Shown: positions 1-64,000 of the stretch, piece by piece
Layout of the letters: each line of letters starts with the position of its first letter
How positions within the stretch are numbered: position 1 is the first letter of the stretch
Source of the DNA: Polyangiaceae bacterium
GTDB taxonomy: Bacteria > Myxococcota_A > Polyangia > Polyangiales > Polyangiaceae
Assembly (NCBI GenBank): GCA_025353725.1
Contig: JANXOF010000065.1
Coordinates: 124,001 to 188,000 of the forward strand
Reading direction: 5' to 3'
Length of the DNA: 64,000 nt
Translations under genes and position numbers: made by a program
The notes under the pieces: model-generated
What the model was told of the DNA's origin: nothing
Databases searched by the model: none
What the model saw: the letters and a program-made list of their open reading frames with translations, nothing else

Positions 1-6
1 GTAAGT

Positions 7-372
7 GTGCTGGCTGGGATGCGCGTGCTTGTCGTGGAAGACGACATCGCCGTGACTCAGCTACTCGAGATTTCACTCGAGGCACACGGTGCCGAGGTCA
101 TCGTCGCAACGACGTTCGCTCAGTTCCGTCAGCGACTCGCCGAGGGCCACTTTGATGCAGCCCTCGTCGACCTCTCTCCGATTGCGTTCGACGTGAGCGG
201 TGCGCTTGCGTCGTTCCGTGCGGTCTCCCCCGGTGCGACGATCATTTTGGTAACCGGTAACGCGGACGCCTACCCCGAAGCCATCGACGAGCCGAATTTC
301 GAAGTGGTGCGCAAGCCCTTTGAGGTACGCGAGCTCGTAGCCATCCTAGGGCGTCTCGCACGCAATCGATAA
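7..372 (+). CDS. Single-domain response regulator (CheY-like receiver)
   Basis: A 121-residue stand-alone receiver domain without an output domain, so it probably passes on a phosphoryl signal by protein contact. Visible family residues are the acidic pair Asp12-Asp13 after VLVVE, the phosphoacceptor Asp55 in ALVDL, Thr83 in LVTG and Lys103 in RKPF. The residues after the phosphoacceptor (SPIAFD) differ from the usual MPxxDG, so this is a divergent member. The start may be GTG at 7 or ATG at 19 (MRVLVVEDD). No kinase gene lies beside it and the upstream side is cut by the window edge, so its pathway is unknown. Confidence 0.85.
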   Translation: MLAGMRVLVVEDDIAVTQLLEISLEAHGAEVIVATTFAQFRQRLAEGHFDAALVDLSPIAFDVSGALASFRAVSPGATIILVTGNADAYPEAIDEPNFEVVRKPFEVRELVAILGRLARNR

Positions 373-421
373 CGTGTGCTTGACTCGGTCTTAGAGGTTG
401 GGGTACTCCCTTTTTCACATC

Positions 422-506
422 GCGAAGGTGGCGGAATTGGCAGACGCACTAGCTTGAGGTGCTAGCGAGTAAAATCGTAGGGGTTCAAGTCCCCTCCTTC
501 GCACCA
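422..506 (+). tRNA. tRNA-Leu (anticodon GAG)
   Basis: A complete class II tRNA. The acceptor stem GCGAAGG pairs with CCTTCGC, the anticodon stem CTAGC/GCTAG encloses the loop TTGAGGT giving anticodon GAG, and the T arm contains GGTTCAAGTCC. A long variable arm, as expected for leucine tRNAs, sits between the anticodon and T arms. The discriminator base is A at 503 and CCA is encoded at 504-506. It reads CTC and CTT codons. Confidence 0.97.
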
Positions 507-515
507 GTGACTATC

Positions 516-541
516 AGGGGGGAGCGCTAGCGCTCCTCCCT
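516..541 (+). terminator. GC-rich hairpin after tRNA-Leu, terminator-like
   Basis: An 11-bp stem (AGGGGGGAGCG against CGCTCCTCCCT, one G-T wobble) with a four-base CTAG loop begins 10 nt after the tRNA CCA end. No T run follows, so it may be a processing or stability hairpin or an interspersed palindrome rather than a classical intrinsic terminator. Confidence 0.5.
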
Positions 542-1053
542 GGCGCCTGATACGGGCTCCGTCAGTGAGTGATGGTCGCAGTGCGGTCAGGGTTTGCGTC
601 CACTCGTGCGGGGCTGCTCTGGGCTCTGAGCTCTCGGTTATCAGCCCTCAGCTATGTGCCGCGGTGCCGTGGGTCTGTTCCTGTTCCTGGTAGCGGAGGT
701 GTGTCCGGTCGAAAGAGGCCGACGACTTGCGTGTAGCGTTGACTACACCGAGGAGCAGTCATGAATTGTCGGCCGCCATCGAAATTGGCGCGCGCTGGAA
801 ATCCTTTGATTTGTGCCTAACTTGGCGGCGCGGCAATCTCCAATTGACAGTCAGGTTTCAGTGTCGTCCTTGGGCGAGTTACCTTGTGCAGCCTGTTCGC
901 TGCCGCGGGGAACGGACGTGCGTGCTCGAGGGAAGTGTTCACTTCAGCGAATGAGTAAGAGCCTATCCCGGTAGGCGTGTCGTTTCATGCACGTCCATCT
1001 CCCACTTAAAAGTGCATAGCGCATGAATAGGGTTTCCATGGGAGGCATATCTT
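542..1053. other. Intergenic stretch with no supportable gene
   Basis: Between the tRNA-Leu hairpin and the sensor remnant I see no convincing coding sequence. Short open frames such as 727-954 on the plus strand have no recognisable motif and no ribosome-binding site. Together with the pseudogene that follows, this looks like eroding DNA. Confidence 0.5.
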
Positions 1054-1713
1054 GTGAGAAAGGTCGGCATGAGACGGGTCGCACGTGACGACGGATGGCG
1101 AATTCCAGAGGTGTTTACGAAACTGTCCGATTTGAACAGTGGATTGCTCACGGCCATGGATCAAGCCACGAATAGTTACGGTCCGCGGGAACCGGCACTC
1201 TCGGTCAACGTCGCGGGTCGGCAGCGAATGCTTAGCAAAAAAATGACAAGAGAGGCTTCCTCTATGCGGCAGAACCGACGCCCGAGCTTCGACAGTTGCT
1301 GCAGAAGAGCGTAGTTCTCTTCGGTCGAAGTCATAAGGCTCTACGCTACTGGGGGCGAAACCACGGCCGGCGGACAACTCGTGGCGGTCGAGGCCGCGAC
1401 CTCACCGAACGTGCTCGCGAAACTTGACCTTGGGGACAGGCTCCGGAAAGAAATGATCGTGATCGCCTCCAGAATTGGGCGTTCGATAGCGAGGTTTCAA
1501 AAGGCCGCGGAGGAGACCCGCATGGGCGACGCGAATATGTCGGTTGAAATCGGCGGCATTGGAGAGCTCAAAGAGCTGTCAGGCGCTTTTGAGCGCATGA
1601 GCCTCGCGCTCGCCGTGGAGCAGATCGAGACTGCCGACGACGCGCAGCAACAGCAGAGTGGAGCGCGCCCTGCCGCGGGTCGTTCGGACGTTTATGCTGG
1701 CCGTACGGGGTGA
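1054..1713 (+). pseudogene. Frameshifted PilJ-type sensor domain plus HAMP remnant
   Basis: Three pieces in two frames read as one protein. Frame one (to about 1257) ends with VNVAGRQRMLSKKMTREA, the hallmark of the type IV pili methyl-accepting chemotaxis transducer N-terminal (PilJ) domain. The next frame (about 1257-1352) continues with YAAEPTPELRQLLQK and VVLFGRSHKALRYWG. The first frame resumes at a run of five G (about 1351-1355) and runs through a HAMP-like segment (GIGELKELSGAFERMSLAL) to the stop at 1711. One base is missing near 1257 and one is extra at the G run. No transmembrane start and no signalling or kinase domain is present, so the gene also lacks both ends. A sequencing error could explain the G-run shift but not the missing ends. 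Confidence 0.75.
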
Positions 1714-1819
1714 ATCGCGTGCGGTAGGATGTACCGCATTCGCTTGGCATTCGTCGGTGGTGAGCGAGCGGGAAGTGTAAACCTAATTGCTGTGAATCGA
1801 CTCAGGAGAGAGCGTCGAT

Positions 1820-2959
1820 ATGAAGAGCGTCGAGCGGTTGAAGAAGCACTCTGATTTCCGGTGGGCCGAGGGCTTGAGTGGCGGGCGCTACCGGTTCGCC
1901 GGTACGTTCGGTCACCTCGGCATCGCGAGTGTCCTGTTCGGTGCCCTCACGCTGACGTGGTCGTTCACGGCGCGCGCCGCTGAGGATTCTACGCCCGCAC
2001 CGGCAGCATCCTCGGAGGGAGCAAGTGGGCTTGCTTCCTTCTCACCTACGCCCACCTCGCTCGGCTTGTTGACCAAGGAGCCCGCGCCGTCTCCGTCGAC
2101 AAATACGCCGGCCCCCTATTCGCTGCCTTGGCAGCTAAGGCCGATTGTCGCGCCGACGGTCATTCGCTCCGACACGTCGATAGCGGCCTACGAAAACGCC
2201 GCGTCGACGGGCGGAACGACGATCGTGACGAGTGTACTCGCGGCGTACAAGATCCCCGGCACCGGCGGCCCCTCCGTCGGACTCTCGCCGGTCGCGCGAC
2301 TCACGATGATCAACGACTCACCTCCAGCGGGGAACGGAGGCCTCGCCGTCGTCAATCCGCTCGTCGGAGCGGGTTATGCGATGAAATTCGGGGGAGGCTT
2401 TCGCGCTAACTTTTTTCTTGGAGTCACCCTTCCCGTAGGGATGGGGGGAGGAGATGCCCCAGATCCAGGCGTTGCAAACTCGCGGTCGAAAGGCGTTCTC
2501 GCGCGCAGCGCCATGGATAATGCTCTCTTTGCGGTCAACGATCTGACCGTTATTCCGGGTGTCGGAATCGCCTACGTAGCCCACGGTCTCACCGTTCAGG
2601 CCGAGGCGACGCTGCTCCAGCTCACGCGTGTCCGCGGTGACAAGGTGCAGCAAGAAGCCTCGAAAACGAATTTTACTTCAGGTATCCACGTCGGCTATTT
2701 CGTAGCTAGTTTGGTATCTCTTTCAGCCGAGTTAAGATATCAGCGTTGGATCAATGCTCCTTTCGTCGTCGAGAAGGATACGACAGACACCTTGGTCGAC
2801 AACCTCACGGTCGGAGTCGGACCACGATTCCACTTCAAATTAGGTGATTCGATGTGGATTCGTCCCGGTATCGCGTATTCGCGCGGTCTCGACAAGCCGA
2901 TGGCCGCGGCCGCTCCGAATTATCATATTCTTCAGATTGACGTGCCTGTCCTCTTCTGA
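1820..2959 (+). CDS. Putative outer-membrane beta-barrel protein
   Basis: A 379-residue protein with a long basic N terminus and a signal-like hydrophobic segment around residues 32-52, ending TARAAE, followed by a Pro/Ala/Ser-rich linker. From about residue 110 the sequence alternates short amphipathic strands and Gly-rich turns, and the chain ends in Phe (QIDVPVLF), a typical outer-membrane barrel C-terminal signature. The ATG is preceded by AGGAGAG at 1804-1810. I cannot assign a family, so a barrel or porin-like function is inferred from strand pattern and C terminus only. It stands alone between the sensor remnant and the DUF4177 gene. Confidence 0.6.
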   Translation: MKSVERLKKHSDFRWAEGLSGGRYRFAGTFGHLGIASVLFGALTLTWSFTARAAEDSTPAPAASSEGASGLASFSPTPTSLGLLTKEPAPSPSTNTPAPYSLPWQLRPIVAPTVIRSDTSIAAYENAASTGGTTIVTSVLAAYKIPGTGGPSVGLSPVARLTMINDSPPAGNGGLAVVNPLVGAGYAMKFGGGFRANFFLGVTLPVGMGGGDAPDPGVANSRSKGVLARSAMDNALFAVNDLTVIPGVGIAYVAHGLTVQAEATLLQLTRVRGDKVQQEASKTNFTSGIHVGYFVASLVSLSAELRYQRWINAPFVVEKDTTDTLVDNLTVGVGPRFHFKLGDSMWIRPGIAYSRGLDKPMAAAAPNYHILQIDVPVLF

Positions 2960-3014
2960 GGACCAGCGCGGTACGAAACGCGCCTCGGACCGAAAGTTGG
3001 GCTAGGTTCGGTGC

Positions 3015-3197
3015 ATGAGCACATGGGCGTATAAGCGGGTGACGTTTGACATCTTCGAGATCACGGAAAGCGACTTCGAGACAAAGTTGAACGAAGTCGG
3101 CGCCGAAGGCTGGGAACTCGTGACGTGTTTCGACCGTGAGCGCGGGGGTAACTCGAAAGAATGCTTTTTCGTGTTCAAGCGCGCGGTCGAAGTCTGA
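3015..3197 (+). CDS. DUF4177-type small protein
   Basis: A 60-residue protein beginning MSTWAYKRVTFDIFEITESD and containing LNEVGAEGWELVTCFD and a final FVFKRA, which match the DUF4177 pattern (strand, helix with LNxxGxEGWELV, strand ending in FKR). Members are small cytosolic proteins of unknown function. The ATG lies 55 nt after the barrel gene stop. No operon partner is obvious. Confidence rests on the GAEGWELV motif. Confidence 0.8.
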   Translation: MSTWAYKRVTFDIFEITESDFETKLNEVGAEGWELVTCFDRERGGNSKECFFVFKRAVEV

Positions 3198-3259
3198 GGG
3201 GCCGTAAGCCTCAAAGTGAGCGCGTTTCGGCCGCACGAGGGTCGTGGTAGGCAGGCTTC

Positions 3260-4066
3260 GTGCAGATCCTCGAAGCTGTTTCTCGCAAGCGTGACTCGGA
3301 TTCGAACTCGAACGCAAACTCGGTCTCAGACTCGCGGCCCGCTCCAGCGTCGACGCGGATGCGGATTTTGCGCGCTCTTGCGCGTGGCACGGCCGAGCCT
3401 CGGTCATTTTACGCGCCTGAGGTCTACGGGCGTGCGGCGATCGGTCGAATCGCACGCTCGCTCCCTCCTATAGAGAGGGCGTACGCGAACATCCGGTTTT
3501 CAATTTTGCGTCCCAAGTTGCTGAGCGTCATGGACCTGCTGCTCCCTGACGAGGGGCGCATCCTCGACATCGGGTGTGGCTTCGGTCTCTTTGCGGCCTA
3601 CTTCGGGCAGACCCAACCGAACCGGCGCATTGTGGGGGTTGACCCTAATGCGAAACGCGTTGCCATGGCTCGAAAGGTCGCGTCAAACCTGGGTCTCGAG
3701 AGCACCTTCCTCGCCGGAGATGCCCGTGATGTCACGCTCGAGGGCACGTTCGAGGGCGCCTACGTGTTGGATGTCATGCATCACATCCCAGCGGCCGATC
3801 AACTGCCGATGCTCCGTCGACTCCGCGATCTGCTCGCGCCCCGAGGGGTCCTGGTGATGAAAGATATCACCACGGAGCCTGCGCTGGGGCTCGAGTTCAC
3901 GCGACTGCTCGACCGCGTGATGGTGGGCTGGGACGAGGAGCTCACCTACCGCCATCACCGCGCGTGGGGAGCAATGCTAACGTCGTTAGGCTTTCACGTG
4001 CGTATGGTGCGCGTTCCCGACATCTTGCCGTATCCGCATGTCGTGATTGCGGCCACCAAGCTCTGA
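3260..4066 (+). CDS. Class I SAM-dependent methyltransferase
   Basis: A 268-residue Rossmann-fold methyltransferase. Motif I is ILDIGCGFGLFAAYFG, followed by IVGVDPNAKRVAMARK (acidic end of beta 2), GDARDV, and a VLDVMHHI motif IV and post-motif region. The first 30 or so residues are Ser/Asp/Asn-rich and encoded by imperfect repeats of gactcg/aactcg. GTG at 3260 gives the longest protein, but ATG at 3359 (MRILRALARG) would remove this low-complexity part and may be the true start. Neither start has a strong ribosome-binding site. The substrate is unknown. It converges with hisB, with one base between the stop codons. Confidence 0.8.
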   Translation: MQILEAVSRKRDSDSNSNANSVSDSRPAPASTRMRILRALARGTAEPRSFYAPEVYGRAAIGRIARSLPPIERAYANIRFSILRPKLLSVMDLLLPDEGRILDIGCGFGLFAAYFGQTQPNRRIVGVDPNAKRVAMARKVASNLGLESTFLAGDARDVTLEGTFEGAYVLDVMHHIPAADQLPMLRRLRDLLAPRGVLVMKDITTEPALGLEFTRLLDRVMVGWDEELTYRHHRAWGAMLTSLGFHVRMVRVPDILPYPHVVIAATKL

Positions 4067-4067
4067 C

Positions 4068-4661
4068 CTAGAGGGAGCCCTTCGTCGAAGGGATCCCCGT
4101 CGAGCGAGGGTCCAACGTCATCGCCGCCCGGAGCGCTTTCGCGAACGCCTTGAAGCAGATTTCAGTGATGTGGTGAAGGTTCGTTCCCGCGTGGAGAACC
4201 AAGTGTAGATTGCATGCGCAGCCTCGTGCGAAGCCCTCGAAGAAAATTTCCGCGAGCTCCGTGTCCCACGTTCCGAGTTTCGCTTTGGGCATCGGCACCT
4301 CCCACACGAAGTAAGGGCGGCCGGAGAGGTCGATGGCACACGTCGCGCGCGCCTCATCCATCGGGAGCGTCGCCGAGCCGTAGCGCGCTATGCCGACCTT
4401 GTCCGCGAGCGCAGCGGCCACCGCTTTTCCGAGCGTGAACGCCACGTCTTCGGTGGTGTGATGTCCGTCGATTTCGACATCGCCCTCGGCGTGGATCACG
4501 AGGTCAATCAGTCCGTGACGCGCAATCTGGTCCAACATGTGGGACAGAAAGGGGATCGGCGTGCGGATGTCCGCCGCGCCGGTGCCATCAAGGCCAACCG
4601 TGATGTCGATTTTCGTTTCTTTGGTAGCGCGGTGTTCGTGGGCCGTTCTCACGCGCGCCAC
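4068..4661 (-). CDS. hisB: Imidazoleglycerol-phosphate dehydratase
   Basis: Catalyses dehydration of imidazole glycerol phosphate to imidazole acetol phosphate in histidine biosynthesis. The 197-residue product has the family metal-binding motifs DGHHTTED (residue 60 region) and LHHITEICFKAFA near the end, plus PFLSHMLDQIARHG and the usual terminus STKGSL. Its length equals the usual monofunctional enzyme. I chose GTG at 4661 because the conserved part starts right after it; GTG at 4652 is also possible, and the frame stays open further upstream. No other his gene is in the window, so histidine genes are scattered. It is divergent from the CRP-type regulator with about 70 nt between starts. 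Confidence 0.95.
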   Translation of the reverse strand: MARVRTAHEHRATKETKIDITVGLDGTGAADIRTPIPFLSHMLDQIARHGLIDLVIHAEGDVEIDGHHTTEDVAFTLGKAVAAALADKVGIARYGSATLPMDEARATCAIDLSGRPYFVWEVPMPKAKLGTWDTELAEIFFEGFARGCACNLHLVLHAGTNLHHITEICFKAFAKALRAAMTLDPRSTGIPSTKGSL

Positions 4662-4729
4662 TTGACCACGGCCTCCGTCGGTCCGCCAAAGTTTGAGAAC
4701 TCTTCCGCCAGATCCTTTATCGTTTGCGC

Positions 4730-5458
4730 GTGATCGGCACGGCACCTAGCGACATAAAGGTCGAGTCAGGCGAAGCGGGCTCGCCAAAAACCCATGTCAG
4801 CGAGTCCGGACTCCCTGACGGTTCCGTTACCGAACTGATGGAAGAGTACGGCCGGTCGTTTGCGCAAGGCGAGGTCATCTTTCGCGAGGGCGACGTGGCC
4901 GCTGAGGTTTACTTGCTTCATCGCGGGCGAGTTCGCCTCTTCAAACGCGTGCGCATGGTGGATCGCAATTTGTCGGTGCTCCAGAAGGGAGGCATTTTTG
5001 GAGAAAGCGCGCTGCTCTCCGGCGCCGTCCGAACGTCGACCGCCGTTGCGCTAAGCGAAGGCGTCGTCCTCGCGTTCGACAGCGCGGCGCTCCGGCGGGT
5101 GGCCGGGCGTATTCCGACCTTTTCGGAGCTGATTCTTCAGACGCTCGTCCAGCGCCTGGGCGATGCGGAAGACCAAATTGAGGTTCTTCTGCTTCGCGAC
5201 ACGCAGTCCAAAGTCATCGGCGCGCTGTTAAAGTTGGGCCGGTCGGAGTCGGGAGGGTCTCATCTCTCGCTATCTCCGGTCGAGCTTTCGAGCCGCGTCG
5301 GCGTCGACGTGGAGACGGTGAAACGCACCATGCAGCGGCTTCGAGACCAGCAGTACGTAAAGATAGTCGGAGAGCGAATCGAGCTCCTCGACCTCGACGC
5401 CCTGCGCCGCCTCTACTTGCTCCTCGGCTCGAAAGACGAGCTTCATGGGGAGCGGTAG
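4730..5458 (+). CDS. CRP/FNR-family transcriptional regulator
   Basis: An N-terminal cyclic-nucleotide-binding-type beta roll (FAQGEVIFREGD, then GGIFGESALLSGAVRTSTAVA) is followed by a dimerisation helix and a C-terminal winged helix (LSPVELSSRVGVDVETVKRTMQRLRDQ, quoted in two parts by function: site recognition by VDVETVKRT). The GESAL-x8-RT pattern of the ligand pocket is present, so a nucleotide ligand is possible. There is no N-terminal cysteine cluster, which argues against an FNR-type iron-sulfur sensor. Start is uncertain: TTG 4724, GTG 4730 or ATG 4838. Targets are unknown; a dyad lies 63 nt after its stop. Confidence 0.85.
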   Translation: MIGTAPSDIKVESGEAGSPKTHVSESGLPDGSVTELMEEYGRSFAQGEVIFREGDVAAEVYLLHRGRVRLFKRVRMVDRNLSVLQKGGIFGESALLSGAVRTSTAVALSEGVVLAFDSAALRRVAGRIPTFSELILQTLVQRLGDAEDQIEVLLLRDTQSKVIGALLKLGRSESGGSHLSLSPVELSSRVGVDVETVKRTMQRLRDQQYVKIVGERIELLDLDALRRLYLLLGSKDELHGER

Positions 5459-5520
5459 AGTCGAGTCCACGCAGTGCGTTATCAGGAAGGCTCGTGTTTC
5501 GTGGTGTTTATTGAAAAAAG

Positions 5521-5532
5521 TGAATGATTTCA
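5521..5532. promoter_or_regulatory. Dyad TGAA-N4-TTCA in an AT-rich island
   Basis: The gap between the CRP-type gene and the TPR lipoprotein gene is AT-rich compared with its surroundings and contains TGAATGATTTCA, a perfect 4+4 dyad with a 4-nt spacer. It resembles the spacing of FNR/CRP-type half sites but is too short to call firmly. Its position upstream of the lipoprotein run makes a regulatory role plausible. Confidence 0.25.
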
Positions 5533-5602
5533 TAACTTTGATGGCTTGTCGTTGAGGGTTGACTGCAGAACATGGGCGGAATACACGCGTCAACTTCCCC
5601 GC

Positions 5603-6481
5603 ATGTCGTCGCGTCTGCTCCCGCTCCACCCCGTGCTTAGGCCGTCGTCCATCGTTCTCTTGGTGTTCATGGGCCTCGCGCTTTCGACGTCTGGCTGCGC
5701 GGGCAAAGGTAGTCAAAGCCCGGGGGCGCAGAGCGTAGAGAGGCAGAGCGACGCCGAGTACCAGCTTGCGGTGGACTTGTTCCAAAAGGGAAACGCGCGC
5801 GCCGCGTTGGGTCGCGTGCTCAAAGCCGTCGCGTTGAACGAGGAAAACGACAAGGCGCAGTACTTCGCGGCCGTCATTCATCTTGCGTTTTGCTCGACGA
5901 ATCGTGGCCTGGGCGCGCCCGATTGCAGGCTCTCCGAGGTCGAAAAGTACGTACGGGCAGCGCTCAAAGCGAACCCCGACTTCCGCGACGCCACGAATAT
6001 GCTCGGCTCGGTACTCGTGAACGAGAAGCGCTGCCGAGAAGCCATCCAAGTGCTCGAGCCGCTCACGAAGGACCCCGCGTACATTCACCCTTACTTTGCT
6101 TGGGGGAACCTCGGCGACGCTCAGCTTTGTGACGGGCAGGTCGACGCCGCCATTACGTCGCTAAAAAACGCCGTCGCCGAACCGCGATTTTGCGTGGGCC
6201 ACTACCGGCTCGGGCTTGCGTACGAAAAGAAAAATGACCCGACCGCCGCCGAGGCGAGCCTCACCAGCGCGCTCACCGCGGACCCGGAGTGTGAGAACCT
6301 CCAGGACGCATGGGCGGCCCGATGCCGCGTGCGTCGGCGGCAAGGAAACCAGGATTGGAAGAAAGATTGCACGCGCTGCCGTGACATTTCCTCCACCACA
6401 CCTACAGGTAAGACGTGCTCGGAGTCGCTGGGGCCTGCGGGCGTCGGCGTAGTCTCCCTTGCGAGCTCGCCCACACCGTGA
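5603..6481 (+). CDS. TPR lipoprotein, Tgl/PilW-like
   Basis: A 292-residue lipoprotein. The ATG at 5603 gives MSSRLLPLHPVLRPSS, a hydrophobic stretch and the lipobox STSGC, with the mature chain starting at Cys. The rest is TPR-like helix pairs (YQLAVDLFQKGNARAALGRV, YFAWGNLGDAQLCDGQVDAA, HYRLGLAYEKKNDPTAAEAS) with many extra Cys residues that may form disulfides in the periplasm. Layout matches the Tgl/PilW group that helps the type IV pilus secretin assemble, but no pilus genes are nearby, so the role is inferred. It heads a plus-strand run, with the RodZ-like gene 29 nt downstream. Confidence 0.7.
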   Translation: MSSRLLPLHPVLRPSSIVLLVFMGLALSTSGCAGKGSQSPGAQSVERQSDAEYQLAVDLFQKGNARAALGRVLKAVALNEENDKAQYFAAVIHLAFCSTNRGLGAPDCRLSEVEKYVRAALKANPDFRDATNMLGSVLVNEKRCREAIQVLEPLTKDPAYIHPYFAWGNLGDAQLCDGQVDAAITSLKNAVAEPRFCVGHYRLGLAYEKKNDPTAAEASLTSALTADPECENLQDAWAARCRVRRRQGNQDWKKDCTRCRDISSTTPTGKTCSESLGPAGVGVVSLASSPTP

Positions 6482-6510
6482 GACCGTCCTCCGCACGCCT
6501 GCCGTCCCCC

Positions 6511-7011
6511 ATGTCGAACGCGCCGAACGCCACCCTTCCCGCCGACGATCACGTGACCATCGAAACGGTGGGCACAAGTCTTCGCCGCCAACGCGAGATC
6601 AAGCGGATGAGCCTCGCCGAAGTGGCGCGCGTCACGCGGATCCCGTTGACCACGCTTGAGGCGATGGAACACGACCACTTCGATGACCTTCCCGGCGAAG
6701 TCTTCGCGAAAGGCTTTTTACGTTCTTACGCCCAAGCCGTGGGCCTCGCGCCGCACGACATTGTCGCTCGTTATGCGGGGAGCCGGCGCGTGACCACCTC
6801 GGATGCGAACGTTCTCCCAGTCGCATCGCCGGTTCAGGCCGCGCGTGAGGGCCGCGGGCGCAGCTTTGGCGTGGCGATTGCGCTCGTCCTCCTTCTCATC
6901 TTGTTCACGCTCGCTCTGTCGATCGTGCTCAAACCGCGGGGTCGCGACCTTCCTCCCGAACTCTCGCACGGCGATTGGCGACCTGCGGCTGAGGCTTCTT
7001 TCGAGGTGTAA
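6511..7011 (+). CDS. RodZ-like helix-turn-helix membrane protein
   Basis: A 166-residue protein with an N-terminal HTH_25 domain (SLRRQREIKRMSLAEVARVT, then LTTLEAMEHD and VFAKGFLRSYAQAVGL), a basic linker, one transmembrane helix (VAIALVLLLILFTLALSIVL) and a short outer tail. RodZ proteins of this kind link cytoskeletal MreB to the envelope, but this one lacks the large periplasmic DUF4115 domain, so it is a short form. ATG at 6511 is chosen because the conserved domain follows it. recO starts 3 nt after the stop, which suggests one transcript. Confidence 0.8.
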   Translation: MSNAPNATLPADDHVTIETVGTSLRRQREIKRMSLAEVARVTRIPLTTLEAMEHDHFDDLPGEVFAKGFLRSYAQAVGLAPHDIVARYAGSRRVTTSDANVLPVASPVQAAREGRGRSFGVAIALVLLLILFTLALSIVLKPRGRDLPPELSHGDWRPAAEASFEV

Positions 7012-7014
7012 CGC

Positions 7015-7740
7015 GTGAGGCCGATAGAGTCTGCGGCACTTCTCGTGCGAAGTGTTCCGTCAGGCGAATCGGACGTCATCGCTACGTTCTTTACGGAGGC
7101 CGAGGGAATCTTGTCCGCCGTCGTGCGTGGAGCACGGCGCTCGACCAAGCGTTTTGGCGGAGCGCTCGAGCCGATTCACGAGCTCGCCATTGTCGTTGAG
7201 GACCGAGGCAAAGAGCTCTGCTCGCTTCGCGAGGCACGGATCGGTCGCGTTCGTTTGGGAATAGTCGCCAACCTTGCCGCGCTGGAGGTCGCGGGCAAGG
7301 CGCTACGTTGGGTGAGGCACGCGTGTTCACCTCGAACCCCGGAGCGCGACGTGTGGGACTCACTTCGAGCGCTCCTCGACGCGCTCGACCTCCGCGACGA
7401 GCTCGTACGGCCTACGGCGCACCTCGCGGCTTTCGGATTCGAGCTGCTTCAAGAGGTGGGTTACGGGATGGATTTGCGCGCGTGCCTACGTTGCGGAAAG
7501 GAGTGTCCGCCTGGACGGTCTGCGTTTCTCGACACCAGCGCAAGCGGCGGTGGGCTTGTCTGCATGCGCTGCGGAGGCGCGCGGCGCACGATCCGCGCCG
7601 AGGTTCGGATGCTTGCCGTCCGAGCTCAAGAGCGGGCGCCCTCGGCCCCGATGACCCCGGCTCAGGCCTCCGAACTCGTTCAGATTGTCGAAGAGGCCAT
7701 GAACGCCCACGCGGATTTCGACCCGCACGCGCGCAAGTGA
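7015..7740 (+). CDS. recO: DNA repair protein RecO
   Basis: Recombination mediator that loads RecA with RecR and anneals ssDNA. The N-terminal OB-fold begins with AALLVRSVPSGESDVIATFF and SAVVRGARRS, typical of the family, and the C-terminal half carries the zinc-finger cysteines Cys157, Cys160, Cys183 and Cys186 (CLRC and CMRC). The length of 241 residues is normal. The start is GTG at 7015, only 3 nt after the RodZ-like gene, so the two are likely co-transcribed and perhaps translationally coupled. Confidence 0.93.
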   Translation: MRPIESAALLVRSVPSGESDVIATFFTEAEGILSAVVRGARRSTKRFGGALEPIHELAIVVEDRGKELCSLREARIGRVRLGIVANLAALEVAGKALRWVRHACSPRTPERDVWDSLRALLDALDLRDELVRPTAHLAAFGFELLQEVGYGMDLRACLRCGKECPPGRSAFLDTSASGGGLVCMRCGGARRTIRAEVRMLAVRAQERAPSAPMTPAQASELVQIVEEAMNAHADFDPHARK

Positions 7741-7758
7741 AGGGTACGGTACGTAGCT

Positions 7759-8733
7759 GTGACTACGGAATGCGACGTCGCTTGCTTCGGCGAGCTCCTT
7801 TGGGATTTTTTTGAAGCGGACGCGAAGGCCGACAAGGAGCCTATCGCGCGGAGCTTTCGCCGTGAACTCGGAGGAGCGTCCGCGAACGTCGCGTGTGTCC
7901 TTGCTCGGCTCGGCGTCAAAGCGAGCGCGATTGGCGGGATAGGCGACGACAAGCTCGGCGACACTCTCAAGATGCAGCTCGCGGCGGACGGCGTCGACGT
8001 GGCCCATCTCGCGCGCATCAAAAACGCGCGCACAGGCCTTACCTTTGTCACCCTCGACGCGCTCGGCGAGCCCTCGTTCCTGCCGTATCGACAGGGGACA
8101 GCGGATCTCGCTCTCGAGGCCTCCCACATTACGGCTCCGATGGCGAAAGTGCGCGTTGCCGTCTTGGGCTCGACGAGCATGTTGCCATCGCTTCGCGGCG
8201 CGACCCTCAAGTTTCTTGACGCGCTAAAAAAGGCGAAAGGGACGCTTCTCGTCGACCTCAACGTCCGCCCGCACCTTTGGGAAAGCGTCGAGGCGATGAA
8301 AGCGGGGACCCAAGAACTCGCGTCGCGCGCGGCGGTCATCAAGGGCTCCGAAAAGGACCTCGGCGCTGTCGCGGGCAAGCGAGGGATGACATGGCTCGAG
8401 GAACACGCGAAGGGCGCGACCTGGGTGCTCACCCGTGGCGAAAACGGCGTGGCGTGCGTCGGCCCTCACGGGCAGGTCACACTCCCGACGAAGCGCGTTC
8501 GGTGCATTGACGCGACCGGGGCAGGGGACGCCTTCATGGCGGGACTCGTCGCGGTGATCGTGCGTTCGGGCGCGAAGCCCGGTTCAGCCGAGTGGAACGA
8601 TCCAAAACTTTGGTCGCGCGCGCTCGACGTCGGACAGCAGCTCGGCGCGAAGGCCATCTCTGCCGTCGGCGCCTTGACCGGGATTGGCCTCTTGGATGAT
8701 CTGCGCGCGCGCATCGAAGCCCCGAAAAGATAA
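7759..8733 (+). CDS. PfkB-family carbohydrate kinase, fructokinase-like
   Basis: A 324-residue ribokinase-fold sugar kinase that would phosphorylate a sugar with ATP in the cytosol. It shows the N-terminal GELLWD start of the fructokinase type, the GG-containing substrate motif (ELGGASANVACVLARLG), the NVRPHLW segment and the C-terminal signature DATGAGDAFMAG with catalytic base Asp257. The substrate cannot be told from sequence alone; fructose is the usual one for this subgroup. GTG start, 18 nt after recO. Confidence 0.88.
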   Translation: MTTECDVACFGELLWDFFEADAKADKEPIARSFRRELGGASANVACVLARLGVKASAIGGIGDDKLGDTLKMQLAADGVDVAHLARIKNARTGLTFVTLDALGEPSFLPYRQGTADLALEASHITAPMAKVRVAVLGSTSMLPSLRGATLKFLDALKKAKGTLLVDLNVRPHLWESVEAMKAGTQELASRAAVIKGSEKDLGAVAGKRGMTWLEEHAKGATWVLTRGENGVACVGPHGQVTLPTKRVRCIDATGAGDAFMAGLVAVIVRSGAKPGSAEWNDPKLWSRALDVGQQLGAKAISAVGALTGIGLLDDLRARIEAPKR

Positions 8734-8739
8734 AAAGCG

Positions 8740-9096
8740 ATGGACCCGCGATTCCGAGCCAAGGCCCTTCGATCCCCCCGCGGCGCGAAAGTAAGCGAAA
8801 TCGATTGGGGTGACGGTCACCAAAGCGTGTATCCGCACGATGTTTTGCGTGGGTATTGCCCGTGCGCCGGCTGCCAAGGCCATGAAGGTACGATTAAGTT
8901 CGTCAAGCCCACGTCCGATATTCAAATGGAGCTCGACGCGATTGACCCGGTGGGCAACTACGCTCTTCAGCTCACGTGGTTCGACGGTCATTCGAGCGGC
9001 CTGTATTCGTATACGTACTTACGTGCACTCTGCCACTGTGACGTGTGCCGGCCGGGGGTCGCGAAGGAAGAGCGCGCCGAGCTCGCGCGTTCTTGA
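8740..9096 (+). CDS. DUF971 protein (gamma-butyrobetaine hydroxylase-like N-terminal domain)
   Basis: A 118-residue stand-alone DUF971 domain. It has the pattern DWGDGHQSVYPHDVLRGYCPCAGCQGHEG, quoted here as two motifs: WGDGHQSVYPHDVLR and CPCAGCQG, then LTWFDGHSSGLYSYTYLR and a terminal CHCDVC. In larger proteins this fold binds zinc or acts beside Fe-S/oxygenase domains; alone its role is unknown, with Fe-S cluster handling often suggested. Extra CHCDVC near the end adds two more cysteines. ATG start, 6 nt after the kinase and 3 nt before murJ. Confidence 0.85.
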   Translation: MDPRFRAKALRSPRGAKVSEIDWGDGHQSVYPHDVLRGYCPCAGCQGHEGTIKFVKPTSDIQMELDAIDPVGNYALQLTWFDGHSSGLYSYTYLRALCHCDVCRPGVAKEERAELARS

Positions 9097-9099
9097 AGC

Positions 9100-10764
9100 A
9101 TGAACGAGACGCGCGTAGAACCGGACGAAGCCCCGCGCGAAGCGTCACGTGCCACGGATGCTGCAGCGGACGGTAAAGCGGAGCGAGCGCGCGTTGTAAG
9201 GCGCGCAGGCGTGGTGGGCGCGGGGACGCTTGCTTCCCGCGCGCTCGGGTTCGTTCGCGACATGGTCATAGCCGCGCTTTTTACGCGCGCGGAGACCGAC
9301 GCGTTTGCCGTTGCTTTAACGATCCCCAACACGCTTCGTCAGCTCCTCGCGGAAGGCGCCGTCTCCAGCGCTGTCGTGCCCGTGCTCGCCGGGCGACTCG
9401 CTCACGGCGGCGACGCGGAAGGTCGCGCGTTTTTCGCTCGCGCGCGCGGCATTTCATGGGTTGTGCTCGCCTTCGTGTCGGTGCTCGGTGTGGCCTTCGC
9501 CGGGTCTCTCACGGAGGTTTTTGCGCCGGGGTTTCACAAGACGCCCGGTCAGTTCGAACGCACGGCGACGATGACCCGGTGGATGTTTCCGTACATCTTT
9601 TTCATGGGAACCGCGGCGCTCGGAATGGCCGCGCTCAACGCGAAGAAAAAATTCGCGGTCGCGGCGTTCGCGCCGGGTCTCTTCAACGTGGCGCTTATCG
9701 GCGCGGCGTTCGCCTTACGCGCGCCGCTGGCGTCGCGAGGCATTGACCCCTCACTCTCGCTCGCGGTGGGCGTGCTCCTCGGCGGGCTCTTGCAGGTGGT
9801 GGCGCAGGTGCCTGCGCTCAGGGCCGTAGGCTACGCGAGTCTCCCGAAGCTAGACCTTTCGGACCCCCACGTGCGCGAGATGTTTAGGCGGATTTTGCCC
9901 ATGACGCTGGGGCTCGGCGTCTACTATGTAGATATCACGCTTTCGCGTCGTTTCTTGTCGGAGTTTGGCGAGGGGCCGCCGAGTTACTTCTTTTGGGCTT
10001 CTCGACTATGCGACTTTCCGCAAGGCATCTTCGTCATGGCACTTTCGACGGCGGCGCTCCCGTCGCTCGCAACGTTTGCCGCAAATGGGAACGTCGACGA
10101 GTTCGTAAAAACGTGGGCTCACGGCCTTCGCCTTTCGCTCTTCGTGGCCGTGCCTTGCAGCGCGGCGCTCGTCGTTTTGAGCGAACCGCTCGTCGTGCTT
10201 CTCTTTCAGCGCGGCGAGTTCGACGCGTTCGCTGCTCAGCAGACGGCGCGCGCGCTCGCGTGGCAAGGGGGCGCTATTTTTACGGTGTCGGCGGTGCGCC
10301 AACTCGTGCCGGCGTTTCACGCGCTCGGTGACACGCGAACGCCGGTGGTCGTCAGCGCGCTCGACTTGGTCGCCTTTGTGGTCTTGGCGGTGACGCTCCG
10401 TGAACCGTACGGGCACGTGGGCGTGAGCATGGCCGTGGCCGGGTCGAGTGCGGTGCAGATGGGACTTCTTTTTCTCGGCTTAAAGCGCAAGCTTGGCAGT
10501 TTTCAAGCGGCAGAGCTTGGCGCATCGGTGGCGCGCATCGGTGTAGCGTCGTTGGTTGCGGCCGTGGCTGCCTGGGCGGCGGCGCGCGGCCTGTCCGGGC
10601 TCGGTTCAGGCGCGTTTGCTCGCGCCCTACCTGGTCTTTGCGCGAGCGTCGTTTTTAGTGCGCTCTATTTCGTCGTTGTCTGGCGCCTCGGTTCCCCCGA
10701 GCTTTCGGAGCTGGCGGGCCCTCTGCGTAACCGCTTCGCGCGCCGCTTCGCCCGTCGGGTGTGA
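9100..10764 (+). CDS. murJ: Lipid II flippase MurJ
   Basis: A 554-residue multi-pass inner-membrane protein that moves lipid II across the membrane for peptidoglycan synthesis. After a 35-residue charged N terminus it begins with VVGAGTLASRALGFVRDMVI, typical of MurJ helix 1, then the AVALTIPNTLRQLLAEGAVS segment with the conserved Arg and Glu. The RLCDFPQGIFVMALSTAALP stretch and the LLFQRGEFD loop are also family signatures. The length fits a 14-helix protein. It is part of the plus-strand run and may share a promoter with recO and DUF971. Confidence 0.95.
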   Translation: MNETRVEPDEAPREASRATDAAADGKAERARVVRRAGVVGAGTLASRALGFVRDMVIAALFTRAETDAFAVALTIPNTLRQLLAEGAVSSAVVPVLAGRLAHGGDAEGRAFFARARGISWVVLAFVSVLGVAFAGSLTEVFAPGFHKTPGQFERTATMTRWMFPYIFFMGTAALGMAALNAKKKFAVAAFAPGLFNVALIGAAFALRAPLASRGIDPSLSLAVGVLLGGLLQVVAQVPALRAVGYASLPKLDLSDPHVREMFRRILPMTLGLGVYYVDITLSRRFLSEFGEGPPSYFFWASRLCDFPQGIFVMALSTAALPSLATFAANGNVDEFVKTWAHGLRLSLFVAVPCSAALVVLSEPLVVLLFQRGEFDAFAAQQTARALAWQGGAIFTVSAVRQLVPAFHALGDTRTPVVVSALDLVAFVVLAVTLREPYGHVGVSMAVAGSSAVQMGLLFLGLKRKLGSFQAAELGASVARIGVASLVAAVAAWAAARGLSGLGSGAFARALPGLCASVVFSALYFVVVWRLGSPELSELAGPLRNRFARRFARRV

Positions 10765-10825
10765 GCGAGGGCCGAGACGCATGCCGTAGCGAAGGGGCGA
10801 AGGTACGACTAGAGTGCCGCGGACT

Positions 10826-11512
10826 ATGGCGACCCCTACGAAAGTTGCGAAGAAAGCACCCGTGAAGGAGGTCCGAATCGCGACCGCGGAGTTTATGGCG
10901 GGCGCACAGAAGCAAGAGCAGCTCCCCGCACCGACCGGACCCGAAATTGCGTTCGCGGGGCGGTCGAACGTCGGCAAGTCGAGCCTGCTCAACATGATGC
11001 TCGCTCGAAAGGGCCTCGCGCGAACCAGTCGCACCCCGGGCTGCACGCGCCAAATCAACTTTTTTGACATTGCGGTGGCGGGCGGCCCAAAGCTCACGTT
11101 CGTCGACCTTCCCGGATACGGCTACGCGAAGGTGTCGAAGGTCGAATCCCGTGATTGGAAGAAGCTGCTCGAAGGCTACCTTCAAGATCGCACGACGCTT
11201 GAAGCCGTGGTGGTCCTCGCCGACGCGCGCCGGGGCGTCGAGCAAGACGAACAAGATCTCGTCGACTTCCTAAGGCTTCGCCAAGGGCTCCCCGTGTTCA
11301 TTGCCGTCACCAAGCTCGATAAGCTGTCGCGTTCGGCGCAAAAGCCGCGCCTCAAAGAGATTGAGCGTGAGTCCGGTGTGAAGGTCATCGGCACGAGCGC
11401 CGAGACTGGCGCGGGCCGCGAGGAGCTATGGAATCGCCTGTTGCGCGTAACCACGCACACTCTGCCAGGTGTCGAGCTCGACACCGAGACCGAAAGCCTA
11501 AACCTCGGATAG
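10826..11512 (+). CDS. engB: Ribosome biogenesis GTPase YsxC/EngB
   Basis: A 228-residue TRAFAC-class GTPase needed for 50S subunit assembly. The G1 loop is GRSNVGKSS (residues 45-53), followed by the Thr-containing switch SRTPGCTRQINFF, G3 DLPGYGYA, and G4 TKLDKLS. The N-terminal 25 residues are Lys-rich. I prefer ATG at 10826 (MATPTKVAKK) over GTG at 10814. The gap after murJ is 61 nt, so it may have its own promoter. Confidence 0.95.
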   Translation: MATPTKVAKKAPVKEVRIATAEFMAGAQKQEQLPAPTGPEIAFAGRSNVGKSSLLNMMLARKGLARTSRTPGCTRQINFFDIAVAGGPKLTFVDLPGYGYAKVSKVESRDWKKLLEGYLQDRTTLEAVVVLADARRGVEQDEQDLVDFLRLRQGLPVFIAVTKLDKLSRSAQKPRLKEIERESGVKVIGTSAETGAGREELWNRLLRVTTHTLPGVELDTETESLNLG

Positions 11513-11526
11513 GCTCGTCCGAGGGA

Positions 11527-12471
11527 ATGACGAACGCGCGGACGCCTACTCGTCTTTCCTGGGTTGCTCTCGCGGCTTTCGTAGCGATTTGCGCGCCCGT
11601 AGGCCTCGTGACGTGTGCGCCGCATAAGCCTCCCGCGACGCTGCACGCGTCGGAGTCGTGGTGTCCTGATGGGTTCGAGGTCGGGCCTCGAGATACGTGT
11701 TTCGCCGTGCCGGCAGACAGCACGAAAGATACGCCGATTCTCATCTACCTTCACGGTCCGCACGAGGGACATGGCGCGAGCGAGGAGTGGGAACTTGTAA
11801 AGTCTGCCAAGGCGCGCGGTTTTGCGGTCGTCGTACCGCGCGGCAAGCGAGGCCTTTGCGCTCTTACCGCGGAGTTGAAGGCAAGCTTTTGCTGGCCACA
11901 CGAAACGGACGACCCTCAACCTTTTAAAGCGCTGGTAGGCGAGTGGGAGCGCGTTCTTTGGCAGGTCGACGCCATTCTCGAGTCAGGCACTCATAAGCGT
12001 TATGTGCTTGGCTTTTCCAACGGGGGTTTTTTTGCGGCCTATCTCGCCGAGCATGGGCTTTTCGCCGCCGAGGCCTACGCGATCGTTGGCAGTGGCGGCC
12101 CTCCGGGCCCGGCGTTGAAGCGGGCGTCGCCTGCACCCGTGTTGCTTCTCCACGCCGAAGGTGATCTCGTCGAAAGCGCTAGGGTAAAAGAACTTCACGA
12201 CGAGCTCGGTAAAGTGGCGTGGCCCCATGCATTCTGCACGCGTCCAGGAAGCGCGGTTCTCGCTGCGACAGATATCGAGGCGTCGCTCGACTTCTTCAAA
12301 CGCGTACGCGCGAGCCTCCCGAAACCGAACGCCGCGACCTACCCGTGCGAGGCGGGCACGTCGCCGGCGGAGCCATCACCGGCACCCGCGCGGGTGGTCG
12401 CTCCAGCCATTGCGCGCGACAAAGCACGGCCACCCGTGCGCCCGAAACGACCCATCAAGCCTCGACCTTGA
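11527..12471 (+). CDS. Alpha/beta-hydrolase-like exported protein, probable lipoprotein
   Basis: A 314-residue exported protein. The N terminus has a hydrophobic stretch ending VGLVTC, a likely lipobox. The body reads as an alpha/beta hydrolase: ILIYLHGPHEG (oxyanion region), the nucleophile elbow GFSNGGFF with Ser, an acidic turn LLLHAEGDLVE and a later PHAFC that may supply His. The C-terminal 50 residues are Pro/Ala/Lys-rich and basic. Substrate is unknown; poly-hydroxybutyrate depolymerase-like esterases have a similar outline. It follows engB by 14 nt and ends the plus-strand run. Confidence 0.7.
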   Translation: MTNARTPTRLSWVALAAFVAICAPVGLVTCAPHKPPATLHASESWCPDGFEVGPRDTCFAVPADSTKDTPILIYLHGPHEGHGASEEWELVKSAKARGFAVVVPRGKRGLCALTAELKASFCWPHETDDPQPFKALVGEWERVLWQVDAILESGTHKRYVLGFSNGGFFAAYLAEHGLFAAEAYAIVGSGGPPGPALKRASPAPVLLLHAEGDLVESARVKELHDELGKVAWPHAFCTRPGSAVLAATDIEASLDFFKRVRASLPKPNAATYPCEAGTSPAEPSPAPARVVAPAIARDKARPPVRPKRPIKPRP

Positions 12472-12501
12472 TGAATCGCGGGTGACATTGTCCCGCTCGC
12501 C

Positions 12502-12693
12502 GTGCGTCAGCCTCGCGGCAATGTTTCGGCGCTAATTGCGGAGTTCGCATCGCGCGAGTCCCAATTCGCAGCGGCCGAAGCATTCTTCGAAAAGTACGGA
12601 GTGCCGCCGCTGACAGACGAAGCGCTCACGCGTGTGAAGGGCGAGTGGCACGGTGCGCCCCTCCCGAAAGCGAAGCGGAAACGCGCGACGTGA
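12502..12693 (+). pseudogene. Truncated ribbon-helix-helix antitoxin of a decayed PIN module
   Basis: The frame encodes RGNVSALIAEFASRESQF, which looks like the second helix of a ribbon-helix-helix antitoxin, then a linker and the C-terminal part LTDEALTRVKGEWHGAP with a basic tail. The N-terminal beta strand that should bind DNA is missing, so the 5' end has been lost or mutated. The stop TGA overlaps the GTG start of the following toxin frame (GTGA at 12690-12693), the usual coupling in vapBC operons. An intact but divergent small protein is the less likely alternative. Confidence 0.55.
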
Positions 12694-13290
12694 TTCTTAC
12701 GTTCACGTTTGACACCGGCATGTTCATCGCGTTGGAACGCCGCAAACAGCGCGCCACTAAAGCTTTTCGGGCGTTCATTGAGCATGGCCATTTGCCAGTC
12801 GTTCCGGCCGTGGTTTACGGAGAGCGGTAGCGCGGCCTTCGCGCGATTCGAGAAGAGATTTCAGTGGCGGCCAGGTTAGGGCCAATGGCGTTGCCGCTCT
12901 TCTGCTCTTCTGCTCTTCCGCTCTTCCGCTCTTCCGCTCTTCCGCTCTTCCGCTCTTCCGCTCTTCCGTGCTGCCGTGCTGCCGTGCTGCCGTGCTGCCG
13001 TGCTGCCGTGCTGCCGTGCTGCCGTGCTGCCGTGCTGCCGTGCTGCCATGCTGCCGTGCTGCCGTGCTGCCGTGCTGCCGTGCTGCCGTGCTGCCGTGCT
13101 GCCGTGCTGCCGTGCTGCCGTGCTGCCGTGCTGCCGGCGAGGCACTTGCTGCGCTCCGAGATGCCACGCTAGCGGACGCTATCGTCATGGCATTCGGGGA
13201 GGCGGCATCGTCTACACCGCAGAACTCGTCGACATCGGTCGCCGACCGACCGACTGGATGCGGTACTGCGGCGTCCCGGGAGAGCGGGTG
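12690..13290 (+). pseudogene. PIN-domain toxin (VapC-like) broken by a nonsense codon and an octanucleotide array
   Basis: The 5' part (GTG 12690) encodes FTFDTGMFIALERRKQRATK and VVPAVVYGER, the start of a PIN ribonuclease. A TAG at 12828-12830 then stands where the family normally has Trp (ExWRG). The same frame continues RGLRAIREEISVAARLGPMA before running into the tandem array at 12897-13136. After the array another frame resumes with AGEALAALRDATLADAIVMA, and a further frame gives GGGIVYTAELVDI, the C-terminal PIN strand. So the toxin has one nonsense codon, an expanded array in its middle and at least one further frameshift. It cannot make an active nuclease. Confidence 0.75.
12897..13136. 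repeat. Two-family octanucleotide tandem array
   Basis: Nine 8-bp units of the ctcttccg type (the first two are ctcttctg) occupy 12897-12968. A two-base junction follows, then twenty 8-bp units of ctgccgtg at 12971-13130 (one is ctgccatg, 13043-13050) and a final partial unit. Units are nearly identical, implying recent expansion by slippage. Neither unit contains a stop in any plus frame, so the array keeps long open frames that are not genes. It sits inside a dead PIN toxin gene. Confidence 0.97.
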
Positions 13291-13355
13291 AGATCGAGTG
13301 TGAGACTGGGGCTTGAAAACCTGCTCGCGCTGGGCTAGGTTCCGCTTCGTCTACC

Positions 13356-13427
13356 GGGCGCATAACTCAGCGGTAGAGTGCGACCTTCACACGGTTGAAG
13401 TCGGGGGTTCAAGTCCCTCTGCGCCCA
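13356..13427 (+). tRNA. tRNA-Val (anticodon CAC)
   Basis: The cloverleaf is complete. Acceptor stem GGGCGCA pairs with TGCGCCC, the D stem is ACTC/GAGT, the anticodon stem CGACC/GGTTG encloses TTCACAC giving anticodon CAC, and the T loop is TTCAAGT. The discriminator base is A at 13427 and CCA is not encoded. It reads GTG codons. It lies between the dead PIN module and an IS remnant, and tRNA genes are common integration sites. Confidence 0.95.
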
Positions 13428-13891
13428 CGAGGTTTCGAGATTCTTGTTCGCGGTCGGCAAACCCTGGGAGGGAGCTGCACCTCTCCCCCACATCCTTGTT
13501 GCGTGCGTGCGCGCAGGCTCTTCTACACTTTTGATTCTGAGGTGGGGACTTCGGACATCGCGGGTCGGCGCAGAGGCCGAGTTGAGCGTTACCACCGGGG
13601 TTTGGAGTCACTGCCGGCGGAGTTCAGCCGCCCGCTGAACGTTTCCATTACGTCCCGGTCGGAGAGGGCCGAAGTCTCGCCCTCGGAGGCATCGACCCTC
13701 CTGCTTGCGAGGAGCTGGGCGAGGTGCTCGGCATCCAGCTGGTCGCGGGTCCGAACCAACAAATTCCATAGCTTGTCAACGTCGGCCTGATCCAGATGCC
13801 ACACCACCACTGCGAGGTAGAGCCTCGCGGGCGGCCGCGAACGCCTCGAGTAAGGCGCCCGTAGGCTCCGGCGAGAGGCGGGCTACACGGG
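13428..13891. other. Eroded region without a supportable gene
   Basis: Between tRNA-Val and the transposase tail I see no gene that I can support. A minus-strand open frame at 13589-13810 (73 codons, starting MVVWHLDQADVDKLWNLL) has a plausible protein-like composition but no family match or ribosome-binding site. A G-rich/C-rich imperfect hairpin at 13465-13490 resembles others in the window. Confidence 0.4.
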
Positions 13892-14353
13892 AGCCAGCAG
13901 CCGAAGGCAAAGAGTCTCCTCCACGAGATGATGAACGCAGCGACGAAGGCCGAGTGCGAGCGCCTGACGGCAACCTTCGCGACTGGCTACGAAGCGAAGT
14001 GTCCGAAGGCCGTGAAGTCACTCCAGACGCACTTCGACTTTCCCGCCGAGCACGGGAAGCGCCTGCGTACGACGAACCCGATCAAATCGACGTTTGCGAC
14101 GGTGAAGCTTCGTCAGCGTGTGACGAAGGGCGCAGGCTCGCGCAAGGCCGGACTCGCCATGGCCTACCGCTTGCTGCTCCTCGCTGAGGCAAGCTGGGGT
14201 CGCCTAAACGGACACGAACTCTTGCCGCTCGTCCGCGCCGGAATTTAGTTTCTCGATGGCGTTCGCGTCGAGCGCGCTCCGCTCGCGCCGGATGTCGACA
14301 CGATCAAGCCGCATAGGAAGACAAAGATTCAACCTCAGAAGGTCGCCGCTTGA
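13892..14353 (+). mobile_element. C-terminal remnant of an IS256-family transposase
   Basis: The frame reads QPKAKSLLHEMMNAATKAEC, then ATFATGYEAKCPKAVKSL, FDFPAEHGKRLRTTNPIKST, FATVKLRQRVTKGAGSRKAG and LAMAYRLLLLAEASWGRLN, the conserved end of IS256/Mutator transposases (usual text DFPAEHWKHLRTTNPIES). The N-terminal two thirds with the first DDE residues is absent. A TAG at 14246-14248 interrupts the frame, which continues FLDGVRVE to a second stop at 14351-14353. No terminal inverted repeats were recognised. This is a dead transposase tail. Confidence 0.85.
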
Positions 14354-14506
14354 TCAGCCCCTGATCCACAACTCGCTGCTTCGAGCGGCCGAGGCGAGTC
14401 CCGTTCGCGGCCACCGCGTACGCGTAAATCCCCTTCAGACCGCGAGCACCGTTTAGCGCTGCGGTGCAGATGTGGCCTGCGACTAAACCTGTTACACTCG
14501 ACTGCA

Positions 14507-15045
14507 ATGCGCTCGACTTCTGGGCTTCTCATTGTGGCCCTTTTTGGTTGCGCTCACACGTATACCTTCGACCTGAGGACGACGCCGGGTTCATCGGCGA
14601 CGTGACCGGCCGCTTCGAAAGAGAAAACGAGAAGATAGAAGTATGTCCGGCAACAGGTCGCTCGTTCTGCGTGGAGGACACATGCGGAAAGCGTCAGTGC
14701 CACGACATGCTCTTGGGAAGAACGGACCGCTTCGAAAACGGAACTTCCGACTGGGCTTGCGATTGCTACGGGTCTGAATGTTTTGACTACAGCAGTGGCT
14801 TGACCCTGACCGTCAAAATCATAGAAAACGGAAACGCTCGTATCGCGCGCGCTGTCGCTGCCACGACCGGCGTGAGGAACGACGTTGCCGAAGAGGCGAG
14901 CGGAAACTCTACTACGCTAAGAATTGTTCCTTACAACAACCCGGATTCGGGTTCCCGCGCTGTCATCGTCTTCGGACGCGAAACGCCGCGTGATTTGAGC
15001 GAGTGGAAGCAAACCGCTACGGCTAAAAACGTTTGCGCAAACTGA
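14507..15045 (+). pseudogene. Cys-rich lipoprotein with a probable frameshift after its signal peptide
   Basis: ATG at 14507 opens a short frame MRSTSGLLIVALFGCAHTYT with a clear lipobox (ALFGC), but this frame stops at 14603. A second frame, open from 14464, encodes the likely mature protein from about 14575 (PEDDAGFIGDVTGRFE) to the stop at 15043, with many Cys residues (CPATGRSFCVEDTC, WACDCYGSECFD). The two frames overlap at about 14560-14605, so a one-base indel there would separate signal peptide from body. I do not recognise the body. A sequencing error is possible. Confidence 0.5.
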
Positions 15046-15187
15046 GTACCTCAATCTCCGAGCGCGATATCAATACGAGGGGACGCACCGGTTTACTCAG
15101 CGAACGTTGCTGCACTTCGGTGCAAAACAGCCAGGGCGTAGGTGACAACGGCCGCTCTCGTTCGTACTAAGAAGCGAACGGGCTACG

Positions 15188-15631
15188 TCAAAAGCGTCCC
15201 GAAACGTCGAAACCTAGGGCGGTACAAGAGACGTTTGGTGCCAGTGAGAAAGAAGAAAACTTCTGGCTTCGAGAACGGATGGCGTCGAACTCGCTGTTGC
15301 GCAAAAGCTCATTCACCGTTTTGCGTTCCGACGTGAGGATCCGAAAAAGCCCATAACCCTGCATAACGCCGTCGAGCATAGCGACCAGCGCTGCCCCGTA
15401 CGCCAACGGCGCCAACGCGAACGCAAGGCCAGTCATGTACTTCGTTTCGACCGCCGCTTGCGTGTATACGAAAGCTAGTCTGCCGCCGGTGTACGCGGGC
15501 CCTAACACTGGAATGAACAACGCGAGGGCCCAGGAGTTCACTTGGCTTTCTATCGGCTCGCTGGACTCAGACGCAGTTTTTAGGAGCACGGCCCCCATCG
15601 TTGCCGCGAACAGGTAAGACCCGATACACAC
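15188..15631 (-). CDS. Hypothetical small membrane protein
   Basis: A 147-codon frame with three hydrophobic segments (MCIGSYLFAATMGAVLL, WALALFIPVLGPAYTGG, MTGLAFALAPLAYGAALVAM), which looks like a real polytopic membrane protein. The start codon is GTG. A signal-peptide-like segment (VPAAALLMLTASTALADGA) lies upstream in another frame, ending near 15670, so the gene may have lost its N terminus by frameshift. No family is recognised. Confidence 0.4.
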   Translation of the reverse strand: MCIGSYLFAATMGAVLLKTASESSEPIESQVNSWALALFIPVLGPAYTGGRLAFVYTQAAVETKYMTGLAFALAPLAYGAALVAMLDGVMQGYGLFRILTSERKTVNELLRNSEFDAIRSRSQKFSSFSLAPNVSCTALGFDVSGRF

Positions 15632-16285
15632 GGCTGCCCCCTCGACGACTTGCTGTTCTTGTCTGCGTCACAACGCGAGCCGTTCCTGCGCTGGCGTTCC
15701 GGCGACTACGGCCCCATCCGCGAGTGCAGTCGAAGCGGTGAGCATCAGCAGCGCAGCCGCAGGCACGCGTGCGCAATTGCAAAGGCACAAAGAGAAACTC
15801 GTTGAGTGGTTGAACCAGCTTACCAGTTGCCCGCTCAGTCGTCCAGGTTGTGCTTGCCGGGCCGTGATGTTGCCGGCGTTGTTTAGAGGCGAGGCTCGTG
15901 TACGCCGGTGCCACTGCGACGGAGACGGGCACGGTAAGGGGACCAGGCTCAGCAAGAGCGCAACGCCTAGAGCACGGGGCGTAGCGTCGCGACGCTCGCG
16001 ATTTCCACGAGCTTCGCGCGCGCGCCGGCGACTTCGAGCACGTATCGGGTGCGTAGTTGATTCAAAGGCCTTCGAGGGGGGAAGGAGCTGCGCCTCCCTC
16101 CCGAGGCCCCCCTTGCGGGCGCGAGCTGAAGTGGACCCGAGGGTAGCTGCGAATACACTTGGGCGCCGAATGGGCGGTAGAGCGGAACTCGGCAACATTG
16201 AACTCCGACGCGACCGTCGAACGCCTCAATGCCTCAACGCGTCGAGCGCGTCGAGCGCGTCGTGCGCGTCGTTCGCGTGCGACGA
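15632..16285. other. Accessory region with repeats and no supportable gene
   Basis: Several long open frames exist on both strands but they have Arg/Ala/Ser-rich shadow composition and no motif. The region holds an imperfect G-rich/C-rich palindrome at 16075-16112 and a short 9-bp tandem repeat (cgcgtcgag type) at about 16239-16278. A broken signal-peptide-like frame lies on the minus strand at about 15670-15960. Confidence 0.4.
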
Positions 16286-16667
16286 TCAGACCCGGTGCAC
16301 GCGCGTGTTGGGAAAGCGCACGTCGCGTAGTCGTAAAAGGTCGTCCTCGTCGGAGGTGTACACAACGTCGCCCCGAAGAGGGGCCGAGACCATGACCATT
16401 ACGTCGACCACGGTGGCGAAAGGCACCGCGGCGAGAGCTTCGCCCGTGAGCTTGGCGAGGCGTTCGCTCAACGGCTCTACGTCGCACATCGTGAGAATCA
16501 GGGCGGCTCGGTGCGAGCCATTCCCGGACGCGCCACCACTCGGCGACGACGCTCGCGGGCACCGTCATGACGACGCGGTACATCGTCGCCTGGTGAATGA
16601 CCTTTGCCATTCGGGGGCTGCGTCGTTCAAGTGCGACAAGCGCGCCGGTGTCGAGCGTAATCCCCAC
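16286..16667 (-). pseudogene. Frameshifted PIN-domain toxin (VapC-like)
   Basis: From GTG at 16667 the frame encodes VGITLDTGALVALERRS and VMTVPASVVAEWWRVREWLA, the N-terminal half of a PIN nuclease with its first catalytic Asp and the conserved Glu. After about 16525 the PIN sequence continues in another frame: RAALILTMCDVEPLSERLAK, GEALAAVPFATVVDVMVMVS and GDVVYTSDEDDLLRLRDV, ending at 16286. One indel therefore separates the two halves. The start overlaps the stop of the antitoxin frame by one base (TAGTG). Confidence 0.8.
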
Positions 16668-17083
16668 TACCGCTTCGCCGCCGGCTTGCTGGGGTACCGC
16701 GTCGACAGCTTGCCATCGACGCGTGCCAGTGCACCCTTTACATCGGGTTTTCTCACCGTAATGTCGATATGCCTGGAGTGCGTCGCACGAGTGAGCGCGG
16801 CCTTCGCCGCCGTACGCCCCAAGCGAGCAAGCTTCTCGTCGAACGCGGCGTGCGGGCCGGTCTCTCACTCCGCGCGAATCGCTTCGGCTTCCTCAGGTGT
16901 GGGCACACCCTCGTAACCCGTCTCTTCGAGAAGTTGTCGCCGCGACTCCATTTGACGCTCGAAACGCAAGGCCTCCGTGAATAGGGCGGAGAGGCTCACA
17001 CCAGTCTTTTCACTACGCTGCTTCGCCCACCGAAGAAGGTCCTTGTCAGGGACGGAGATGCTCACTTTCGCCGCGCTCGACAT
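16667..17083 (-). pseudogene. Antitoxin of a decayed PIN module with an in-frame TGA
   Basis: ATG at 17083, preceded by GAGGTAGGAACG, encodes AKVSISVPDKDLLRWAKQRS and TGVSLSALFTEALRFERQME, a ribbon-helix-helix antitoxin. It stops at TGA (16865-16867) after EEAEAIRAE. The same frame then stays open for 65 more codons, rich in Lys/Arg, to a TAG at 16667-16669 that overlaps the toxin GTG. That junction suggests the original antitoxin ended there and that TGA replaced a Trp codon. Alternatively the 72-residue protein is complete and the rest is chance. Confidence 0.6.
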
Positions 17084-17154
17084 CGTTCCTACCTCGGTTA
17101 GGAGCCGTGACATGACGAGCACGGTCAAGCAAGCTCGCTCTCCCGGTTGCCGAA

Positions 17155-18144
17155 TCACGTCACATGAGGGGCCCGCTTCGCTTTGCCCACGGCTACGCGC
17201 TCGAAGCAGGCGGATTCTACCTTTTGCTTTTTGCGGATGAGCGCGCTCGAGAGAATGAACCGCGACGTTACCGGATCGTGGTAGCCACTCGCATCCGTCA
17301 GCGTTGCATCATGCACGCGATGGTAACTAATGACACGGCGCATGAGTAAATCGCGCGCCCACTTTCCGATGAGCGACGCTAAGCCGATGATGAGATGCGT
17401 ATCGTCGCCGTCGCGCACGAACGCAAGGCGCCCCACGCCAGGAACAGAGTATTCGCTTCGTGCTCGGCTCTCGAGCAAAACGGCGTGTAAGTAGCCCGCG
17501 AGAGGCCCAAAGTGACCGCCGTAGAAGTTGAACCCCCCGACCTTCCCGCAAAGTGCGTAAACCTCGTCGCCCGCCTCCTTGCGTGCCGCAAGCGTTAGCC
17601 GCTCCATCGTGTGAAGGTCGACATGAAAGCGCGAGAGTCCTCGGCTTGCGGCCTCGTTCAAGCGCTTCGTGCACACGATGGCCACGCGCCCGCTTCGTAT
17701 ACGCACGCCTCGTGCCTCGAGCCGGTCGAGATCGTTCAAGCATGTCGCTACGGCGTCGTCGCCCGACGCGAACGTTTCATGAGCCGTATTCCAACATAGG
17801 TCCACGTGATGCGACGGGCAGGGGGCTTCCAGGTCTCGTTGGGGGTCGAGCGCGAGCGCCCCGAGCAACTCGGCCGGGGTACGCGCGACAACGCCCGCGC
17901 GAGCCGCGAGCGCACGTGCCCACGCCTCGCCGAGAGCGCTGTTGCCGAAAGCGACGAGCTTTTTAGAGTCGCCGATCCGCGCGGCGACAGATCCCTTGGG
18001 GCGCGACGCGACAAGCCTCGCCCCGGCCTCGTCGACCTGAGCGAGAACGGCCGTGACGACGAGCGGACCGAGCCGCGGGCCCATGCCGTTCTCGTCGATA
18101 CCTACGTAGTACGGCGAGCTCCACGACGACTGCGCCTTGCTCAC
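17155..18144 (-). CDS. RNase HII-superfamily protein, divergent
   Basis: A 329-residue protein that opens like an RNase HII: YYVGIDENGMGPRLGPLVV has the catalytic DE(x)G motif (Asp17, Glu18), followed by RIGDSKKL with Asp59 of the GDSK motif. Later segments SLIGKWARDLLMRR and DASGYHDPVTSRFI resemble the asiiAKxxRD and DxGYGT regions of the family. The protein is longer than usual (about 200 residues) because of a middle insertion (about 95-215), and the motif reads GMGP instead of GRGP. It may cut RNA in RNA-DNA hybrids or have another nucleic acid task. Its ATG overlaps the upstream coiled-coil gene stop (ATGA). Confidence 0.7.
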   Translation of the reverse strand: MSKAQSSWSSPYYVGIDENGMGPRLGPLVVTAVLAQVDEAGARLVASRPKGSVAARIGDSKKLVAFGNSALGEAWARALAARAGVVARTPAELLGALALDPQRDLEAPCPSHHVDLCWNTAHETFASGDDAVATCLNDLDRLEARGVRIRSGRVAIVCTKRLNEAASRGLSRFHVDLHTMERLTLAARKEAGDEVYALCGKVGGFNFYGGHFGPLAGYLHAVLLESRARSEYSVPGVGRLAFVRDGDDTHLIIGLASLIGKWARDLLMRRVISYHRVHDATLTDASGYHDPVTSRFILSSALIRKKQKVESACFERVAVGKAKRAPHVT

Positions 18145-18860
18145 TTCGGAGCGACGAGCTTCGGGGATTGCTCCACCACCCGCGCGACGGCCTCCTGGCC
18201 GAAAAATTCGAGAACCGTTTGCACGCGAAGCTTTTGCTCGTTTGAGGCTTTGACGACACCTTGCTGCGTTTTGAGTTGAAGCTCCATGAGCTTTTTGATT
18301 TCGGCTATCTGCGACGACAGTTTGTCGATTTGCGTATTCGCGTCGATGAGAACGCTTTGCGTCTGGCGCTCGGCATGTTGGATATACGCCTCGAGCGCCT
18401 GAATCTCTTCGGCCGCGGTCTCGATAATCGCGTCAATCGGAATGCCAAATGCCCGGAGCGACGCCTCGACAATCTGTTTTCGCGTCTCTTTTGGTGTCTC
18501 ACCCGGGAGCGATTGCAAGAGTGAGAGCGTCCGATCGACGCGACCTTGGGCTTCGCTGCTGATTTGAGCCGATTGAAAGACCTGTTCGAACACGCGCGCG
18601 TCGGTCGGCGCGCCGGCGGCGACCGGAGGTAACGTTCCGGCCAGGCGCAGCGACGGTGGGGCGTGAGCGTCCGGCACCGGAGGCGGCGGTTTCCGTGTCG
18701 TCTGCGGCGCAACGCGTGGCCGTGGTGGCGCTTCGGCCGCTTCGCTCTCTAGCCCACGCTCGTCGTCGTGGTCCTCCTTGGCGCCTTCGCTCTCGTCGTC
18801 GTCGCCCTCGCGAACTACGAACCAGCCGAGCACAGTATCTCCGAGGTTCTTCTTCGTCAC
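18141..18860 (-). CDS. Coiled-coil protein of unknown function
   Basis: A 239-residue protein. The first 25 residues (GTG, TKKNLGDTVLGWFVVREGDD) are conserved-looking, followed by an acidic stretch and a Pro-rich linker, and from about residue 95 onward a long helical region with heptad pattern (IIETAAEEIQALEAYIQHAE, IDKLSSQIAEIKKLMELQLK). No signal peptide is present. GTG at 18860 is chosen because GGAGG lies just upstream; it is divergent from the next gene with 31 nt between starts. The stop overlaps the RNase HII-like start, suggesting co-translation. Function is unknown. Confidence 0.7.
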   Translation of the reverse strand: MTKKNLGDTVLGWFVVREGDDDESEGAKEDHDDERGLESEAAEAPPRPRVAPQTTRKPPPPVPDAHAPPSLRLAGTLPPVAAGAPTDARVFEQVFQSAQISSEAQGRVDRTLSLLQSLPGETPKETRKQIVEASLRAFGIPIDAIIETAAEEIQALEAYIQHAERQTQSVLIDANTQIDKLSSQIAEIKKLMELQLKTQQGVVKASNEQKLRVQTVLEFFGQEAVARVVEQSPKLVAPK

Positions 18861-18891
18861 ACCGACCTCCGTAAGGCCATCGTATGCTTGA

Positions 18892-19743
18892 GTGGTGAGT
18901 GGAAGCGCCAAAAAACGAGGTTCGTCCGAAGACCCGCCCTACGCGCGCTACGCGTTCCTAAACCCGTATAACCTCTCGTTGCTGATGGGCGCCGGCGCCA
19001 CCGCGGCCGCCACGGGCCATTGGTGGATCGCCGTCTGCGCGGGCGCGACCGAAGCGGTCTGGATGCTCTTTGCGCCTGACTCGGAGCTCCTTCGCCGCAC
19101 GTGGTTCGACGCGAAATGGGCGGAGTCAAAAACGTACGACGCCGAGCGCCGGCGCGAGCTCAAGTTCAGGACGCTTCTTCCGAACGATCAGCAGCGCGCG
19201 TTTCAGCTTCGGGAGCAGCGTACGCGCATCTATCAACTCGCTCAGGACAATCCGTCACTTACCGTCGAGCTCCTCGAGCCCGAGCTCGCAAAGCTCGACG
19301 CGCTTTACGAAGATTTTATCGACCTCGCGGCGGTGTGCGGGCGCTCCGAGAGGCACCTCGCGAGCTTTGACGTGCCTTCGATGCAAAAGAGCTGGAAGTA
19401 CTACGAAAGTCAGAAAAAGACGTTTCCAGCAAGCGATCAGCGCCACGAGGTCGCTTCGAAGAACCTCGAAGTCATCTCCCTCCGCATGCAACGCCTCGAG
19501 CAAGTGCGTAAGAACCTTCAGACGTCGCGTGGGCAGATGGATCTCATGGAGAACAGCCTTCGACTCCTCGCCGACGAGATCGTGACCGTCGCCGATCCGT
19601 CCGAGCTCGGAGGGCGCCTCGATGAGCTCCGCATCGGCGTGCAGGCCATTCGCGAAACGTCTCAAGAGTCCGAGATGCTCTACGAGGAGATTCTGGAGCT
19701 CGACGAAGCTCCCGCGCGCGCGGACGCGTCGCGGAGACGTTAG
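18892..19743 (+). CDS. Membrane-anchored coiled-coil protein of unknown function
   Basis: A 283-residue protein with two hydrophobic segments near the N terminus (NPYNLSLLMGAGATAAATG and WWIAVCAGATEAVWMLF, residues about 24-62) followed by a long charged helical domain (LEPELAKLDALYEDFIDLAA, MQRLEQVRKNLQTSRGQMDL). The layout is a membrane anchor with a cytosolic coiled coil. The GTG start lies 31 nt from the divergent coiled-coil gene, so the two probably share one promoter region. It converges with the ABC transporter operon. No family is recognised. Confidence 0.65.
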   Translation: MVSGSAKKRGSSEDPPYARYAFLNPYNLSLLMGAGATAAATGHWWIAVCAGATEAVWMLFAPDSELLRRTWFDAKWAESKTYDAERRRELKFRTLLPNDQQRAFQLREQRTRIYQLAQDNPSLTVELLEPELAKLDALYEDFIDLAAVCGRSERHLASFDVPSMQKSWKYYESQKKTFPASDQRHEVASKNLEVISLRMQRLEQVRKNLQTSRGQMDLMENSLRLLADEIVTVADPSELGGRLDELRIGVQAIRETSQESEMLYEEILELDEAPARADASRRR

Positions 19744-19749
19744 GAAGGC

Positions 19750-20562
19750 TCAGAGGTCGTGAAACTTCGAAGCGATCTCGTGCTCGAGCGCGACGAACTC
19801 GGGAAGTTCTTGCACGCCCGTACGCCACGCTAAGCCGCGGTCGACCATGTCGTACGTTTCGCGCACGCACGCTCCGGGAACGATCTTACCGTCTTTACGG
19901 AACCGCCCGAGCATGTGAACCGTGTCACTCACGGCGAGCGCCGCGCGGATATCGTGGGTCACCAGCACGACGGTATTCAGTTCGTCGAGGTGCGCAACCT
20001 CTTGAACGAGCTTCATGACATGGCCGAGCGCGGCCGGATCCAGTCCGCTAAATGGTTCATCCATGAGCACGAGCTGCCTCGGCCTCATGATTTGCTGCGC
20101 GATGGCCACACGCTGACGCTGACCGCCGGAGAGAAACGCCGGGTAAAACGAGGCGCGGTCCGAAAGGTTGAAGGTCTCCATCAGGAGCTTGGCGCGCGCG
20201 GCGGATTCGCCTTTGCTCATTCCCGCGATAGTCCCCGCGAGCTCGAGGTTGGCCTTTACGGTACGATGGTGAAGGAGCGGGTAATCCTGAAACACGTATC
20301 CGACGGTACCCGCGGGGAGTGCGGCACCCTTCTGCCCACGTACGGTGCCCGAGTCGGCCGCGTCGAGTCCGGCGATAATGCGGAGCAAGCGAGTCTTGCC
20401 TACGCCCGAAGGACCCAGCAGCGCGATAACCTGGCCCGTAATTTCACCCGTCCGGATTCGGTCGTGAACTTGAAACGAGATATTCTCCAACACCAAATGA
20501 CCGCCCAAGGTGAGACGCACTTTGGAGACGTCTAAAAGCACCTCGCCGTCGCTCGCACTCAT
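19750..20562 (-). CDS. ABC transporter ATP-binding protein (importer type)
   Basis: A 270-residue ATPase with Walker A GPSGVGKT, Q-loop YVFQDYPLLHH, signature LSGGQRQRVAIAQQ, Walker B LVLMDEPFSGLD and the H-loop VLVTHD, all intact. The type matches nitrate/sulfonate/taurine importers. The start is ATG 20562, whose ATGA overlaps the permease stop. It is the last gene of a three-gene operon (binding protein-OmpA fusion, permease, ATPase). The substrate is unknown. Confidence 0.9.
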   Translation of the reverse strand: MSASDGEVLLDVSKVRLTLGGHLVLENISFQVHDRIRTGEITGQVIALLGPSGVGKTRLLRIIAGLDAADSGTVRGQKGAALPAGTVGYVFQDYPLLHHRTVKANLELAGTIAGMSKGESAARAKLLMETFNLSDRASFYPAFLSGGQRQRVAIAQQIMRPRQLVLMDEPFSGLDPAALGHVMKLVQEVAHLDELNTVVLVTHDIRAALAVSDTVHMLGRFRKDGKIVPGACVRETYDMVDRGLAWRTGVQELPEFVALEHEIASKFHDL

Positions 20563-21347
20563 CGTGTGACTCGCCCGAGGTGTGCATGGGGACACAAGAG
20601 ATTCGTAAGGACTCCCATGGCGTAGTCGAGCGCAAGGCCAAGGACAAGAATGACGAAGAGAATCGCGTACACCTCGGCAAGCAGAAAGTGTCTATTCTCA
20701 TCGAGCAAAAGGGCGCCGATTCCGCCCTCTGCGCGGCTTATCCCTTCCACGGTCGTGATCATTGCCCAGCCCATCGCCACGTTTTGGCGAAGGACATCGA
20801 GCGCGCGGTCCAGCGTTCCGCGGACAACGACTTCCCAAAGAATCCGAACCTCGCCCGCTCCGAGTACACGCATGTGGTCAAATTGCACCCGTGGGATCTC
20901 AACGACGATCTGTGCCATTGAAGTCACGAAGAACGTGGCCATTCCGAACGTGAGCAGCGCCACTTTGAGCGCGTAGCCGCCGCCTGTCACGAGAGTGAAC
21001 GGAAACACGAGACCCGTGAACCCGAGAAACCGAAGCTTCGAGAGGCCCTCGACCAGTGGCCGAAAGAACGGAATCACCGTGAGGTAAGAAAGCAAAAGCG
21101 ACAACGCGACGGTGAGTGCCGTCGCGTGCGCAATGAGCCTTAGTGTCGTGAAGAGCTGCGGGCCCATCCCGCGTTCCCACCAAAGCGCGCCGAGTGCACG
21201 CCAAATGTCGCCTGGCATGGGCAGCGTTTTGAAGGGCATCGTGAGCCACACCGCGAATGTCGCCACCACCCAGAATACGACGATAAAACCCGTGGTTTTA
21301 CGGTCGAGAGTTCGATTGGGAAGGAAGGCCTCCGAGAGCTTTGCCAT
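20559..21347 (-). CDS. ABC transporter permease
   Basis: A 262-residue inner-membrane protein with about six hydrophobic segments (FIVVFWVVATFAVWLTMPF, TALTVALSLLLSYLTVIPFF, AEVYAILFVILVLGLALDYA). The EAA-type cytosolic loop, VRGTLDRALDVLRQNVAMGW, is the family coupling helix. The order binding protein, permease, ATPase on one strand is that of an importer. It begins 22 nt after the fusion gene and overlaps the ATPase gene by 4 nt. Confidence 0.88.
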   Translation of the reverse strand: MAKLSEAFLPNRTLDRKTTGFIVVFWVVATFAVWLTMPFKTLPMPGDIWRALGALWWERGMGPQLFTTLRLIAHATALTVALSLLLSYLTVIPFFRPLVEGLSKLRFLGFTGLVFPFTLVTGGGYALKVALLTFGMATFFVTSMAQIVVEIPRVQFDHMRVLGAGEVRILWEVVVRGTLDRALDVLRQNVAMGWAMITTVEGISRAEGGIGALLLDENRHFLLAEVYAILFVILVLGLALDYAMGVLTNLLCPHAHLGRVTR

Positions 21348-21369
21348 GGGGTCGTACGCGAGCCGGCGG

Positions 21370-23142
21370 CTACGTGCCGAGAACGATGACCACGCGGCGG
21401 TTCTTCGCGCGACCGTCGACGGAGGAGTTAGGCGCGACGGGTTCGGCCTGCCCGTGGGCGACGACCTTCACGCGGCCCTCAGGGAAGCTCGAGGGAGCGT
21501 TTTTTTCGAGCCAGGTCTTCACGGCAAACGCTCGGTCTTCAGACAACTTCAAGTTTGCATCGGCGGCGCCGGCGTTGTCGGTATGTCCGTGAATTTCGAC
21601 GATCGTGCCGCTCGCGACGACCAGATCGTTCAGTAGCTTTTTGAGCTCGCCAGTCGTGGCGGGACTGAACTCTGCGCTTCCCGTCGTGAACTGGATATCC
21701 CACGCCCGTCGACTCACGACGCTCGCAACTTTTTGGTCTGCCGAGAACTTCGGCATATCGGCGACTGACGTTGTTCCTTTGGCCTGTAGACTTTTCAGGT
21801 AAGACAAATCTTGGATTTGCTCAGCCGCCTGGAACGACGGAAACAGGCTTGGGTACTGCGATTTGACGACGTTGGCGAAGACCGTATAAGTCACGGCGAA
21901 CGCGTTGGTCGATCCCGGGACTAGCCCGAAGAGCTGGAGGTTGTCGGCGAGGTTATTGACCGACGAGCCGCCCAACTCGACGTCGACGCCCTTCTTGTCT
22001 TTCTGCACGACCACGCTGAAGTACTTATGCCAGTACGCGGCGTCTTTTTCTTTGTAGACGAACGCACTGACAGCTGCGGCGCGCCTTAGGGACTCGTCGC
22101 TCTTCTTGATGGCATCCCCTGCCTCGAAGAACGCCGCGAGCATGCCCTCGACGGTCGGCCGATTCGCCTCCATCCATTTCTTGTTGCCGATAATCACGTT
22201 CGGCATTTGAGAGCGGTATTCCTTCGTCGATACGATAGAAACAAGTCCGCCTTTTTGCTCCGACGCCGTCACGTCGCCGGGGGTCCACGTCACTACGCCG
22301 TCGACGCAGTGTTTTTCTTTCACGCCAGTCTTCGTGTTTTTTAGCTCGGCACAAAACCCGCTTACGTACTTTTGCGCGGCATCGACGAAGTCGCTGGCGT
22401 TTACCCAGTTGAGGGCGTCCGGGTCGTACGTCGACTCGTCGGGGTTGTTTGGAATCTTGTTATCCCCAAGCCACTTGAGAGCGATATTCCAGTCGCCGTC
22501 GCGTAACACTCCCGCGACAAGTCCACCTCGCGCGGCCTGCGGATTGGCCTTCCACGCGGCAGGGCCCATGAACTTGTCTTCACCGCGACTGTAGCCTGCA
22601 GAGCCCACGATCACGGCTTGGTAGTCGGGACCGAGCTTGCCTAATTTGTCGTTCAATCCTTTGAGAAACTGAGCCGACCCGTCGCCCATGACTGCGGTAA
22701 AGTGCGCGCCGTCTTTCGGCTGCGCTTGGCCTTTTTTCAGGCCTTCGCCGAACGCGACGAGCAGGCTTTGGAGTGTGTCGTTGTTGTCTTCGCGTACGAG
22801 CTTCAGGTTGACGCCGTGAGCGCACGCCATACTGCCCGCGACGGCTTGCTTTCCGCCGGCGGCGAGCATCATCCCCATCTGCGCGTTCCACGCCCAGTGA
22901 TAGAAGCGCACCTCGGGAAGATTCGCGCATCCCGCAGGCGCGTCGGTAATGGTCGGAAACCCGGCGCCCGCGCCCTCGTCGGGGAGCTTCGCGACGGGCG
23001 GAACGTTCGATGACAGCTGCGGCGCCGTGGGCGCAATTTTGCCAAAGAGCCCAGGATTGAGAGCGAGAATGCTGCCGGCGGCACCCACGACGACGACAGC
23101 GATGAAGACTTTTGCAGTGAGTGTCAGTCGAAAACGCGCCAA
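21370..23142 (-). CDS. ABC substrate-binding protein fused to a C-terminal OmpA-like domain
   Basis: A 590-residue protein with three parts. Residues 9-30 form a hydrophobic anchor with no clear cleavage site. Residues about 75-460 resemble a periplasmic binding protein of the NMT1/ABC type (VRFYHWAWNAQMGMMLAAGG, VKSQYPSLFPSFQAAEQIQD). Residues about 470-590 are an OmpA-like domain with VEIHGHTDNAGAADANLKLS and EDRAFAVKTWL, including the conserved Asp and Arg that bind peptidoglycan. The TTG start at 23142 is supported by GGAG 7 nt upstream. The fusion would tether a solute receptor to the cell wall, inferred. Solute is unknown. Confidence 0.85.
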   Translation of the reverse strand: MARFRLTLTAKVFIAVVVVGAAGSILALNPGLFGKIAPTAPQLSSNVPPVAKLPDEGAGAGFPTITDAPAGCANLPEVRFYHWAWNAQMGMMLAAGGKQAVAGSMACAHGVNLKLVREDNNDTLQSLLVAFGEGLKKGQAQPKDGAHFTAVMGDGSAQFLKGLNDKLGKLGPDYQAVIVGSAGYSRGEDKFMGPAAWKANPQAARGGLVAGVLRDGDWNIALKWLGDNKIPNNPDESTYDPDALNWVNASDFVDAAQKYVSGFCAELKNTKTGVKEKHCVDGVVTWTPGDVTASEQKGGLVSIVSTKEYRSQMPNVIIGNKKWMEANRPTVEGMLAAFFEAGDAIKKSDESLRRAAAVSAFVYKEKDAAYWHKYFSVVVQKDKKGVDVELGGSSVNNLADNLQLFGLVPGSTNAFAVTYTVFANVVKSQYPSLFPSFQAAEQIQDLSYLKSLQAKGTTSVADMPKFSADQKVASVVSRRAWDIQFTTGSAEFSPATTGELKKLLNDLVVASGTIVEIHGHTDNAGAADANLKLSEDRAFAVKTWLEKNAPSSFPEGRVKVVAHGQAEPVAPNSSVDGRAKNRRVVIVLGT

Positions 23143-23347
23143 TCGCTTACTCCGTTCGTTCGTTCGCGGGGTCCGGGCAGACGAAAACGAGCTGAGGCTA
23201 TCTTTACGACTCGATATCGGTCAACGACGGCTCGCCACACGGCCTTCTTTGTCGTGCTCCTCGCGTTCCGCGCGTCGATGCGTAGCCCGAGGAGCCTTTA
23301 CGTGGCTCCTGTCGGTTTGAACATGCGGGTCGATGTCGCCATCGCAT

Positions 23348-23368
23348 GGGGGCGCCAGCCCCCCTTTT
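23348..23368 (+). terminator. GC-rich hairpin with T run in the dksA upstream region
   Basis: GGGGGC pairs with GCCCCC across GCCA and is followed by CTTTT. It resembles an intrinsic terminator, but no plus-strand gene ends just before it; the divergent ABC operon starts at 23142. It may be an interspersed palindrome or attenuate a transcript leading into dksA. A weak promoter match TTGACC lies at 23400-23405 with no strong -10. The rest of 23143-23506 shows nothing else I can support. Confidence 0.35.
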
Positions 23369-23506
23369 GGGGCGAATGCAAAACTTCCGCTTTCCGGCGT
23401 TGACCTAAAGGGGCGCGATGTTTAAGGTCCTCCGCCCGAACGAAGGTAGTTACGCTCTTGGGCGGCAAAGCTCTCGAGTTACGAAGAAGGCGGACGAGGC
23501 AGTCGA

Positions 23507-23869
23507 ATGAACAAGGTTCAGCTCAAGAAGTTCAAGACGCTGCTCACCGAGAAGCGCGACGAGATCGTAAAGAAGGCGAAGCAGACCCTCGAAGAGGACA
23601 TGGCGCTCGACTCCAATGACCTCCCCGACGAAATGGACCTCGCGTCGAGCGAGTACCTCCAATCGTTCACGTTCCGGCTTCGCGGTCGCGAGAAGGGCTT
23701 CCTCGACAAGATCGAAAAGGCGCTTCGTCAGATTGAGGATGGCACGTTCGGAACGTGCGAGGAGTGCAGCGAAGAAATCTCGGTCAAGCGCCTCGAGGCA
23801 CGCCCGGAAACGACGCTCTGCATCCGTTGCAAAGAGGACCAAGAGCGCATGGAGAAGGATTACACCTAG
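23507..23869 (+). CDS. dksA: RNA polymerase-binding protein DksA/TraR family
   Basis: A 120-residue regulator that binds the RNA polymerase secondary channel and, with ppGpp, adjusts rRNA and amino-acid promoters. A long N-terminal coiled coil (FKTLLTEKRDEIVKKAKQTL) is followed by LPDEMDLASSEY with the acidic tip, then a four-cysteine zinc finger Cys84, Cys87, Cys105, Cys108 (GTCEECSEEI, LCIRCKEDQ). The length is normal for the short DksA type. ATG start. A strong hairpin follows 16 nt after the stop. Confidence 0.92.
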   Translation: MNKVQLKKFKTLLTEKRDEIVKKAKQTLEEDMALDSNDLPDEMDLASSEYLQSFTFRLRGREKGFLDKIEKALRQIEDGTFGTCEECSEEISVKRLEARPETTLCIRCKEDQERMEKDYT

Positions 23870-23885
23870 GCTGCAAGCAAACCCG

Positions 23886-23914
23886 TTGTGCGCCCCGTAT
23901 GGCTTGGCGCACAA
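23886..23914 (+). terminator. Intrinsic terminator-like hairpin after dksA
   Basis: A perfect 9-bp stem TTGTGCGCC/GGCGCACAA with an 11-nt loop starts 16 nt after the dksA stop. Flanking CCC and GGG could extend the stem. No T run follows. The gene position and stem strength support a terminator for dksA. Confidence 0.6.
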
Positions 23915-24252
23915 GGGGCCGCACTCGCTGACCCTCCCGTGGCTTGAGTTACGCGCATAGTAAATTAGTCCTACGTCCGAAGAGCCAGGCGGGGGCCCAG
24001 CGTGGAGGTAACGCCGGCCTCGAGCGCTCCAGTCGAGCGCTCCAGTCGAGCGCTCGAACAGAGCGAAGCACGCGGCGCCTGAGGGAGACGCACGCCAACA
24101 CGCGACGGTGGGCCACGCGATGCCACGAGCCGAGCGCCCTACGTAGTTCCGCGTATGGCGCGCGCATGGCTAGGCGTGGTCCCCTAGCGAGAGGTGATTA
24201 AGATGAAACGGAGCATTATTAAGCTTACCACTCCGGCCGAAAGCTGTTCAAC
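23915..24252. repeat. Intergenic region with a 13-bp direct repeat
   Basis: The stretch between the dksA hairpin and the uvrA end holds cgagcgctccagt repeated at 24021-24033 and 24034-24046 with a third partial copy to about 24056. I see no supportable gene; the open frames have Arg/Ser-rich shadow composition. uvrA converges from the right. Confidence 0.5.
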
Positions 24253-27171
24253 TTACGCGCCTCGCTCGGCGGCCTTCGATTTCGCGATCGCTGAGAATTC
24301 TCGATGCCGCGCGAGAACCGCTTTTAGGTAGTAACCGGTGTGGGAGCCGGGTGTGTCAGCGATGGTCTCGGGTGTGCCCTCTGCGATGACGGTGCCTCCC
24401 TTGTTCCCGCCGTCGGGGCCAAGGTCAATAACCCAGTCGGCGCACGCAATCACGTCGAGATTGTGTTCAATCACGACGACCGTATTGCCTTGACAGCGGA
24501 GGTCGAGGAGGGACGCGAGGAGCGGCTCGATATCGGTAAAGTGAAGCCCTGTCGTCGGTTCATCGAGAACGTAAAGCGTGCTGCCTGTTGCTCTCCGCGC
24601 CAGCTCTCGGGCGAGCTTGACGCGTTGCGCCTCGCCTCCGGAAAGCGTCGTGGCGGCTTGGCCAAGCGTGAGGTACCCGAGACCTACGCGCTTTAGCGCA
24701 TCGAGCCTTTCGCGCACCCGCGGAATGACGTCGAAGATGTCTCGCGCTTGCTCCACCGTCATCTCGAGCGCTTCGGCGATGGAGAGTCCGCGGTATTTCA
24801 CCTCGAGCGTCTCACGGTTGTAGCGCTTGCCTCCGCATGTCTCACACGTCACGAAGATATCCGGCAAAAAATGCATTTCGATGCGGAGGAGACCGTCGCC
24901 ACGGCACGCCTCGCAACGACCGCCTTTGACGTTGAACGAGAACCGACCCGGCTTGTAGCCGCGCGCGCGCGCCTCTGGCAACGCCGTGTAGAGCTCACGC
25001 AGAAGCGCGAACACGCCCGTATACGTGGCGGGGTTTGAGCGCGGCGACCGACCAAGGGGCGCTTGGTCGATGGAGACGACTTTGTCCAGCGCCTCAAGGC
25101 CCAAGACGGCGTCGCACGCGCCAATCTGCGCGGTGGACGAATAGAGTTTCGCGCGCGCAGCGGGGAGTAACGTGTCCACGATGATGCTCGATTTGCCACT
25201 CCCCGATACACCCGTAAAGCACGTAAAAAGCCCTGCCGGTATGTCGACGGAAATGTTTCTTAGGTTGTTCGCGCGCGCGCCGACAATGCGCACGACATCT
25301 GCCGACTTCGCCTTTCGCACGTCTGGGTGAGCCATTTGTTTCCGACCCGCGAGCCACGGTCCCGTGATCGACGCGGGGTTGTTCATAAGGTCCGCGGGCG
25401 TTCCCTCGGCGACGATCGTTCCCCCGTGGATGCCGGCGCCCGGTCCCATGTCTACGACGTAGTCGGCGGCCATGATGGCCTCGCGATCGTGTTCGACGAC
25501 AATCACGGTATTGCCTAGATCGCGAAGCCCTGCTTGCGCGCTTAGCAGGCGCTCGTTATCGCGGGCGTGAAGGCCGACAGACGGCTCATCGAGGACATAG
25601 AGCACGCCGACCAGAGCCGCGCCGATTTGGGTCGCGAGACGGATGCGCTGGCCCTCACCGCTCGAGAGTGTTTGCGCGCTTCGGTCGAGAGAGAGGTAAT
25701 CGAGCCCCACGTCGATGAGAAAGCCAAGACGCGCCGTTATCGCGACGACGAGTGGAGCCGCCACCGCGTGTTCGCGCGTCGTAAACGTCGCGTGCTCACG
25801 CGCCGACGCACCGTCCGTCCCGAGCTTCGATAAAAAAACAGAAAGCGATTCGAGCGGCATGCCGCCGAGCTCGGTGATGTCGTGCTCTCCGACGTGCACC
25901 GCGAGCGCCTCGGGTCGAAGCCGACGGCCGCCACACGCCGAGCATGTGCGTACGGCGACAAATCGACCTAGCTCGTCGTCCGCGATGGCGCCCTCATCTT
26001 CGTCCGGCTCGTCGTCTTCGCTTTCGGCGCGCGCGCGGTCTTGATTGCCGAGTCGCGTCTCGAGACGCGGAACCATGCCGACGTAGGGCTTTCGCTTGCC
26101 GCGTGCTTTGCTTGGTGTCAGGGGTTCGCCGAGGACAATCGCCTGTTTCGTCGCATCGTCGAGATTTGCCCAAGCGACGTCAGGGTTCACGCCGAGCGCC
26201 TCGACGGCGCGATTCAGCTCGGTTGCGAGAGCTACAGACGCTCGAAAACCCCATGCCAAGACGACGCCTTCGCGCAAGGTTCGTGCTGGGTCACCGATCA
26301 CGCGCGCAGGGTCAATCACGGTGCGTGCGCCAAGGCCGTCGCACGCCGGGCACGCGCCGTACGGGCCATTGAACGAAAACATGCGCGGCTCGATACGTGG
26401 CAGCGTGACGCCGCAATCCATGCATGAAAACCGCTCCGAGAGAGCAAAGGGATCCGCGCTCTCGGGGGCTATCAAGAGCCGTCCCTCACCGACCTTTAGG
26501 GCGAGCTCGACGCTGTCGGTCAACCGGCTTTTGATTCCCTCTTTGACGACGAGCCGGTCGACGACGACGTCGAGATCATGAGCCTTGGACGCGTCGATGC
26601 GCAGCACGTCTCCAAGGTCGACGATGACGCCGTCGACCCGAGCGCGGACGAAGCCATCGCGGCGAAGTTGCTCGAGCTCGGGGCCGAGAGCTCCTTGTCG
26701 TGCGCGCGCGACAGGCGCAAGGACGCTGAGACGCGAGCCCTCGGGCATGGCGAGCACGCGGTCGACCATCTGCTGCACGCTCTGCGCCTCGATTCGTTTA
26801 CCGCACTTCGGGCAATGTGGAATGCCCACCCGAGCGAAAAGTAGGCGCAGGTAGTCGGCGATCTCGGTCACGGTTCCCACGGTCGAACGCGGCGACTTCG
26901 ACAGCGGCCGTTGCTCGATGGCGATAGCGGGCGAAAGGCCGTCAATGCGGTCGACGTCGGGCTTCGCGAGCTGCTCGAGAAACTGCCGAGCGTAGGCGCT
27001 GAGCGACTCGACGTAGCGACGTTGCCCTTCCGCATAAATAGTATCGAACGCGAGCGACGACTTGCCCGAGCCGCTCGGTCCCGTAATCACGATGAGCTTC
27101 CCGCGCGGGAGCGTCACGCTCACGTTTCGCAGGTTGTGCTGGCGCGCGCCGACGACCACGAGACTACTCAT
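24253..27171 (-). CDS. uvrA: Excinuclease ABC subunit A
   Basis: The 972-residue damage-recognition ATPase of nucleotide excision repair, acting with UvrB. It has two ABC domains: Walker A GPSGSGKSSLAFDTIYAEGQ near the N terminus and GVSGSGKSSIIVDT later, signature motifs LSSGEGQRIRLATQI and LSGGEAQRVKLAREL, and zinc-finger cysteine pairs in both halves (CPKCGK, CSACGG, CEACRGDG, CETCGG). The UvrB-interaction insert CMDCGV...CPACDG is present. Length matches the family. The start is ATG. It is divergent from the Phd/VapC module with 98 nt between starts. Confidence 0.98.
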   Translation of the reverse strand: MSSLVVVGARQHNLRNVSVTLPRGKLIVITGPSGSGKSSLAFDTIYAEGQRRYVESLSAYARQFLEQLAKPDVDRIDGLSPAIAIEQRPLSKSPRSTVGTVTEIADYLRLLFARVGIPHCPKCGKRIEAQSVQQMVDRVLAMPEGSRLSVLAPVARARQGALGPELEQLRRDGFVRARVDGVIVDLGDVLRIDASKAHDLDVVVDRLVVKEGIKSRLTDSVELALKVGEGRLLIAPESADPFALSERFSCMDCGVTLPRIEPRMFSFNGPYGACPACDGLGARTVIDPARVIGDPARTLREGVVLAWGFRASVALATELNRAVEALGVNPDVAWANLDDATKQAIVLGEPLTPSKARGKRKPYVGMVPRLETRLGNQDRARAESEDDEPDEDEGAIADDELGRFVAVRTCSACGGRRLRPEALAVHVGEHDITELGGMPLESLSVFLSKLGTDGASAREHATFTTREHAVAAPLVVAITARLGFLIDVGLDYLSLDRSAQTLSSGEGQRIRLATQIGAALVGVLYVLDEPSVGLHARDNERLLSAQAGLRDLGNTVIVVEHDREAIMAADYVVDMGPGAGIHGGTIVAEGTPADLMNNPASITGPWLAGRKQMAHPDVRKAKSADVVRIVGARANNLRNISVDIPAGLFTCFTGVSGSGKSSIIVDTLLPAARAKLYSSTAQIGACDAVLGLEALDKVVSIDQAPLGRSPRSNPATYTGVFALLRELYTALPEARARGYKPGRFSFNVKGGRCEACRGDGLLRIEMHFLPDIFVTCETCGGKRYNRETLEVKYRGLSIAEALEMTVEQARDIFDVIPRVRERLDALKRVGLGYLTLGQAATTLSGGEAQRVKLARELARRATGSTLYVLDEPTTGLHFTDIEPLLASLLDLRCQGNTVVVIEHNLDVIACADWVIDLGPDGGNKGGTVIAEGTPETIADTPGSHTGYYLKAVLARHREFSAIAKSKAAERGA

Positions 27172-27269
27172 GCCACGCAGCCTAGTCGACTCCGCGCCAC
27201 GCGGTTGCCGCTCTAAATCAGGTGCAAAAGCAGTGGCGTCGGACCGCTTATGACCATAGACTTACGACC

Positions 27270-27497
27270 ATGGTTATCGCGGCACGAAAGATTCCGGCGG
27301 GCGAGTTTAAAGCCAAATGTCTCAGGCTTATCGACGAGGTCGCCACGAAAGGCGAGTTGGTGATTACGAAGCGCGGTCGGCCGGTCGCCAAGCTTGTTCC
27401 GTTCGAGGAAAGTGAGACCGCACCTCTCGAGGGCCTTATCGCTTTCGAAGGGGACCTTGTTTCGCCCATCGGCGACGCGTGGGACGCCGCCACGTGA
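27270..27497 (+). CDS. Phd/YefM-family antitoxin
   Basis: A 75-residue antitoxin whose N-terminal AARKIPAGEFKAKCLRLIDE and the strand ELVITKRGRPVAKLVPFEES are typical of the Phd/YefM fold, which binds its own promoter and neutralises the partner toxin. The C-terminal part is acidic and should wrap the toxin. ATG at 27270. Its TGA overlaps the toxin ATG (TGATG), so translation is coupled. A short repeated gaccat lies just upstream and may be part of an operator. Confidence 0.88.
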   Translation: MVIAARKIPAGEFKAKCLRLIDEVATKGELVITKRGRPVAKLVPFEESETAPLEGLIAFEGDLVSPIGDAWDAAT

Positions 27498-27880
27498 TGG
27501 TTCTCGACACGCACGCCTGGGTTTGGTGGTGCGCGAATCGCTCAAAGTTTCATGCGAGAACTTTGCTCGCGTTGGACAACGAGGAAGAGCTCTTTGTGTC
27601 AGCGATTAGCGCGTGGGAAGTGTGCATGCTGGTCGCCAAAGGTCGACTCACGTTCACGCGCGCGCCGCGCTCGGCGATTCGAGCGCTCACGTCAGCGCCG
27701 CGTATCCGCATGGTGCCAGTGAGTGACGCCATCGCGGTGGAGGCGGGACTTCTGGGCGACAAGCTTCACGGCGACCCCGCCGATCGCCTTGTGGTCGCTA
27801 CCGCTTTAGATTTGAGAGCCAAGCTCGTGACGAAAGACCGAAAAATCGCAGAGTCCAACCTTGTGCCCGTGCTTTGGTAA
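27497..27880 (+). CDS. PIN-domain toxin (VapC type)
   Basis: A 127-residue ribonuclease toxin partnered with the Phd-type antitoxin. Likely acidic catalytic residues are visible: Asp4 in VLDTHAWVWW, Glu41 in ISAWEVCM, Asp96 in GDPADRLVVATA and Asp114 in VTKDRKI. The PIN family uses these to hold magnesium and cleave tRNA or rRNA. The coding frame is intact and begins immediately at the antitoxin stop, so this module looks functional, unlike the two in 12.5-17.1 kb. Confidence 0.92.
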   Translation: MVLDTHAWVWWCANRSKFHARTLLALDNEEELFVSAISAWEVCMLVAKGRLTFTRAPRSAIRALTSAPRIRMVPVSDAIAVEAGLLGDKLHGDPADRLVVATALDLRAKLVTKDRKIAESNLVPVLW

Positions 27881-28120
27881 CAGCATCGACTACTTCGTCG
27901 GAGTGCTAAACTAACCGGAGCGCTACTCCGTATCGAACTACGGTTCGCCGCGGACGGCGCGAGCGCGGCGCTCCACAGTCCACCCCGCCCGTCCGGGTGA
28001 TCAAGAGCGCGTCATGCGCCTGAGACCACGAACAGTGCCCATCGCGTACGCGCTGGGCCCCCCGCTTCCCGAGCCGCCTCTGCGCGTTTGGCCTTCCAGA
28101 ACGCACGTGGCCGGGGGCGA

Positions 28121-28164
28121 GACTTTTTTTGCGCGCCCGACCGGCGCCAGGACTTTTTTGCGCG
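28121..28164. repeat. Direct repeat just downstream of the reverse transcriptase
   Basis: GACTTTTTTTGCGCG at 28121-28135 and GACTTTTTTGCGCG at 28151-28164 lie 30 nt apart, immediately after the reverse transcriptase stop (read on the minus strand as CGCGCAAAAAAGTC copies). The region 27881-28169 holds no supportable gene. Confidence 0.6.
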
Positions 28165-28169
28165 TTCGT

Positions 28170-29255
28170 TTAGCCCCGCACGAACGAAAGCTTTGCGAGC
28201 TCTCGCTCGCACAGAGCCTGCGTATGCCCGTGGCGCGTGTGGGCGAGCCATGCCCGTACGCGTGCCGTCACCTCTTCGGGCTCTATCACCCCCGCTTCGT
28301 ACAGCGCGTGCGTCTCGGCCATTTTTTGCCTAAAGCGTCGCGTGTTCTCTGCCCGCACATGCACGCGCACGCCATCGCCCACTCGTCGCAAGACGAATCC
28401 GAGGAACGCGACCGGGTCGCTCGTGCCGTGCAGCCGCGTCTTGTCCGGGTGAAAGCGTAAGCGCATGGCGTGCGCGCACGCTTCAATCGCTTTGAGCGCG
28501 TCTCTCAAGCGCTCGGGGTCGTCGTCGAACACGAGCAAATCGTCGCAATAGCGAACAAACGTGCCTAAGCCGAGATGCGACGCGAGCGTATGGTCTGTGG
28601 GAGTGAGAAAGGCATTCGCCCATATTTGCGACGTCAACGAGCCAATGGGCAGTCCGTGCGGCCGAACGAGAGGCGCGAAAAGGTCATCCCCCGGAAAGTG
28701 CCACGCGACGGCCTCGGTCTCCGCAGGCGCGTCGAGAATGACGTCACGGAGCCAGCGCCACCGCGGCGGCGTTCGCTTTTCGCGTAGCGCGCGAAGAATG
28801 GCGTGGTCAATCGACGGAAAGAACTTCCGCACGTCGACCCGCAGCACAAACTTCTTTACGCGCGTAAGAGCTACCGCGCGCCGGAGGCAACGGTGTGTGC
28901 CTTTGCCAGGCCTGCACGCATAGCTCTGGGGCGCGAACCAGCGCTCCAGCGCGGGCAGCGTCGCCGCGATGAGCATGTGCTGAACCACGCGATCGCGAAA
29001 CGGCAACGCGAAAATCCGACGTGGCTTCGGGTCGTGAATCCAAAATGCGCGCCCTCGCCCGGGCGCATAGGTGCGCGCGATGAGTTGCTCCACCCGCGCG
29101 TCGAGATGCTTCGCGGCATCGAGCGCGAACCGTGCGACCTCGGGCGCGTGGAGCTTCCCCGGCGCGGCGGCGCGACACGCCGGATACGCGCGCCGCGCCG
29201 TCGCCGGGGCAAGCGCATCGCCTGTCACGTGGTGGTCATCACGCTTCCGCTGCAA
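28170..29255 (-). CDS. Reverse transcriptase with DGR-like motifs
   Basis: A 361-residue RNA-directed DNA polymerase. An N-terminal domain carries HDPKPRRIFALPFRDRVVQH and SYACRPGKGTHRCL, followed by FVLRVDVRKFFPSIDH with catalytic Asp141, PHGLPIGSLTSQIWANAF (the IGSLTSQ form of motif 4, typical of diversity-generating retroelements rather than the QGSP of group II introns), and FVRYCDDLLVF with Asp238-Asp239. No maturase or endonuclease domain is present. The start may be TTG 29255 or GTG 29228. I found no Avd gene, target gene or template/variable repeat next to it. An orphan DGR-type enzyme or a related defence-type RT is possible. Confidence 0.85.
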   Translation of the reverse strand: MQRKRDDHHVTGDALAPATARRAYPACRAAAPGKLHAPEVARFALDAAKHLDARVEQLIARTYAPGRGRAFWIHDPKPRRIFALPFRDRVVQHMLIAATLPALERWFAPQSYACRPGKGTHRCLRRAVALTRVKKFVLRVDVRKFFPSIDHAILRALREKRTPPRWRWLRDVILDAPAETEAVAWHFPGDDLFAPLVRPHGLPIGSLTSQIWANAFLTPTDHTLASHLGLGTFVRYCDDLLVFDDDPERLRDALKAIEACAHAMRLRFHPDKTRLHGTSDPVAFLGFVLRRVGDGVRVHVRAENTRRFRQKMAETHALYEAGVIEPEEVTARVRAWLAHTRHGHTQALCERELAKLSFVRG

Positions 29256-29408
29256 GCCTACGCTCAGGACCGAACGCCGTGGTTAAACCCCCCCATCACG
29301 AGCCGCCGAGTCGCGCCGAGTGGCACGCGCGTTCGATGGCGACCCCATCCGCCCGTTGGCTGCTCACGCCGAGGTTGGCAACCTCTCGCAGAGAGCTAGA
29401 ATCGAGCG

Positions 29409-30161
29409 ATGACGTCTCGTTCGTTTCCCGCCCGCGGAATTCGCGTCGACGACCGAATCGTGGCCCCCGAGTCGCGAGCCGAAATCGTCGAGGGAAGGCT
29501 CGTTCTGTCGCCACCATCGGATGAGAAACACGCGGTGCCGCACGCGGACCTCGCCTACGTCCTCCGCGCGCACGTCAAGGGAGGGTTCAGCGTCGCGGTC
29601 GACATGCTTACGCGTACGAGCAAGGATAACGACTTTGCGCCTGATGCGAGCGTCTTCGAGTCCGAACGAGACACCGTTACGGGCGGGCGTCGGCTCGAGC
29701 AGCTCGCGTTTGAGGTCGTAAACGAGCAGGCGCTCGCGGTGCAGACCACCAAAGCGCGAGAACTTGCAAAGCGTGGCGTCCGCCGAATATTTTGCCTAGG
29801 AACGAAACAACAAAAACTCCTCGAGTGGTCGCGTGAAACCGACGGTTGGTCCGCGACTCCGCTCGAGGTGATTGACGACCCTTGCTTCGTGCGTCCGCTC
29901 CCTACATCGGCGCTCCTGCGGGCCGCTTTCGCCGACGATGCGGTACTTCTTGCTCTTCGCGCGAAGGGACACCCTGCGTTCGAAGCGGTTCGAGAGGAAG
30001 GCCGCGAGGAGGCGTTGCGCATAGGCATTGTCGACCTCTGCGACGCGATGGGTCTCCCGCTTCCCGAGGGCGCTGTCGAACAGCTCGCTTTGATGCGAAG
30101 TGTGGATCTCGATTCCGTACGTCTCGCGCTGAAGCGCGACAGGCGCTGCCCTCAGCGATAA
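29409..30161 (+). CDS. Uma2-family putative endonuclease
   Basis: A 250-residue protein of the Uma2 (DUF820) group, related to restriction-endonuclease folds. The core reads IVEGRLVLSPPSDEKH, DFAPDASVFESE (Asp79), LAFEVVNEQALAVQTTKARE (Glu102) and ELAKRGVRRIFCLG, the order expected for the PD-(D/E)xK-type site. The C-terminal 90 residues are unlike the usual short tail and may be a helical extension. Function is unknown; such genes often occur in many copies in myxobacterial genomes. A Uma2 fragment also lies at 60270-60614. Confidence 0.8.
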   Translation: MTSRSFPARGIRVDDRIVAPESRAEIVEGRLVLSPPSDEKHAVPHADLAYVLRAHVKGGFSVAVDMLTRTSKDNDFAPDASVFESERDTVTGGRRLEQLAFEVVNEQALAVQTTKARELAKRGVRRIFCLGTKQQKLLEWSRETDGWSATPLEVIDDPCFVRPLPTSALLRAAFADDAVLLALRAKGHPAFEAVREEGREEALRIGIVDLCDAMGLPLPEGAVEQLALMRSVDLDSVRLALKRDRRCPQR

Positions 30162-30221
30162 GTCGAGTTTTTTTGTGCAAGATTCAGCAGGGAGGTCTCT
30201 GCCACGTAAAGCATGGAGGGC

Positions 30222-31475
30222 TCAGCGCTCAAGGGCTTGATCGAAGTCGGCCCGTAAGTCACCCGAGGACTCGAGCCCGCAACTCACGCGAAACAGGCCG
30301 TCGGTGATGCCGCCAAGGCGTCTCGTTTCTGCCGGCATCGTGGAATGCGTCGTCGAGGCCGGGTGCACCACCAGCGTTCGCACGTCACCGAGGCTCACCG
30401 CGTGCGTGGCGACGCGGAGCGCCTCCAGCACTTTCCGCCCTTGGTCTACCGCGTCGACTCCGGCTTCTGCGCGCAGCTCGAACGAAAGAACTGCGCCGTA
30501 CGCGTGCATCTGCCGCTGCGCGAGCGCGTGTCCGGGATGCGACGCGAGCGACGGATGATGCACGACGGCCACCCGCGCGTGCGCCGCAAGGGCCGCCGCG
30601 AGTTCGGCCGCCGTCGCACAGGCTCGTTCTTGCCTAAGCGCGAAGGTCCGAAGGCCACGCGCGACGAGCCACGCCGACAGCGGAGCGAGTACGCCGCCAA
30701 ACCCTTTGACAATAGCCTCCTGCGCGGCGTCGACGAGCGCCCGAGAACCCATCACGGCGCCGCCGATCACGTCTCCGTGCCCGCTCAGGCCCTTGGTCAT
30801 CGAATGCATGACGAGGTCCGCGCCGAGCGCCAGAGGCGTTTGCGCGAAGGGCGTCGCGAACGTTCCGTCGACGATGACACGCGGACGACCGCGCGCGCCA
30901 CACGCGCCGGTTTCGAGCGAGCGTGCGAGCTCGACGATCGCTTGAATATCGACGATCCCGAGCGTCGGATTCGACGGTGTTTCGACGTAAAAAAGGCGCG
31001 TTTTTTCCGTGACCGCCTCCGCGTACGCCTCGCGCGATCGCTCGACGAACGTCGTCGTGATCCCGAGCTTCGGCAGACGTTCACGCAAGAGGCGCGCGCT
31101 CTCCGCGTACATCGAGCGCGGCGCGACGATGTGGTCTCCGGCTTCGCAGTTCGCGAGCAAAACGCCTGCGATAGCGGCCATTCCGCTTGACGTCGCACAC
31201 GCGGCCTCCGCGCCCTCGAGCGCGGCCAGCTTGTGCTCGAGCGCGCGGACCGTCGGGTTGCCCCAGCGGCCGTAAATCCACGTGTCGTCGTCCTCGCCGC
31301 GAAAGGCCCGTGCGGCGTGTTCGGCACTCGTGAACGCGAAGGCGCTCGACATGACGATCGCGGGGTCGAGGGCGCCGTCGGCACCCGGTGACTCGCCGGC
31401 GTGGACGCACATGGTGCCCAAACGATCGGCGCGGCGACGAAGCTGTTCGGAGTAGGGAAGGTGAGGGTCGATCAC
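30222..31475 (-). CDS. PLP-dependent transsulfuration-family enzyme (Cys/Met metabolism)
   Basis: A 417-residue aspartate-aminotransferase-fold enzyme with the cofactor motif SMTKGLSGHGDVIGG (Lys228 forms the Schiff base), YGRWGNPTVRALE for subunit contact with the cofactor, and VDGTFATPFAQTPLALGAD including Asp203. These are the hallmarks of cystathionine gamma-synthase/beta- or gamma-lyase and methionine gamma-lyase enzymes; the exact reaction cannot be assigned. GTG start. It follows the EamA transporter by 9 nt, suggesting linked uptake or export and metabolism of a sulfur amino acid. Confidence 0.87.
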   Translation of the reverse strand: MIDPHLPYSEQLRRRADRLGTMCVHAGESPGADGALDPAIVMSSAFAFTSAEHAARAFRGEDDDTWIYGRWGNPTVRALEHKLAALEGAEAACATSSGMAAIAGVLLANCEAGDHIVAPRSMYAESARLLRERLPKLGITTTFVERSREAYAEAVTEKTRLFYVETPSNPTLGIVDIQAIVELARSLETGACGARGRPRVIVDGTFATPFAQTPLALGADLVMHSMTKGLSGHGDVIGGAVMGSRALVDAAQEAIVKGFGGVLAPLSAWLVARGLRTFALRQERACATAAELAAALAAHARVAVVHHPSLASHPGHALAQRQMHAYGAVLSFELRAEAGVDAVDQGRKVLEALRVATHAVSLGDVRTLVVHPASTTHSTMPAETRRLGGITDGLFRVSCGLESSGDLRADFDQALER

Positions 31476-31484
31476 GTGCGCACT

Positions 31485-32342
31485 CTACTCGTCTCGTGGT
31501 TCGCGTACGAACGTCACGACAAGCCCGCCCGCGATAACCAGCCCCATGCCGGCCAGCGCGCCAAGCGTGGGCCGTTCACCGAGAACTGCGCTCCCGAGAA
31601 GGGCGCTCGCCACGACCGCGAGGTAGCCCATCGCGCTGACGCGTGCCGCGCGCTCGAGCGAATACGCAAGCGTGAGTGCGAGTTGGCCAAAGCCGGCACA
31701 CACACCGGCCGCCATCATAAACCCCGCGTCGCGCAGCGTCGGCATGCGGAAATCGAAGAGCGAAAGGCCGCCCATCACGACCGCCGCGAACAGCGAAAAA
31801 TGGAACGCTATCGACTCCGCGCTCTCGGTTCGGCCCGCACGCCGAAGCATCATCATCGCGATGGAGCCGAGGAACGCGCTGAGCACGGCAAACGCGGCGG
31901 TCGCGCTCGCACTCGGCCCGGTCGTGGCGGCTCCTTCCTGCCACGCGAAGCTCGGGTGCAAAATCGCAAGGACGCCACCGAGTGAAACGAGAAGGCCGAC
32001 GCCGATGGCGGGCGTGGTCCGTTCGCCCAACACGAGAGGCGCCAGGACGACCAAAAAAAGCGGCGTCAAATTCATGAGAGTGACCGTGTCGGCGAGCGGA
32101 AGCGTGCGCGAAGAGAGCGCGTAAAAGGTCACGCCCATCGCGGCCGTTCCAAACACGCTTCGCCAGAACACGGCACGGCGATCGACCGCGGCAAGCGACA
32201 CGCCACGTGCTCGGCCGACTCCGAACGCAACAAGAGCGCCGACAAGAGCGCGGGCCGCGGCCACGGTCGTCCACGAGGTGGAAGCGCTCGCGAGGCGCGC
32301 GAAAAAATTCATCAACGCAAAGAGCACGGCGCCGATGGCCAT
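31485..32342 (-). CDS. EamA/DMT-superfamily transporter
   Basis: A 285-residue inner-membrane protein with about ten hydrophobic helices in two repeated halves, each like an EamA unit (MAIGAVLFALMNFFARLAS start; LADTVTLMNLTPLFLVVLAP and VSAMGYLAVVASALLGSAVL). Such proteins move amino acids or metabolites. ATG at 32342 is chosen; the frame extends upstream through a Gly-Thr repeat with no start. The gene precedes the PLP enzyme by 9 nt and is divergent from the zinc-ribbon/TPR gene, with a hexanucleotide repeat in the gap. Confidence 0.82.
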   Translation of the reverse strand: MAIGAVLFALMNFFARLASASTSWTTVAAARALVGALVAFGVGRARGVSLAAVDRRAVFWRSVFGTAAMGVTFYALSSRTLPLADTVTLMNLTPLFLVVLAPLVLGERTTPAIGVGLLVSLGGVLAILHPSFAWQEGAATTGPSASATAAFAVLSAFLGSIAMMMLRRAGRTESAESIAFHFSLFAAVVMGGLSLFDFRMPTLRDAGFMMAAGVCAGFGQLALTLAYSLERAARVSAMGYLAVVASALLGSAVLGERPTLGALAGMGLVIAGGLVVTFVREPRDE

Positions 32343-32376
32343 CCAAGCAAGCGCCTGCGCGCCCGTACGTCTCTCC

Positions 32377-32410
32377 GTCCCTGTCCCCGTCCCCGTCCCC
32401 GTCCCCGTCC
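32377..32410. repeat. Hexanucleotide microsatellite between divergent genes
   Basis: About 5.7 copies of gtcccc (the first is gtccct) lie in the gap between the EamA gene (minus) and the TPR gene (plus), 35 nt before the EamA ATG. In the minus frame it reads Gly-Thr repeats. Copy number changes would alter spacing of upstream signals by steps of six. Confidence 0.9.
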
Positions 32411-32525
32411 GTAGAGGGGATGTAAGACCTCCGCGGTCTCCATCGTTTGTGCTTGAATTGCCGAGTTTCACTGGGTCGAGAGGCTTTCTTCGTGTGTTTC
32501 GCCGCTGTGATAGCCTCGGCAAGGC

Positions 32526-35500
32526 ATGCTCAAAGTCGAGTGCGAGTCCTGCAAGGCTCCCTATCAGGTCGACGAACGCCGCGTTCCTCTTGCTGGCCTC
32601 AAGATGAGATGCCCGAAGTGTGGGCATACGTTTCTCGTCACCGACCCTTTAAAGGGATCCGCGCCGCCTGCCGTGGGCGGGGCTCCAGTGGCTCGACCGC
32701 AAATGAAGCAAACGATGGTCGGCGTCGGTGCGTTTAACGCGGTCCCTCAAAAGGCCGCGAAGCCCGCCGCTCAGCCGATGGCAGCGGCGGTCCCGCCACC
32801 GCCAGCGCCACCGCTGGAGTTTGGCTTCGGTTTAGACGGATTGGACGACGACTTCCTGGCGCTTCCGGCCGTGAAGGCTCCCGTACCCAAGGTCGCTGCC
32901 CGCGCCGGTCTCGCGGCTGCACCGGTCGCGCCTCCCGCGCCCGCGCCGCCCTCTCCGTCTCCCTTCGCGTTGCCTGGGCTCGACGACCTCGACTTGCCTG
33001 CGCTCGCGAGTGACGTCGGCCTGCCCGCCGCCGTTGATCGAAGTCGTCGCGTCGCGCCGAAGCCGTCGCAGCCGAACCCTTCACCGCCAAAAGTGGCGCC
33101 TCCGGCGTTCACGTTTGACGTCGACTTGCCCGCCCTCGGCGGTTCACGGTCGTCAGGCGCAGGAGCTTTTGGCTCCCTCGATCTCCCCGCGCTTCCATCA
33201 CGGCCTCCGTCCGTGGCCGCGGCTCCGTCTTCGTCGAAGCGTTCCGCTGGGGGCTTCGGGTCGTTCGACCTGCCCACAGCGAAGGGACGCGCAGAGGTTC
33301 CAAACGACTTGCCCCGGCTCGGAGGTCAAGGCCTCCCGAAGGTTGCGTCGGGACGACAAAACGTGGCACCACCGCCGCCTTCGACCCCCTTTGGTGGCTT
33401 CGGAGAAATCGACCTTCCGAGCGTTCAAAACGACTTGCCATTGCCTGCGGGCGAGCAAGCGCACATGCCTGTGCCCGTGTCGGACGACCGATTGCTACCG
33501 AATCGGATGGGTGCGCTTCCGGCTCCGCTTGCCTTTGGAGAGCTTGACCTCCCCTCGGTCGGAGCCGGCGCGCTGTTTGGAGAAAACTTCTCCAGTACGT
33601 CCGCCTCGGCCGACGCCTTGAGCTTCGGTGCGCTGGACCTCCCGCCTGAGCCCTCTGCGGCCGGAGGACCTGCAAGTGCGGGACGCCGCGCCACCGGCGA
33701 ACACAAGCCAGAACCGCACACGGCCTTGGGCTTCGGCGAGGTTGACCTTGGCGGAGACACGAGTGGTGGGCAGGTCGTGGGGCCGCCGCCGGCGACCAGC
33801 GCAGGCTCAATGTTCCAAGAAGCTTCGCTCGACGACGGCGCACCCCAGGGACCGGCAACGAGCGCGAGCGCACGCGCGCGGGTGACGGAACCGGAGGCGC
33901 CCATCGCAAGGGCACCGAAAATTCTCGCGGCGCTCGTCGCGCTCGTCGTCGTTGGCGGAGCGGCATTGCAATTTACCCCGCTCGGCGCGTTTGGTTACGT
34001 CTCCATTAGCGATAAGCTTCACGCGGGCGATTACGGGCGAGATGCGGTTCGATCGGCCGACGCGGCTCGCGTGAAGCTTGGCGCGGACACTTACGCGTCC
34101 GCACAGCAAGCCGCCGACGAGCTCGCAGAGCTTCGCCGGCGCTCCCCACGGAACCGGCCGCTCGCCGCGTATGCGGCCTATGTCGAGTTCGCCAACCAAG
34201 TTCGATTCGGAAGCGACGCGACGCGCGTGGCGCGGGCGAAAACGTTCCTCTCCGACGTTCCACCGGGGAGCACGGAGCCCTTCTTTGTCGCGGCCATGGC
34301 CGCTCAAATGGCCGCCACCGGTGAGGCGGCTGCGGCGAGGCCGGCCGCGTCCGCCGCGGCTAGTGCGGCGGTTAATGAGGGACTTCGTCTCGACCTTGCC
34401 CTTCTGCGCGGGGAGCTTGCGCTCGCAGAGCGCGACTACCCCGCCGCCCTACAAGCCTTCGGGGATGCCGCGAAAGCAGGTCCCGGCGCGCGCGCACAGT
34501 TTGGGCTCGCGCGTGCGCTCTACGCAACGAAGGCTCTGAGCAACGCGAAAGAGGCCGTCGACGCGACGCTCACGGCGTCGCCCAACCATGCCGGAGCACG
34601 CAGCCTCCGCGCGGTGCTTTCGATGGAGCTCGAACGAAACCCCGAGAGCGCACTGAAGGACCTTGCCGTGGTACTCGACCCGGTCGCGCGTAAAAGCGAA
34701 GCCGCCAACGAGATCTCGACGGCGGCCGCCGCGCGAGGATGGATCATGCTTGCACTCGACCGAGCCGGCGACGCGCGCGCGGCGTTCGACGAGGCTGTCA
34801 GTGTCGACCCGCGCAACGTGACGGCGCTCGTCGGTCAAGGCGAAGTGCTCTACGCCGACGGTCGATACACCGAGGCGCTCACGCGCTTTGACGAGGCGGT
34901 CCAAAAAGACCCGACAGGCTTGGCTTCTGTTGTGGGCGCGGCGAAAACGAAAATTGCACTCGAGCGCCTCGCAGACGCCAAAGCCCAAATCACCGCGGCG
35001 CGAACGCGCGTGCCGAAGGACATGGCGCTGGCGCTTTGGCTCGCGAGGGCGGAAGAGGCGCTCGGCAACAAAGCCGTCGCCGAGAAGCTCTACGGCGAGG
35101 CGGTCGAACTTGCGGATCCGCAAGATCCGAACGCTATTTTGGCCTTCGCCGCCAATGCGGCCTTTCTCGCGTCGCAAGGCCGGCCCTCCGACGCTCAAGC
35201 CACCCTCGACCAAGCGCGCGTCAAACTCGCGGACACTGCGATTCTTCAGCGCGCGTTCGGTGACGTCGCGGCCACGCAAGGACACTTCGACGAAGCGCTG
35301 GGTCACTACGAATCGGCGCTCCGGAAAAGTCCGACCGATCTCGGAACGCGGTTCCGGCTCGGCGTGACGTACCGGCGGATGAATCGTATGGACCAAGCCG
35401 CGAAAGAGTTCGACCAGATTGTGGCGGTCGACAAGGAATATCCAAATATCGCCCTCGAGCGCGGATTGCTGTTCGAGAAGTCGAATGACCTTTCCAAAGC

Positions 35501-36353
35501 GCTCGAGCAATTCAATAGCGCTCTCGCCAAACAGCCGAAGGACGTCGACCTCATGATGCGCGTGGGCGCGGCGTACGTGTCGATCGGCGAAGTCGAAAAA
35601 GCCTTGCCGCTGCTCAATAAAGTCAAAGACCTGCGCCCCAACAGTGCCGAGGCCAATCACTACATCGGGCGCGCGTACCTAAAGCAGGGAGGGCTCGAGT
35701 CGGCCGCCGCGATGCGTTACCTGAAACGTGCTGTCGAGCTCGACCCGAACAAGGCCGAGTTCCACCTTTACGTCGCTTGGGCCGCGAACGAGTCCGTGCC
35801 CGCTCAGCTTGGTCTCGCGCGTACGCACGTCGAAAAGGCGTTGACACTCGACCGCCTGCTGGCGGATGGCTACTGGCAGCGAGGCATTGTTTTGCTCCGC
35901 GAAGGCGCGGTCAACGACGCGCTCGTGGACTTGAAACACGCACTCGAATTGAAGCCTTCGCGCCACGAGGCGCACGCGGCGCTCGCCGAAGCCTTCGAAC
36001 AAAAGAACGATGTCGCCTCCGCGATGGCCGAATGGTCAAAGGCCATTGCCGGCGATGATCGCGTGCCTATTTGGCATTTCCGCTACGGCGTGCTCTTGCT
36101 CGAAAAAAACCGTACCGCCGACGCGGCGAAGCATCTCGCTTCGGCCGTTGTCGAGGGCAGAAAGGCACTTCCCAGGCCCGGTTGGCTTGGTCGCGCCGCG
36201 TTCGAGGCCGGCGAGGCTCAACGGAAGTCGGGACAGAAGCCCGCGGCGGTGGAGTCGTATCGGACGTTCCTTGATTTCGCTTCGTCCAACGATCCGAATC
36301 GCCGCGACGCGCTTCGAGCCTTGAAGGACCTAGGAGCGCCCTACGAACATTGA
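32526..36353 (+). CDS. Zinc-ribbon, low-complexity linker, transmembrane and TPR protein
   Basis: A 1275-residue protein. Residues 1-40 are an MJ0042-type zinc ribbon (VECESCKAPYQVDERRV, MRCPKCGHTFLV; Cys6, Cys9, Cys29, Cys32). Residues about 40-460 are a Pro/Ala-rich linker with many copies of a short FGxxDLP-like motif (GFGSFDLPT, GFGEIDLPSV, AFGELDLPSV, SFGALDLPPE). One transmembrane helix is at about 465-485. The rest is a TPR superhelix with ten or more repeats. So the zinc ribbon faces the cytosol and the TPR the periplasm, or the reverse. AgmX-like gliding proteins of myxobacteria share the zinc-ribbon-linker layout, but the role here is unknown. ATG start after AGGC. Confidence 0.82.
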   Translation: MLKVECESCKAPYQVDERRVPLAGLKMRCPKCGHTFLVTDPLKGSAPPAVGGAPVARPQMKQTMVGVGAFNAVPQKAAKPAAQPMAAAVPPPPAPPLEFGFGLDGLDDDFLALPAVKAPVPKVAARAGLAAAPVAPPAPAPPSPSPFALPGLDDLDLPALASDVGLPAAVDRSRRVAPKPSQPNPSPPKVAPPAFTFDVDLPALGGSRSSGAGAFGSLDLPALPSRPPSVAAAPSSSKRSAGGFGSFDLPTAKGRAEVPNDLPRLGGQGLPKVASGRQNVAPPPPSTPFGGFGEIDLPSVQNDLPLPAGEQAHMPVPVSDDRLLPNRMGALPAPLAFGELDLPSVGAGALFGENFSSTSASADALSFGALDLPPEPSAAGGPASAGRRATGEHKPEPHTALGFGEVDLGGDTSGGQVVGPPPATSAGSMFQEASLDDGAPQGPATSASARARVTEPEAPIARAPKILAALVALVVVGGAALQFTPLGAFGYVSISDKLHAGDYGRDAVRSADAARVKLGADTYASAQQAADELAELRRRSPRNRPLAAYAAYVEFANQVRFGSDATRVARAKTFLSDVPPGSTEPFFVAAMAAQMAATGEAAAARPAASAAASAAVNEGLRLDLALLRGELALAERDYPAALQAFGDAAKAGPGARAQFGLARALYATKALSNAKEAVDATLTASPNHAGARSLRAVLSMELERNPESALKDLAVVLDPVARKSEAANEISTAAAARGWIMLALDRAGDARAAFDEAVSVDPRNVTALVGQGEVLYADGRYTEALTRFDEAVQKDPTGLASVVGAAKTKIALERLADAKAQITAARTRVPKDMALALWLARAEEALGNKAVAEKLYGEAVELADPQDPNAILAFAANAAFLASQGRPSDAQATLDQARVKLADTAILQRAFGDVAATQGHFDEALGHYESALRKSPTDLGTRFRLGVTYRRMNRMDQAAKEFDQIVAVDKEYPNIALERGLLFEKSNDLSKALEQFNSALAKQPKDVDLMMRVGAAYVSIGEVEKALPLLNKVKDLRPNSAEANHYIGRAYLKQGGLESAAAMRYLKRAVELDPNKAEFHLYVAWAANESVPAQLGLARTHVEKALTLDRLLADGYWQRGIVLLREGAVNDALVDLKHALELKPSRHEAHAALAEAFEQKNDVASAMAEWSKAIAGDDRVPIWHFRYGVLLLEKNRTADAAKHLASAVVEGRKALPRPGWLGRAAFEAGEAQRKSGQKPAAVESYRTFLDFASSNDPNRRDALRALKDLGAPYEH

Positions 36354-36466
36354 GCGATCGCCGAGATTCGCTGGTGAGATGCAATTGAAACGCATTTTAC
36401 GGCGGGCATGACCCAATCTGACCGCGCTTGACAGGGTCGCCTAGGTCAGCCTGGAGGGGATTTGCT

Positions 36467-38128
36467 ATGGGGATTCAGAGACGGTTCCGAGTCCGCGCCT
36501 TCGGTTGTGGGTTCGCGCTTTTCATCATCGTCGCGCCCGGTTGTGGGTCCTCCGGAAAGCGATCGGCGTACGACGACGACAAGCAGACGTCGCCGACAGA
36601 GCCCACGGGCGACGGCCCCTCGAGTCCGTCCGGGGACTTCGGGGTCAACGTTGGAGGAAACGTTGTCCTCGTTCCCAAGAACACGACCGTCGTAATCGAC
36701 CTTGCCACCTCTCCCGCGACCCCGGGAGTGCAGGCCTTCACGGTGCTCAGCGCTGGGCGCGACGTCACGCCAAGCGCGACGTTTACGCTGCAAGACCCGT
36801 CGCTCGGTACTTTTCGCGGCGCGACGTTCACGACCGCCAGCGCGCTCGCGGCCGGCGTGCGGGCCAAAAGCACGTCGGTGCAGGCCGAGAGCTCAAACGG
36901 TACCGCGTTCGGTACGCTCACCGTCGTCCAGCTGCGCAAAACGGGCGCGCAACGCGATTTCTTTTTCGTCGTGCCTTATGGCGAAACTTCGTCTCCCAAG
37001 AGTGACGTGCTCGCGTTTAGTACATCGATCAAACAGGCGGATGTCGCGTTCGTCGTCGACACGACGTCGTCGATGACCAACGCCATCGCGAAGCTCAAAA
37101 GCGCCCTCGAAGGGACGCTGATGGCGCAACTTCAAAGCGCCATCCCGAACGTCGGTCTCGCCGTCGTCGATTACCGAGATTATGGCGACGACTGGGTCGT
37201 CAAAGTGAATCAAGTGGTCACAACCAGCTTGGCCCTCGCGCAGGCGGGGGTTGCGCCACTCAAAGCCGCGGGCGGCGGGGATTTTCCGGAGGCCTCGATT
37301 GCCGCGATGGAGTTCGCGCTGACGGGGCGGGAGAATACAGGCATAGAGCCGCACATCAATGCCACTCTGGGCTCGTTTGGCGGTGTCGACTTCCGGCGTG
37401 GGTCGGTGCCCGTTCTTGTTAATCTTAGCGACGCGAATTGGCACGACCCCTCAGGGCTCGCGACGCTCGCAACGCTAAAAAATGCATTCGCAGACACGAA
37501 AGCAAGATTCGTGAACATTGCCGAGGGGTTTTCCGATCCGATTGAAGCTCAAGCCGACGAGCTCTCAGACGCCACGGGAAGCCACGTCGACGCGGCCGCG
37601 TTCGGTACCGTTTCGGGGTGCGCCGTAGGCAAGTGCTGCACGGGTAAGAAAGGTGTAGGGCGCACGCCCTCGGGGCCTGGCGGCACCTGTCGCTTAAACT
37701 TTTTGTCCGAGGGGGGCAACGGCGTTAGCAGCGGTATCGTCAAAGCCATCGAAGCGATTGCCATCGGCAGTTCGTTTGACGTAACGGCGAAAGCCGTGAA
37801 CGACCCCACGAACGCGAACGGAGTCGACGCCACCAAGTTCATCAAAGCCTTGCGCGCGATGGCAGAGGGCGACCCGAAAAATGGTTGCCCCGCGGCCCGC
37901 GCGAAAGACGCGGACGGCGACGGAATCAACGAGAAGTTCGTGGATTTAAAGGCCGGAACTCCCGTGTGCTTCGAGGTCATTCCCGCGATGAACCTGTCCG
38001 TTCCGCCGAATCTCGGTCCGCAATTTTTCAACGCTTTCGTCGATGTCGTTGCGGTGCAAGGCAACTTGGCACTCGATCGCCGAAGCGTGCTCTTCCTGGT
38101 TCCGCCCCGAAACGCCGACGTCAAATAA
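36467..38128 (+). CDS. von Willebrand A-domain lipoprotein
   Basis: A 553-residue lipoprotein. ATG at 36467, preceded by GGAGGGG, gives a signal peptide ending IIVAPGC (lipobox). A linker is followed by an Ig-like region, then a vWA domain with MIDAS motif VAFVVDTTSSMTNAIAKLKS (residues about 195-214), GLAVVDYRDYGDD and GGGDFPEASIAAMEFALTG. The C-terminal part has a DADGDGINEKF calcium-binding-like loop and several Cys. Likely function is metal-dependent protein binding at the cell surface or in the periplasm. It follows the TPR gene by about 110 nt. Confidence 0.83.
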   Translation: MGIQRRFRVRAFGCGFALFIIVAPGCGSSGKRSAYDDDKQTSPTEPTGDGPSSPSGDFGVNVGGNVVLVPKNTTVVIDLATSPATPGVQAFTVLSAGRDVTPSATFTLQDPSLGTFRGATFTTASALAAGVRAKSTSVQAESSNGTAFGTLTVVQLRKTGAQRDFFFVVPYGETSSPKSDVLAFSTSIKQADVAFVVDTTSSMTNAIAKLKSALEGTLMAQLQSAIPNVGLAVVDYRDYGDDWVVKVNQVVTTSLALAQAGVAPLKAAGGGDFPEASIAAMEFALTGRENTGIEPHINATLGSFGGVDFRRGSVPVLVNLSDANWHDPSGLATLATLKNAFADTKARFVNIAEGFSDPIEAQADELSDATGSHVDAAAFGTVSGCAVGKCCTGKKGVGRTPSGPGGTCRLNFLSEGGNGVSSGIVKAIEAIAIGSSFDVTAKAVNDPTNANGVDATKFIKALRAMAEGDPKNGCPAARAKDADGDGINEKFVDLKAGTPVCFEVIPAMNLSVPPNLGPQFFNAFVDVVAVQGNLALDRRSVLFLVPPRNADVK

Positions 38129-38249
38129 ATTCAGCACCGAAGACGGGAGCACCCGCCATGGGTCGAAAGGCCTGCGAAGAATCGAGGTCAATGAGTTCGT
38201 CGCTCACCATATTCGTCCCGGACCACGTGTTCGCGTGGCGGGGATATGT

Positions 38250-38681
38250 TTACCAAGGGCACTCGTAGGCGAGCTGCGGAAAGCGCGAGAAGTCGCGGTC
38301 CGCAGTGATCAGCGCGCGTACGCCATGCGCGAGACAGATGGCGACGATGCGTGCGTCGTGCACCACGGCGCCCTTCACTTGCGCAGTCATCAAGAGACTC
38401 GCGAATAACTCAAGCGAAGTGTCGACCTCGCTGAGTAACTCAAGGGTTGGTGAGTTGCACCATGCACTGATTTGACCTAGTGCTTCAGCTGGGGAGGATG
38501 CACGGCCTTTCCAAATTTTAGTGTTGGTCACAACCGAGTAAAACTCGCTGAGGCACGGCCAGGCGATAGCCCACGGCGCGCGCGACTCGGCAAGCGCGCT
38601 AACTTGCGCACGCGACTCGGCGTGGCGTGGGGCTTCTCGACGATGGGCGTAGACGAGAATGTTCGTGTCGACAGCTTTCAC
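38250..38681 (-). CDS. PIN-domain toxin (VapC type)
   Basis: A 143-residue toxin with Asp5 in MKAVDTNILVYAHRREA, Glu46 in CLSEFYSVVTNT, Asp109 in VVHDARIVAICLAHG and Asp128/Asp130 in LITADRDFSRF, matching the complete PIN catalytic set. The start ATG overlaps the antitoxin stop (ATGA). The frame is intact, so the module appears functional. A stop lies 121 nt from the end of the vWA gene, which converges with it. Confidence 0.93.
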   Translation of the reverse strand: MKAVDTNILVYAHRREAPRHAESRAQVSALAESRAPWAIAWPCLSEFYSVVTNTKIWKGRASSPAEALGQISAWCNSPTLELLSEVDTSLELFASLLMTAQVKGAVVHDARIVAICLAHGVRALITADRDFSRFPQLAYECPW

Positions 38682-38917
38682 TCGTCGTCGCCGTAGATGG
38701 TCGCCCGCAGGTCGCCCCAGCTCATGCCCGTAAGCGGGAAGTGGTCACCCCCACGCCCGACGGCGAAATCTGGCATTCGGTAATGCGGAGCGCGCGGCTG
38801 CGCCAACACCGCCCGCAGCCCCTCCTCGACGAGCTCGCGCATCGTGATGCCGCGCTGCTTCGTCGCACGTTGCGCACGTTCAAACAGGGAATCGCCGAGC
38901 AATACCGTGGTTTTCAC
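38678..38917 (-). CDS. VapB-type ribbon-helix-helix antitoxin
   Basis: A 79-residue antitoxin. The N-terminal KTTVLLGDSLFERAQRATKQ and GITMRELVEEGLRAVLAQ form the strand-helix-helix DNA-binding fold, and the C-terminal part (MSWGDLRATIYGDDE) is the toxin-wrapping tail. GTG start at 38917. A perfect 16-bp inverted repeat lies 23 nt upstream and should be its operator. First gene of the vapBC pair. Confidence 0.9.
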   Translation of the reverse strand: MKTTVLLGDSLFERAQRATKQRGITMRELVEEGLRAVLAQPRAPHYRMPDFAVGRGGDHFPLTGMSWGDLRATIYGDDE

Positions 38918-38923
38918 GGCTTC

Positions 38924-38982
38924 AATCTATCATCGTAGAAAGTACGGTCAAGCCGTTACAAGAAGTACGGCTTGACCGTACT
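38924..38982 (-). promoter_or_regulatory. vapBC promoter with a 16-bp inverted-repeat operator
   Basis: A perfect inverted repeat AGTACGGTCAAGCCGT (38941-38956) and ACGGCTTGACCGTACT (38967-38982) has a 10-nt loop. On the minus strand TTGACC (from 38951 down to 38946) is a -35-like box, and TAGATT (38929-38924) is a -10-like box with 16-nt spacing. Transcription would start close to the GTG at 38917, so the message may have almost no leader. A repressor bound to the repeat would cover the -35 box. Confidence 0.65.
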
Positions 38983-39116
38983 CTTTCAGCGGGTGAGAAG
39001 TAGGCTGAGCCGTTCGCGGGCGTTCACCAATTCCCAAGCGATGCCCCGACTTCACTTGCGGCGACCACGCGAAGCTGGTGCTACACCCACCCTTCACGCC
39101 GCAAGGAGTTGTCGTC

Positions 39117-39674
39117 ATGTTTAAAAAAGTCGTGGAAGCTGCCTCGTCTGCCGTAAACCGCGCCGTCTATGGCAAAGCGCCCGAGGGGGGGCCGTCGACG
39201 CTCTCGAGTATTCCGTTTACGCGCCTCGACGGAACGCCTCTTCCGTCCGAAGAGCTTGAAGGCAAGGTCGTGCTTTTCGTCAACGTGGCAAGTCGCTGTG
39301 GGCTCACGCCACAGTACGAGGGCCTTGTCAGCCTCTACGCCACGTACCGCGCGCGAGGTCTCGTCGTCGCGGGTGTACCTTGCAATCAGTTTCTCGGGCA
39401 GGAGCCGGGCACCGAGGCGGAAATCGCTTCGTTTTGCGCGTCAACGTACGGCGTCGACTTTCCACTCCTTGGTAAGCAGGACGTCAACGGAGCCAAACGA
39501 AGTCCACTCTATCAATTTCTGATCGGCAGTTCCGCTGGCGGCGGTTCCGACATTGGTTGGAACTTCGAAAAATTCCTCGTCGGACGCGACGGCGAGGTGA
39601 AAAATCGCTTTTCGCCCAAAACCCAGCCCGACGCACCGGAGGTCATCAACGCCATTGAGTCGGCTCTTTCGTGA
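39117..39674 (+). CDS. Glutathione peroxidase
   Basis: A 185-residue thioredoxin-fold peroxidase that reduces peroxides. Peroxidatic Cys61 lies in NVASRCGLTPQYEGL, Gln95 in NQFLGQEPG, and Trp148-Asn149 in GWNFEKFLV; the PFLKQxDVNG-type block is seen as LLGKQDVNG. The ATG at 39117 has AAGGAG about 12 nt upstream. The first 25 residues form an extra, weakly amphipathic N terminus without a clear signal peptide. It converges with rsmA. Confidence 0.92.
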   Translation: MFKKVVEAASSAVNRAVYGKAPEGGPSTLSSIPFTRLDGTPLPSEELEGKVVLFVNVASRCGLTPQYEGLVSLYATYRARGLVVAGVPCNQFLGQEPGTEAEIASFCASTYGVDFPLLGKQDVNGAKRSPLYQFLIGSSAGGGSDIGWNFEKFLVGRDGEVKNRFSPKTQPDAPEVINAIESALS

Positions 39675-39710
39675 GTTTGGAGAACTCGGCGCGGTCGGCA
39701 AGCCGGTAAG

Positions 39711-40577
39711 CTAGGCCTCGAGCGCAGCCGCCATCGCCGCGAACTTGTCGACGTCGAGCGTCTCGCCTCGTGCGTCGAGCGAAATGCCACTGCGTTCGGC
39801 AGCGGCGCCGAGCCTATCCATCGGCGCGACGTGGCGCCACGCGTTGCGGAGCGTTTTTCGACGCATCGCGAACGCGCCCTTGACAAGCGCTCGAAAAAGC
39901 TCCGTCTCGAGCGCGCGTCGCGGGCGCTCGGGTTCGAGCCGGATGACAGCGCTCGTCACGTCCGGCGGAGGATGAAACGAGCCAGGGCCTACTGAAAAGA
40001 GCTTTACTGCGCGAAACGCCGCGCGCGTGAACACGGTGAGCGCACCGTAGGTTTTTGACCCGGGCGCGGCCGCGAGGCGGTCGGCCACCTCGAGCTGTAC
40101 CATGAACACGACGCGCTCGACGTCGTCGGCGTTGTGCACCGCCCGTTCAAGCAGTCGGCCCGTGATCTGGTACGGCAAATTCCCGCAAAGCACGCGCGGT
40201 GACTCCGGATCTGCAGGTCCTAAGAGCTCGCGCGGGTCGATCGTCTGCGCGTCTCCCTCGAGGATGCGGACGCGGCGCTGGCTCGGATCGGCGGGATCCG
40301 TAACACCCAGCAAATCGCTGAGTTCTTCTTCAAGTACGGGCACGAGATCGCGATCGCGCTCGACGGCTACCACCGAACGCGCACGAGCTGCGAGCGCTCG
40401 CGTGAGCACGCCGGTGCCCGCCCCGAGCTCCAGTACGCGCGCCCTCCCGAGCTCCGAAGCGGGCACGCACGCCGCTGCGATCGCCTCCACCGTGTGGGGC
40501 GTAACAAGAAAGTTTTGGCCGAAGCTCTTTTTCGGCGCAAGCCCGCGTCGCTTGAGGACCGCTCGCGCGTCGCTCAC
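39711..40577 (-). CDS. rsmA: 16S rRNA (adenine1518/1519-N6) dimethyltransferase
   Basis: A 288-residue SAM enzyme that dimethylates two adenines in helix 45 of 16S rRNA. It shows KKSFGQNFLVTPHTVEAIA, motif I VLELGAGTGVLTRALAA, and the catalytic GNLPYQITG, all standard for KsgA/RsmA. The C-terminal part MRRKTLRNAWR is also typical. GTG at 40577 is chosen because the conserved sequence follows; the open frame extends about 60 codons further upstream with no sensible N terminus. It is the last gene of a minus-strand group after the DUF58 gene (183 nt gap). Confidence 0.94.
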   Translation of the reverse strand: MSDARAVLKRRGLAPKKSFGQNFLVTPHTVEAIAAACVPASELGRARVLELGAGTGVLTRALAARARSVVAVERDRDLVPVLEEELSDLLGVTDPADPSQRRVRILEGDAQTIDPRELLGPADPESPRVLCGNLPYQITGRLLERAVHNADDVERVVFMVQLEVADRLAAAPGSKTYGALTVFTRAAFRAVKLFSVGPGSFHPPPDVTSAVIRLEPERPRRALETELFRALVKGAFAMRRKTLRNAWRHVAPMDRLGAAAERSGISLDARGETLDVDKFAAMAAALEA

Positions 40578-40760
40578 GTTGCCCTCGACGCGCTCTCGCG
40601 GCTTCGTTTCACCATGGCGCGTGCGCGTCTGCTCTGTACTCGGCACGGGCCTAAGTGCGGGGAGCGAGCTAATCCGAGCGAGGGCATAGTGCACCCTACC
40701 TCGTTCTACGCCGAGGACGCGGACGGATGAGAAAGCGAGCTGGAGTCTCAGCATGTCGTC

Positions 40761-42365
40761 TCACGCTTCAATTTGTGGTCGCCGTTCCGTCATCACGCGC
40801 CCGCGTATGCCGAGCGCTCGAAGGGTGCGCACGTCGCGGTCCTGCGAGGCGCGCACGCGGATGCGGACAGCGTCAAGAACGACGTCTTCGACCGTTTTCG
40901 CTGGCTCGTCAGGCGCACGGTCAGCGCGAGCCGGCGAGTGACTGAAGTCGAACGCGGGAAGTGTCCACCGAACCTCGACGCGCCTTGACTTGAGCTTACG
41001 AACCTTTGCGGCGGCGAGCCCGTGGACGCCGAAGGCGGCAGGTGCCCACAGGTGAACGAGACTCGCTCTCTTTTTTCGGTCTTTTTCGCGCGTCAGGCGG
41101 TCGAGCACCACAGTGAGGTGCGCTTCGGCGTGGGCTCGCTCGCCGTCGATGCGCGGTGCAACCTCCACTCCGAACGACGCAAGATAATGACGAAACCTCT
41201 GTTCGCGCGCGGTGACGGACACGGGTAGGCGCGGCGCGAAGGGCGCGCGAGAGCGCATGGCCTCTGCCCGAAGGGAAAGGCCATCAAGATCGCCGCGTGG
41301 TACGTCCGCGAGTGCCCGCGGGTCGAGCGGCCGCAAATGTTCCGCTACGCGTAGCGCGAGCTCAGTTTCGTCGAACTCACACCTGTCGCTGTCGACCGTG
41401 CTAGCCGCGCTCGCCAGTGCGGCGGCAATTTTCGAAGCTTGCGCCGCACCCGCACCCGGCGCGAGCCACGTGCGGGTGCGCGAGGCAAACACGACGAGGC
41501 CTACCGCGTCGCCGTTCGCGAGGTGCTTGGCCGCGACGCGGCTTAGGTCGTCGATCGCCGTATCGAGCGGCGCTCGGCCGAGCGGCCCCGCCCAGAGCTC
41601 GACGGAGGCATCGAGCACGAGCCACGCAACGTCGCGATCCTCGCGCTCCATTTCCCGAACGAGGAGCTTTCCGCGTCGCGCGCTGGCCTTCCACGCGATG
41701 CGCTTGAAAGGGTCGCCAGGGACGTGTTCGCGGAGCTCCTTCAACGGCTCTCCGTCGCCCGCGAGTGAGGACGGTCGACCCGCTTCTGCACCGCGCCGTG
41801 CCCTACCGCCGCGCGCCGTTTGCACCATCGCAAAAAGCGATCGGGGCAGAACCTCGACGCCATGTGGGTTCGCGAACATCAGCGGCACTTCGTACAAGCC
41901 ATCGCCGCCGAGCGGCGTCCCGCGGACTTCGAGTGCGATTCCGTGAAGGCCCCATCGTCCCACGCGCTTTGCGCGTATCCGGACCTCGAACGTTACCCTC
42001 GACGCGGCCGGCAGCAGGAGCGTTGAGGGCGAGATGCTTACGTCGAGCATGCTGGAGGCCACGGCGCGGACGTGGAGGCCGCGTGCGTCGGCCTCTCCTC
42101 GGTTTCGCAGCTCAGCCTGCATGACGATTTCGCGACCGCACGTGGTGGTTGTCACACGCTGCGTTGTGCTCCAGACCATCTCGAAGCCGGAGCCGCGGAT
42201 GCGTGTCACGGCCACACGCGCGACGGATCGGCCCAGCGTCACGGCCAGAAGAATGCCGCCGCCGAAAGCGATCGCCGGGCCGAGCTTCGTCGCAATTCCA
42301 AAGGCGACCAGAGCGGCACCCGCGAGGGCGACTTGGAACGTCGCGCGCGTCGGATGGAGCTGCAT
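40761..42365 (-). CDS. DUF58-domain protein
   Basis: A 534-residue protein with two hydrophobic segments near the N terminus (FQVALAGAALVAFGIATKLG and IAFGGGILLAVTLG), then the DUF58 core: a beta-rich part, the hallmark EHVPGDPFKRIAWKASARRG with conserved Asp, and a vWA-like domain with WLVLDASVELW. DUF58 proteins act with MoxR ATPases, usually in chaperone-like assembly of metal-dependent or envelope proteins. It follows the MoxR gene by 30 nt. ATG start. Confidence 0.85.
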   Translation of the reverse strand: MQLHPTRATFQVALAGAALVAFGIATKLGPAIAFGGGILLAVTLGRSVARVAVTRIRGSGFEMVWSTTQRVTTTTCGREIVMQAELRNRGEADARGLHVRAVASSMLDVSISPSTLLLPAASRVTFEVRIRAKRVGRWGLHGIALEVRGTPLGGDGLYEVPLMFANPHGVEVLPRSLFAMVQTARGGRARRGAEAGRPSSLAGDGEPLKELREHVPGDPFKRIAWKASARRGKLLVREMEREDRDVAWLVLDASVELWAGPLGRAPLDTAIDDLSRVAAKHLANGDAVGLVVFASRTRTWLAPGAGAAQASKIAAALASAASTVDSDRCEFDETELALRVAEHLRPLDPRALADVPRGDLDGLSLRAEAMRSRAPFAPRLPVSVTAREQRFRHYLASFGVEVAPRIDGERAHAEAHLTVVLDRLTREKDRKKRASLVHLWAPAAFGVHGLAAAKVRKLKSRRVEVRWTLPAFDFSHSPARADRAPDEPAKTVEDVVLDAVRIRVRASQDRDVRTLRALGIRGRVMTERRPQIEA

Positions 42366-42395
42366 CGGTTCGAGGTCGCTTTCCGAGGAAGCGAA

Positions 42396-43424
42396 TCAGA
42401 CGGAGCGAACGCCGCGTCGGTAGCTTACTTTTGCGAGGGCCTCTTCGATGATGGCGTCGCGCTCGCGGGCGTCGCTGTCGACGTCTGGGACGAGCACGAG
42501 CCGGTGTGCCAGCACGGCCACGGCGACCGCGCGCATATCGTCCGGTACGACAAAGGTGCGGCTCGCGAGGACGGCGTGCGCCTTGCTGGCCTGCATGAGT
42601 CCAAGCGTCGCTCGCGGGCTTGCGCCGAGGGCGACCTTTGGGTGCGTGCGCGTAAAGCTCGTCAGCGATACGGCGTAGTCGTGGAGATCGTCGTCGACGT
42701 AAACGCGCATCGTCGTGTCCTGCAGGTACGCGACATCCGACGCGTTGAGTACGGCTACGAGCGTCGGAGGCGTCTTTCCGTGCGTCCGGAGCATCTGTGC
42801 CTCTTCGCGGGCGGTTGGGTAACCCATCACGACGCGAACAAGAAAGCGGTCAATCTGCGCCTCGGGAAGCGGATAGGTGCCTTCGAGGTCGATGGGGTTT
42901 TGCGTCGCGAGGACGAGGAAGGGAAGGGGAAGCTCGAACCTGTCACCCTCGATCGTGACTTGTCTTTCTTGCATCGCCTCGAGCAGTGCGGACTGCGTCT
43001 TCGCCGGCGCGCGATTGATCTCGTCGGCGAGCACGACGTTCGCAAAAATCGGTCCGGCACGGAGGCTGAACGTGCCGTCCCGCGGCGACAAGACGTAGGT
43101 TCCCGTAATGTCGGCGGGCAGCAAATCGGGCGTAAACTGGATACGACGCGACGAGCAACCGAGGGCCGTCGCGAACGCTTTTACGAGTGTCGTTTTGGCG
43201 ACACCGGGAACTCCTTCGAGCAGCACGTGACCACGCGCAAGCAGCGACACGAGGATCATCTCGAGCGCGCGCGCCGAACCTATGTACGTTTTTTGAACCT
43301 CGCGACGTACCTGTTCGATGCGCTCCTTCGCCGACGCAATCTCGTCCGCGGCGCTCGGTGACTCGGAGTTTTCAGCGCGATCGCTGGGGCCGGACGGCGA
43401 CACAAAAGGCTCCCGAGGCATCAT
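42396..43424 (-). CDS. MoxR-family AAA ATPase
   Basis: A 342-residue AAA+ ATPase. Walker A is LLEGVPGVAKTTLV, Walker B VVLADEINRAPAKTQSALL, sensor 1 FLVLATQNPIDLEG, and the arginine/DRFL region IDRFLVRVVMGYP follow in order. The first 25 residues are Ser/Pro-rich. It most likely works with the DUF58 protein as a chaperone. ATG at 43424 overlaps the DUF4350 stop (ATGA). Confidence 0.92.
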   Translation of the reverse strand: MMPREPFVSPSGPSDRAENSESPSAADEIASAKERIEQVRREVQKTYIGSARALEMILVSLLARGHVLLEGVPGVAKTTLVKAFATALGCSSRRIQFTPDLLPADITGTYVLSPRDGTFSLRAGPIFANVVLADEINRAPAKTQSALLEAMQERQVTIEGDRFELPLPFLVLATQNPIDLEGTYPLPEAQIDRFLVRVVMGYPTAREEAQMLRTHGKTPPTLVAVLNASDVAYLQDTTMRVYVDDDLHDYAVSLTSFTRTHPKVALGASPRATLGLMQASKAHAVLASRTFVVPDDMRAVAVAVLAHRLVLVPDVDSDARERDAIIEEALAKVSYRRGVRSV

Positions 43425-44923
43425 CGTCGCGCGTCGACCGACGCGTTGCCTGACACGCTTCCTGGAAGAGCGAGCCGCGCGTCCGCGGAAGTTTCGACAA
43501 GACGAGCCACTGTACGGGCGAGTGTCAGCACTTCGTGGTCGCGGATCGGCGTGACGGTTCCTCCGCTGCGCTGCGAAACAAGCATCGACTCAACGCTTAC
43601 CATGCGGAGCAGCACGCGGCGCAACGTGACCATGCCTTCACTGTCCAAAAGCCCGCGGCGCGAAACTTCTGCGAGGAGGTCGTTGGGCCCTGGCACGACG
43701 GCAAGCCCGAGCTGCGACGCGAGTTGTTCTTCGAGCGCGCTCTTCAGTTCCAGGACGGCCAGTAAGCGAGGCGTTTCCCGCGCTGCAAGGACTGCTGCGT
43801 GGCCTGCGATGCCGCCTTGAGCCACCGTCGGAAGGCTTCGGACAAAGCGCGGCGTGATGGGCTTGTGGAGTCGCCCGGCCCGCAGGCCCACCCAAACGAG
43901 GAGGCCGAGCCCAAGGATGCAAGCGAACACGTACGCGAGAGTGGGGGAGACACCCTCTCGTTTTGTCGCGTCCAAAGCGTCCCGCAGCTGCCTTATCGCA
44001 TCGGTCAAGGCAGAGGAGTTGCCGCCGAACGCCCCCCTTTGTTTTATGTCTCCCGCCGCGATGAAAAGTCTTCCACCACCCTTGCTCGACGCGTCGCGTT
44101 CGACCGTGTAGCGAATCACGCCACGAGCAAACGCTTGATTGCCGCCGTAGCGCAACATGGAGTTCATGACGATCGACGGATCGCCTACCGAAAGAAGTCG
44201 ACCTTCGCCGACGGCACCGGCCACCGCTACGGCGATCTCTCCTTCGGCGTGACCTAAGCCGTCGGTGCCACCCCGAATCTTGAGCACCGGCGACAGGTCG
44301 GGATGCGCGAGCCCGGTCGGGTGATTCGTGACGACGCGCGTGACGTCTTTCACGACGGGGTGTGCGCTTGCCGGCTCCGCGAGCGCGAACTGGGGATTCC
44401 CGCGGAGGAACTCAACGGGATGCGCGGGAATCGGAACGCGACTCATGGCGAAGTGCCAAAGCAGCGCGTCGCCGCGGCCGAAGTCATCGAACAGGGTGAC
44501 GCGGCCTCCCGCGCGCATGAATTTCGACAGCTCCTCGACATCGAGGTTCGTCTCGGGATGAAGGAGAAGGAGGCCGTCCTCAGGCTTGAGCTCTCGAAAG
44601 TCTATCTGCGCCGAGGCAACCACACGGTGTGAATCGAGCTCCGATCGGGCGAGACGGACCAGCTCTGCGCACCCCTCCCAATCGCTGTTCGCGAGGTCAA
44701 AAGGCGCCGCCTGACTACGCGTCACGGTGGCTTGAAGTCCAAGAAACAAGGCAAATACCGTGCATCTCCGAAGGGTTACGCCTACGAAAGCCCGTGGCCC
44801 AACAGGCGAACGCTTGACGCATGCCGTCAACCGACGGAGCCCGCATACGGCGCGACGGACGGCGCGTTGGACACGATTGTCGTGCGCGGGTTCCTTGCCC
44901 ATCTGTATCTTCAAATCTATCAC
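43421..44923 (-). CDS. DUF4350-domain membrane protein
   Basis: A 500-residue protein with a hydrophobic signal-like segment (TVFALFLGLQATVTRSQAA) around residues 55-73, a periplasmic region resembling the DUF4350 fold (LKPEDGLLLLHPETNLDVEE, GGRVTLFDDFGRGDALLWHF), and one membrane helix LAYVFACILGLGLLVWVGLR before a cytosolic tail. GTG at 44923 gives a 50-residue pre-signal region, so the real start is probably further in. It heads the DUF4350-MoxR-DUF58 operon. Function is unknown. Confidence 0.75.
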   Translation of the reverse strand: MIDLKIQMGKEPAHDNRVQRAVRRAVCGLRRLTACVKRSPVGPRAFVGVTLRRCTVFALFLGLQATVTRSQAAPFDLANSDWEGCAELVRLARSELDSHRVVASAQIDFRELKPEDGLLLLHPETNLDVEELSKFMRAGGRVTLFDDFGRGDALLWHFAMSRVPIPAHPVEFLRGNPQFALAEPASAHPVVKDVTRVVTNHPTGLAHPDLSPVLKIRGGTDGLGHAEGEIAVAVAGAVGEGRLLSVGDPSIVMNSMLRYGGNQAFARGVIRYTVERDASSKGGGRLFIAAGDIKQRGAFGGNSSALTDAIRQLRDALDATKREGVSPTLAYVFACILGLGLLVWVGLRAGRLHKPITPRFVRSLPTVAQGGIAGHAAVLAARETPRLLAVLELKSALEEQLASQLGLAVVPGPNDLLAEVSRRGLLDSEGMVTLRRVLLRMVSVESMLVSQRSGGTVTPIRDHEVLTLARTVARLVETSADARLALPGSVSGNASVDARR

Positions 44924-45109
44924 CGATGGCCGGCTCCACGATGAGTCGACTTACGGTGCGTGGAGCGTGGAGCGCATGGTGCGTTCCAGGCTCAACACTC
45001 CACACTTTTCGCGGCGACTTGACCCATCAGGTCGTATTGCTAGCCTCAACGGGAGAGCTGTTGGGGCTTAGCGAGTAGTGAACGTCAGCTTTCTCGTCGG
45101 GAGGAATCG

Positions 45110-45283
45110 ATGCTGCCTCCGTTTATCATTGAGCAGATCCGTCAGCGGGAAGAGCGAGAGAAAAGGCAGTACGAGCAGCCCCAGCTCGAACTCCCAATCT
45201 CGCCCTCTTCCGCGCCTCCTCCGTTGCCGCGGCGCGAGGAAAGCGAGGACGGTCAACGCGGGGTGTTCATCCTCGAGCTATAG
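45110..45283 (+). CDS. Small hypothetical protein, 57 residues
   Basis: A short gene supported by the ribosome-binding site GGGAGGAA just before ATG 45110. It encodes MLPPFIIEQIRQREEREKRQ, a helical charged N terminus, then a proline-rich middle and the hydrophobic end GVFILEL. Composition and layout resemble a short conserved myxobacterial-type protein, but I cannot name a family. The flanks (44924-45109 and 45284-45401) contain no better gene; a 45-codon frame at about 44941-45078 remains possible. Confidence 0.55.
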   Translation: MLPPFIIEQIRQREEREKRQYEQPQLELPISPSSAPPPLPRREESEDGQRGVFILEL

Positions 45284-45401
45284 GCGACCCTTTCGGTTCT
45301 CATCCTCATTGCATCGACGCCTTTTGTGCCGCTGCACCTGCGGCCGCGCTCGAGGTAACCTATTGCGTTCCGCGGACGTCGCACACTAGGCTGCGCGCCG
45401 A

Positions 45402-47375
45402 ATGGCCAGTCGAATCGCCAAACGGTCGCTACGACGGCCCTCGCTTGAGCCTGGCGCCCCTTCCGGGGTCGCGGCTACCCCGGCTTTCGTACGCCGCATA
45501 GGGTTCGGTTTCGCCGTCGCCGTGGCCTTGCTCAATTGCTACGCGACCGGCGACGGTACGCCACCGCCTCTACAAGATTTTTATTTCCCCGTCGGATTGC
45601 AGGTCTCCGCCGGAGGGTCCGTTCTTTACGCTGTCAATTCGGACTTCGACCTTCAGTACAACGGCGGCACTCTCCAGTCGTACGACCTTGCGCTGATTCG
45701 TCGCCACGCGCTCGACCTGATCACCGACCCCCGCAGCCCAAACGTCCCGATTCTTGACCGTGAAAGTCTCGAGCGAGACGCGAGCGGCTGCCCCGGTCGT
45801 TCGCTCGCACCGCTCGGGGAGACGTGCGCGCCCCCCGTCCGCTCGAGCTTCTACGCGCGTGATGCTGCGATTATCGGGGCACTCGCCACCGACCTTCTTC
45901 TCTCCGCGTCACCTTCGCGGCTCGCGACAGACGCTCCGCGACGACCGGATGAACCCTTGTCCTGCCCGACGCCCGCGAGCGGCACCGCGGCTCCCGGCTG
46001 CTTGCCTTTCGGCACACGCCGGATAGATCGACTTTTTTCACCTGTCCGAGGCAACGCTTCACTGACCTGGGCAAGCGTCGAGCGAGACGGCCCTGAGTCT
46101 GTCGCACCAAGCGACCCGGCCGCAGCGTACGGTCCGTTCATCATCCAGTGCGGTCGCGACAGCACGGGTCGTTGCGACGGTGCTCACGCTGCGGGCTCGA
46201 ACCCCGATGAACCAGGCAACACGCGGCACTTGAAGATGCCCGGCGAGCCCTTCGGCTTGGCCATCGGCGAGGACGGCACTTCGCTCATCGTCACCCACCA
46301 AAACGAGACGAAAACAAGCCTGTTTTCGACGGGACTCGATCGTCAGCAAAGCGAGGCATCGGCGGATCCCGGAGCGTCTTCCTCGTCGGCCGGGCCAGAG
46401 CAGGCGGGCGCGCGCGATGTGGCGCCGCCGCCCTCCCTTCAATTCGTGCTCGATGGCGTTCCGTTCGGCGGAATCGGTGCGGTTGCGGTTCCTCACGATC
46501 GAGACGCGGTCCGGACGGGCCTTCCGTTTCCTCGCAACGCGTTTTTGCAGAGCAGCCGTTCCTTCCCCGAGCTCAGCTTGCTTCGTCAATATCCGGACGA
46601 ATTCGGTGGCATAAGCTCGTCGCTTCGTCGACCTTTCCTCGACCGCGAGGCCGGTTATTCGGTCGCCATCGGCGCGAGCGGAAACGATTCGCGCGGCGTC
46701 GCCATCGACCCGACACCTCGTCTTTTGTGCAAATCAAAAGTGCAGCCTGCCGACGCTAGCAAAGGCCGCACGGCGTCGGACGTCGCGCGCGATGTGCTCG
46801 CGTGCGCGCGTCGACCCGCGCGTGTGTTTATGGCGAACCGTTCACCGGCTTCGCTGATCATCGGTGAGGTCGGCGGGGGCGGCCCGACGACGGCCTCGGG
46901 TCAGGCGAATGTCCCAGGTCAGGAGGCTGGCTTTGACACGTACGACCCGGATCGAATCTCAATACAGCGGATCGTCCCTCTCTCGGCCGGGCCGACGAGA
47001 GTGTTTCTTGCGCCCGTGGTGGAACGGGACGGCGCCTACGCTCTTCGCGTTTTTGTCGTGTGTTCCGACTCGGCCACCGTCTTTGTGTACGATCCAGATG
47101 CGGGGCAGATCGAGAACGTCATTCGTGTCGGACTTGGGCCCAATGCCATGGCGTTCGACCCGTTCACGTTCGAGGACGTTGCGGTGCACGCGCAAGTTCC
47201 TCTCGACCCTCGCGAGCCAGGTCGCAATCTAAGGCGTTTTCGCTTCGCCTACGTGGCAAGCTTCACGAACTCGTTCGTGCAGCTTATCGACCTGGACAAC
47301 GCTCAGGCTGACCGCGCCACGTTCGAGCGCATCGTTTTCACGCTCGGGCGCCCGGTCGCTCCGAAGGGGTCTTGA
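45402..47375 (+). CDS. Large propeller-like lipoprotein
   Basis: A 657-residue exported protein. The N terminus has a basic start and VAVALLNC, a likely lipobox. The body shows repeated short blocks such as FYFPVGLQVSAGGSVLYAVN, PFGLAIGEDGTSLIVTHQNE, RVFMANRSPASLIIG and VFVVCSDSATVFVYDPDAGQ, which look like YVTN/beta-propeller blades. It ends QLIDLDNAQADRATFERIV. Function is unknown; surface or periplasmic binding is possible. Its stop overlaps the next ATG by 4 nt (47372-47375), so the two are coupled. Confidence 0.7.
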   Translation: MASRIAKRSLRRPSLEPGAPSGVAATPAFVRRIGFGFAVAVALLNCYATGDGTPPPLQDFYFPVGLQVSAGGSVLYAVNSDFDLQYNGGTLQSYDLALIRRHALDLITDPRSPNVPILDRESLERDASGCPGRSLAPLGETCAPPVRSSFYARDAAIIGALATDLLLSASPSRLATDAPRRPDEPLSCPTPASGTAAPGCLPFGTRRIDRLFSPVRGNASLTWASVERDGPESVAPSDPAAAYGPFIIQCGRDSTGRCDGAHAAGSNPDEPGNTRHLKMPGEPFGLAIGEDGTSLIVTHQNETKTSLFSTGLDRQQSEASADPGASSSSAGPEQAGARDVAPPPSLQFVLDGVPFGGIGAVAVPHDRDAVRTGLPFPRNAFLQSSRSFPELSLLRQYPDEFGGISSSLRRPFLDREAGYSVAIGASGNDSRGVAIDPTPRLLCKSKVQPADASKGRTASDVARDVLACARRPARVFMANRSPASLIIGEVGGGGPTTASGQANVPGQEAGFDTYDPDRISIQRIVPLSAGPTRVFLAPVVERDGAYALRVFVVCSDSATVFVYDPDAGQIENVIRVGLGPNAMAFDPFTFEDVAVHAQVPLDPREPGRNLRRFRFAYVASFTNSFVQLIDLDNAQADRATFERIVFTLGRPVAPKGS

Positions 47376-50300
47376 TGGTGTCCGTGCCCTGCTCCACCGT
47401 CGGTTTCGTTTCTCGCCTGTGGCGCATGCGTCGCGCGGCTCGGTGCACGGTCGCCTTCGCGACCGTCCCGGTCGTCGTTTCGATGGCCGCCTCCGGCGCG
47501 TTCTTGGCGTGTTCGCAGACCCCGACGAGCGTTCCAGTGCGGACATTCGAGCGTGCGCAACGGATGGATGTAGCCTGCGTCCAGCTCTACGACGCCGTGC
47601 CCAACGGGTTTCTCGAGGCTCGTGAGCCACTCGGGAGACCACAAGGCGAGTGCGCTCCCGTGGCCCCGACGCTGGCGGGCGGCTCGTTTCAGAAGCAACT
47701 CTTCGCTCTCGTGACCCAAACGACGCGCGGCGAGCTCGCCGTCGTTGACCTGTCGGCGGGGACGCTCGTCGACCAAAGCCGCGCGATTCCCGGGGTCAAC
47801 TTTATTCCTGTGGGCGCGCTCCCGACCGACATTGCCACGGCGCCGGATGGGAAAATGGTGTTCGTGAGCTCTGCGGAGACGAACAAGCCCGCGATTTACG
47901 GGATCCCAACGCGCCGCATCCTTGGCGACACAGACGGTTTCCCGCACGATTCCGAGCCCGCATCGCTCGCCTCGTGGCCCGTCTGTGCGCTGCCCCAAAA
48001 CCCCGGATCCATCACGATCGTCCCGCGATCCAGTACGGCCGTGACCGGCGGCACAAGCGGGTCGTCGAACGCCGACCCGCCGGATTACGAAATCGTCGTC
48101 GTGCTCCCGGGGGACCGTCGTCACTCGGCGAAGGTTGTTGCGCTCGACCCGCGGCCCTTCGTGCGCGGCGGGCTACGACGCAAAGACGGCCAACCTGACT
48201 ACGGCAGCGACACGTCTGTTTCCGTCGGACCGGTCCTACAGCCGGGATCCCTCGCAGAGTGTCCGATCCTGTCGGCCGTCGAACTTGAAGGTGCGGAGGG
48301 GGTACCGACGTCGTTCGTGCCAGGCCAACGCTGGGACCGGGGCGTTCCGTATGTCGACGGTGGCGTTGACCTCTCGTGCAGCCGCCCGGCGAGCGCGGCG
48401 CGCTGTGCCGCTGCCCCCTGTTGCGGCGCCGAGGGTGGCTTGGAAACGGGTGAGGCGCCTGACGGCGGTGCGTGCGCGCCCGCCTTGGACTCCGGTCTCG
48501 ACGAAGAGGCCAAACGTGACGCAGGCTCGGTCCCGTTTGAGCTCGGTCCGCTTGACCCGCCGCGGCTCGTCTCGGTCGTCCGTGATGAGCAGACGCTCTA
48601 CATCGCGGACGAGGCGTTGCCGTTCATCCATGTGCTCGACATGTCGACACCCGGTCAGCCGCGAGAGCTTCCGCCACTGCTTGCGACCAGCGTGACGGAC
48701 CCGGGTCGTCGCGTGAAGGTTCAGTCGCTCGCAATTTCGCCGCCAACGCGCGATTATAAGCGCTTTCTTTACGCGGTTGACCAGAGCGACGGCTCGATCA
48801 TGGTCTATGACGTCAGCGCTCCGAATCTGGAGACGCGCGCACGCACGCCCGAACGGCGTCCTTTTCCGGAGCTTAATCCGTTTCAGCCGTCTGACCGAAT
48901 TGCGTTCAATTCGCCCGTCGTAGCCATTGCCTTTGCGCGGCACGATGTACCGCTTACCAAGGTGAACGGGTCACGCCTGCCGAGTGCGGCATCGGGGTTG
49001 CTTTGCAATCCGAACGCGAACGTCGACGCCAGCCCGCAAGCGGATCTCGGATTCTACTATCGCGCCGACTCCACGGACGTCGATCAGCTGATCGGCCCTC
49101 GTCGTCTACGCGGCGTCTTCGCGTTCGCCACGCTCGCGAACGGGCAGGTCATCACGATCAATGTCGACGACTGGGACGCCCCGTGCCGTCGCCCGGTCGA
49201 CATGAGTGCGGCGACCTCCGACGTTACCCCCGCGCAGCCACTCGCGTCGTCGGCGTCCGACCTCGACCCGTATCACGCGCCGATCACGGGAGCCCTATCG
49301 GTGACGAACGAGGGCTTTTTCCCGATGAGCGCTCCGCACTCACTGCGCTCCGAGGTCCTCGTGAGAGACGACGCGCGGACGGGAAATCTCCTTCCTCGCC
49401 TTCAGACAATCCCGACGGTCACGTCAAACGGAGTCCTCTTGCCGCAGACCGGCGCGGCCAATGGAAACACGCCACGGTTGTCGTTTCCGAACCTCGCCCG
49501 TGAGGTGCCCCAAGCTCACATCGACCAAGATTGGCGGATTACGTGGGAGGGCGTCGTGCCAGGGTTCGACGGCGCGTCGGGCGTTTTTGGGTCGAACGAC
49601 GACTACGCTTCGCTCGTTCTTTCCCAGCCGACCGGCCGCTTCTGCGCGAAAGGCGTCGAAGACTGGGCGCAGGGGACCGAGCGCGCGAGCAGGATCAAGA
49701 GTGCGCTCGTCGGGAGGGGCGTGGCTCCGCCTTCGGACCTGGGCCTGATTACCGATTATGTCCAATTGACGGAAGAGATCCTTCCGGAGGGCGACCCTTA
49801 TTGGGACGTCGCGCAAGCGTGTTGGGACCCCCAACTCGCGACCGGAAGTCAGCGCCAAAGTGCCTGTCAAAAGACGTTTGGCGCGGCGGCGGACCAGAAC
49901 ACTCAGCGCGATTTCCCCATTCTCGAGGCCTATGACGACAAGGTCGTCCTTGGGCGTTACTTCACGCGCGACCTCGCATCGCCCAATCCTAGTGGCCCAG
50001 TTGGAGCGAGCAGCCCTACGGTTCCGTCGCAGGTGGCTACAAAGCGGCGCGAGGTCGTGTACAAAGACCCGACCAACGCGCGCGACCTGAAGCTGGCTCA
50101 GTGCTGTTTCCATGGTCAGGCACGCTTCCGCGTGCGCACGGGGCAGCTTTGGTCTGTGGTCGGAACGGCCGTCAATGGAGGTTCGGGCGTGGGCTTTTTC
50201 AGCCACATGGCGGCTGACGCGGCGGGTCGCTGCGTGGCGTCCTGTGACTCACGCGAAGCTCTGCTCAACGGTCGTGCGCCGCTGTTGCCGAATGGGATTA

Positions 50301-50593
50301 CCTCTGTCGAGCGAAACAGCGTGCTCGGCGTGCGCAACCCGATGCTCAGCTTCTTCCTCACGAGCGGGACGAGCGGGTCGGTTCCGCTTCGTGACACGCA
50401 GTATGCGTTCGCGACCGGCGGCCAGTTTCGAGCGCTCTCCGTGGCCATCGGCGGAGCGTCGGCTTCGGTCAACCCGCAATCGATGCGCTACATCGAAGCG
50501 CTCGGTCAAATCGCCGTAGTCGACGCGGCGTCGCAAGGACTTGTGCTGATCGATCTCCGCACCGTGACGGTTGCGCGCGCTCCTTACTTCTGA
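47372..50593 (+). CDS. Very large propeller-like lipoprotein
   Basis: A 1073-residue protein with a lipobox GAFLAC after a hydrophobic start, then propeller-like blades (VVDLSAGTLVDQSRAIPGVN, ALPTDIATAPDGKMVFVSSA, VVRDEQTLYIADEALPFIHV), a Cys-rich, Asp/Gly-rich loop near residue 340, and RYIEALGQIAVVDAASQGLV near the end. Cys residues occur mostly in pairs (CGAEGG context, CCFHGQ). It follows the upstream lipoprotein by a 4-nt overlap and precedes mutS by 12 nt. Family is unknown. The pair may form one surface complex. Confidence 0.7.
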   Translation: MMVSVPCSTVGFVSRLWRMRRAARCTVAFATVPVVVSMAASGAFLACSQTPTSVPVRTFERAQRMDVACVQLYDAVPNGFLEAREPLGRPQGECAPVAPTLAGGSFQKQLFALVTQTTRGELAVVDLSAGTLVDQSRAIPGVNFIPVGALPTDIATAPDGKMVFVSSAETNKPAIYGIPTRRILGDTDGFPHDSEPASLASWPVCALPQNPGSITIVPRSSTAVTGGTSGSSNADPPDYEIVVVLPGDRRHSAKVVALDPRPFVRGGLRRKDGQPDYGSDTSVSVGPVLQPGSLAECPILSAVELEGAEGVPTSFVPGQRWDRGVPYVDGGVDLSCSRPASAARCAAAPCCGAEGGLETGEAPDGGACAPALDSGLDEEAKRDAGSVPFELGPLDPPRLVSVVRDEQTLYIADEALPFIHVLDMSTPGQPRELPPLLATSVTDPGRRVKVQSLAISPPTRDYKRFLYAVDQSDGSIMVYDVSAPNLETRARTPERRPFPELNPFQPSDRIAFNSPVVAIAFARHDVPLTKVNGSRLPSAASGLLCNPNANVDASPQADLGFYYRADSTDVDQLIGPRRLRGVFAFATLANGQVITINVDDWDAPCRRPVDMSAATSDVTPAQPLASSASDLDPYHAPITGALSVTNEGFFPMSAPHSLRSEVLVRDDARTGNLLPRLQTIPTVTSNGVLLPQTGAANGNTPRLSFPNLAREVPQAHIDQDWRITWEGVVPGFDGASGVFGSNDDYASLVLSQPTGRFCAKGVEDWAQGTERASRIKSALVGRGVAPPSDLGLITDYVQLTEEILPEGDPYWDVAQACWDPQLATGSQRQSACQKTFGAAADQNTQRDFPILEAYDDKVVLGRYFTRDLASPNPSGPVGASSPTVPSQVATKRREVVYKDPTNARDLKLAQCCFHGQARFRVRTGQLWSVVGTAVNGGSGVGFFSHMAADAAGRCVASCDSREALLNGRAPLLPNGITSVERNSVLGVRNPMLSFFLTSGTSGSVPLRDTQYAFATGGQFRALSVAIGGASASVNPQSMRYIEALGQIAVVDAASQGLVLIDLRTVTVARAPYF

Positions 50594-50605
50594 CAGACCG
50601 CAGCC

Positions 50606-53353
50606 GTGGCAAAGGCAACGGGAGCAGAAACGCCGGTGATGCGGCAGTACCTTGCCGCCAAAGCCGCTCACCCTGACGCTCTTCTGTTCTTCAGGATGGG
50701 CGACTTCTACGAGCTCTTCTTCAATGATGCGGTCGTCGCCGCGACGGCGCTCGACCTGACGCTGACGAGTCGAAACAAAGGCGCCGAAGACCCGATCCCG
50801 ATGGCGGGCGTGCCTCATCATGCGGGTGCCGGGTACGTGCAGCGCCTTCTCGATCAGGGCTTTAAAGTAGCCGTTTGCGAGCAGATGGCCGACCCGGCAA
50901 CCGTAAAGGGCATTGTCCCCCGCGAGGTCGTGCGCGTGGCGACGCCGTCGATTGCGTACGACGACGCTGGACTCGACGCGCGTACGAACTTGTTTCTCGT
51001 AGCGGTCGATGTCGACGCCGCGACGGGCCGCGTGGGCGTCGCCGCGCTGGACTTTTCGACCGGTGAGCTCTGCGCGTGCGACGCGGACAGCGAGGCGTCG
51101 GCGCTCTCTGAAGTCGTCCGACTCGACCCACGCGAGGTGTTGGGCGGTAGCTTCGCGGGGTCGATGCTCGAGGCCATTCGCGTCGCGTTGCCACGCGTTG
51201 CCGTGCGCCTCATCGAGACCGCCACGCTTGATGCGGTGAGCGCACGGGCGTCGCTCGATGATGCTCTGGGTGCGGGCGAAGCGCGTCGCAGCGGCGCGAG
51301 TGATCTCGCCCTTGTTGCCGCGTCGCGTTGCATCGCCCTCGCGCGTGAGTGCGAGCCTGGGCGCAAGCTTCCGATAACGAGGCTCGTGACCTACGAACTC
51401 GGTGAAACGCTGGTCCTCGACGACGCGGCGCAGCGCCATCTCGAGCTCGTACGAACGATAGACGGCGAAAGTGGCCGCGGCGCAGGCTCTCTTCTTTCGC
51501 AGATTGACATGACGCGTACGTCGCCTGGCGCGCGTTTGCTCCGCCGCCGTTTGCTCGCGCCGCGCACGGACGTCGCGGAGATCCGTCGCCGCCTCGACGG
51601 CGTAGAGCTGTTCGTGACGCAGCCGGGCCTGCGGGCCGAGGTTCGTGCGCGTCTCGACCGCGTGTCCGATCTGGAGCGACTCTCCGTGAAGCTCGCCGTC
51701 GATCGCGTGGGCCCGCGCGAGCTCCTCGCGCTTCGTACCTCGCTCGCTGAACTTCCGGGTCTCGACGCCGCCCTCGCGACCTGTCGTGATCCGGGTGTGA
51801 GATCCTCGATGGAGCTGCCGGAGTGCCTCGCCGGCGCGTCTGCGGGAGCTGAACTCCTCGACCGCGCCGAGGACATCCATGCGCACCTCAAAGCGGCGCT
51901 CGTCGATGACCCTCCCGTGCGTGCGGCCGATGGCGGCGTGTTTCGCGACGGGTTCGACCCCGAGCTCGACGAGGCCCGAACGCTCACCCGCGACGGCCAG
52001 CGGTTCATCGTCGAGCTCGAGGGAAGACTACGCGAAGAGGCGCAGATCCCAAGTCTAAAATTGCGCTATACACGTGTCTTCGGGTGGTATGTCGAAGTGA
52101 CGCGTACGCACCTGGCAAAAGCACCCGCGACCTGGCGCCGGAAGCAAACGATAGCGGCGGGGGAGCGCTTCACGTGCGATGAGCTCGACGCTCTCGCGGA
52201 CAAGCTCGCGCACGCCGAAGAACGGCTTGCGTCACGGGAGGCCGAGCTGTTCACGGCGCTCGTCAAGACGCTTGCGGAGTACACGGGTCGCCTGCGCGAC
52301 GTTGCGTCAAAGCTCGCGATGCTCGACGTGGCAAGCGCTCTCGCCGAACTCGCCCACCGCGACGACTACACGCGTCCCGACGTGGATAACTCCAGCGAGC
52401 TTATTCTCGAAGACGCGCGGCACCCCGTGGTGGAGCGCCTTGCTGCGGCGGGTCGCTTCGTGCCGAACGACGTGGCTCTCGACGCCAGCACGGAGGTGCC
52501 TGGCACCACCGCGGCGCGCCTATGGATCGTCACGGGTCCGAATATGGCTGGAAAGTCCACGTTTATGCGTCAGGTAGCGCTCGCCGTCGTGCTCGCCCAA
52601 ACCGGATCGTTCGTCCCGGCTCGTCGCGCGAAAATCGGCGTCGTCGACCGCGTGCTGACGCGCGTAGGCGCGAGCGACAACCTCGCGCGCGGCGAGAGCA
52701 CGTTCATGGTGGAGATGAAGGAAACCGCGACGATTATGCGAAGGGCGACGCGTCGGTCGCTCGTCATTCTCGACGAAATCGGTCGCGGTACGAGCACGTA
52801 CGACGGGCTCTCGATCGCCTGGGCCGTGGCCGAGCACCTCCACGATGTGGTGGGGTGTCGTGCGCTTTTCGCGACGCACTACCACGAACTTACCGACCTC
52901 GCCTCGACCTGTACAGGAGCCGCAAACTACAGCGTAAGTGCGCGCGAGCACGAGGGCACCATCGTGTTCTTTCACAAGGTGCAGCGCGGGGCGGCCTCGC
53001 AAAGCTACGGCGTCGCGTGCGCGAAGCTCGCCGGGGTTCCCGAGCCCGTCCTCGTGCGCGCGCGCGAAATTCTCGTATCGCTCGAACGAGGGTCAGCTTC
53101 AAAGGCGAGCATCGAAAAGCCCGCCCGCACCAAACGCGTTCCGCAGCTTGCCCTTTTTGACGGCGGCGTCGCGGCGTGTGAACAGCGTGCGGCTCTCGTT
53201 CCCCGCGAACCCGTCGAACGGCCTTTGGAGGTGGCACCGAAGGCCGTCGATGCCGCCGTCGCGCTTCTTCGCGGACTCGACCTCAATCGCATGACGCCTC
53301 TCGAGGCGCTCACGACACTGGTGAAACTTCAGGGACTCGCCGAGCCGGCGTGA
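50606..53353 (+). CDS. mutS: DNA mismatch repair protein MutS
   Basis: A 915-residue mismatch-recognition ATPase. The mismatch wedge is FFRMGDFYELFFNDA (Phe-x-Glu), domain II and III follow, and the ATPase domain has Walker A TGPNMAGKSTFMRQ, Walker B SLVILDEIGRGTSTYDG and LFATHYHELTDL. Length matches a full-size MutS. GTG start at 50606. The end overlaps the EamA gene by 4 nt (GTGA). mutL is not in the window. Confidence 0.97.
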   Translation: MAKATGAETPVMRQYLAAKAAHPDALLFFRMGDFYELFFNDAVVAATALDLTLTSRNKGAEDPIPMAGVPHHAGAGYVQRLLDQGFKVAVCEQMADPATVKGIVPREVVRVATPSIAYDDAGLDARTNLFLVAVDVDAATGRVGVAALDFSTGELCACDADSEASALSEVVRLDPREVLGGSFAGSMLEAIRVALPRVAVRLIETATLDAVSARASLDDALGAGEARRSGASDLALVAASRCIALARECEPGRKLPITRLVTYELGETLVLDDAAQRHLELVRTIDGESGRGAGSLLSQIDMTRTSPGARLLRRRLLAPRTDVAEIRRRLDGVELFVTQPGLRAEVRARLDRVSDLERLSVKLAVDRVGPRELLALRTSLAELPGLDAALATCRDPGVRSSMELPECLAGASAGAELLDRAEDIHAHLKAALVDDPPVRAADGGVFRDGFDPELDEARTLTRDGQRFIVELEGRLREEAQIPSLKLRYTRVFGWYVEVTRTHLAKAPATWRRKQTIAAGERFTCDELDALADKLAHAEERLASREAELFTALVKTLAEYTGRLRDVASKLAMLDVASALAELAHRDDYTRPDVDNSSELILEDARHPVVERLAAAGRFVPNDVALDASTEVPGTTAARLWIVTGPNMAGKSTFMRQVALAVVLAQTGSFVPARRAKIGVVDRVLTRVGASDNLARGESTFMVEMKETATIMRRATRRSLVILDEIGRGTSTYDGLSIAWAVAEHLHDVVGCRALFATHYHELTDLASTCTGAANYSVSAREHEGTIVFFHKVQRGAASQSYGVACAKLAGVPEPVLVRAREILVSLERGSASKASIEKPARTKRVPQLALFDGGVAACEQRAALVPREPVERPLEVAPKAVDAAVALLRGLDLNRMTPLEALTTLVKLQGLAEPA

Positions 53354-54300
53354 GGGTTGTGGTGGCTTCCAACCTCACAAGCCCCGAACACGCGGCGCGA
53401 AGTCGAGCGGTTGGGTATGCGCTCGTCGCGATGGCCGCGATGTCGTGGGGGACGTGGCCGCTCATTTTGCGGCATGCGCCGATGTCGGCGTCGCTTCAGT
53501 CGGCGGTGCTGATGACGGTCATCACCCTCGCGAGCCTGCCACTCATGCTGCGGGATCGCTTAGACGTGAGACCCACGCTCGCGGAGTGGGCAGCTATCGC
53601 CGCGCTCGGGGTGAGTGACGCGCTCAACACCGTTCTCTTCTTCGGCGCCGTTCAGCGCACGACCGTCGCTATCGCCGTCCTCACGCACTACCTCGCGCCC
53701 ATTCTGGTCGCATTTGCAGCGCCGCTCGTGCTTCGCGAACGAGTGCGTGCGCGCACCTTCGTGGCCATCGCCATCGCCTTCGCGGGACTTGTCCTGTTGC
53801 TCGAGCCATGGCGGGCGGGCCTTAGTCGCGGCGACCTCCTCGGAGCGGCACTTGGGACAGGAAGCGCGTTTTTCTATGCCGCGAATGTGCTCGTCAACAA
53901 GCGACTCGCGCGGGCGTTTTCCGGCAGCGAGATGATGTTTTTCCACGGACTCGTCGCCGCACCGTTGCTTGTCGCGCTCGTCGCTCCCGGTGCGTACGCG
54001 GAGGTCTCCGCGCACGCGCTTTCGACGGTGGTCTTAGGCGCGTTAGGGCCGGGAACGCTCGGCGGGCTGCTGTTCGTGTGGGGCATCCGGCGAATTGCGG
54101 CCAGCCGCGCCTCGGTTCTGACGCTCCTCGAACCCTTTGTTGCGGTGCTCCTTGCCGCCGCATTCATGGGCGAAAGTTTGAGGATAGCGGCGTTTTTTGG
54201 CGGTGCGCTCATCCTCGGCGGCGCTCTCCTGGTCATCACCGGGGGCGTGCAACCCCAATGCACGACGACCAACAACACGAAGTTGGATGAGGTAAGCTGA
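53350..54300 (+). CDS. EamA/DMT-superfamily transporter
   Basis: A 316-residue protein with ten hydrophobic segments in two EamA halves (ALVAMAAMSWGTWPLILRHA start; VAIAVLTHYLAPILVAFAAP, and SRASVLTLLEPFVAVLLAAA). The GTG start overlaps the mutS stop, so it is translated with mutS but probably has nothing to do with repair. Its substrate is unknown. Confidence 0.83.
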   Translation: MRVVVASNLTSPEHAARSRAVGYALVAMAAMSWGTWPLILRHAPMSASLQSAVLMTVITLASLPLMLRDRLDVRPTLAEWAAIAALGVSDALNTVLFFGAVQRTTVAIAVLTHYLAPILVAFAAPLVLRERVRARTFVAIAIAFAGLVLLLEPWRAGLSRGDLLGAALGTGSAFFYAANVLVNKRLARAFSGSEMMFFHGLVAAPLLVALVAPGAYAEVSAHALSTVVLGALGPGTLGGLLFVWGIRRIAASRASVLTLLEPFVAVLLAAAFMGESLRIAAFFGGALILGGALLVITGGVQPQCTTTNNTKLDEVS

Positions 54301-54305
54301 CTCAC

Positions 54306-55274
54306 GTGAGCGTTCGCGACTCGCTCATCTCCGTTCTCCCGATTGCCCCTGGCGAGATTTTGGTCGTCGACGACGAGGAGTCCGCGCGCCGAGCCGTCAT
54401 CCAACACATGATGACCCTCGGCATGCGCGTCACGCAGGCCGATAGCGGCGTTCGCGCGCTTGAGATGGCCCACGAAAAAGCGACCACGCTCGACTGCATC
54501 ATGCTCGACCTCGCGATGCCGGGCACCGATTCTTGGGACGTCCTCGCGCGGCTCCGAGCGAATCCCGAGACGGCGTCGATCCCTGTCATGTTGCTCACCT
54601 TTGGTAATCCGACCGAAACCGAGATGCTCAAGATGGTGGAGCACGGCGCGACAGATCACCTCGCCAAACCGTTTTCGAGTCTTCTCTTGTGCGCAAAAGT
54701 GCGCGCCGTCTGCGAGCGATCGCGTACGCAGCGAGAACTCAAAAATAAGCTGCAGTTTGCACTCGAACACGCCGCTCATGACGCGCTCACGGGTCTGTTC
54801 AACCGGCGTTACTTCGAACGTCGCTTGAAGGAGGAGGTCGCACACGCGAAGCGGCACAAGGGTCCGTTCTCGGTGGTGATGCTCGATCTCGACTACTTCA
54901 AGCTCGTCAACGATACGTACGGTCACGAGGACGGCGACTGCGTACTTCGGCATCTTGCCGAGCTGATTCAGGCTCAACTTCGGGAAGACGACGTCCCGTG
55001 TCGCTACGGCGGCGAGGAGTTCGTGCTGCTCCTTCGAGGGACTACGGGCATGGCCGCGCGCATCGTTGCCAACCGGCTTCGCGTGACCCTCGCCACCAAG
55101 CCGCTTCGCCTCGGTCCAAAGAGCGAGCTACGCCACATTACGTTCAGCGCGGGCGTGGCCGCCGCTGACGAAAGAAACGCGTACGCCGCCGATAACGTCG
55201 TTTCACGCGCCGACGCCGCGCTCTATCGGGCGAAGCGCGCAGGCCGTAACCGCGTCGAGCTCGAATCCGAGTAG
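54306..55274 (+). CDS. Receiver-GGDEF response regulator (diguanylate cyclase)
   Basis: A 322-residue protein. Residues 15-130 form a receiver with ILVVDDEESARRA, Asp68 as phosphoacceptor (MLDLAMPG), Thr98 and Lys121. Residues 150-320 form a GGDEF domain with DALTGLFNRRYFERRL, VVMLDLDYFKLVNDTYGHED and the active-site GGEEF (235-239). An inhibitory-site RxxD (Arg226-Asp229) sits exactly five residues before it, so product inhibition is expected. It makes cyclic di-GMP on phosphorylation. GTG start, 5 nt after the transporter gene. Confidence 0.93.
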   Translation: MSVRDSLISVLPIAPGEILVVDDEESARRAVIQHMMTLGMRVTQADSGVRALEMAHEKATTLDCIMLDLAMPGTDSWDVLARLRANPETASIPVMLLTFGNPTETEMLKMVEHGATDHLAKPFSSLLLCAKVRAVCERSRTQRELKNKLQFALEHAAHDALTGLFNRRYFERRLKEEVAHAKRHKGPFSVVMLDLDYFKLVNDTYGHEDGDCVLRHLAELIQAQLREDDVPCRYGGEEFVLLLRGTTGMAARIVANRLRVTLATKPLRLGPKSELRHITFSAGVAAADERNAYAADNVVSRADAALYRAKRAGRNRVELESE

Positions 55275-55308
55275 CAAGCCGCGGCCCCGATCACGAGGGC
55301 TATCCGCC

Positions 55309-56040
55309 CTACTGGACGCGGCTCAGGACGACGTCGTCAATGAGGAAGCACGCGTTTGGTCGGTGCTCCCCTGAGATGTAAACGCCGATCCTGCCGTTCG
55401 GCTTCGTGACGGCGAGCGTCGTCTCGAAGCGTTGCCAAACATCGTTCACCAAGCTTTGTGCTGACCGCGTCTGCTCGATGGGCTCTGGGGTAACATTGCG
55501 AAGGTTGAGGTCGACGAGTCCAGGTGGCGCTTTCCCCGGCGAAGTACGAGCCCATCCTTCGGCGTGGTAAGTTGCGCCCGCCACCGAGGGGCCAGGGGCG
55601 CCGTTGTCATCCGCCGTGAAACGATCCACGGTCGTGGGCAACGTGCAAACCTCGCACGAACCTCCGCCGCTGTGTCCGACGTCGCTCGCGTGGACGCTGC
55701 CCTGAAAGCTTCCCCACGGGTCGCAGGTGCCGTTCTCGAACGTTCCTTGAGGGTGTAAGTTCGGCGCGCCGCCGGCATCGCTCGCGTCAGTCATCGCTTC
55801 GTACCCCGCGTCGCGGCCGCCCGTGGCGCCGTCGTGTCCGGAAGCGTCGGAGTCGCTCGCGATGGCTCCGTCGGGGCTCGGCGGCGGGAGCTCTCGTCCG
55901 AAACTTGCCCCGTCCGTGCTTGCGTCGGTACCGCGCGAAGCCAAGCCGTTTTCCCCGGGTGCACCAAAGCCACAGGCGATTACCCCGCGGGCCGAAAACG
56001 CGAGCACTCCGATAACGTTTAAGTGGCCGCGCAAATGCAC
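55309..56040 (-). CDS. Asp-rich lipoprotein with a carbohydrate-binding-like domain
   Basis: A 243-residue exported protein. The N terminus ends at a lipobox GVIAC and is followed by a Ser/Asp/Gly/Pro-rich linker (SPDGAIASDSDASGHDGATG), typical of myxobacterial lipoproteins. From residue about 95 (GTFENGTCDPWGSFQGSV) the chain has a jelly-roll carbohydrate-binding-module pattern ending ACFLIDDVVLSRV. GTG start. It converges with the GGDEF gene, and nothing links it with its neighbours. Function is unknown. Confidence 0.65.
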   Translation of the reverse strand: MHLRGHLNVIGVLAFSARGVIACGFGAPGENGLASRGTDASTDGASFGRELPPPSPDGAIASDSDASGHDGATGGRDAGYEAMTDASDAGGAPNLHPQGTFENGTCDPWGSFQGSVHASDVGHSGGGSCEVCTLPTTVDRFTADDNGAPGPSVAGATYHAEGWARTSPGKAPPGLVDLNLRNVTPEPIEQTRSAQSLVNDVWQRFETTLAVTKPNGRIGVYISGEHRPNACFLIDDVVLSRVQ

Positions 56041-56229
56041 TCTTAGAACGCTACCTTAGAGTCGTGCGAATCGGGGATGACTTCCGCTTTGCGCGGTCGC
56101 TCACTGTGCCCAGCCGGCAAGGAATGAGATCCACGTAGGTCCCTATGTCGGTTTTGCTAAGCGTTTCGCTTAGGCCCGTCGTTGCCTCCTCGGCTCGTCG
56201 GCACGTCAATGACGAGGCGTTCGTGACGG

Positions 56230-56628
56230 TCAGTGTGCCGAAGACTTGACGTGTTCTTCGTAGGCTTTCGCGTCGAAGAGTTGCTCGAGTGCGGCCACCT
56301 CGGAAGTCTCGACAACGACCATCCATCCCGATCCGTAGGGGTCCTCGTTGACGGCCTCGGGTTTCGCGTCGAGTTCCTTGTTTATCGCGACGATCGTGCC
56401 GCCTACGGGCGCGTAGAGGTCGCTCAATGTTTTGACGCTTTCAATGGTCCCGAAGGCTTTGCCCGCCGCGACACGGTCGCCGACCTTCACGTCCAAGTTG
56501 ACGAGCGTAATGTCACCGAGCTGTTCGACCGCGAAGGCCGTGATTCCGACGGTGACACGTTTCGCTTCGGCGTCGAGCTTGACCCACTCGTGGTCTTTCG
56601 TGAATCTCAGGCCTGCGGGAATGGTCAT
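56230..56628 (-). CDS. gcvH: Glycine cleavage system H protein
   Basis: A 132-residue lipoyl carrier of the glycine cleavage system. It has FTKDHEWVKLDA, VGITAFAVEQLGDITLVNLD, and the lipoylation site TIESVKTLSDLYAP with Lys66, then SGWMVVVE. It shuttles the aminomethyl group between P, T and L proteins. ATG start, 15 nt after gcvT, so the two are co-transcribed. gcvP is not adjacent. The region between it and the lipoprotein gene (56041-56229) shows nothing else I can support. Confidence 0.96.
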   Translation of the reverse strand: MTIPAGLRFTKDHEWVKLDAEAKRVTVGITAFAVEQLGDITLVNLDVKVGDRVAAGKAFGTIESVKTLSDLYAPVGGTIVAINKELDAKPEAVNEDPYGSGWMVVVETSEVAALEQLFDAKAYEEHVKSSAH

Positions 56629-56643
56629 GACGTTCGTTCTCTT

Positions 56644-57750
56644 TCAGCTTCGCTTGTAGAAGGGGGTTTTCGTGACCACGGCGTCGACGTTTTTTCCACG
56701 GCAGTCGACGAAAAATTTCGTACCGACGGCGGACATAGCCGCCGGCAAATAACCGAGTCCGATGTTCTTGCCCACGGTAGGACCCGGGCTACCGCTCGTG
56801 CAGAGACCTACTTCGTGGCCCGAGGTGTCGCGGAGCACATACCCGTGGCGCGCAATCCCGCGGCCGGTAACCTCAAACCCGACCAACCTTCGGGTGAGTG
56901 GTTGCGACTTGACGGCTTCGAGAGCCGCCTTCCCGACAAACATGGCCTTATCGAACTTCACGACCCAGCTCAATCCGGCCTCGATTGGGTTCGTCGTTTC
57001 GTCAATGTCGTTGCCGTAGAGCGAGAGTCGAGACTCGAGGCGTAGCGTGTCACGCGCACCAAGGCCTGCTGGCTTGAGGCCGAGCGGCTGCCCGACTTCG
57101 AGGAGCTTGTCCCAGAGTGCCGGCGCATCGTTCCAAGCGCAAAAAATCTCGACGCCGTCCTCTCCGGTGTACCCGGTTCGCGCGACCGTGCAGCGTACGC
57201 CAGCGACGATCGCTTCGCGGAAGTGGAAAGCCTTTAAAGTGCTTAGGTTTGGCCCGTCGCCACCGGCAAGTGCGAGCACGTCGAACGCCTTAGGTCCTTG
57301 AAGAGCAAGGAGGGCCGTCGCGTCGGTCAGGTCCTCGAACTCGCAATGATCTTTGGCTGCAGCCTCAAAAATAGCCTTTATTTTCGCATGATTCGACGCG
57401 TTGCAAACGATAAGCCACCGGTCCTGGGCGGCGCGATAGACGATGAGATCGTCGAGGATTGCGCCCGCTTCGTTACAGCACGCGGTGTAAAGCGCTTGAC
57501 CGTCAACGAGACGCGAAGCGTCGTTGGTGATGAGGTAGTCGACGACCTGGGCGGCATAGGCGCCGCGCATTTCGAGCTCGCCCATGTGAGAAACATCAAA
57601 CAGACCCGCGGCGGTCCGGACGGCCTGATGCTCGTCGACGATGCCGGTGTACTGCACGGGCATCTCGAAGCCGGTAAAGGGCACCATGCGCGCCCCCGCG
57701 GCGACGTGGCGGTCGTGGAGCGAAGTCCTTCGGAGCGCGAGGTCGTTCAT
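56644..57750 (-). CDS. gcvT: Glycine cleavage system T protein (aminomethyltransferase)
   Basis: A 368-residue aminomethyltransferase that uses tetrahydrofolate. Recognisable blocks are MVPFTGFEMPVQYTGIVDEH, FDVSHMGELEMRG, and RTGYTGEDGVEIFCAWNDAP, then GLGARDTLRLESRLSLYGND. The length is normal. ATG start. gcvT and gcvH form a two-gene unit here. It is divergent from the methyltransferase at 57837 with 86 nt between the starts. Confidence 0.96.
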   Translation of the reverse strand: MNDLALRRTSLHDRHVAAGARMVPFTGFEMPVQYTGIVDEHQAVRTAAGLFDVSHMGELEMRGAYAAQVVDYLITNDASRLVDGQALYTACCNEAGAILDDLIVYRAAQDRWLIVCNASNHAKIKAIFEAAAKDHCEFEDLTDATALLALQGPKAFDVLALAGGDGPNLSTLKAFHFREAIVAGVRCTVARTGYTGEDGVEIFCAWNDAPALWDKLLEVGQPLGLKPAGLGARDTLRLESRLSLYGNDIDETTNPIEAGLSWVVKFDKAMFVGKAALEAVKSQPLTRRLVGFEVTGRGIARHGYVLRDTSGHEVGLCTSGSPGPTVGKNIGLGYLPAAMSAVGTKFFVDCRGKNVDAVVTKTPFYKRS

Positions 57751-57836
57751 GCGAGACCGGCACCCTAGTCGACCGCGCGCGGACTGTCAGCCGCTGTCGG
57801 TTCCGAAGTGCCGCAAGGTCGGTTATACTCGACCGT

Positions 57837-58739
57837 ATGGCGACCCCATTCGACCGAGCCGCAAGGCGCTATATTGAAGAGTGGGTTCCCCGCTTTGTCC
57901 CGTATCACCTCGATCTTGTTCGCGAACTGGCGCTCGTTCAGGGCCAGCGCGTTTTGGTCGCAAAGTGCGGGCCTGGCGCAGAGGTCCTCGCTGTAGCGCG
58001 CGCCGTGGGTGATCGCGGGCGCGTCAGGGCGACCGACCCGAACGCGGACATGGTTCACATCTGCCAGGAGCAAGTTAAGACAGCCGGCTTTCCTGGCGTC
58101 CTCTGTGAGCAAGCCGCGCCCGCGGATGTGGGCGAAGGAGGCTGGAGCGCCATTGTATGTGCGTTTGGTCTTTGGACACTCACGCAGCATGAACGCGGTG
58201 ACGTCCTGCGCAGCTGGGCCTCGGCGCTCGCCCCTGACGGCAAAGTTGGCGTGCTCACCTTCGGCCCACCGGACGACCTGGATCCGTTCGAAATCCTCGC
58301 GCGTGCGCTAGGCGAGCTCGAGCCCGAGGCCGCCACGCCGCCACCTCGCATTGAGGCGGGCCGCGAGGTCCTTGCAACGACCTTCGAGAACGGCGGGCTC
58401 GCGTTAGTGCGTCATACCTTGCTTCGTCACACCGTTTCCTTTCCAACGGCGGAAGACTTCGTCGGCGCGATCCGCGAGGGGCGCACGTGGCGGAAAGTCT
58501 TTGATGATCTCGGCGCGGACCGCAGCCGTCGGGTAACGGCACGTTTCTACGACCAGGTGGGTGGTCCCATGGAGCCACTCGTTTTCAGCCCGGTCGCGAC
58601 GCTCGCCATAGCGGCGCTTCCAGGTGCAGAGGTCGAGCTCGCCGTGCGCCCAAGTGTCGTGGCGCCACGCTTGTCCAGCTTACCGCCGGCGCCTCTCGGT
58701 CGCGTCGAGCCGTGGGATCACACGAAGCCCAAGAGCTAA
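57837..58739 (+). CDS. SAM-dependent methyltransferase
   Basis: A 300-residue class I methyltransferase. Motif I reads [20 protein letters not shown] (a variant with KCGPG instead of GCGPG), followed by [17 protein letters not shown] and [20 protein letters not shown] as motifs II-IV. The C-terminal 80 residues are less typical. ATG start. It lies 145 nt before metK on the same strand, so the SAM source and user are next to each other. Substrate is unknown. Confidence 0.75.
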
Positions 58740-58852
58740 TTTCGGCTCGCTCGCTGCGCTTATCGCTCATTCCGCCGCGTTTCCGAAGGCACGTTCGAGT
58801 CGTGGAACGAGACCGATAGATCTTTCCGCTGGCGCGTCGGCGCGCTATGCGG

Positions 58853-58882
58853 GCGACTCGAAATCCTTTTTTCAGGAGTCGC
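58853..58882 (+). promoter_or_regulatory. Hairpin that could hide the metK ribosome-binding site
   Basis: GCGACTC (58853-58859) is a perfect inverted match of GAGTCGC (58876-58882). The metK Shine-Dalgarno AGGAG (58874-58878) lies in the right arm, so the stem would partly hide it. The loop contains a T run. This is a candidate translational control element, or simply chance. Confidence 0.35.
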
Positions 58883-58884
58883 GA

Positions 58885-60219
58885 ATGGCACGTTACCAAT
58901 TCACATCGGAATCCGTCACCGAGGGTCACCCGGACAAGCTCTGTGATGCGATTTCGGACGCGGTGCTCGACGCGGTCCTCGAACAGGACCCGAAGTCGCG
59001 CGTCGCGTGTGAGTCGCTCGCTAAGACCGGTATGGTCGTCCTTGCGGGCGAAATTACGACGAACGCTATTATCGACTTCCCGGCCGTCGTACGGCGCGCG
59101 GTACTCGACATTGGCTACAACAACTCCGCTGTCGGCTTTGATGGCAACACCTGCGCTGTCCTCGTAGCGGTCGACAAGCAGAGCCCGGACATCTCGCAAG
59201 GAGTCACCGAGGGCGTCGGCATGCACAAGGAGCAGGGCGCTGGCGACCAGGGGCTCATGTTCGGCTACGCCACCGACGAAACCTCAAACCTTATGCCGGC
59301 GCCGATCGACTACGCTCATCAGCTCGCGCGCCAGCTTGCCGCCATCCGCAAGTCCGGCAAGGTGAAGTTCCTGAGGCCCGACGGCAAAACCCAAGTCACT
59401 CTCGAATACGAGAATGACATTCCGGTTCGCTGCGATGCCATTGTCGTCTCGACTCAGCACGATGAGACCGTCAAGTACAAGGCGCTTCGCGAAGCGATTG
59501 TCGACCTTGTCATCACCAAGGTGATGCCGAAGAAGCTTATCGACAAGAACACCAAGTTCCACGTAAACCCGACCGGTCGCTTTGTCGTCGGCGGTCCTCA
59601 GGGCGACTGCGGGCTAACGGGTCGAAAGATTATTGTCGACACCTACGGCGGCATGGGTCGTCATGGCGGAGGCGCGTTCAGCGGCAAAGACCCGTCGAAA
59701 GTCGATCGCTCGGCATGCTACTATGCGCGGTTCGTCGCGAAAAACATCGTGGCTGCCGGCCTCGCAAAACGATGCGAAGTGCAAGTCGCCTACGCGATTG
59801 GCGTCGCGCGCCCCGTCGGCATCTACGTCAATACGTTTGGCACCGGTAAAGTGGCGGACGAGAAGCTTCAAAAGTACGTCGAGCAGCACTTCGACATGCG
59901 GCCCAAGGCGCTCATCGATGAGCTCGGGTTGCTCGCGCCGCAGTACCACGCGACGTCCGCGTACGGTCACTTCGGCCGGAGCGAGTTCTCGTGGGAGAAG
60001 GTCAGCCGAGCCGCGGCGATGGCCGACGACCTCCTTGGATCGACAGGCAAAGTAAAGGGAACCGTGGTCGCCAAAGGTGCAGACACGAACGGAACGAACG
60101 GTTCCCACGGCGTCAACGGTCGCGTGACTCGCTCGACGCGCGCGAACGGCGGCACCTCTGCCAAAAAGCCGGTGAAGCGCGTCGCGAAAGCTGACAAGCG
60201 GAGCTCCGCGGTCACCTAG
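58885..60219 (+). CDS. metK: S-adenosylmethionine synthetase with a basic C-terminal tail
   Basis: Makes S-adenosylmethionine from methionine and ATP. It shows [36 protein letters not shown] and [20 protein letters not shown], which hold the active-site and metal-binding residues. The ATG is preceded by CAGGAG. The core ends at about residue 390 ([12 protein letters not shown]), and a further 55 residues are Lys/Gly/Asn/Ser-rich and basic. The common enzyme has about 385 residues, so this tail is extra. It could bind nucleic acid or mediate contacts, inferred. Confidence 0.96.
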
Positions 60220-60269
60220 ATTCAGTACGTCGGCGCTCTCGGGGGGGAGCGCAAGAGACACTGGCTCGT

Positions 60270-60614
60270 TTGGTTCAGGTTGACGCGTTGAACGTAGACT
60301 TCCTCGTTTTGCGGGCTCGGAAGCGAAAATGTCGCGGTTTGACTTTTGCTAAACATGGGCTTGGTATCGTCGTTTGTCCGACCGTGCGCAACGGGGTGCA
60401 CGACGTAGGCGCTATCAGAACGGCGTCATATCAACGTTTCGTCAGCTTTCAGCAGCTCGATTCGCTCGAGGAGTACGTGCTCGTCTCCCAAGACGAACCT
60501 CGAATCGAGGTCCGTCGCCGCGCGGCGCGTGGTTGGTCATTCGAAGTAAAGGGCTCCGGAGAATCTATCGAAATTCATGGAAGTAACATCCCTATCGATG
60601 CGATTTATCGATAG
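60270..60614 (+). pseudogene. C-terminal remnant of a Uma2-family protein
   Basis: The frame (TTG 60270) ends with SFQQLDSLEEYVLVSQDEPR and SIEIHGSNIPIDAIYR, which match the end of Uma2 (DUF820) proteins: a final segment with EYVLVSQ and a terminal IPxDxIYR. The N-terminal core with the Asp/Glu catalytic residues is missing and the first 50 codons do not look like Uma2. It is therefore a truncated remnant. An unrelated small protein would be the alternative. Confidence 0.65.
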
Positions 60615-60704
60615 GGCGTTTCCTCCTCTATTGTGTTGGAGCATGCTCGAGGCCAGGCAATTGAGTGGCGTGGCCCTGCCGAAAACCGTGCGAAATAACG
60701 CGCA

Positions 60705-60719
60705 CCGGGCTAAGCCCGG
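60705..60719. terminator. Short hairpin between Uma2 remnant and adh gene
   Basis: CCGGGC-TAA-GCCCGG is a perfect 6-bp stem with a three-base loop, in the gap between two converging features. No T run follows. It may terminate the minus-strand transcript that ends at 60790, since it lies 71 nt beyond the stop. The rest of 60615-60789 shows nothing else. Confidence 0.3.
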
Positions 60720-60789
60720 ACCTCGCGCTGAGACCATGGTTACGCATCATCTTGCGAGCCGCGTGGTGCGCCCGTACGTCGTAGGTCCG

Positions 60790-61908
60790 TCAGTCGTAGG
60801 TAATGACCGTTCGGATCGACTTACCCGCGCGCATGAGGTCGAACCCTTCGTTGATTCGATCGAGCGGTAAAACGTGGGTAATCATCGAGTCGATATCGAT
60901 TTTCTTATCCATATACCAGTCGACGATCTTCGGTACGTCGGATCGGCCGCGCGCGCCACCGAAGGCCGACCCCTTCCAGACTCGACCCGTCACGAGTTGG
61001 AAGGGGCGCGTTGCGATCTCTTGACCGCTCCCGGCGACGCCGATCACCACGCTCACGCCCCAGCCACGGTGGCAGCACTCGAGTGCCTGGCGCATGAGTG
61101 TCGTGTTCCCGACGCACTCGAAGGAGTAGTCGGCGCCGCCCTTCGTGAGTTCGACAAGATGCGCGACCAGATCTCCTTGAACGTCCTTCGGATTCACGAA
61201 GTGGGTCATCCCGAGCGTTCGCGCGAGCGGTTCGCGCGCGGGGTTGATATCGACACCGACAATCATGTCCGCTCCGGCGATGCGTGCGCCTTGAACGACG
61301 TTCAACCCAATGCCGCCGAGGCCGAACACCACCACGCTCGCACCTGGTTCGACCTTGGCCGTGTAAATCACGGCACCAATCCCGGTCGTGACGCCGCAGC
61401 CGACGTAGCAGACCTTTTCGAAAGGCGCGTCGGGCCGAATTTTCGCGAGCGCTATCGCGGGCATTACCGTGTAGTTTGCAAACGTAGAGCAGCCCATATA
61501 ATGGTGAATCGGCTTACCGCCTACGCGCATCGAAAACCGGCTCGTTCCGTCGGGCATCACGCCCTTGCCTTGAGTCGCTCGAATGGCCGTACAGAGGTTC
61601 GTCTTTCGGCTCAAACACGACTTGCACTCTCGGCACTCGGGCGTGTAGAGCGGGATGACGTGGTCGCCTACGGAGAGCGACGTCACACCCGCTCCGACGT
61701 CGACGACGACGCCTGCTCCCTCGTGGCCCAAGATGACGGGAAAAAGACCTTCCGGGTCCGCGCCTGAGAGCGTGAAGTCGTCCGTGTGGCAGATCCCCGT
61801 GGCTTTTAGCTGAACGAGAACTTCGCCTGCTTTGGGCCCCTCGAGTTCGACTTCTTCGACGACAAGAGGCCTGCTCGGTTCGTAAGCGACGGCTGCGCGC
61901 ACCTTCAT
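60790..61908 (-). CDS. Class III alcohol dehydrogenase (S-(hydroxymethyl)glutathione dehydrogenase-like)
   Basis: A 372-residue zinc enzyme that oxidises S-hydroxymethylglutathione or a similar thiol adduct of formaldehyde, or long-chain alcohols. Catalytic-zinc ligands Cys40 and His62-Glu63 (GICHTDD, LGHEGAG) and structural cysteines 92, 95, 98 and 106 ([16 protein letters not shown]) are present, as is the NAD-binding [15 protein letters not shown] and the second active-site Cys in [10 protein letters not shown]. The typical class III end block [10 protein letters not shown] and [13 protein letters not shown] is seen. ATG 61908 is preferred over 61920. It follows glnA by 33 nt. Confidence 0.92.
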
Positions 61909-61941
61909 GCGGCGCAGCATACTCCAGCCTCGAAGACGATC

Positions 61942-63357
61942 TTAGATATCGTAGTAGAGGAAGAACTCATGCGGCGTTGGGCGCATGCGGATCGGGTTTA
62001 GCTCTTTTGTGCGCTTGAAGTCGAGCCATTCGCTGATGGCGTCCTTCGTGAACACGTCGCCGCGGAGGAGAAAATCGTGATCGCGCTCGAGGTTGTCGAG
62101 CGCGTCTTCGAGGCTTCCCGGCATGTGCGGGACATCTTTTAGCTCTTCGGGGCTGAGCGCGTAGATGTCTTTGTCGAGCGGGTCGCCCGGGTCGATCTTG
62201 TTTTGAATGCCGTCGAGGCCTGCAAGCAACATCGCGCTGAACGCCAAATACGGATTGCAGCTTGGGTCGGGGAACCGAACCTCGATCCGCCGCGTCTTCG
62301 GGTTGGGCCCCGTAATCGGGATACGCACGGACGCCGATCGATTTCGACTGGAGTAGGCGAGGTTGACGGGAGCCTCGAACCCCGGCACGAGCCGGCGATA
62401 GCTGTTGGTCGTGGGGTTCGTGAAAGCCGCGAGCGATTTCGCGTGCTTGATAATCCCGCCAATGTAGTGGAGCGCGAGCTGCGAGAGCCCCGCGTAGCCG
62501 TCGCCGCCAAAAAGCGGCTTGCCTTCCTTCCACAGCGACTGATGGACGTGCATGCCCGACCCGTTGTCACCGAAGAGCGGCTTCGGCATGAACGTCGCGC
62601 TCTTACCGTGTTTACGCGCAATATTTTTCACGACGTACTTGAACCACATGAGTTGGTCGCCGCACGGGAGAAGGCGATTGAACTTCATGCCGATCTCGCA
62701 CTGCCCGCCCGTCGCAACCTCGTGGTGACCAACCTCGACCTCGATGCCCGAAGCCTGAAGGGCAAGCATCATCTCCATGCGAAGATTCGCGAGCGTGTCG
62801 GTGGGCGGAACGGGGAAGTAGCCCTCCTTGTGGCGTGTCTTGTAGCCGAGGTTGGGGAACTCTTCGCGCCCTGAGTTCCACGCGCCCTCGACGCTGTCGA
62901 GGTAGTAATAGCCCTCGTTCGGCTTCGAGTGGTCGAATCGAACATCGTCGAAGACGAAAAATTCGGCTTCGGGTCCCATGAACGATGTATCTGCGATGCC
63001 CGTTTGGCGAAGGTAAGCCTCGGCTTTTTTCGCGATATGGCGAGGGTCGCGAGAGTACGGCTGTTTCGTAATCGGGTCGTAAACGGAGCACGTGAGTGAC
63101 AGTGTTGAGTGAGCGAAAAACGGGTCGAGCTTGGCCGACGTCGGGTCGGGAATCATGATCATATCGGAGGCGTTGATCGGCTGCCACCCGCGCACGGACG
63201 AACCGTCAAACGCAATGCCGTCTTCGAAAAGTACTTCGTCGAGGCGCGCGACAGGGATCGTCGTGTGTTGCCACACGCCTGGAAAATCGATGAACTTGAG
63301 GTCGACGAATTTCACGTCGTTTTTCGTAGCGAGCTCTATGACTTCCTTGGGCTTCAT
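61942..63357 (-). CDS. glnA: Glutamine synthetase type I
   Basis: A 471-residue enzyme that makes glutamine from glutamate, ammonia and ATP, forming a dodecamer. Recognisable blocks are [55 protein letters not shown] and [20 protein letters not shown], as well as the adenylylation-site region [12 protein letters not shown] with its Tyr. ATG 63357 has AGGAAG just upstream and is preferred to the TTG at 63381. It follows glnB by 20 nt, so PII and the enzyme form one operon. Confidence 0.97.
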
Positions 63358-63377
63358 GGATTCTTCCTGTTCGTCTT

Positions 63378-63926
<549 letters not shown>

Positions 63927-64000
63927 CTAGCGATTCGTTGAGAGGCCCTCCTCGAGTGACACGCCGTTGTACACTTCTGAAAGGCTGATGGCGCCGCCGA
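63927..64000 (-). CDS. C-terminal end of an unidentified protein (partial)
   Basis: The minus strand holds a 23-codon open frame reaching a TAG at 63927-63929 with the ending GAISLSEVYNGVSLEEGLST, which looks like a helical C terminus. Its 5' part is outside the window, so identity is unknown. It lies on the same strand as glnB, which it precedes by about 210 nt. Confidence 0.35.
   Translation of the reverse strand, partial: GGAISLSEVYNGVSLEEGLSTNR

Follow-up and report, generated by a model that had tools for sequence, protein, structure and literature searches.

A putatively wall-tethered ABC importer and two coiled-coil proteins form a recurring, candidate envelope-maintenance module in Myxococcota

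Introduction

The closest described systems are operons in which PspA, TM-Snf7 and AAA+ genes stand together with an ABC ATPase, a permease and a PBPB-OmpA protein; in the passages of Ravi et al. available to us (mSystems 2024, PMC11237479), this large cassette form is treated briefly. It was the only relevant paper that our literature searches on such an importer returned: the accessible part of PMC9239133 holds nothing on one, and searches under the TelA/XpaC names found no importer of this kind. Here we analyzed a 64,000-nt stretch of a Polyangiaceae genome (GCA_025353725.1, contig JANXOF010000065.1), hereafter the window, in which an earlier note had marked an importer with two coiled-coil partners as a candidate undescribed envelope system. 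That label does not hold, because operons joining PspA, TM-Snf7 and AAA+ genes to such an importer, that is, the large form of the system, are mentioned in the passages from PMC11237479. The five genes and their relatives nonetheless extend what those passages describe.

Results

Layout of the locus

Positions 18141–23142 of the window encode a three-gene ABC importer (ATPase, permease and the receptor SBP-OmpA) and two coiled-coil proteins, CC1 and CC2:

21370–23142, minus strand: SBP-OmpA, with a predicted N-terminal signal anchor (about residues 12–28), a divergent, probably NitT/TauT-type solute-binding region and a C-terminal OmpA domain (residues 485–582)
20559–21347, minus strand: ABC permease, TauC/NtrB/SaoP-like by NCBIfam matches, sub-threshold for Pfam PF00528
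19750–20595, minus strand: ABC ATPase (PF00005) in which Walker A, signature, Walker B and H-loop are all intact
18892–19743, plus strand: CC2, with an N-terminal hydrophobic helical hairpin followed by a long helical (coiled-coil) domain, predicted to be cytoplasmic
18861–18891: the 31-nt gap between CC1 and CC2, whose starts diverge
18141–18860, minus strand: CC1, soluble, whose disordered N-terminal part of about 80 residues is followed by three short helices and one helix of 90 residues

CC2 and the ATPase gene converge with 6 nt from stop to stop, and CC1 and CC2 diverge from GTG codons at 18860 (GGAGGT four nt upstream) and 18892. We chose both start codons from the sequence, and the mechanical open reading frame (ORF) of CC1 extends to 18911. 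Both the fusion and the layout that the earlier note had read from the letters are confirmed by these gene calls and by the OmpA match (PF00691, E = 1e-17). The divergent CC1/CC2 order is also found at four other loci (L020, L021, L043 and L069). The CC1–CC2 intergenic DNA of five divergent loci aligned poorly. A promoter scan of 17000–24200 returned one site, within the SBP gene, against 1.2 expected, and no sigma-70-like site in the CC1/CC2 gap, lending no support to the promoter region which the earlier note has the two genes share. An RNase HII-like gene that overlaps CC1 at its end was rejected as a sixth member, since it had no homolog among the ORFs of loci L014–L050.

A receptor with two predicted anchors and a probable NitT/TauT-type importer

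Features at both ends of the receptor are conserved. All 29 examined rows that retain an N-terminus carry a hydrophobic N-terminal anchor without a lipobox. Two residues of the OmpA domain, an Asp and an Arg that we take to be the DAP/peptidoglycan contacts, were present in all 31 receptor rows (28 by pattern, 3 by eye). The receptor therefore looks tethered at the inner membrane and at the wall, and this sequence evidence supports the double anchoring proposed earlier. The OmpA part was matched by MotB, TssL, PomB and ZorB sequences or profiles.

Between the anchors, the receptor half alone gave a weak Pfam match to NMT1_2 (E = 0.045), and its own profile had no real match in the PDB. A profile of 29 members aligned with a sister subfamily over 401 columns (hhalign 98.6%, E = 6e-16); that subfamily in turn has a PDB match in TauA, the taurine-binding protein (E = 5.8e-17), and eight of its nine scanned members match Pfam NMT1. 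Through this sister subfamily, the solute-binding domain is most probably of the NitT/TauT type.

The permease scored 22.6 bits against PF00528, under the 26.4-bit cut-off, and matched the NCBIfam families SaoP (1.4e-7), NtrB (8e-4) and TauC (1.2e-3). In 30 of 33 rows it accompanies the SBP; the other three loci (L029, L044 and L050) stop at the SBP gene or within it. The ATPase matched PF00005 (E = 1e-24), with taurine and sulfonate ATPases among its matches, and each of the motifs that read GPSGVGKT, LSGGQ, LVLMDEP and THD in the window was found in at least 27 of the 28 rows, which include the window. The permease and ATPase counts rest on rebuilt home-made profiles free of over-long ORFs.

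The five families recur together

Across 283 Myxococcota genomes, CC2 was present in 36 overall and in 31 of the 33 with a strong importer match; the two remaining genomes carry CC1 adjoining the receptor gene. With a laxer importer cut-off, CC2 was found in 32 of 38 genomes. The corresponding hypergeometric probabilities, 8.6e-34 and 8.4e-32, count genomes that are related by descent and include many draft assemblies; the 31 genomes with importer and CC2 are spread over 14 family codes. CC1 was found in 18 of the 283 genomes, every one of which has the importer. CC2 adjoins importer genes in 30 of the 36 CC2 genomes, a count that takes in G172, where the receptor-like gene scores only 214 bits and permease and ATPase labels are missing, and G262, which has permease and ATPase only, its receptor lost to a contig end or located elsewhere. 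For the sister importer, the strong cut-off of E ≤ 1e-85 (25 genomes) was chosen once the list was seen, and 1e-40 gives 33 genomes. Part of the gene calls behind this adjacency count, and behind the separation of importer and coiled-coil genes in two genomes described below, come from our own heuristic. Neighborhoods were labeled with score floors of 60 bits for the ATPase, 250 for AAA and 40 for PspA; at L061, L077, L080 and L081, CC2 was masked by the non-overlap filter and placed from the co-occurrence search instead.

The association has exceptions. CC2 went unmatched in one importer genome (L046), neither CC2 nor CC1 was found in four genomes with weak importer matches (G069, G115, G118 and G215), and four others had CC2 with no importer match (G035, G072, G195 and G275). 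Of the eight SBP genomes in the sample, just four yielded CC1, which was not found at L027 and L028 even with 10-kb flanks.

Linkage of importer and coiled-coil genes also occurs in Acidobacteriota and Armatimonadota. The five genes of Minicystis rosea DSM 24000 are collinear, with 4-nt overlaps between mechanical ORFs at the ATPase/CC2 and CC2/CC1 junctions. That the genes adjoin by chance or through shared regulation alone is therefore very improbable: the layout in the window is divergent and convergent rather than a single operon, and importer and coiled-coil genes lie on separate contigs in two genomes (L019 and L025), as this explanation would allow, but it is contradicted by the co-occurrence and adjacency counts and by the collinear M. 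rosea operon. The counts in the 283 genomes exclude a plain chance neighborhood. The coiled-coil genes thus keep company with the importer well outside the window, so that the earlier note's own refuting condition, their never doing so elsewhere, did not hold, and the linkage, far over chance, supports the five families as a real, recurring unit.

Larger cassettes and importer exchange

At 9 of 11 Acidobacteriota loci, and in some Myxococcota, a PspA-like protein also belongs to the cassette, in most cases together with an AAA+ ATPase. The Acidobacteriota genes matched PspA_IM30 (3.3e-15 and 1.5e-19) and AAA (1.1e-20 and 5.8e-27); the PspA and AAA+ genes in Myxococcota cassettes were called by home-made profiles. 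The window's locus has no PspA-family gene, and the two PspA genes of its genome sit on other contigs. A cassette-type AAA+ was not found in that genome, where the best match reached 1.1e-27; true members scored 3.5e-169 to 1.5e-256, in five genomes of 17. Since relatives in three phyla keep the genes together, some of them beside membrane-protection genes, the window's unit seems to be a simpler form of an envelope system that has received little description. The PspA and AAA+ genes within the same operons elsewhere lend indirect support to an envelope-maintenance role.

The importer type changes over the coiled-coil trees. On a CC2 tree of 54 rows, from which four long-branch rows of 58 had been removed (L060, L065, L067 and L078), the importer subfamily requires at least five changes, and the CC1 tree nests the window's protein among full-cassette loci. 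Both trees group the window with complete cassettes that have a different importer subfamily, so importers were exchanged under their coiled-coil partners.

These patterns bear on a simpler explanation, possible but rather unlikely, in which the genes encode an ordinary taurine/sulfonate-type importer whose OmpA domain keeps the receptor near the permease and prevents its loss, and whose coiled coils only place or cluster the transporter, with no role in stress. The intact ABC motifs agree with it, as do recurrent sets of the five genes in which nothing is labeled PspA or AAA+ (L055, L056, L062 and L075 among others). A conserved ligand would fit the mean column identity of the receptor, 68% versus 33% for CC2 and 37% for CC1, although the loci were collected through the receptor, which favors a high value. 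Against it, the same operons hold PspA and AAA+ genes in several lineages, and one CC1/CC2 lineage goes with two far-apart importer subfamilies that likely differ in ligand.

The coiled-coil proteins

The AlphaFold2 model of CC2 is almost entirely helical (pLDDT 86). In the window its hairpin is of only moderate hydrophobicity (best 17-residue KD 1.56; no 19-residue segment at ≥1.3), and it is more clearly hydrophobic among relatives; the uncharged hairpin stretch spans 29–44 residues in 23 of 27 rows and 19–24 in the remaining four. The CC1 model contains a 90-residue helix (pLDDT 80). Profile comparison detected no mutual kinship between CC1 and CC2, PDB profile searches returned no match under E = 0.04 for either, and no Pfam family was matched consistently by 27 CC2 and 18 CC1 members.

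One alternative, which we consider doubtful, is that CC2, and perhaps CC1, are ESCRT-III-like filament proteins, so that the locus would encode an importer-loaded membrane-remodeling machine. The passages from PMC11237479 name a "Snf7 homolog with a TM segment", which CC2 may be. By structure, 10 of the 50 listed CC1 matches are ESCRT-III or Vipp1 chains (Z 4.5–5.5, rmsd mostly 9 to 15), and CC2 matched BAR domains (VIA-align, Z 8–10) and Asgard ESCRT-IIIB (Z 8.2, rmsd 4.8 over 104 residues). Such Z values are, however, typical of helical proteins according to the tool's note, a designed repeat protein heads the CC2 matches, and Foldseek returned nothing for CC2 at E ≤ 0.001. At the level of sequence, none of the 27 CC2 or 18 CC1 members matched Snf7 or PspA in Pfam at E ≤ 0.01, and the two hhalign comparisons with the cassette PspA gave 10.7% and 1.6%. 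Profile kinship with the ESCRT-III/PspA superfamily was thus not found, although a distant kinship may exist.

Other assignments were set aside. With VIA-align matches in the range usual for helical bundles and Foldseek empty for CC2, neither protein was accepted as a known PDB fold. A TelA/XpaC tellurite-type system, considered first for a pair of coiled-coil proteins next to an OmpA receptor, was rejected, as no member of either set (27 CC2, 18 CC1) matched TelA/XpaC. Defence-type matches comprised ZorB to the OmpA part, a CC1 match of 16.8 bits, and IetA/TRIP13-like matches to the AAA+ of a relative. An anti-phage function was rejected because no defence system assembled from the matches.

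Discussion

We propose, with moderate confidence, that the five genes form an envelope-maintenance module in which a wall-tethered NitT/TauT-type ABC importer/receptor is coupled to a cytoplasmic membrane scaffold. The receptor, apparently fixed in the inner membrane at one end and to peptidoglycan at the other, would hand a bound small solute to an importer with a single permease and a single ATPase. On the cytoplasmic side, CC2, held by its membrane hairpin, and soluble CC1 may together build a coiled-coil scaffold; this would dock on the importer, whose ATPase or conformational state would act as the switch. In other lineages, the partners of the scaffold would be the PspA-like protein and AAA+ remodeler of the same operon; the window's lineage appears to retain importer and scaffold only, perhaps borrowing the two PspA proteins encoded elsewhere.

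A broader version, unlikely as it stands, is a modular receptor platform: the CC1/CC2 scaffold would take exchangeable wall-tethered importers, perhaps each with its own ligand, and relay their state to membrane-protecting machinery, as a MotB-like gauge of both strain and solute. The relay target would be the PspA-like filament and the AAA+ remodeler where present. As the receptor probably spans from the inner membrane to the wall, it could give a joint reading of solute and of the membrane-to-wall distance.

If our proposal of an envelope-maintenance module is correct, solute import is tied to membrane protection via a cell-wall tether. The comparison also names two coiled-coil companions of the importer, CC2 nearly always and CC1 often, even where PspA and AAA+ are missing. 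With its five genes in a row, M. rosea DSM 24000 makes testable a role that, in the available text of PMC11237479, rests on a short comparative-genomics passage.

The operons of Ravi et al., as far as the consulted passages describe them, share with the window the PBPB-OmpA protein, ABC ATPase and permease, and with its relatives in Acidobacteriota and some Myxococcota the added PspA-like and AAA+ genes. They differ in that neither PspA nor AAA+ is encoded at the window's locus, in that the cassette AAA+ is missing from the window's genome, and in that those passages do not identify CC1. CC2, which may correspond to their TM-Snf7, has a predicted membrane hairpin and no Snf7 profile match. Relative to those passages, what is new here is a five-gene core free of PspA and AAA, the frequent presence of CC1, the importer exchange and the counts. 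The classical Psp response (PspA, PspF, PspB and PspC) shares a PspA-family member with the larger cassettes, whereas the window's locus has no PspA, and PspB, PspC and PspF did not appear among the scanned neighbors, for which no dedicated search was run. Among NitT/TauT-type importers, TauABC and SsuABC resemble the window's transporter in their receptors (TauA and SsuA, related through the sister subfamily), in a TauC/NtrB-like permease (weak matches) and in the taurine/sulfonate ATPases matched, but the window's receptor is anchored and OmpA-fused, and has coiled-coil partners. Finally, MotB, PomB, ZorB and long TssL combine an N-terminal membrane anchor with a C-terminal OmpA-like domain, as the receptor does; the window's protein carries a solute-binding region in between, and its neighbor is an ABC permease rather than a MotA-like channel.

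Layout of the locus

Gene calls on the window count five genes at 18141-23142, and with the sequence itself they bear out the coordinates and gene layout that the earlier note had proposed. The source genome is a 6.6-Mb draft, placed in the Myxococcota by the record names of its relatives. The locus and its neighbors are as follows.

17155-18144, minus strand, RNase HII-like gene (PF01351, 5.9e-9; far under NCBIfam equivalog cut-offs)
18141-23142, both strands, importer genes and genes of the coiled-coil proteins CC1 and CC2
23507-23869, plus strand, DksA-family gene, divergent from SBP-OmpA
24253-27171, minus strand, UvrA, beyond the DksA-family gene
27222-27497 and 27479-27880, plus strand, Phd/YefM antitoxin and PIN-domain toxin pair (Pfam)

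The minus-strand importer genes run in the order SBP-OmpA (the binding protein, predicted to be wall-tethered), permease and ATPase, with the mechanical ORFs of the latter two overlapping. CC2 lies on the plus strand, its stop 6 nt from that of the ATPase, and CC1 on the minus strand; should GTG 18860 and GTG 18892 be their start codons, 31 nt separate the two genes. GGAGGT stands 4 nt upstream of GTG 18860, the candidate CC1 start. A promoter scan of the 31-nt gap returned no promoter-like site, so that the "shared promoter" denotes the gap alone.

The RNase HII-like gene and CC1 share 4 nt, at the start of the former and the end of the latter; the ORFs of homologous loci L014-L050 include no homolog of this gene, and DksA had no match in the loci of five relatives (L014-L018). 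On the minus strand, 16062-17158 is by appearance what we take to be a possible second antitoxin and PIN-toxin pair; in Pfam scans, ORF 16062-16868 had no match and ORF 16865-17158 matched DUF6364 weakly. A tRNA-Val within 13356-14248 (plus strand) precedes a fragment that we presume to be an IS256-type transposase, for which the Pfam scan gave no match.

Co-occurrence of importer and coiled-coil genes

A pattern scan for SBP across 84,980 species, one genome per species, yielded 32 loci whose record titles name Myxococcota (or older names), Acidobacteriota and Armatimonadota. With the window added, the set comprises 33 rows and 32 genomes, L042 and L050 deriving from the same genome. CC2 was found within the locus in 27/33 rows and CC1 in 18/33; contig ends account for several misses, and L027 and L028 lack CC1 although their flanks are complete. 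Five genomes miss CC2 from the locus, four of which (L019, L025, L029 and L047) encode it elsewhere; the fifth, L046, was the only one of nine importer genomes searched to give a negative result.

Among 283 sampled Myxococcota genomes, SBP occurred in 8, CC2 in 36 and CC1 in 18, with CC2 in 8/8 and CC1 in 4/8 of the SBP genomes. CC2 regions fetched from SBP-free genomes revealed a sister importer. Since the CC2 profile was built exclusively from loci of the window's own, first-type importer, CC2 beside the sister importer constitutes independent support. At strong cut-offs for both importer kinds, 31 of 33 genomes carry CC2 and all 18 CC1 genomes carry an importer, indicating that the coiled-coil genes do co-occur with the importer elsewhere. 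The 31 genomes span 14 family codes, with shared ancestry still within the counts. CC1 adjoins the receptor gene in G109 and G302, the two of these 33 importer genomes without CC2. A laxer importer cut-off gave CC2 in 32/38 genomes; four with weak importer matches have neither coiled-coil gene. CC2 adjoins importer genes in 30 of its 36 genomes, the exceptions being G035, G072 (a weak CC2 match), G195, G275, and G104 and G263, where an importer is present elsewhere.

Wider cassettes with PspA and AAA+

PspA adjoins SBP in 9 of 11 Acidobacteriota loci (exceptions, L031 and L041), and the order CC1-PspA-SBP-permease-ATPase-CC2-AAA+ occurs in eight, several ended by contig ends; L049 reads CC1-PspA-AAA-SBP-permease-ATPase-CC2. 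All seven genes, with the sister importer, occur in four Myxococcota genomes (G008, G010, G220 and G280), and nine of the 36 CC2 genomes have AAA+ together with importer and CC2. Because sets of five genes bearing neither a PspA nor an AAA+ label turn up repeatedly (L055, L056, L062 and L075 among them), the core is the importer plus CC1/CC2. A search of 17 genomes for the cassette-type AAA+ found none in the window's genome, G001, G007, G012, G014, G020, G291, G303, Minicystis or the genome of L023, and matches of merely ~130 bits in two Armatimonadota; in G068, G296, G304, G315 and G316, it clusters with PspA outside the importer locus.

In an Armatimonadota cassette, a GP30.3-like protein (PF08010, 3.5e-54; L048:13504-13965) separates ATPase from CC2. 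Genes of 421-481 residues immediately or shortly after the ATPase (L028:13402-14739, L042:2955-4220 and L046:11130-12575) had no Pfam match at E <= 0.05.

Protein features and proposed function

Pfam recognized the OmpA domain of SBP-OmpA (E 1e-17) and the ABC ATPase (E 1e-24); the permease was recognized weakly in family searches. The window's receptor half is divergent, alone matching NMT1_2 at just E 0.045, and its profile had no notable match in PDB. By descent it is a receptor of the taurine/sulfonate type, because its profile matches the sister subfamily (profile-profile, 98.6% over 401 columns), which itself matches TauA (E 5.8e-17). Scanned sister importers carry OmpA in 9/9 members and NMT1 in 8/9. 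SBP-OmpA has a hydrophobic N-terminal anchor in 29/29 rows examined, with no lipobox, and the OmpA-domain Asp and Arg are conserved in 31/31. L046:6068-9186 holds two tandem SBP copies, the first stopping without an OmpA domain. A plain importer, with the coiled-coil proteins serving positioning, is a possible reading of the module, to which we give roughly one chance in four.

Among the 27 aligned rows of CC2, a hairpin segment free of charged residues spans 29-44 residues in 23 and 19-24 in the remaining four; in the window the hairpin is only moderately hydrophobic. Long helices follow it (model pLDDT 86). CC1 (18 rows) combines an acidic, proline-rich disordered start with a 90-residue helix (model pLDDT 80). 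No hydrophobic segment was seen in CC1, and basic residues flank the CC2 hairpin on either side, which makes a cytoplasmic location the most probable one for both coiled coils. Pfam scans of CC1 and CC2 members matched no family consistently. That the two themselves form an ESCRT-like remodeling machine is a live but less likely alternative; structure searches did not separate it from the other readings. Across loci, the wall-tethered importer and the cytoplasmic coiled-coil proteins are the most constant components and the membrane-protection machinery is optional. We therefore favor, at about even odds, an envelope-maintenance receptor that would signal or dock to a membrane scaffold.

History of the module

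The careful CC2 tree (54 rows after removal of four long ones; unrooted) requires five changes of importer type; on a quick tree, the starred branches by themselves already demand three to four. The CC1 tree agrees with the careful CC2 tree (15-row clade, SH-aLRT 99). Byssovorax and Labilithrix are among the closest rows to the window's CC2, whose clade groups with L053 and L063 (100/99), then with L051, L052 and L071 (100/99). All five loci have PspA and AAA+, and four the sister importer. L063 reads CC1-PspA-CC2-AAA with no importer, its host G104 carrying a first-type importer on another contig, apparently an in-between state. With direction read from an unrooted tree, these patterns suggest that the CC1/CC2 scaffold was retained while the importer was exchanged and that the window's lineage lost the PspA-AAA pair.

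Comparison with known systems

In the open-licence literature searched, we found no printed account of a five-gene module lacking both PspA and AAA+, of the frequent presence of CC1, or of the importer exchange and co-occurrence counts. This kind of system is already known through comparative genomics, from the part of Ravi et al. (PMC11237479) that mentions PspA/TM-Snf7/AAA+ operons with an ABC ATPase, a permease and a PBPB-OmpA protein. The predicted topology of SBP-OmpA is that of MotB, from which it would differ in carrying a receptor in its middle.
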